A stretch of 23,602 nucleotides of DNA, from assembly GCA_025774805.1 (NCBI GenBank), contig JALGZR010000061.1:1-23602 (forward strand), written 5' to 3'. Positions within the stretch are counted from its first letter, which is position 1, and every line of letters starts with the position of its first letter. The position numbers and the translations under genes were made by a program. The notes below the pieces were generated by a model. That model made no database searches. It saw only the letters and a list, made by a program, of their open reading frames with translations, and had not been told where the DNA came from. Below, in pieces: positions 1 to 23,602 of this stretch. The DNA is from a bacterium (GTDB taxonomy: Bacteria; ARS69).

Positions 1-1122
1 GAGGTAGTTGCCGAGCTGTTCTCCCACGACCTGCTCGACGATGCCCTTCACCTCGGAGTTCCCGAGCTTCGCCTTCGTCTGGCCCTCGAACTGGGGCTCG
101 GTCAGGTTCACCGAGACGATCGCGGTCAGACCCTCGCGGACGTCGTCTCCGGAGATCGACGTCATCTTGTCCTTGGCGGTTCCCTTGAAGAGGTTGTTCC
201 GCGTCGCATAGTTGTTCAGGGTCCGCGTCAGGGCGGCCTTGAAGCCGACCAGATGGGTCCCGCCATCGACGGTGCGGATGTTGTTCGCGAAGGAGAAGAT
301 CTGCTCGGCGTACGTGTCGTTGTACTGCAGCGCCACTTCGACCGTGATCGTCTCGCGCTCCGACTCGAAATGGATCGGCTTCTTCTGGAGGGGGTTCTTG
401 TTCTCGTTGAGGTGCTTCACGAACTCGGAGAGGCCGCCCCGGTAATAGAATTCGTGGGACTTGGCCGTGCCCTCATCGTTGATCGAGATGTGCACTCCGC
501 TGTTCAGGAACGCGAGCTCGCGGAGCCGAGCCGCGAGGACGTCGAAGTGCATCTCCGTCGTTTCGAAGACGTCCGGATCGGGGAAAAAGGTGACCGAGGT
601 TCCGGTCTTCTTCGCCTTGCCCGTCGCCTTCACGGGGCCGGTGGGCACCCCCCCCTCGTAGCGGTGGGTCCAGATCTTCCCGTCACGATGGACCTCGACC
701 TCCAACCAAAGGGAGAGGGCGTTGACGACCGACACGCCGACGCCGTGGAGACCCCCGGAAACCTTGTACGCCTCAGAGTCGAACTTTCCCCCGGCGTGGA
801 GGGTGGTCATGATGACCTCGAGGGCGGACTTGCCTTCGGCGTGCATGTCGATGGGAATGCCGCGGCCGTTGTCCTTCACCGTGACCGCCCCGTCGGCACG
901 CAGGGTCACGTCCACGCGATCGCAGAAGCCGGCGAGCACCTCGTCGATCGAGTTGTCGACGACCTCGTAGACGAGGTGGTGCAGTCCGTCCACGCCGGTG
1001 GAGCCGACGTACATTGCCGGCCGACGGCGCACTCCATCCAGACCTTTGAGGACCTGGATGTCCTCGGCTCTGTAATCCCTCTTGCTCTTGGTGGAGGAAT
1101 TCTCTTCTTTCACTTCGGTCAC
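1..1122 (-). CDS. gyrB: DNA gyrase subunit B, N-terminal part (cut by window edge)
   Basis: This is the ATPase half of the type II topoisomerase that supercoils DNA with GyrA; the C-terminal TOPRIM part lies outside the window. The protein reads in one frame to base 1. It shows the GHKL ATPase motifs in order: VVDNSIDE (Mg/ATP Asn), DNGRGIPID, GGLHGVGVSVVNALS, and the transducer QTK loop in 'EGQTKAKLGN'. I chose the GTG at 1122 because GGGAG sits 5 bases upstream and it leaves a short leader before the conserved 'IQVLKGLDGVRRRPAMYVG'. An in-frame ATG at 1182 would add 20 residues but has no clear ribosome binding site. dciA lies just upstream on the same strand, so the two are probably cotranscribed. 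The family call is certain; the start is not. Confidence 0.96.
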   Translation of the reverse strand, partial: MTEVKEENSSTKSKRDYRAEDIQVLKGLDGVRRRPAMYVGSTGVDGLHHLVYEVVDNSIDEVLAGFCDRVDVTLRADGAVTVKDNGRGIPIDMHAEGKSALEVIMTTLHAGGKFDSEAYKVSGGLHGVGVSVVNALSLWLEVEVHRDGKIWTHRYEGGVPTGPVKATGKAKKTGTSVTFFPDPDVFETTEMHFDVLAARLRELAFLNSGVHISINDEGTAKSHEFYYRGGLSEFVKHLNENKNPLQKKPIHFESERETITVEVALQYNDTYAEQIFSFANNIRTVDGGTHLVGFKAALTRTLNNYATRNNLFKGTAKDKMTSISGDDVREGLTAIVSVNLTEPQFEGQTKAKLGNSEVKGIVEQVVGEQLGNYL

Positions 1123-1240
1123 GATCGCTCCCGATTCGTGCGGATCGAACCCGGAGCCGGTTCGGCCGACTCCTTCGACCATCCATCCGCAACGGGCCGT
1201 TCGAAGCGGGCGATCCGAAACGGATCGGCGCGGCCCGGAT

Positions 1241-1801
1241 TCAGCTCTCGTCTTCCCCCGCGATGCGCTTCATCTCGCGGCGGTAGGCGGCGGCGTTGAA
1301 CGCCGGAACGACCGGCTGGTACGGGGTCGCCGCCTCTGGTTCCCCGGGGGACGAGGCCGTGTCTTCGGCGATCGCCTCCGGACTCACTTCCTCGGTCGGC
1401 CCATCCTCGGTCGGCCCATCCTCGGTCGGCACTGGGGCGGACGTGCTCTCGACGGCCCTCTCCCGCCGATCCTCCGCCGGGGCCGCATCCTCGACTTCGT
1501 CCAACGACGACAGGTTCGCGTCGGACTCGAGGAAGACGATCTCCCGCGCGGTTCGCAGTCCCGCGATCCGATTGAACTTCCGCAGGATCTCGCTCCGGTG
1601 GAACGAGAGCTCCTGCCGGAGCGCCGAACCGTGCGCGATGACAATCAACCGCCCGCCCGCAACGCGGAGAGGTCGAGTCAGTTTCGCGAGGTGGGGACCC
1701 ACGAGCTCGGGCCAGCTTTGAAGAGCCCGGGCCTCGGCCAGACGCCGGCGGAGAGGATCGTTTCCCTCCAATGAACCCAAGACCGCGCCCACCCGTTCCA
1801 C
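1241..1801 (-). CDS. dciA: DciA-type (DUF721) replicative helicase loader/operator
   Basis: The 186-residue protein has the DUF721/DciA fold at residues 1-90: 'WPELVGPHLAKLTRPLRV' followed by 'GRLIVIAHGSALRQELSF' and 'ILRKFNRIAG'. DciA is the ancestral bacterial partner that helps load DnaB helicase. The first half is the conserved domain. The second half is acidic and low-complexity, then ends in a basic-acidic tail (AAYRREMKRIAGEDES). The start is GTG at 1801, because a near-perfect Shine-Dalgarno (GGAGGTGAT) lies a few bases upstream. Position directly upstream of gyrB matches the recF-dciA-gyrB order seen in many bacteria, although here an aminotransferase on the other strand separates it from recF. 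The low-complexity middle contains a PTEDG tandem repeat. Confidence 0.9.
   Translation of the reverse strand: MERVGAVLGSLEGNDPLRRRLAEARALQSWPELVGPHLAKLTRPLRVAGGRLIVIAHGSALRQELSFHRSEILRKFNRIAGLRTAREIVFLESDANLSSLDEVEDAAPAEDRRERAVESTSAPVPTEDGPTEDGPTEEVSPEAIAEDTASSPGEPEAATPYQPVVPAFNAAAYRREMKRIAGEDES
1391..1430. repeat. 15-bp tandem repeat inside dciA
   Basis: The unit CTCGGTCGGCCCATC occurs at 1391-1405 and 1406-1420, with a 10-base partial copy at 1421-1430. On the coding (minus) strand it gives PTEDG-PTEDG-PTEE in the disordered C-terminal half of DciA. The unit is a multiple of three, so changes in copy number keep the frame. Confidence 0.9.
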
Positions 1802-3461
<1,660 letters not shown>

Positions 3462-3492
3462 TCCGCATCCCTCCCCGGGGTCGCGCTCGAGC

Positions 3493-4611
3493 CTACCCCT
3501 CCGACGTGACCGTTCCCGCCGCCACCCGATGGACGTGGAAGCGGCGATCGCGGAGCTCGCCCAGCCATCCCTCCTGCGCCGTGGCCAGGAAGATCTGTCC
3601 CTCGCCCTCCACGCGGGCGAGGAATTCCTCGGCGGCGTTCCGGTCCAGGATCGCGAACATCTCGTCCACGAGAAGCAGGGGAGAGGAGCCCACCTCGGTT
3701 CGCACGAGATCGGCCTGGGAGAGCTTGAGGAACATCGCGCCGAGCTGCTGCTGCCCGAGGGAGCCGTAGAGTCGAAGATCGCGCCCCGCGAGCTCGAGGA
3801 TCAGGTCGTCGGTGTGGGGGCCGACGGTCGTGTAGCCGATCGCCTCGTCTTTCCCGGTGGCCGCCGCGAGAGCGTCCGACAGGGCGACTCGGGGATCGTC
3901 CCCCTCCCAGGACACGCCCGGCCGGTACCTCGCCGAGACGGGCCCCGCGCCGCGGAACGCCTCTCCGGTGATCGTCCGGAGACGCTCCTCGAGCTGCCCG
4001 ACGAGCGTCCGGCGCCGACGGAGCAGGATGGAGCCCAGCTCGACGATTCGATCGTTCCAGGGATCACGAGCCTCGACGGCGGCCGACCGTCCGACCCGGT
4101 GAACGAACGCCCGCGTCAGGGTCTCGTTGCGCTGTCGCACCGCGCGCTGGTAGTCCCGGAGGACCTGCATGTACTCGACGGAGAGCTGGGATCCGAGGAG
4201 ATCGAGGAATCGCCGGCGGACTCTCCCGCTTCCGCGCACGAGCTCGACGTCGGATGGAGCGAACGAGACCACCTTGATGGTCGCCAGCAGGTCGGATGCG
4301 CGCGCCGGCTCCCGGTCGATTCGAATCCTCTTGGCGCTTCCGTTTTCCAGGAGGATCTCGACGCGGATCGCGCGATTGCCTGCCTCTTCGAGACGGGCCG
4401 CAACGCGGAATCCGGAGCGGCCCTCGGAGATCAGGAGCGAATCGCGGTTCGCCCGCATCGACCCGCCCGTCCCCAGAAGGTGGATGGCCTCGAGGAGATT
4501 CGTCTTCCCCTCGCCGTTCCCGCCCAGGAAGAGGTGGTGACCCTCCGCCAAGGGAAGCTCGAGGGTGGAGTAGTTCCGGAAATCGATGAGGGAGAGGTGG
4601 ACCAATCGCAT
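3493..4611 (-). CDS. recF: RecF DNA repair ATPase
   Basis: RecF is an SMC/ABC-type ATPase that helps RecOR load RecA at ssDNA gaps. The 372-residue protein opens with the classic 'MRLVHLSLIDFRNY' and has Walker A at residues 30-38 (GGNGEGKTN). It also has 'KVVSFAPSDVELVRGSGRVRR' in pieces typical of RecF, 'GPHTDDL', an ABC signature region 'GSLGQQQLGAMFLKLSQ', Walker B 'LLLVDEMFAILD', and full family length. The signature has GQQQ where many RecF proteins have GQQR. The start at 4611 is the only N-terminus that fits the family; its ribosome site is weak. A sulfatase-fold gene ends 82 bases upstream on the same strand. dnaN and dnaA are not adjacent. Confidence 0.95.
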   Translation of the reverse strand: MRLVHLSLIDFRNYSTLELPLAEGHHLFLGGNGEGKTNLLEAIHLLGTGGSMRANRDSLLISEGRSGFRVAARLEEAGNRAIRVEILLENGSAKRIRIDREPARASDLLATIKVVSFAPSDVELVRGSGRVRRRFLDLLGSQLSVEYMQVLRDYQRAVRQRNETLTRAFVHRVGRSAAVEARDPWNDRIVELGSILLRRRRTLVGQLEERLRTITGEAFRGAGPVSARYRPGVSWEGDDPRVALSDALAAATGKDEAIGYTTVGPHTDDLILELAGRDLRLYGSLGQQQLGAMFLKLSQADLVRTEVGSSPLLLVDEMFAILDRNAAEEFLARVEGEGQIFLATAQEGWLGELRDRRFHVHRVAAGTVTSEG

Positions 4612-4693
4612 GATGCCCAGAATGGCGCAGGGCCGGGCGATTGGGAAGGGATTCCGCCCCCACGGCGCGTTGCGGGGTCGGCCGCGGCGGTGA

Positions 4694-6064
4694 TCAGTCG
4701 ACGTAGCCCAGAGCGCGGAGCTTCTCCATCATCCGTTCGTCGGGAACCGTGAGGACGATGCGGGCCGGGGGCCGCGCCCGGAGCTGCTCCCGAAGGAGTC
4801 GCTCCATCCGTTCGAGCACGTCGGGGCGATCGGCGGCGACGTCGCGCCGCTCGGCAGTGTCGTTCGCGAGGTCGTAGAGCCGCCCGTCGTACCACTTCCA
4901 CCCTCCCACGCGGAGTGACGCCGTTTCGGTGCCGAGGTGCGCGTCCTGCCGGCTGAGCGCGGGCAGCTCCGGCCACGGCCCGTCGGGGCCGGCGGCGAGG
5001 ATCGGGAGAAGGTCCTCGCCCGCGAACTCCGGCGGCGAATCGAGGCCGAGCGCCGCGCACGCCGTCGGAGCGAGGTCGATTCCCCGGACCTGGGCGGTGA
5101 CGATGCGCCCGGCGTGCTCGGAGGGCGGCAGCTTCACGAGCAGCGGAACGAGAAGAAGCTCGTCATAGAGCGTGTGCGAGTGCCACCCGATCGATTCCCG
5201 TTCCCCGAACTCCTCCCCGTGGTCGGACGTGACGAGAATCGTGGTCCGATCGTACCGACCGCTCTCCTTCAGATAGGCGATCAACGCCGCGAAGGCCCGG
5301 TCGGCGGAACGAAGCTCGGCGTCGTAGGCGTCGACAATGTGCTGAACGTCGGCCGGCGACGTCGATACGGTCCCCGCGTTGATCCCCTGGATGAGATCGA
5401 GCGATATGGCGTCCGGAAGCGGCCCCGCGTACTCCCGCTCGAACCGCCTCAGCATCCTCGGATCGGGATCGTAGGGGTGGTGGATCTCGTACGTGTGTAG
5501 GAAGAGAAAGAACGGGTCGTCGGTCCTTCGCAACCACGCCAGGGCCCGTCGGACCTCCTGCTCGAAGCGGTTCTCCGGTCCCGCCAACGTCTCGGTGGGA
5601 TCTCTCTCCGAGTGCAGGCTCTCGTAGATCTCGAAGCCGCGGTCCAGTCCGAACGTCGGGTGGAGCTGGATCCCGCCGTTGAACGATGCGGTCCGGAAGC
5701 CGTGCTCTCGGAGGTGCTCCGCGAGAGTCAACCGATCAGGATCGACCTTCCACCCTCTCGGAATCGAGGCGCCGTGGTGGTAGGGGATCAGGGACGTCAG
5801 CATCGATGCGTGGGAGGGCAGCGTCGAGGGGGCGTGGGCCACGGCCCGCTCGAACTGGACGCAGTCGCGCGCGAAGCGGTCGATCGCCGGGGTCGTAGGA
5901 CGCGGATAGCCGTAGGAGCCGAGATGATCCGCGCGTAGGGTGTCAATGGAGATTAGGATCAGGTTCCGCCGGGAGCCGTGGTCCCGGTTTCGAAGCGACA
6001 CGACTCCGACCGCCACCGCGGCGACGATCAGGGACGGGACGAGAAGTTTGGTCGGAACCCGCAT
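4694..6064 (-). CDS. Sulfatase-fold (alkaline phosphatase superfamily) exported or anchored protein
   Basis: The 456-residue protein has an N-terminal hydrophobic signal or anchor (about 6-24) followed by the sulfatase fold. The first metal site is Asp41 in 'LISIDTLRADHLGSYGY' and the second is Asp281-His282 in 'TSDHGEEFGE', with His295/His297 downstream. The usual C/S-x-P-x-R formylglycine motif is absent: the aligned stretch reads Thr81-Leu-Pro-Ser-His85. So it probably is not a classical formylglycine sulfatase; Thr81 could be a nucleophile as in related phospho-transfer enzymes, or the true substrate may differ. The C-terminus 'KLRALGYVD' matches the tail of the second sulfatase-fold gene. 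recF follows downstream. No clear Shine-Dalgarno precedes the ATG at 6064. Confidence 0.85.
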   Translation of the reverse strand: MRVPTKLLVPSLIVAAVAVGVVSLRNRDHGSRRNLILISIDTLRADHLGSYGYPRPTTPAIDRFARDCVQFERAVAHAPSTLPSHASMLTSLIPYHHGASIPRGWKVDPDRLTLAEHLREHGFRTASFNGGIQLHPTFGLDRGFEIYESLHSERDPTETLAGPENRFEQEVRRALAWLRRTDDPFFLFLHTYEIHHPYDPDPRMLRRFEREYAGPLPDAISLDLIQGINAGTVSTSPADVQHIVDAYDAELRSADRAFAALIAYLKESGRYDRTTILVTSDHGEEFGERESIGWHSHTLYDELLLVPLLVKLPPSEHAGRIVTAQVRGIDLAPTACAALGLDSPPEFAGEDLLPILAAGPDGPWPELPALSRQDAHLGTETASLRVGGWKWYDGRLYDLANDTAERRDVAADRPDVLERMERLLREQLRARPPARIVLTVPDERMMEKLRALGYVD

Positions 6065-6111
6065 TCCGCAAACGTAGCAAGAGTCGGACGTCGAGAAAAG
6101 CCGGCGGCCGA

Positions 6112-6489
6112 TCAGTCCAGCACGTCTCCCGCGGAGTAGACCCGGCCGGCCTTCAGCTCTTCGTACACGACGAACGCGTTGCCCTCCTCGAGGCCGAGCG
6201 CGTCCGTGACCGAACGGGCCACGGTTTCCAGCATCGTGCGAATCGTGTCCTCGGAGCGCCCCTGGTAGGCGAGGATCCGAACCAGCGGGGGATGGGTTGT
6301 GGGAGGTTGGTCGGGCATGTCGTTCCGACCCTCGACGTAGTGCCGTTCCTCGATCACCTCCCAGGTCGCCCAGATCTGCTTTTCGGGGATTCCGACCGCG
6401 GCGGCCAGCTCGGTGCAGACTCTTTCGAGAACGTACGGCACGTCGGCGGAGGGCTTTTGGGGAAGGGCACGAATTTCCACGATCGGCAT
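6112..6489 (-). CDS. Tautomerase-like small protein (4-oxalocrotonate tautomerase superfamily type)
   Basis: I place the start at 6489, where GGAGGG lies 6 bases upstream of an ATG giving 'MPIVEIRALPQ'. After Met removal this exposes Pro1, the catalytic base of the tautomerase superfamily. The 125-residue length fits a double-domain tautomerase protomer. 'AAAVGIPEKQIWATWEVI', 'HPPLVRILAYQGRS' and 'LGLEEGNAFVVYEEL' are the recognisable blocks. A longer reading from 6516 would bury Pro1 and has no better ribosome site. It sits between the haem protein and the sulfatase-fold gene on the same strand, so it may be cotranscribed, but no pathway link is evident. The substrate is unknown. Confidence 0.75.
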   Translation of the reverse strand: MPIVEIRALPQKPSADVPYVLERVCTELAAAVGIPEKQIWATWEVIEERHYVEGRNDMPDQPPTTHPPLVRILAYQGRSEDTIRTMLETVARSVTDALGLEEGNAFVVYEELKAGRVYSAGDVLD

Positions 6490-6507
6490 CTCATTCCCTC
6501 CAGCGAA

Positions 6508-6523
6508 CGGGAGCACCCTCCCG
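6508..6523. other. Small hairpin in the cytochrome-tautomerase gap
   Basis: CGGGAG (6508-6513) and CTCCCG (6518-6523) form a perfect 6-bp stem with a 4-base loop. It lies 18 bases upstream of the tautomerase-like start, just before its ribosome site. It could separate expression of the two genes, but no T-run follows. Confidence 0.35.
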
Positions 6524-6571
6524 GAATGAAATGGGGCTTCTCTTCGCGAAGTCCCGTGCGGGCGTCTCGAC

Positions 6572-8611
6572 TCATTCTCCCTTGCGGCGACGCACTCTCT
6601 CGATGTGGCGCTGAATGGCCTCCTCGGTCTGTCGCCGTGCCTCGGGCAGGTGGCCGGGGTGCTCGTGCTCGTACATCTCCTCGGGCATGTTGCCCGTGAG
6701 CCAGCTCGGGTTCATCGGATAGACGTGGGGATGGAAGACCGTCGAGTACAGGTGCCAGATCAGGATCGCGAGCGACGCCAGCCACGCTTCGTAGAAGTGG
6801 ATCACCAGAGCGACGTCGAGAACGCCCTTGGGCAGGAAGCTGACGATCCAGTTGTCGTACCAGAGCATGATCCCGGTGATCACCATCACGGCGGTGCCCC
6901 AGACCAGGGCCCAATACTCCGCCTTCTCGACGTAGCTGAAGCGCTGGACGCAGCGAGCCTCCGGACGCAGACCGAGGTTGTGGAGAATCCTGTTGCCGAA
7001 GAATGTAAAGTCGCGCCGGGCGGGCATCATGTGGCGCAGAAACTCGCGCCCGCGCCAGGTCGCAAGATAGAACACGTGCCAGACGACCGTGATCATGAAG
7101 ATAATGGCCGCCGTGCGATGGACGTCTCCGCGGACCTCGAAGCCGCCCTCCCATCCGAAGAAGAGCCGACTGACCCACCCCTGGTCGTAGCGCAGGGCAA
7201 AGCCCGAGACCACGAGCACGATGAACGTTAAGGCCAACAGGGCGTGTTGAACCACCTCGTCGGGTCGCATCCGGAGCACCTGGGGTCGCTTCGTGATCAC
7301 GCGGCGAAGGTGGGTGGCCAGATCGATGATCCAGTGCAGCGCCATCAGGCCGATGATCACGACGATGGCGACGATGTAGATCCGCTCGACGACGGCGGCG
7401 GCCGGGGTCTGGAGTCCCTGTCCCCCGACGCCGTGGATCGGCCGGGCGGCCATCGCAGCGGAGATCCTCGGATGGCACTCTCCGCAGGTGTTCTGCAGGT
7501 TCTCCGGGTGGATGGTCGAGGTGGAGTCCGAGCTGGGAAGGATACGGTGCACACCGTGACAGGAGGCGCAGTTCGCCACGTGCGTGTCGCCGGCCTTGCT
7601 CTTGAGGCCGTGGTAGGAGTCGATGAACGTGGTCAGGCGGCCGGACTCGAGACCGTACTTCTCGTTGAGCACGGCCGACTCGTGGCACGGCGAGCAAGTC
7701 TTCTCCGCCACCTTGGACCTCGACACCGGGGAACGGGGATCGTCCGGCGAGAGGATGCCGTGCTCCCCGTGACAGTGCGTGCACACCGGTGCATCGGTCT
7801 CTCCCCGCGCCACGAGCTTGCCGTGGATTCCCTCCCAGAAGTCGTTCTCGATGCTCCGGTGGCACTGCCCGCACGTCTTGGGGATGTTGAAGTGGTTGAT
7901 ACTCGACTCGGGCGAGCCCGGGCTGAGGATCTTGTGAGCCGTTCCTCCGGTCGAATGGCAGTCGTTGCAGGTCGCGGCCACGTACACGCCGCCCTTGGAG
8001 GCCTGGCCGTGGATGGAGGAGTTGTAGATCCCGATCGGATGGTCGATGAGGATGTCGTACTTCGTCGTGATGTCGAGGTTCTCGTGGCACTTGCCGCACG
8101 TCTGGGGCAGGTTGATCGGGTGAACCGTGGACCGCTTGACGGAGGACGGCAGGACGTCGTGATCCCCATGGCAGTCGGAACAGTAGGGCATGTCCTCGCA
8201 ACCACCGCGGGGGATGCGCCCGTGCGCCTGGTACTGATCGGAAGCGTCTTCGTGACAGGAGCGGCAACCCTCGCAGCCGACGAAGAACTGCACGTCCGGG
8301 TCACGGTGGGGAACTGTGCCCTTGTGAAGGTGGCAATCGAGGCACTCCAGGCCCTCGTGAATCGAATGCGCCACGTCCTCGGCGTGGGCGAATCCGTTCG
8401 TGCTCTCCTCGTGACAGTCGGCGCAGGCCGAGCTGTCGATGGGCTCGTACTCCTCCTCCTCGATCTCCGGGGCGGAAACCCTTCCTTCCTCCGGCTCCTG
8501 GGCGAAAGCGGTACCGGTGCCCCCACCGACGACAGGCAGGAGGAGCCCGAGAAGGAGGAGCCCCACCATGAGGGGGGAGGTGCCTCTGCTGTCGTCGACC
8601 GTACGGGACAT
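6572..8611 (-). CDS. Undecahaem cytochrome c fused to a di-haem cytochrome b membrane domain
   Basis: The 679-residue protein has a signal peptide ending near 'AFA|QEP' (residue 37), then eleven CxxCH haem-c motifs between about residues 62 and 379. They are CADCH, CLDCH, CRSCH, CSDCH, CGKCH, CNDCH, CGQCH, CTHCH, CSPCH, CASCH and CGECH. The second half has about five membrane helices (near 409-428, 453-473, 497-517, 564-584, 600-625). Its histidines ('QHALLAL', 'VHRTAA', 'VWHVFYL', 'IHFYEAW', 'IWHLYS') resemble formate dehydrogenase gamma/thiosulfate reductase cytochrome b. It should pass electrons between the quinone pool and the periplasm. The haem region repeats a pattern: CHGxHxIL, then HPxNLxxTCGxCH. 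The ATG at 8611 directly precedes the signal peptide; the ribosome site is weak. The partner oxidoreductase is not in the window. Confidence 0.88.
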   Translation of the reverse strand: MSRTVDDSRGTSPLMVGLLLLGLLLPVVGGGTGTAFAQEPEEGRVSAPEIEEEEYEPIDSSACADCHEESTNGFAHAEDVAHSIHEGLECLDCHLHKGTVPHRDPDVQFFVGCEGCRSCHEDASDQYQAHGRIPRGGCEDMPYCSDCHGDHDVLPSSVKRSTVHPINLPQTCGKCHENLDITTKYDILIDHPIGIYNSSIHGQASKGGVYVAATCNDCHSTGGTAHKILSPGSPESSINHFNIPKTCGQCHRSIENDFWEGIHGKLVARGETDAPVCTHCHGEHGILSPDDPRSPVSRSKVAEKTCSPCHESAVLNEKYGLESGRLTTFIDSYHGLKSKAGDTHVANCASCHGVHRILPSSDSTSTIHPENLQNTCGECHPRISAAMAARPIHGVGGQGLQTPAAAVVERIYIVAIVVIIGLMALHWIIDLATHLRRVITKRPQVLRMRPDEVVQHALLALTFIVLVVSGFALRYDQGWVSRLFFGWEGGFEVRGDVHRTAAIIFMITVVWHVFYLATWRGREFLRHMMPARRDFTFFGNRILHNLGLRPEARCVQRFSYVEKAEYWALVWGTAVMVITGIMLWYDNWIVSFLPKGVLDVALVIHFYEAWLASLAILIWHLYSTVFHPHVYPMNPSWLTGNMPEEMYEHEHPGHLPEARRQTEEAIQRHIERVRRRKGE

Positions 8612-8690
8612 TCTGACTTCGGGGTGCGGGAGCCGGGGATCGGTCGGGGGTTCGCTCCGGTGTCGCTGAATGCCCCGGACTCCTTCGCGG

Positions 8691-8704
8691 GTCTCGATCG
8701 AGAC
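8691..8704. promoter_or_regulatory. 14-bp perfect palindrome between divergent cytochrome and sulfatase-fold genes
   Basis: GTCTCGATCGAGAC is a perfect palindrome, 79 bases upstream of the cytochrome start and 184 upstream of the second sulfatase-fold start. It lies in the 276-base divergent gap 8612-8887, which also holds a C9 run (8736-8744) and a short GCCGTCAT direct repeat near 8795-8812. A dimeric regulator site is possible, but no consensus is known to me. Confidence 0.4.
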
Positions 8705-8887
8705 GATCCGGGGACGCGTGACCAGACAAGGTACTCCCCCCCCCACGGCCCGGCCAGTCACCCGGCCCGCATCGACGCGGCCACCGGGGACGCCGTCATG
8801 CCGCCGTCATGCCGCGGAGGAGCCGGACTTCTCAGGGGACACGATCGACGGTAGGATTGACCGGCCTTTCATCCGCAGGGGGGTGGG

Positions 8888-10693
8888 TTGAATCGGAGCT
8901 TCCTTCTCGGCGCGGCGGGAACGGGTATCGCGATCGGACTCCTCGCCGGGCGCTGGCAGCTCGATGCGATGCACTTCGGCACGATCGGATCGGGTCAGGC
9001 GACGGTCTACTGGGGATTCTTCGTGCTGGCGGGGGTCCTCCTCGTCGGGGCCGGCGGACTGGTCGGGTGGGCGCTCGGCGCGATCGTTCCGATCGAGCGG
9101 CGTTCCCTTTCTCTGCTCACCGGAGTCCTCGCGGCGGCCGGCGCCTTCGCCCACTTCGTCCCGTCCAACGTGCGCGAGCGTCCGAACGTGTTCATGCTCG
9201 TCTCCGACACGATGCGGGCCGACCACATGTCTCTCTACGGCTACGAACGCCCCACGACCCCTTTTCTCGAGGAGTACGCCGCGCAATCGGTCGTCTTCAC
9301 GAACTCCATGTCGCAGGGCTCGTCCACGATCGTGACGACCCCTTCGATTCTAGGCTCCTGCTACCCCAGCGAGCACGGTCTGAAGAACTACCAGGACGTC
9401 CTGGCGGAAGACCACGTGCTCATCTCCGAGAGCCTCCAGTGGGGGGGGTATCAGACCATCGGGGTCGTGACGAACCCGCACCTCGCCGAGAGGAACGGAT
9501 TCGCCCAGGGCTTCGATCACTACGAGCTGTTCGGATCGGGAAACGCCGCGGCCGTCTTCGCCGAGACAGTCAACGAGCGCTTCTTCCTGCGACTGGATGC
9601 GTTCACCGGATGGGAGCCGCCGGCCGACGCCGGAGAGGTCCCGGACGCGAACGGGAACTCGCGCGGCCGGGCCGGGAGCTCGAGCGGCGAGGATCGAGCC
9701 GGCGGCCCCGGCGGCCGCGGAAATGCCGACTCGCGAGAGGAGCCCTCCGAGGGCGACGCCGACAGCGAAACGGCCGGAGACGGGGCGGAAGCCGAAGAGG
9801 ACTCCGAGGACGCGGAGTGGGACGAACCTCCGATCTTCGGGTTCATCTTCTACACCGACCCGCACACTCCGTACGAGACCCCCGGTGACTATCCTCGCCT
9901 CTACGACCCGGACTGGGCGGGCAAGGACTACGTCTACTGGTGGCAGCCGAAGAAGCCGAAGCCGGACGAGAAGACCTTCTTCAATCTCATCGCACAGTAC
10001 GACGCCTCGATCACGTACCTGGACTCCCAGCTTCGGGCCCTCTTCGAGGGGCTGGAGGAGCGAGGGCTGATGGACAACGCCCTCGTCGTCTTCACGTCCG
10101 ACCACGGCGAGGAGTTCTTCGAGCACGACGGCTACGGCCACGGGTTCACGCTCTTCGAAGAGGTCGTGCACGTTCCCCTCCTCGTCTCCTTCCCCTCTCC
10201 CATCCGTTTTCCGCCCCTCCCGCCGATCTCCGGTTTCGTCGAGGACGTGGTCGCGAGCGTCGATATCATGCCGACCGTTCTCGACTACCTCCGGATCCCC
10301 ATCGATCCGGCGGCGAGCGGACGGAGCGCGGTCGACGTGGCGGCCGGCCGGAAGGACCCGGCGGGGGAGCGCGTCGCCTACCTCGAGCAGATCAGCAGCA
10401 CCTACGGCAACTACGACCTCCGCGCGATCCGGACCCGCGACCGGAAGTGCATCATCCCCCTCGTGGAGAAGGACGCCGTCGGTCCGCAGGAGAACCTGTT
10501 TTTCGATCTGGAGGACGATCCCGAGGAGCTGAACAACCTCGTGGAGGAACGGGAGGAGGAGGCCGGCAACTACCTCGATCTTCTGGCCAGCCGGATCAAC
10601 CGGATGGTCCTACTCGAGGCCGGTGAGGTGGAGCAGATCGTGCCGAGCGCGGCGCGCCGGGAGCACCTTCGAGCCCTCGGCTACATCGAGTAA
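8888..10693 (+). CDS. Membrane-anchored sulfatase-fold protein with an acidic/Gly-rich insertion
   Basis: The 601-residue protein starts at TTG 8888 behind an AGGGGGGT ribosome-like stretch. Three hydrophobic helices (about 4-21, 39-68, 73-91) precede an alkaline-phosphatase-superfamily domain. Asp107 lies in 'MLVSDTMRADHMSLYGY' and the second metal site is in 'FTSDHGEEFFEHDGYGHG'. 'YTDPHTPYE' is also typical. The formylglycine motif is missing: the aligned stretch is S145-S-T-I-V-T-T-P-S153, with no CxPSR. About 70 low-complexity residues (roughly 245-314; Gly, Asp, Glu, Ser, Arg rich) interrupt the fold. The end 'HLRALGYIE' resembles the other sulfatase-fold gene here. It is transcribed divergently from the cytochrome. 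A lipid- or polysaccharide-directed phospho- or sulfo-hydrolase/transferase is possible; substrate unknown. Confidence 0.83.
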   Translation: MNRSFLLGAAGTGIAIGLLAGRWQLDAMHFGTIGSGQATVYWGFFVLAGVLLVGAGGLVGWALGAIVPIERRSLSLLTGVLAAAGAFAHFVPSNVRERPNVFMLVSDTMRADHMSLYGYERPTTPFLEEYAAQSVVFTNSMSQGSSTIVTTPSILGSCYPSEHGLKNYQDVLAEDHVLISESLQWGGYQTIGVVTNPHLAERNGFAQGFDHYELFGSGNAAAVFAETVNERFFLRLDAFTGWEPPADAGEVPDANGNSRGRAGSSSGEDRAGGPGGRGNADSREEPSEGDADSETAGDGAEAEEDSEDAEWDEPPIFGFIFYTDPHTPYETPGDYPRLYDPDWAGKDYVYWWQPKKPKPDEKTFFNLIAQYDASITYLDSQLRALFEGLEERGLMDNALVVFTSDHGEEFFEHDGYGHGFTLFEEVVHVPLLVSFPSPIRFPPLPPISGFVEDVVASVDIMPTVLDYLRIPIDPAASGRSAVDVAAGRKDPAGERVAYLEQISSTYGNYDLRAIRTRDRKCIIPLVEKDAVGPQENLFFDLEDDPEELNNLVEEREEEAGNYLDLLASRINRMVLLEAGEVEQIVPSAARREHLRALGYIE

Positions 10694-10900
10694 AGAATCC
10701 GACCACCCCCGCGCGGCCCGCCCGGGGGCGATTCCTATCTTCGCGGCCGTCGTGTACACTCCTGTCGACGATCCGGGGGCCTGCCCACGGCGGCGGCCCT
10801 TCGGGCGGTTCACGTAGGACGTTCCGGTTCCGGGCCCCGGCGGCGCGGACCCCCAACCCCCGGCAGCGGGGTGAGTTGCGCTCCGGGATCGAGGGGCATC

Positions 10901-13225
10901 ATGAGGCGATTCCTCCTTATTCTGACCAGCGCGGCGCTGGCGGCCGCGGCCGGCCTCTCCGGCCCGCTTCCCCCTCCCTCGTGGGGCTTCGACAAGGGAG
11001 TCCCCGACGATCCGGCGCTCCGGATCGAGGCCCCCCTGCTCCGGGGGAGTCCGGAGAGCCAGAAGCTCGATCCGCTGCTCCGGGAGGTTGTCCGCCGCAA
11101 CCGGAGTCGCTCCGAGGACCCCGCCCGTGCCCTGAGACGGCTCTCCTCCCTGATGAACGTCCGCCGAGACGCATCCGGCGAGACCCGGGTGTCCGTCCTG
11201 ATCCGCTCGGGCAATCCGGCCGAGACGGCATCCGGAATCCGCGCGCTCGGAGGCACCGTTCGAACCGTCGCCGGCGACGTGATCGTGGCCTCGTTTCCCC
11301 CGGGAGAGCTCGAGGCGCTGGCGGGCCGGGAGGAAGTCATCGCCGTGGAGGCGGGGGTCGTGCGGCATCCGCGGCTCGACCAGAGCCGCTGTGACGTCCG
11401 CGGCGACATGGTGCAGGCGGGACGAGGTCTCCAAACCCGCCTGACCGGGGCCGGGGTGGTCGCGGCGGTCCTCGACACGGGGATCGACTGGAAGCACGAC
11501 GACTTCAAGAACCCGGACGGGACGACGCGGATCCAGTTTCTCTGGGACATGACCGACACCGTGTCCCCGAACCCGCCGGCCGGATACACCTACGGGACCG
11601 AGTACACCGCCGCCCATATCGACGCCGGCGAGTGCAACCAGGTGGACTGGAACGGCCACGGCACCCACGTCACCGGAATCACCGCCGGCAACGGGGCGAT
11701 CGCCCCCGAGTACCGGGGAATGGCGCCGGACGCCGACATCTACTTCGTGAACGCGTACCTCGACATCGGGTTTCCGGAGGACTGGATCGTCGACGGCTGC
11801 GAGTACATGCTCGACAAGGCGGCCCAGCATGGCCGCCCCGCCGTCGTCAACCTGAGCCTCGGCGGCCATTTCGGTCCGCACGACGGGACGAGCAATTTCG
11901 AGAGAGGCCTGACGAACCTGGGAGGCGAGGGACGGATCATCGTGGCCGCCGCGGGGAACGAGGGCGACTTCCCGGTTCACCTCGGCTACGAGACGCGTCC
12001 CGGGACGGACTACTTCGATGCGCTCGAGTCCGCGTTCTACTCGTACACCGAAACCGGCGCGGCGGTGATCGACCTCTGGTACGACTCGGGAGACATCTCC
12101 GTCGGGATCGCCGTGTACGACGCCCTGGGACGGCTTCTCGGGTACACCGATCCGGTGCCGCCCGGTGCGAGCATCAGCGAGGTACCCGTCCCCTCTCTCG
12201 CGCCCAAGGGCATAATCACCATCGACGCCGAGACGGTTTCGGATCCCAACAACGGAGCGCACCGGATCGTGGTCGTGGTCGACTCCCAAGAGGGGACCTT
12301 CGATACCGGCTCCGTCTTTTGGTCGCTGTTCACCTTCGGGACCGGTGAGTTCGACGCGTGGATCGAGGCCGGGCTCTTCCTCGAGTTCGAGGGAGAGTGG
12401 CGGCGGGTCGGCGACACGTCGAGCACTGTCGGGCTTCCGGCGACGGCCCCGGGCGTCCTCTGTATCGGCTCGTACGTGACGAAGAACCGTTGGGTGGACA
12501 TCGACGGACGCGAGCAGATCCGGTACGGGCCCCTCGGCGGTCCGGCGGAGATCGGGATGATCTCCTCGTTCAGCAGCCACGGTCCCACGCGGGACGGGCG
12601 GCGCAAGCCCGACCTCTGCGCCCCGGGCGAAGCGATCGTGTCCGCGCTGTCGTCGGACCGGGAGTACATCAGCCGCCGGTTGGTGGTCCGGACCGGAAGG
12701 CACCGGGTGGCGCAGGGCACCAGCATGGCGAGCCCGCACGCGGCGGGTGTGATCGCGCTCCTGCTCGAGGCGGATCCGACTCTCGACTCGGACGATGCGC
12801 TCACCCTGCTGACCACGAGCGCACGGACCGATGCCCGCACCGGGGACGAACCGGACAACGTCTACGGCACCGGCAAGCTCGACGCCCTGGATGCCGCTCT
12901 CCAGGTCGGGATCGCGCCGAGCGACCTGGCCCGCCGAGATCTCCTTCTCGCTCCGAGCTTCCCCAACCCCACGTCGGGAAGCACGACGCTCGCGTATCGC
13001 GTCCCGGGGGACCCGGGGACTCCGGTCCCGACCGAGATCACCGTCTACGATCTCTCGGGACGGTTGCTGGCCACCCTCGTGGACGGACCCCTGGTCCCCG
13101 GCGAGTATCAGATCTCCTGGGACGGTGTCGACACCAACGGCCGGAGGGCGACGGCGGGAGTCTACTTCTACCGGATCGAGGTCGGAGGGCGCGAGCAGTC
13201 GAGGAAGTTCGTGCTGTTGCGGTGA
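10901..13225 (+). CDS. Secreted subtilisin-family (S8) serine protease with C-terminal FlgD-like sorting domain
   Basis: I chose ATG 10901 because GAGGGG sits 4 bases upstream and a signal peptide follows at once (MRRFLLILTSAALAAAAG). A propeptide-like region ('SVLIRSGNPAETASGIRALG' onward) comes next. The S8 triad is Asp192 ('AVLDTGIDWKHDDF'), His253 ('NGHGTHVTG') and Ser608 ('QGTSMASPHAAGV'), with the oxyanion Asn in 'AAAGNEGD'. The His-Ser spacing of about 355 residues reflects a beta-rich insertion around 375-520. Residues about 683-774 form a FlgD-Ig/T9SS-type domain ('SFPNPTSGSTTLAYRV', 'VYDLSGRLLATL', 'AGVYFYRIEVGG', 'RKFVLLR'), which in FCB-group bacteria targets proteins to the surface. 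It probably digests extracellular protein. It stands alone; its stop is 21 bases before the tRNA-end remnant. Confidence 0.93.
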   Translation: MRRFLLILTSAALAAAAGLSGPLPPPSWGFDKGVPDDPALRIEAPLLRGSPESQKLDPLLREVVRRNRSRSEDPARALRRLSSLMNVRRDASGETRVSVLIRSGNPAETASGIRALGGTVRTVAGDVIVASFPPGELEALAGREEVIAVEAGVVRHPRLDQSRCDVRGDMVQAGRGLQTRLTGAGVVAAVLDTGIDWKHDDFKNPDGTTRIQFLWDMTDTVSPNPPAGYTYGTEYTAAHIDAGECNQVDWNGHGTHVTGITAGNGAIAPEYRGMAPDADIYFVNAYLDIGFPEDWIVDGCEYMLDKAAQHGRPAVVNLSLGGHFGPHDGTSNFERGLTNLGGEGRIIVAAAGNEGDFPVHLGYETRPGTDYFDALESAFYSYTETGAAVIDLWYDSGDISVGIAVYDALGRLLGYTDPVPPGASISEVPVPSLAPKGIITIDAETVSDPNNGAHRIVVVVDSQEGTFDTGSVFWSLFTFGTGEFDAWIEAGLFLEFEGEWRRVGDTSSTVGLPATAPGVLCIGSYVTKNRWVDIDGREQIRYGPLGGPAEIGMISSFSSHGPTRDGRRKPDLCAPGEAIVSALSSDREYISRRLVVRTGRHRVAQGTSMASPHAAGVIALLLEADPTLDSDDALTLLTTSARTDARTGDEPDNVYGTGKLDALDAALQVGIAPSDLARRDLLLAPSFPNPTSGSTTLAYRVPGDPGTPVPTEITVYDLSGRLLATLVDGPLVPGEYQISWDGVDTNGRRATAGVYFYRIEVGGREQSRKFVLLR

Positions 13226-13246
13226 GCGGGCGGGGGTGCGGGGAGG

Positions 13247-13351
13247 CCGCGGGTTCGATTCCCGCCGCCTCCACCACTAAGTGTTTTTAAATCAAATGTT
13301 TACGGCTTCGCAACAAGCCGTCTCCAGATATTCTCCGTGAAAATGTGTGGC
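13247..13351 (+). repeat. Left att-like unit: tRNA 3' end (with CCA) plus 53-bp arm block
   Basis: Bases 13250-13276 are a textbook tRNA 3' end: T-stem GCGGG/CCCGC around the loop TTCGATT, acceptor strand CGCCTCC, discriminator A and encoded CCA. No D-arm or anticodon arm precedes it; the protease stop lies 21 bases upstream. Bases 13247-13273 match 17204-17230 at 26 of 27 positions. After 25 more bases a 53-bp block (13299-13351) aligns without gaps to 17253-17305 at 36 of 53 positions, ending in AATGTGTGGC. A tRNA 3' end followed by element-specific sequence is how integrase attachment sites usually look. Confidence 0.7.
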
Positions 13352-13417
13352 TGGGGGTTAGGTCAATAGGATCTCGTGGCACTAGGGGCCACATTGGGGT
13401 TTGGACTGATCTCAGAG

Positions 13418-13484
13418 GGTGATCAGTGATCGGTGAAAGGCGGCCTGATGAGAATCAGCCGATCATCCAGCGATGATCATCACC
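13418..13484. repeat. Nested inverted repeat rich in TGATC
   Basis: Three paired arms nest in order: GGTGAT (13418-13423) with ATCACC (13479-13484), TGATCGG (13427-13433) with CCGATCA (13459-13465), and CTGAT (13445-13449) with ATCAG (13454-13458). GATC recurs five times between about 13408 and 13480. It could be an operator or recombination-accessory site for the lipid cassette, or a structured leader RNA. Confidence 0.5.
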
Positions 13485-13696
13485 TCGTCCCGACTTGTCT
13501 GATGCGCTTGTGACAGACCGAATTCTCGCACGGCAGAGGACAACGCTGTCTGCTGGTCCGCACCCCAATCTCGCACCAATAGACCCACAAGATTCCGAGT
13601 TTCCTTCCGTTGCCTAGCGGACTAACCTGAACAGGCCTTCTCAGCCGTCGCCCCGAACGACGACACGGTCCGGCGTTCCCGGGCGGAGGGTCCGGA

Positions 13697-14566
13697 ATGG
13701 GAGTCGACTGGCAGGCCATCGTTCCGCTGATCGTTCTCGGTGTCCTCTCCGTCGTACTTGCGGTGCGCCGCGCCCGGCGCCCCACAAATCCTCCCGCCAT
13801 TCCATGGGCCTACCTCTGGGCGTTCTTTCTCGTCTTTGGCGTGGCCGAGTGGGTGTCCTTCTCCGTCGCCGTCTGGATCCTCGCACTCCTCTCCTTCCAC
13901 GCGCTGCGCGAGTACTTCTCGCTTCTCGATCTCCGCCTCGCCGATCGCTGGGGGATCCTCGGCGCGTACCTGTCGATTCCCGGGATGACGTATCTCATAC
14001 AGATCAACTGGTACGGCTTCTTCATCATATCGATTCCCGTCTACGTGTTCCTCGTCATCCCGTTCCTCGTGGCCCTGGGTGGCCCGGATCCGAAGGGCAG
14101 CGTGCTATCGGTCGGCGCGATCGACTTCGGGCTCTTCTTCTTCGTCTTCTGTCTGGGGCACGTGGGGTACCTCGTGTTCTTCAGTCGCTGGATGGCGATC
14201 CTGGTCATCGTTGGGGTGACCGGTTGCGACGCGCTGCTGCGTGCGCTCGGTCCCAAGCGGCCCTTCGCTCTCCGGTACGTCGCGTGCGCGGCCTTCGTTC
14301 TGGTGCTCGCGTGGGGGCTGCGTTCGTGGACGTGGATTCCTTCCACGCAGACGATCGCGGTGGGGCTGTTCATTCCGGGGCTCGTACTCATGGGGCGGTT
14401 CACGCTCGAGAAGCTCGAGGCCGATCTCGGGATCGGTTCGCGCCCGCTCGAACCGGGCCGCGGGCTCGTCGTCGACTCGCTTCGCTCCTACCTGTTCACC
14501 GCACCGGTGATCTTCCACTACCTGCGCTGGAGCCTCCGGTTCGGTGATCGCCCCTGGGCGCCATGA
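13697..14566 (+). CDS. CdsA-like (CDP-DAG synthase family) integral membrane protein, catalytic motif degenerate
   Basis: The 289-residue protein has about eight hydrophobic helices. Its C-terminal stretch 'EPGRGLVVDSLRSYLFTAP' followed by 'VIFHYLRW' aligns with the phosphatidate cytidylyltransferase ending, where canonical enzymes read PGHGGxxDRxDSxxF. Asp260 is kept, but the second Asp of DRxD is Arg263. The region that normally carries the S-x-K-K-x-x-E cytoplasmic motif reads 'LGPKRPFALRYVACAA'. So it has the family fold, but activity as a CDP-diacylglycerol synthase is doubtful. The start ATG has GGAGGG 6 bases upstream. It overlaps the acyltransferase-kinase gene by 4 bases (ATGA), which implies translational coupling. 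It could be a scaffold, transporter or altered nucleotidyltransferase for lipid. Confidence 0.7.
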   Translation: MGVDWQAIVPLIVLGVLSVVLAVRRARRPTNPPAIPWAYLWAFFLVFGVAEWVSFSVAVWILALLSFHALREYFSLLDLRLADRWGILGAYLSIPGMTYLIQINWYGFFIISIPVYVFLVIPFLVALGGPDPKGSVLSVGAIDFGLFFFVFCLGHVGYLVFFSRWMAILVIVGVTGCDALLRALGPKRPFALRYVACAAFVLVLAWGLRSWTWIPSTQTIAVGLFIPGLVLMGRFTLEKLEADLGIGSRPLEPGRGLVVDSLRSYLFTAPVIFHYLRWSLRFGDRPWAP

Positions 14567-15993
14567 AACGAGGGCACTCACTCTCGGGTCGGACTCTCGT
14601 ACATCGTGGCCTTCTCCGCCCGACACTGCGTCTCCTCTTCGGGGTTGGCCTGCACGGGCGTGAGAATGTCCCGGACGAGGGCGCGTTCGTGCTGGCCGCG
14701 AACCACAACAGCCACCTCGACGTGTTGCTGCTCTTCGCAGCGCTGCCGGCCCGGCGCATTCGCGACACGCGAGCGCTGGCCGCGAAGGACTACTTCGCTC
14801 GCAACCGTGTGCTGTTCCGTATAGTCGAATTCCTGTTCCGCCCCATCTGGGTCGATCGGGAAAAGGGTGGGGGTGATCCCATCGGCGAGATGCGCGCCCA
14901 TCTCGACGGGGGTGGCGGCGTCATCGTGTTTCCGGAGGGAACGCGCGGCGAGCCGGGGCATCTCGCGTCCTTCCGCGGCGGAGTTGGGCGTGTTGTTGAG
15001 AGCCGTCCTGGGCTCCCGGTGATTCCTGCGTTCCTACTAGGGCCGGAGCGCGCTCTGCCGCGCGGCGCGCTCGTGCCGCTGCCTCTCTGGAACCACGTCT
15101 TCCTTGGACCGCCGCAGGTTCTCTCGGGGAAGGCCGAGGACGTGACGCGCGGGTTGCAGGAGGCGATTGTCGCGCTGGCCGAGTCAGAGACGGCGAACTC
15201 CCACCGACGGCGGCCGGAAAAGCGGGAGGCGTTCGTCGTCGCGATCCTCGGGATCGACGGGTCGGGCAAGAGCACGCTCGCGCGACGGCTTGCAATGGAG
15301 ACCTCGGCCGATGCGCGGACGTGTCTCATCGGCGACGTCCTGGAACTCTTCGCGGAAGGTGCGCCCCGCACTGCCCAGCCGCTCCTCGTGGAGAAGCTCC
15401 GGGCATGGGTCAACCGACGGGCGAAGGCCGCAAAGAGCCTCGCCTTCTATAAGGTCCCGAAGATCGCCGAGCTCCTGCTGCGCGACGCACTGCTCGGCGA
15501 GGCGAAGCGCTGGTACGGACCGGACCTGGTGTTCATGGACGGCTCGCCTCTGCTCAACATGACGGCGTGGTCGGTCCTTTACCGGGAAGAGTTCTTCGAC
15601 GAGGCATTCTGCGCGCAGGCGCTCGGTGTCCTATCGGGATGGCGTGAGGTGACAGCCGGCGATCCGATCCTGCGACACTTTCCGGAGCTGACCGCGATGC
15701 GGCGGCTTGGCCTCGTGCCGCTCGCCCTGCCCGACGCGGTCTGCTTCCTCGACGTCGACCCGGCGGTGTCCATGGAGCGCATCCGTCGCCGCGGCGAGGC
15801 GGTGCAGGTCCACGAAACCGAAGAGAAGCTGGCCAAGCTGCGCGAGGCGTACCGTGTCGTGATCGCAGCGTACGAGCGGGAGTTCGGGCGACCGGCGCGG
15901 GCGCTGGGCGGCGACCGGGACGTCAAGGCAGTGACCGCTGAGGGATTGGTGTTCCTCGCGGAAGCGCAGGAGAAGCGGAGGGTAGGGCCGTGA
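14563..15993 (+). CDS. Lysophospholipid acyltransferase (PlsC type) fused to thymidylate-kinase-like P-loop kinase
   Basis: The 476-residue protein has two domains. Residues 1-205 are a PlsC/LPLAT acyltransferase with the catalytic N47-H-N-S-H-L-D53 (HX4D) and acyl-acceptor F123-P-E-G-T-R128. It would attach an acyl chain to a lyso-lipid at the membrane. Residues about 222-476 are a P-loop kinase of the thymidylate/deoxynucleoside kinase style: Walker A G230-I-D-G-S-G-K-S-T238, 'MDGSPLLNMTAWSVLY' and 'CFLDVDPAVSMERIRRRGE', which resembles the TMP-kinase Arg/lid region. The acceptor of the kinase is unknown. The start ATG overlaps the preceding stop (ATGA) and the stop overlaps the next start (GTGA). 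The fusion implies acylation and phosphorylation of connected substrates. Confidence 0.85.
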   Translation: MKRGHSLSGRTLVHRGLLRPTLRLLFGVGLHGRENVPDEGAFVLAANHNSHLDVLLLFAALPARRIRDTRALAAKDYFARNRVLFRIVEFLFRPIWVDREKGGGDPIGEMRAHLDGGGGVIVFPEGTRGEPGHLASFRGGVGRVVESRPGLPVIPAFLLGPERALPRGALVPLPLWNHVFLGPPQVLSGKAEDVTRGLQEAIVALAESETANSHRRRPEKREAFVVAILGIDGSGKSTLARRLAMETSADARTCLIGDVLELFAEGAPRTAQPLLVEKLRAWVNRRAKAAKSLAFYKVPKIAELLLRDALLGEAKRWYGPDLVFMDGSPLLNMTAWSVLYREEFFDEAFCAQALGVLSGWREVTAGDPILRHFPELTAMRRLGLVPLALPDAVCFLDVDPAVSMERIRRRGEAVQVHETEEKLAKLREAYRVVIAAYEREFGRPARALGGDRDVKAVTAEGLVFLAEAQEKRRVGP

Positions 15994-16991
15994 GCGAGCG
16001 AGTCGAGGTGATCGCCACGACCATCTCGGGTTCAATCCGGGACTGGGCGAAGATCGAGCGCATCGTGCCGCTGTTCGCGGAGCACGGCTTCGAGGACGCG
16101 CGACTCTGCGCGGTGGATAGCCATCGGGCTGCCCGGGAGAGGGCCTGCCACGTACTGAAAGAGGGAAGTCGTCGCCTGATCTCGGCCGGTGGGTCGGGGA
16201 CGTTCAACGCGGTGCTCGAAGGCTGCTGCGACTCGGGCGTGCCGCTCAGCGACATCCGCCTTGGCTTCTTGCGGAAGGGTTCGGCCGATCTCATCGGCAA
16301 GGTGCTCGAGATGCCCGATGACATCGAGTCGGCGATCGCGGTGTTCGCGGAGTCGCTACGCGGCGAGCACACGGAGCCGTGCGACGTGCTGTCGGCCGAG
16401 GATGGAGCGGGCGGCGGCGTGCCGCGCCACTTCGTGGGCTACGGTGGGGCCGAGATCTTCGGGCGCATCCCACACTTCACCGAGAACCGCTTCATGAAGT
16501 GGTATAAGGGCGTGCTCAGTCAGACGTTCGGCGACCTCGGACCGTTTACCATGGGGATGACGCTGGCGCTGCTGGAGAAGGTGATCAAGTGGCCAGCGCG
16601 GCGGCGCTGGACGATCATCGTCAATGGCCGGCCGGTTGCCGAGGGGCGCTTCCTCGCGCTCATCATCGTGAACGGCTGGCTCGGCCCCGACCTCCCCTTC
16701 TCGAAGGATCGGCTCGGGTCGGGGCGCTTCGAGCTCTTCGCCTTGCGCGATCTCGGCCTGGCGCGCCTGCCCGGGCAAGCGCGCCGCGCCCGCAATGGGT
16801 CGATCGAGCGGGACCCGGAGCCTTGGGGTCTCGAGGAGTACCCGGTGACCGAGTCGCTGGAGCTCGCGGTCGCGGACGGCGGCGCGTTTCCGGTAAATGT
16901 GGACGGGTCCACACTCGACTGTCACGGGTCGGCCCGGTTCGGGCGGGTGGACCGGATTCCGCTGATGGCGCGAGGCGAGCCTGGCGCCTGA
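15990..16991 (+). CDS. Diacylglycerol/sphingosine-kinase-fold lipid kinase homologue with altered GGDGT motif
   Basis: The 333-residue protein follows the DAGK catalytic fold (YegS/DgkB type). 'RRLISAGGSGTFNAVLEG' aligns with the family's GGDGTxNEVxNG, and 'IRLGFLRKGSADLIGK' with the LGxxPxGTANDFAR segment. The later beta-sandwich shows 'IIVNGRPVAEGRFLALIIVNG' and 'GSGRFELFALRDL'. The Asp of GGDGT is Ser69 and the Glu of NEV is Ala, so ATP/Mg handling may differ or be lost. Start: GTG at 15990, overlapping the previous stop, with GGAGGG 8 bases upstream. It is the last gene of the coupled lipid operon. It may phosphorylate a diacylglycerol-like lipid, possibly together with the upstream kinase domain, or bind lipid without catalysis. 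Confidence 0.75.
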   Translation: MSERVEVIATTISGSIRDWAKIERIVPLFAEHGFEDARLCAVDSHRAARERACHVLKEGSRRLISAGGSGTFNAVLEGCCDSGVPLSDIRLGFLRKGSADLIGKVLEMPDDIESAIAVFAESLRGEHTEPCDVLSAEDGAGGGVPRHFVGYGGAEIFGRIPHFTENRFMKWYKGVLSQTFGDLGPFTMGMTLALLEKVIKWPARRRWTIIVNGRPVAEGRFLALIIVNGWLGPDLPFSKDRLGSGRFELFALRDLGLARLPGQARRARNGSIERDPEPWGLEEYPVTESLELAVADGGAFPVNVDGSTLDCHGSARFGRVDRIPLMARGEPGA

Positions 16992-17085
16992 TCCGGATCC
17001 TGCCGCGCTTCAGCAGGCGGGGGCTCCCGGTGGGCGCTACAGGAACCCTTACCCGCGGCCTCCAGAGGGGTCTCCATCGACGGGG

Positions 17086-17125
17086 GTCGACTGCTGTAGA
17101 CTGCTGTAGACTCCTGTCGACTCAA
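17086..17125. repeat. Four 10-bp tandem repeats next to the right att-like unit
   Basis: The units are GTCGACTGCT, GTAGACTGCT, GTAGACTCCT and GTCGACTCAA at 17086, 17096, 17106 and 17116. The spacing of one helical turn fits repeated binding of one protein on one DNA face. Lying 80 bases from the tRNA-end copy, they resemble integrase arm-type sites. No equivalent is visible beside the left copy. Confidence 0.6.
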
Positions 17126-17203
17126 TCGCCGTCGTAAGTGCCTGGGTTTCGAACCCCTTGCGCCGTAAGTCGCGCAGCATCAACGCGTTAAGGAATGCCA
17201 CTT

Positions 17204-17305
17204 CCGCGGGTCCGATTCCCGCCGCCTCCAGTATCTCTTGCCAAGTCAACGATTTACAACTTCGAGAAAAGTGATCTCCGAAACATCTGTGGGGAAATGT
17301 GTGGC
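17204..17305 (+). repeat. Right att-like unit: altered tRNA 3' end plus 53-bp arm block
   Basis: Bases 17204-17230 repeat the left tRNA end with one change: the T-loop reads TCCGATT, losing the nearly invariant T55. After the discriminator A the sequence is GTA, not CCA. It therefore cannot be part of a working tRNA, and no tRNA body precedes it. After 22 bases the 53-bp block (17253-17305) aligns ungapped with the left one, including TCTCC and AAATGTGTGGC. Together with the left copy it bounds the three-gene lipid cassette. Confidence 0.68.
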
Positions 17306-17386
17306 GAGGAGCCAGAGGCTGCCATCCGTCTTCACGCCTCAGCACTCGGCCGCCGATCGTGCTGCTGTTCGGATGATCCCGCGGGC

Positions 17387-18307
17387 TCAGTGGAACAGGG
17401 ATGGCCAGATAATCCTGCCGAGTAGTCTGGTCAGCTCCATGCTGAGGATCGAGCCGAAGAACCCGGCGATGATGGCCAGGTTGATATGAAGAGCGGCGTG
17501 CGCTATGCGATTCTCCCGAACGTACCGGATGTGCAGTTTTGTGCTTCGCCATGAGAACCACGCCATCGGCGCCAAGAACATGAAGAGGAATACGAGTCCC
17601 AGAACCACAAGGAACAGAATCGCCGCCGTTTCGGCTCCGGGAATGGCTGGCAGGGAACTCATCCCGGGAACCGTGAGCACGAGCCCGCCGACGATCTGCA
17701 TGGAGAACCCCCACAGGAACCAACCGCCAAGCCCCAGCACCAGCATGCCGAGCTTTCTGTTCTTGTGGAACAGTCGGACCAGGGTCGAGCGATCCTGCGA
17801 AGCGCCTGCCCGCAAAGCCCTTTGGGCCGCCCGGCGCGTGAGTACGCGATACGTTCGAACCCCGAAGATGACAGTTGCGATCGCGAAGACAATCCCGGAC
17901 AGGATGATCCAGTCCAGCACAGCGTCGCCGTTCGGAACCGGGCCGACCATCGGGGAAGGTGGCGGGTTACTCTCAATTACCGCGAGTGCACGTTCGCCCG
18001 CGTGTCGACGAACTTCCGCCTGTATGAGCGCCGAAATCAATCCTCCGAGCATGACGCAGCCGATGAGGAGGTAGACAACAAGTCGGGTGAGCGATGTGTG
18101 GATCAGTCCATCGCGGATCAATCGCACGAACCCGCGGACCCCCGGATCTGTCGGCCTCCTCTCGATAGATCGAGCGGCGCGATGGAGGTGACGGAAACCG
18201 ACAAGACCCAAAATGGCCGCCAGGGAGAGCCCCAGCGATGGACCGAGACCCCAGAGGATCCCCATGAGCCACAGCTGGAATTCCGAGGTCGAATCCACGA
18301 TGTTCAC
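17387..18307 (-). CDS. Six-helix membrane protein of unknown function
   Basis: I do not recognise this 306-residue protein. About six hydrophobic helices are visible near residues 12-37, 73-96, 130-152, 187-213, 226-250 and 272-297. The loops are basic on one face, including 'TRRAAQRALRAGAS' and 'FHKNRKLG'. No catalytic motif stands out. The start is GTG at 18307 with only a weak purine-rich site upstream. GC content is visibly lower than in the rest of the window: the line at 17521 has 34 G+C in 60, against 46 in 60 at 2341 (hand count). It lies just beyond the right att-like unit, opposite in strand to the lipid operon, and follows a small two-helix gene by 36 bases, so the two are probably one transcription unit. 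Confidence 0.7.
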   Translation of the reverse strand: MNIVDSTSEFQLWLMGILWGLGPSLGLSLAAILGLVGFRHLHRAARSIERRPTDPGVRGFVRLIRDGLIHTSLTRLVVYLLIGCVMLGGLISALIQAEVRRHAGERALAVIESNPPPSPMVGPVPNGDAVLDWIILSGIVFAIATVIFGVRTYRVLTRRAAQRALRAGASQDRSTLVRLFHKNRKLGMLVLGLGGWFLWGFSMQIVGGLVLTVPGMSSLPAIPGAETAAILFLVVLGLVFLFMFLAPMAWFSWRSTKLHIRYVRENRIAHAALHINLAIIAGFFGSILSMELTRLLGRIIWPSLFH

Positions 18308-18343
18308 GATACTCTCTGGAGACGGAGGGGAAGCATCGTGCTC

Positions 18344-18559
18344 TTAAGCATCGTGAAACCTGAAGTAGACAATTAGAAAGGACATGACCGACCCACCGAC
18401 CCCGAACGCCAGAGCGACGGCGATGCTCGCTATGTTGAATTGCCTTTTTCTTGTCCGGCTGATCCCGAATTGAACGAGAATCGCGAGCAAGTAACAGAAC
18501 CAGAACCCAATGAGCGGCGGAAGAGTCGCGAGATCCGCGTAAGATGGAAATCCGTCCAA
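18344..18559 (-). CDS. Small two-helix membrane protein
   Basis: This 71-residue reading starts at TTG 18559 with AAAGGAG 8 bases upstream; a longer in-frame reading to 18664 would run into an inverted repeat and lacks a ribosome site. Two hydrophobic segments ('LIGFWFCYLLAILVQFGI' and 'IASIAVALAFGVGGSVMSF') are separated by a basic turn 'SRTRKRQFN'. Composition matches the neighbouring lower-GC six-helix gene. The stop is 36 bases before that gene's start. I do not recognise the family; it could be a subunit or regulator of the larger membrane protein. Confidence 0.55.
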   Translation of the reverse strand: MDGFPSYADLATLPPLIGFWFCYLLAILVQFGISRTRKRQFNIASIAVALAFGVGGSVMSFLIVYFRFHDA

Positions 18560-18653
18560 GAATACGGCTCCTTTCCCCCCGGACGATCGACACTCGGGGG
18601 CGCCGACTTGAGGTTCTGAGGCCGACCAAAGGTGCAAGCCGGATCGCTGAACT

Positions 18654-18724
18654 CTAGCCTGCATTTCTCACCAGGCGCGGCCTTGCCGCGGCCGCAGCAG
18701 AGGCTGGTGAGATATGCAGGCTAG
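18654..18724. repeat. 21-bp near-perfect inverted repeat (arms 20/21) with 29-base spacer
   Basis: The left arm at 18654-18674 begins CTAGCCTGCATTTCTCACC. The right arm at 18704-18724 begins CTGGTGAGATATGCAGG and is its reverse complement except at one position. The spacer contains GCGGCCGC. No T-run follows on either strand. It could be a solo MITE-like or REP-like element, the far end of the accessory region, or a strong RNA hairpin. Confidence 0.65.
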
Positions 18725-18737
18725 GGGGGCAAGACTG

Positions 18738-18763
18738 CCAGTCAGTCCTGCGCAGGAGACTGG
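18738..18763. repeat. Second palindrome (12-bp stem, 2-base bulge)
   Basis: CCAGTC (18738-18743) and TCCTGC (18746-18751) pair with GCAGGA (18752-18757) and GACTGG (18758-18763), leaving AG bulged. The centre is a perfect 12-bp palindrome, so it favours a dimer binding site or cruciform over an RNA hairpin. Confidence 0.45.
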
Positions 18764-18949
18764 TCGGGGCCTCATCGGCGGAGACAGGCAACGGGGCCCT
18801 ACACGCCTCCGGCCGCCGTTTGCGCACCTAGATCAGTTGACAGAACGGCAAGGAAGGCCTTCACGGCGATCGTGACTACTCTTGTCGGTTGGCCCGATCG
18901 TCGTCGACTCACGATCAAGATTGTAGAAACGGGCCGGCATCGCCATCGG

Positions 18950-21745
18950 TCAATTCGCCGCGCTCGCTCGCTCCGGCTTCGCCTGCAACTCCTCCAGCCT
19001 GGCTCTCCACTCGGCGGCGTTCTCGTCGTGCCCCGCGCCCGGCTCTGCGGCGTGCCAGGCGTCCTGAAGGTCGATGAGAGCGGCCAGCGCCTTCACGCGA
19101 TCCTTCACCTTCACCTTCTCCAATCCGTTGAGGATCGCGAAGGCCTCGTTCAGGTCCGCCTCCGCCTCGAGAAACGAACCCGTCGCGGCGCGGGATTGAC
19201 CGAGTGTCAGGAGGAAGGGGCCGAGACGGCGGATATTGCCGCCGGTGAACGTCTGCCGCGCTGCCGCTTCCGCCGGTGACATGAGGGCGACGGCCTCCTC
19301 GGGCTTGCCCATCGAGTTGAGCAGGTCGCCCAGGTTGGTGATGGAGGTCAGCGTTTGCGGGTGGTCGTCCCCCAGCACGCGGCGGCATCCCTCCACGGTC
19401 TCCTCGAGGTACGGAAGAGCCTCGTCGAGATTTCCCATCGACCGGAGCAGCGTGCCCAGGTTGTTCATCGTCACCAGCGTGTTCGGGTGATCGTCCCCGA
19501 GCACGCGCCGGCATCCCTCCGCCGTCTGCTTGAAGTAGGGGAGAGCCTCGTCGAATCTGCCCATCGATTCGAGAAGGTTACCCAGATTGTTGGTCGAGCT
19601 CAGCGTATGCGGGTGGTCGTGTCCCAGCACTCGGCGACGCCCCTCCAACGCTTTCTCGTAGAAGGGGAGGGCCTCGTCGAGCTTGCCCATCGACTTGAGC
19701 AGGGACCCCATATTGTTGGTCGAGATCAACGTCTCTTGGTGATCGTCTCCGAACAAGAGGCGAAATCCCTCCAGTGCCTCCTCGGCGTAAGGGAGGGCCT
19801 CGTCGAGCTTGCCCAATCCCTGGAGCAATGCGGCCATGTTCTCGATCGAAGAGATCGTCTTCGGGTGGTCGTCACCGAGGACTCTGCGATATCCCTCCAG
19901 CGATTCCCGACCGTAGACGAGTGACTCTTCGAGACGTCCCATCCAATGGAGCAGCAAACCCATTTCGTTGATGGATTCCAACGTCACCGCGTTGTCGTCG
20001 CCCAGTATCCGGCGTCGGGTCTCGAGGGCCGCCTCCTGCAATGGAACCGCCGGCGGATATCGTCCTAGCTCCCGATACGTGATCGAGACGGTCTGTCGCA
20101 GGGCGGCCTGGATCAGCGGCTGGTCGGCGAACTCCTCTTCGATGGTCGCGACCGCCCGCTGCAACATGTGCCCATCCACCAGGCCGAGCGCAACGTCCGT
20201 CGAGTTGACGCGGCGGAGAGTCCTATCGAACACGGCCAGCGCCGTTTCCACCTCCTGCGGCGAGGCTCCCTCCGCTTCCAGCGACTCCAGCACGCCCTCG
20301 TGCAGATCGGCGACCAGCGCCTGTCCCATCTCCTTGATATCGATCCCGCTCAACATCGACGCCTGGAACTCCGTGACCAGCTCCAACTCCTCCGCCCGCG
20401 CTTGCGCCTCGGCCCGCGCCCGTTCCGCCGCCTCGGCCTCCTGGTTCGCTCTGTCTCGCTCACGGGCAATGCGCTGTGATTGGATTCGCTCCCGGCCCGC
20501 GAAGCCCAGAAGCAGCAGCGCGGCAACGGCAGCGAGGGTCACTCCCACTCGGTGCCTGAGGAAAAACTTGCCCATCCGGTAGCCGGTACTCGGAGGACCG
20601 GCCATCACCGGCTGGTGGTGCAGGTAACGATCGATGTCGGCGGCAAACTCGGAGGGTGATGCGTAACGTCGTGTTCGGTCCTTTTCCAACGCCTTCATCG
20701 TGATCCAGTCTAGATCTCCGCGGAGTCGGCCGGTCAACCGAGTGGGGTCGGTTCCACGGCTGAGAGCGGCCGTCTCGGAATCGTCACCGAGGCTCTCCAC
20801 ACGCGTGCTCGGTCGCGGTGGCTCCTGCTCACGGAGGATTCTCAGGATTCCCTCGAAGCCGGCCTTCCGGAGGTCTCGCGGATCGAACGGGGGCGCGCCG
20901 GCGAGCAGTTCGTAAAGAACGGCACCGAGTGAGTAGATGTCCGTGCGAGTGTCGATGTTCTCGCCTGTCATCTCGGCCTGTTCAGGGCTCATGTATGACG
21001 GTGTCCCGACCAGTTGGCCCAACTGGGTGACGAGCGTTCGCTGGGTCAGAGGGTGACCCATTGCTTTGGCGACGCCGAAGTCGATGATCTTCGGAACCGG
21101 GCTCCCCTCGTGCGTGGACACCAGGATGTTCGAGGGCTTGATATCCCGGTGAATGACAGCCTTCTGGTGTGCATGTTGAATCCCGTTGCAGACCTGTACG
21201 AAGAGTGCAAGGCGCTCTTGAATGGGCAGGCGGTGTCGGTCGCAGTGCTCCGTGAGCGGCGCGCCGCGAACGTACTCCATGGCGAAGTACGGACGTCCCT
21301 CGTCGGTGCTCCCGGCGTCGAATACCCTGGCGACGTTCGTATGGTCCATCAGCGCAAGGGCTTGGCGTTCGGCCTCGAAGCGGGCGATCACCTGCTCCGT
21401 GTCCATGCCGCGTTTGATCACCTTGAGCGCCACGCGTCGCCGAATCGGCTCCTCCTGCTCCGCCTCGTAGACCTCGCCCATGCCTCCTGCACCAATCCTC
21501 TGCAGGATCCGGTACGGGCCGATGCGTGTGGGCATCGCCTGTCGCCGTGGAGTCTCGCCGGTCTTGGTAGAAGCCTCGGTACCGAGCTCCTGCGCCGCGT
21601 GATCGCGAAGTCGGCTCTCGACGACGGTTCTCAACCCGACGTCATTCGCACAGCGTTCGGTGAGGAACCGCTCTCGAGCGTCGGGGGGAAGCGCAAGCGC
21701 CTCGCGGAAGATCTCATCTACCTTCTTGCGGTCATCGTCCTCCAC
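18950..21745 (-). CDS. Membrane Ser/Thr protein kinase (PknB type) with C-terminal kinesin-light-chain-like TPR array
   Basis: The 931-residue protein has a short N-terminal helix region common to this kinase type ('VDEIFREALALPPDARERF'). A full Hanks kinase domain spans about 80-375: Gly-rich loop GAGGMGEVY, catalytic Lys108 in 'VALKVIK', Asp200 in 'HRDIKPSN', Asp221 in DFG, and 'MSPEQ' replacing APE. A single membrane helix follows at about 399-415, then a coiled coil rich in Arg/Ala/Glu (417-460). The C-terminus is an array of six 42-residue TPRs ('RRVLGDDHPxTLxSxxNLGxLL'). The kinase is cytoplasmic and the TPRs probably extracytoplasmic. I prefer GTG 21745, with CGGGAG 8 bases upstream, over GTG 21754, where that site would be too close. 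A good promoter precedes it. Substrates are unknown. Confidence 0.92.
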   Translation of the reverse strand: MEDDDRKKVDEIFREALALPPDARERFLTERCANDVGLRTVVESRLRDHAAQELGTEASTKTGETPRRQAMPTRIGPYRILQRIGAGGMGEVYEAEQEEPIRRRVALKVIKRGMDTEQVIARFEAERQALALMDHTNVARVFDAGSTDEGRPYFAMEYVRGAPLTEHCDRHRLPIQERLALFVQVCNGIQHAHQKAVIHRDIKPSNILVSTHEGSPVPKIIDFGVAKAMGHPLTQRTLVTQLGQLVGTPSYMSPEQAEMTGENIDTRTDIYSLGAVLYELLAGAPPFDPRDLRKAGFEGILRILREQEPPRPSTRVESLGDDSETAALSRGTDPTRLTGRLRGDLDWITMKALEKDRTRRYASPSEFAADIDRYLHHQPVMAGPPSTGYRMGKFFLRHRVGVTLAAVAALLLLGFAGRERIQSQRIARERDRANQEAEAAERARAEAQARAEELELVTEFQASMLSGIDIKEMGQALVADLHEGVLESLEAEGASPQEVETALAVFDRTLRRVNSTDVALGLVDGHMLQRAVATIEEEFADQPLIQAALRQTVSITYRELGRYPPAVPLQEAALETRRRILGDDNAVTLESINEMGLLLHWMGRLEESLVYGRESLEGYRRVLGDDHPKTISSIENMAALLQGLGKLDEALPYAEEALEGFRLLFGDDHQETLISTNNMGSLLKSMGKLDEALPFYEKALEGRRRVLGHDHPHTLSSTNNLGNLLESMGRFDEALPYFKQTAEGCRRVLGDDHPNTLVTMNNLGTLLRSMGNLDEALPYLEETVEGCRRVLGDDHPQTLTSITNLGDLLNSMGKPEEAVALMSPAEAAARQTFTGGNIRRLGPFLLTLGQSRAATGSFLEAEADLNEAFAILNGLEKVKVKDRVKALAALIDLQDAWHAAEPGAGHDENAAEWRARLEELQAKPERASAAN
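19290..20040 (-). repeat. 126-bp tandem repeats coding the TPR array
   Basis: The protein's 42-residue TPR repeats give a 126-bp DNA period. The start of each unit ('GGTGATCGTCCCCGAGCACG' in one copy) recurs near 19362, 19488, 19612, 19739, 19864 and 19990. The two central pairs are most alike, suggesting recent duplication or gene conversion. Such arrays can gain or lose units in frame. Confidence 0.75.
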
Positions 21746-21786
21746 GGCAGCCACTCCCGAGCGGGGGTTGAGGTAGCTCGGACCGA

Positions 21787-21816
21787 AGTATACGAGACGC
21801 GGAACTGAGGTGTCAG
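21787..21816 (-). promoter_or_regulatory. Sigma70-type promoter of the kinase/TPR gene
   Basis: On the minus strand CTGACA (21811-21816) and TATACT (21787-21792) are separated by 18 bases. They match TTGACA at 5 of 6 and TATAAT at 5 of 6. Initiation near 21780 would give a leader of about 30 bases before the GTG start. Confidence 0.6.
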
Positions 21817-21938
21817 CCGGCGGTTCGGTCCAGCGGTGCCGCCGCCGACCCTTTCGCGTCGAGGGAGAAGTGGGTGTTCGTGGGCAATCGCCGGATCCGC
21901 ATGGCGCGGAAGTAGGACGGCCTGACGTTGGTCGGCGC

Positions 21939-23602
21939 TCACGCGTTGTCAGGGCCCGACCCGGGAAGTCCGACGCGGCGCGACAGCTCCGCGAACCGCG
22001 GGTCGGAGCGCAGGGAATCGAGCCGCGGATTCACCAACAACGAAACCAGCGCGTCCTCGCGCCTCTCGAAGGACTTCTCGAGCCATCGAAAGGCCTCCTC
22101 CGTATCCCGCAGGCCGACGCAGACAATCGCCATCGAGAAGGAGGACACGAGGCGTCGCTTGGACATCACGGTGAGCTCTTTGAGGATCTCTCGGGCCTCC
22201 CCCCGATCGCCCGCCATTCCGTACGCGTATCCCAGGGAGGCCAGCAGCGCGGGGTTCGGCTCGATCAGGTCGATCCCCTTTTGGATCTCCTCGATTCCCT
22301 TTCGAGGCGTACCCTTCTGGATCATGCACAATCCGATATCCACGTACACGCGCGCGAACGTGGGGTCGATCGCCAAGGTGTTCGTGAGTTGCTCGAGGGC
22401 TTCATCGTAGCGTCGCATGTAGTAGAGAAGGTAGCCCTTGGTCCAGTTGGCGAGCGACAGCGGATCGAGGCGGAGGGCCCTCTCCACCTCGGCCAATCCC
22501 TCTTCGAAGCGCCCCATGAGCACGAGGTAGGTACCGAACCAGTGATGGGCCGTCGCGTAGCCCGGGTTGTGTTGGAGGGCGATCCGGAACTCCCGCTCCG
22601 CACCCCGCCAATCCCAATCGTAGCGGTACTTGACCGTTGCCAGCGAGCAGTGCGCCTCGGCCACGGTGGGGTCGAGCTCCAAGGCCCGCAACGCCTCGGC
22701 CTTGGCCTTCTCGTACGCCTCCTTGGGGGGCAGGTAACCGAATCCGCCCAGGAGCGCGTGGGCGTCCGCGAGACCCGCGTAGGCGAGCGGGAACACGGGG
22801 TCCTGCTGCAGTGAAAGCTCGAACTGCTCGATCGACCGCAGGAGTCCTTCCCGGTTGCGCTTGTTCCAGTAGTACCGCCCGCGGAGATAGAGACGGAAGG
22901 CCTCCTCGTTCTCGGTCGGCCGACTCCGGAGACGCTTCGTCTCCGTATGGAGAAGCTCGACCTCCAGCTTCTCCGTGATCCGGGAGGCCAGCCTGTCCTG
23001 CAACTCGAGCAGATTGCACTCGTCGCATTCGTAACGATCGCCCCAGAGGTGCGCTCCGTCACGCGCGTCTACCAGCTCGACCTCGATCGTGGGCGTGTCC
23101 TCGGGGGGGACGATTCGGGCAATCATCACGGCCCGCACGTTCAGGTCACGCCCTACCGTTCGCGGGTCCATGAGCCTGCCCTTGTATCGGGACACGGTGG
23201 TGAGCGCCATGACCCGCAAGCCGGAGAGCTGCGACAGCGTGTCGATGATCCGCCCGATGAGTCCGTCGCCGAGACGTTCGATCTCGGGGTCGGAGCTCAC
23301 GTTGACGAACGGAAGGATCGCGAGCGAGTTGACGGCCTCCGATCGATCGCTTCGCTCGAGTCCCGTGCCGTGGGCACGCCAGCCCACGGTGTCGGCCGTG
23401 ATCGATCGGAGGGCGATCTCGACGTCGCGGGCCGATCGAACCCGGTCCTCGGGATCCTTCCGCAGGCACGCGTGGATCACCTCCTCCAGTGACGGCGGGA
23501 CATCCCGGTCCACACCGAGCTCCGGCATGGGATCGCGCAGGATCGCGGCCATCAGCTCCGCGATGCTCCCGCCTCGGAAAGGCGGCTCACCGGTCAACAT
23601 GG
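21939..23602 (-). CDS. Ser/Thr kinase C-terminal lobe + TolB/FlgO-like domain + TPRs (N-terminus outside window)
   Basis: The visible 553 residues begin inside a Hanks kinase C-lobe ('MLTGEPPFRGGSIAELM', 'IHACLRKDPEDRVRSA'), so the ATP-binding part lies beyond the right edge. A TolB/FlgO-like domain follows ('SLAILPFVNVSSDPEIERLG', 'LSGLRVMALTTVSRYKG', 'VELVDARDGAHLWGDRYE'), then at least six TPR units ('YAGLADAHALLGGFGY', 'ALELDPTVAEAHCSLATV', 'ALRLDPLSLANWTKGYLL'). This layout is common in acidobacterial-type kinases and suggests a signalling protein that binds partners through its TPRs. Unlike many relatives, no membrane helix is evident between the kinase and the TolB-like domain. It ends at TGA 21939, and the next kinase gene starts 184-194 bases downstream with its own promoter. 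Confidence 0.88.
   Translation of the reverse strand, partial: MLTGEPPFRGGSIAELMAAILRDPMPELGVDRDVPPSLEEVIHACLRKDPEDRVRSARDVEIALRSITADTVGWRAHGTGLERSDRSEAVNSLAILPFVNVSSDPEIERLGDGLIGRIIDTLSQLSGLRVMALTTVSRYKGRLMDPRTVGRDLNVRAVMIARIVPPEDTPTIEVELVDARDGAHLWGDRYECDECNLLELQDRLASRITEKLEVELLHTETKRLRSRPTENEEAFRLYLRGRYYWNKRNREGLLRSIEQFELSLQQDPVFPLAYAGLADAHALLGGFGYLPPKEAYEKAKAEALRALELDPTVAEAHCSLATVKYRYDWDWRGAEREFRIALQHNPGYATAHHWFGTYLVLMGRFEEGLAEVERALRLDPLSLANWTKGYLLYYMRRYDEALEQLTNTLAIDPTFARVYVDIGLCMIQKGTPRKGIEEIQKGIDLIEPNPALLASLGYAYGMAGDRGEAREILKELTVMSKRRLVSSFSMAIVCVGLRDTEEAFRWLEKSFERREDALVSLLVNPRLDSLRSDPRFAELSRRVGLPGSGPDNA

Follow-up and report, generated by a model that had tools for sequence, protein, structure and literature searches.

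What are the ends of a gene cassette that lies between two copies of an RNA-gene 3' end and has no recombinase in sight? The question is raised by a stretch of 23,602 nucleotides (the window: contig JALGZR010000061.1 of assembly GCA_025774805.1) from a bacterium of GTDB lineage ARS69. The assembly is a MAG of 284 contigs with 5% contamination. As set out below, we consider it probable that the repeats are att sites of tyrosine-integrase islands that target ssrA, the tmRNA gene, and that 13247-17230 is such an island, about 4 kb long and integrase-less.

Origin of the repeated core

The two copies, at 13247-13273 and 17204-17230, share one orientation and 26 of their 27 bases. CCA follows copy 1 (13274-13276) and is absent after copy 2. 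Farther 3', at offsets of 25 and 22 bases, the best ungapped alignment of 53-bp blocks has 36 identities; when 1,958 pairs of positions were drawn at random from this window, the maximum was 31/53 and none reached 36. Positions, identities and offsets are those that a first-pass annotation had already given from the letters alone. That annotation also took the repeat for the end of a tRNA gene, and in this it was wrong. The repeat represents the 3' terminus of the host genome's own tmRNA gene, ssrA, which is the sole intact RNA gene in the genome with such a 3' end. It resides on another contig (C190), is 351 bases long and encodes the tag ADENLALAA; its acceptor 5' strand, predicted earlier to be GGAGGCG, is GGGGGCG, pairing with CGCCTCC. 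The gene is intact and in one piece, which rules out a permuted or two-piece tmRNA.

In a search of the same genome, the 23-mer GGGTTCGATTCCCGCCGCCTCCA has perfect matches on C190, on C114 and at copy 1 of the window; copy 2 of the window, C215, C16 and C244 match it with one or two mismatches. The att core of copy 1 accordingly spans 13247-13276 on the forward strand, CCA included, and that of copy 2 spans 17204-17230 on the same strand, with one mismatch and without CCA. Neither copy is attached to an RNA body, as had been noticed before. (ARAGORN predicts a tRNA-Arg at 13185-13276. We read it as spurious, built on a genuine T-arm, because it overlaps the coding end of an S8 peptidase gene whose stop is at 13225.)

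Integrase tails and arms

Downstream of ssrA on C190 lie a gene for a small HTH protein (PF12728) and one for an intact tyrosine integrase of 408 aa (PF00589, E 5e-28). The integrase gene is oriented towards ssrA, its stop codon is 16 bases before the ssrA 3' end, and its product ends in GDIVETGEAGFGSL; the contig ends 3.1 kb downstream of ssrA, within the element. As a query, this integrase has nine matches genome-wide and none of them is on the window contig, in keeping with the earlier impression that no integrase is in view at the locus. That an integrase gene might be found elsewhere has been borne out: apart from the one beside ssrA, an intact relative with 55% identity is present in G003 (contig C2), a genome of the same family and another genus.

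The reverse complement of the block behind copy 1 reads GEYLETACCEAVNI and a stop, in the same frame as the end of the C190 integrase. On the minus strand, the translation after copy 1 ends in THFHGEYLETACCEAVNI, that at the C114 copy in THFHGGYPETAFLEAVSL and that on C261 in GGIPETVSCGAVSL, each directly before a stop; an integrase remnant beside tRNA-Met on C253 ends in FGEILETG and a stop. Since these minus-strand tails match the terminus of the C190 enzyme, the 53-bp block contains the terminal part of an integrase gene, now decayed, that abuts the att core. What had been called an arm block is thus an arm, but not an arm alone. (At C114:34907-35121 a GC-rich insertion of about 90 bp lies inside the integrase tail, flanked by the 13-bp direct repeat GTGAAAATGTGTG; it resembles a small mobile repeat with its target duplication.)

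The left, integrase-side arm of copy 1 occupies 13277-13352 and carries GTCTCC/TTCTCC direct repeats, the GTCTCC/TCTCC elements being spaced by about 11 bases. At the other end of the island, 17070-17203 on the forward strand is the presumptive right arm, in which TRF finds 3.4 copies of a 10-bp direct repeat, GACTGCTGTA, at 17089-17122. Both sets of repeats are candidate arm-type sites, to which the integrase would bind.

These arms were tested independently across genera. Separate left-arm and right-arm profiles were made from G003 copies only, with the core removed, and searched against about 250 kb of contigs of the present genome. The left-arm profile has only four matches there, on C259 (window copy 1, E 1.7e-5; E 1.5e-20 with the genome model), C16, C114 and C261. 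With the right-arm profile there is a single match, at window 17070-17207, upstream of copy 2, with an E of 0.018 that is weak taken by itself. No right-arm-like sequence was seen to the left of copy 1, so that on this side only the core marks the junction. Because core-less profiles from another genus recover both the window blocks and the upstream arm, the units are read as att sites, each with an upstream arm, a core and a downstream arm, and with arms that are conserved across genera. A whole-unit model of 126 positions (threshold E 0.05) was built from some of the genome's own copies, whose scores in it are not independent; its matches number 13 in the host genome itself, 16 in G003, three in G002, four in G004 and none in G001. 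The blocks do recur genome-wide, as an unrelated dispersed repeat might, but they do so within the att unit. The first-pass view of two diverged att sites that share one orientation and stem from the 3' end of an RNA gene is supported.

A second left arm and integrase tail, ending in THFPTDVSEITFLEVVNR and a stop in minus-strand translation, directly follows copy 2 (17231-17308; genome model, E 1e-12). It appears to be the remnant of a second island, and lends support to the earlier suggestion of tandem insertions with cargo and without an integrase between the sites. The first gene behind it (17387-18307, minus strand) encodes 306 aa and has no Pfam match, and no third core that might close the second island is found within the window. 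(Two other features lie farther to the right. A 28-nt inverted repeat, 86% complementary and with a 15-nt loop, occupies 18654-18724, between genes, ahead of a kinase gene; that gene, at 18950-21754, encodes a Ser/Thr kinase fused to TPR repeats and contains, at 19286-20041, a DNA repeat with a period of 126 bp in five copies.)

Contig C253 of the same genome offers a control with a different RNA gene. An intact tRNA-Met is followed there by a terminator-like hairpin, a left arm and a decayed integrase; about 11 kb downstream there is a tRNA-Met 3'-end copy in the same orientation, with a left arm of its own. This is the textbook pattern of tandem islands, and the main difference from the window is that the RNA body is present.

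Two further units carry yet other RNA-gene ends. The one at C261:30919-31033 combines a C114-like left arm with a different tRNA-like 3' end, GGGTTCGATTCTCGCGGCCCCTACCA, which has no other occurrence within three mismatches in the genome, nor was an intact tRNA with that end found there; either the tRNA that it targets is missing from the assembly or the element has switched target. In G003, contig C5 has a pair of units (6706-6836 and 11855-11974) in which a third RNA-gene (tRNA) 3' end, TTCAAATCCTGTCCCCGCTACCA, is joined to a hairpin and a GTCTCC arm. The two units share one orientation, are 5 kb apart and have no RNA body at either place.

Cargo and the units of related genomes

Between the arms, 13697-16991 is filled by three overlapping genes on the forward strand, a lipid-type operon. 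The first (13697-14566) encodes a membrane protein of 289 aa with a weak CTP_transf_1 match (Pfam E 0.005, below the cut-off); the second (14563-15993), a 476-aa acyltransferase (PF01553, E 3.8e-19) fused to a thymidylate-kinase-like domain (PF02223, E 1.5e-9); the third (15990-16991), a 333-aa protein of diacylglycerol-kinase type (PF00781, E 8.4e-9). The operon is conserved, gene order included, in Krumholzibacteriia, Gemmatimonadota, Acidobacteriota, Aminicenantes, Zixibacteria and Bacteroidetes. The product of the second gene has 42-60% identity to its homologues in distant phyla; the first has 45-60% identity to the neighbours of those homologues in nine distant loci, and the third 54-67% in distant loci. 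The full operon was not detected in the four relatives from the same family (G001-G004), although one of them, G002, is about 100% complete; the search gave only matches to the acyltransferase domain there, at about 34-36% identity. This distribution fits horizontal acquisition. An ancestral block of operon and repeats in conserved synteny, which would have spoken against an island, is not what is seen: the operon is conserved across phyla, and the distant loci hold it without ssrA-type repeats.

Units of the same type are most numerous in G003, where there are at least 12, on several short contigs (positions 5862, 3108 and about 1516 of C57 are examples), with 1.3-3.3 kb between neighbours and one orientation on every multi-unit contig. 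Sequence is conserved from about -150 to +300 around the core and the flanks beyond align at chance level. Because conservation stops so near the core, att units joined to different cargo seem to be at hand here, not duplications of whole segments. Downstream, the conserved stretch reaches into the first part of a beta-helix gene, one of a repeated, paralogous family, so duplication contributes as well. Some of the G003 units have no core, and G003 C73 and G003 C114 contain short integrase fragments. (Many of the predicted secreted beta-helix and propeller-like proteins, on G003 C57, C114 and C180, share a C-terminal W(G/A)xxK(A/S/N)xYR, with TWGRIKAVYR, SWGQTKSMYR and SWAQVKARYR as examples. 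The motif is also found antisense on the present genome's own C253, near 54.5-55 kb, and looks like a protein-sorting tail of the lineage.) G001, G003 and G004 gave no tmRNA match above the family cut-off, which in the case of G003 could be due to an assembly gap at an ssrA array.

The G003 units invite an integron-like reading, in which integrase-less cassettes with ssrA-derived att units would be moved in trans by the ssrA-resident integrase or by a relative's homologue. It is a possible explanation of the same anatomy, and the number, common orientation and close spacing of the units, the confinement of their conservation to the surroundings of the core and the presence of intact integrases in both genomes all agree with it. 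Against it are the several units that lack a core or hold broken pieces of an integrase, and the entry of the shared stretch into the beta-helix genes, to which homologous duplication would contribute. The sites in the window are RNA-gene 3' ends with arms, unlike integron attC sites. We do not favour this reading and hold it to be unlikely. The same facts are accounted for by old islands whose integrase has decayed, together with integration in tandem and at secondary sites, and for these there are direct precedents. A more far-reaching version would have this small candidate phylum shuffle cassettes of 1-4 kb, integrase-less and bounded by two-armed tmRNA-3'-end att units, in trans by means of one ssrA-resident tyrosine integrase and to ectopic sites also, with many of the G003 cassettes coding for secreted beta-helix proteins; that is likewise unlikely.

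The recF region and the precedents

An S8 peptidase gene (10871-13225, forward strand; PF00082, E 1.4e-44), with a FlgD-like C-terminal domain in its product, forms the left flank of copy 1, its stop codon lying about 20 bases before the repeat. Outward from it come sulfatases, a cytochrome and then recF-DUF721-gyrB, so that the repeat pair is about 9 kb from recF, on a contig that has no ssrA body upstream. It is mildly odd that an island should be found beside core chromosomal genes and not beside the tmRNA gene. The relatives keep recF and DUF721 together, their synteny to the right of recF is uninformative, and a relative with an empty site is not among the collection's five genomes of the phylum, each of a different genus.

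Could the contig be an assembly chimera, in which the recF contig was misjoined to a contig of the ssrA array at an exact repeat of about 35 bp? Copy 1 and the C114 copy do have about 35 identical bases, and the MAG is fragmented and somewhat contaminated. On the other hand, the words with which most assemblers end are longer, copy 1 has a unique flank and no sharp break in composition is seen; even if the join were false, the two copies would remain, together with the island that they bound. We regard a chimera as quite improbable. Slighter still are the prospects of a single long tandem array downstream of ssrA, of which the window contig would be a distal piece. The shared core, the scatter of units over several contigs and the end of the ssrA contig within an element are compatible with such an array, but gyrB-DUF721-recF, conserved in relatives, is upstream of copy 1. 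Because the recF cluster should not separate ssrA from a member of its array, a secondary site or a rearrangement is favoured instead. That the T-arms match by chance, or that the repeat is a dispersed one of unrelated origin, might be suggested by the abundance and likeness of tRNA 3' ends, but is scarcely credible in the face of the arm-profile tests, the null distribution, the integrase-tail reading and the controls provided by intact ssrA and tRNA-Met.

The preferred reading, decayed ssrA-type islands, would then run as follows. Islands targeting ssrA brought att core, integrase and cargo, and arrays arose as further islands inserted into cores already present. One such array, or an ancestor of it, would have reached the recF region, most likely by way of a secondary site, or else by rearrangement. 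A second island would then have integrated in tandem at an att copy and decayed; its remnant starts directly behind the first island. The integrase genes would have decayed to the tails that overlap the left arms, leaving the first island with a left att core, an integrase tail, the three-gene operon, a right arm and a right att core, presumably immobile at present.

Such islands are already well known. The closest precedent is in Dehalococcoides, in which over a dozen ssrA 3'-end repeats, in one orientation and in tandem, bound islands (vcr-GI and others) that are associated with a serine recombinase, DsiB; 15 of 31 islands there have no integration module, the integrase 3' end overlaps attL and all repeats are within 100 kb downstream of ssrA (PMC3146451). 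Direct repeats of the ssrA 3' end, integrase-less islands and an integrase end at attL are common to both systems. They differ in that the enzyme beside ssrA is here a tyrosine recombinase (PF00589), and in that the window pair is beside recF/gyrB and not downstream of ssrA, a difference on which the contig breaks leave some doubt.

The islands of the Islander set have a tyrosine integrase, a 3' fragment of the target gene as an end marker, an attP of about 250 bp and tandem arrays; by definition they contain an integrase and have the intact target gene at one of their ends (PMC4383910). The window island has the RNA-gene 3' fragment as a direct repeat at its ends. It has no intact RNA gene at one end, as there is on C190 (ssrA) and on C253 (tRNA-Met), and no tyrosine integrase inside, only the C-terminal tail at each left arm. 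Since the strict definition does not hold at this locus, we class the island as a remnant or a variant, short of full membership. SGI1 of Salmonella targets the 3' end of thdF, and its use of a secondary site and its tandem arrays are documented (PMC2297512). It would resemble the present case in both respects, but its target is a protein gene.

There is one more point of comparison, in the terminators. A hairpin resembling a substitute terminator is seen in G003 units and at the ssrA of G002, and none is clear at the window copies; the pattern of core plus hairpin was also absent from a scanned collection of viral contigs. The enterobacterial elements that Williams treated in 2003 as tmRNA gene traffic reportedly form ssrA arrays and bring a substitute ssrA terminator beside the core, a feature that they would share with G003 and G002 more clearly than with the window.

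Two anonymous repeats from a little-known lineage can thus be understood as the boundaries of an integrase-less island of ssrA type. The att-unit signature, consisting of an RNA-gene 3' end, a GTCTCC-type left arm over an integrase tail and a GACTCCWGT-type right arm, could be used to find cargo that integrase-based island finders miss. If the G003 units are actively exchanged, they would constitute a new cassette system.
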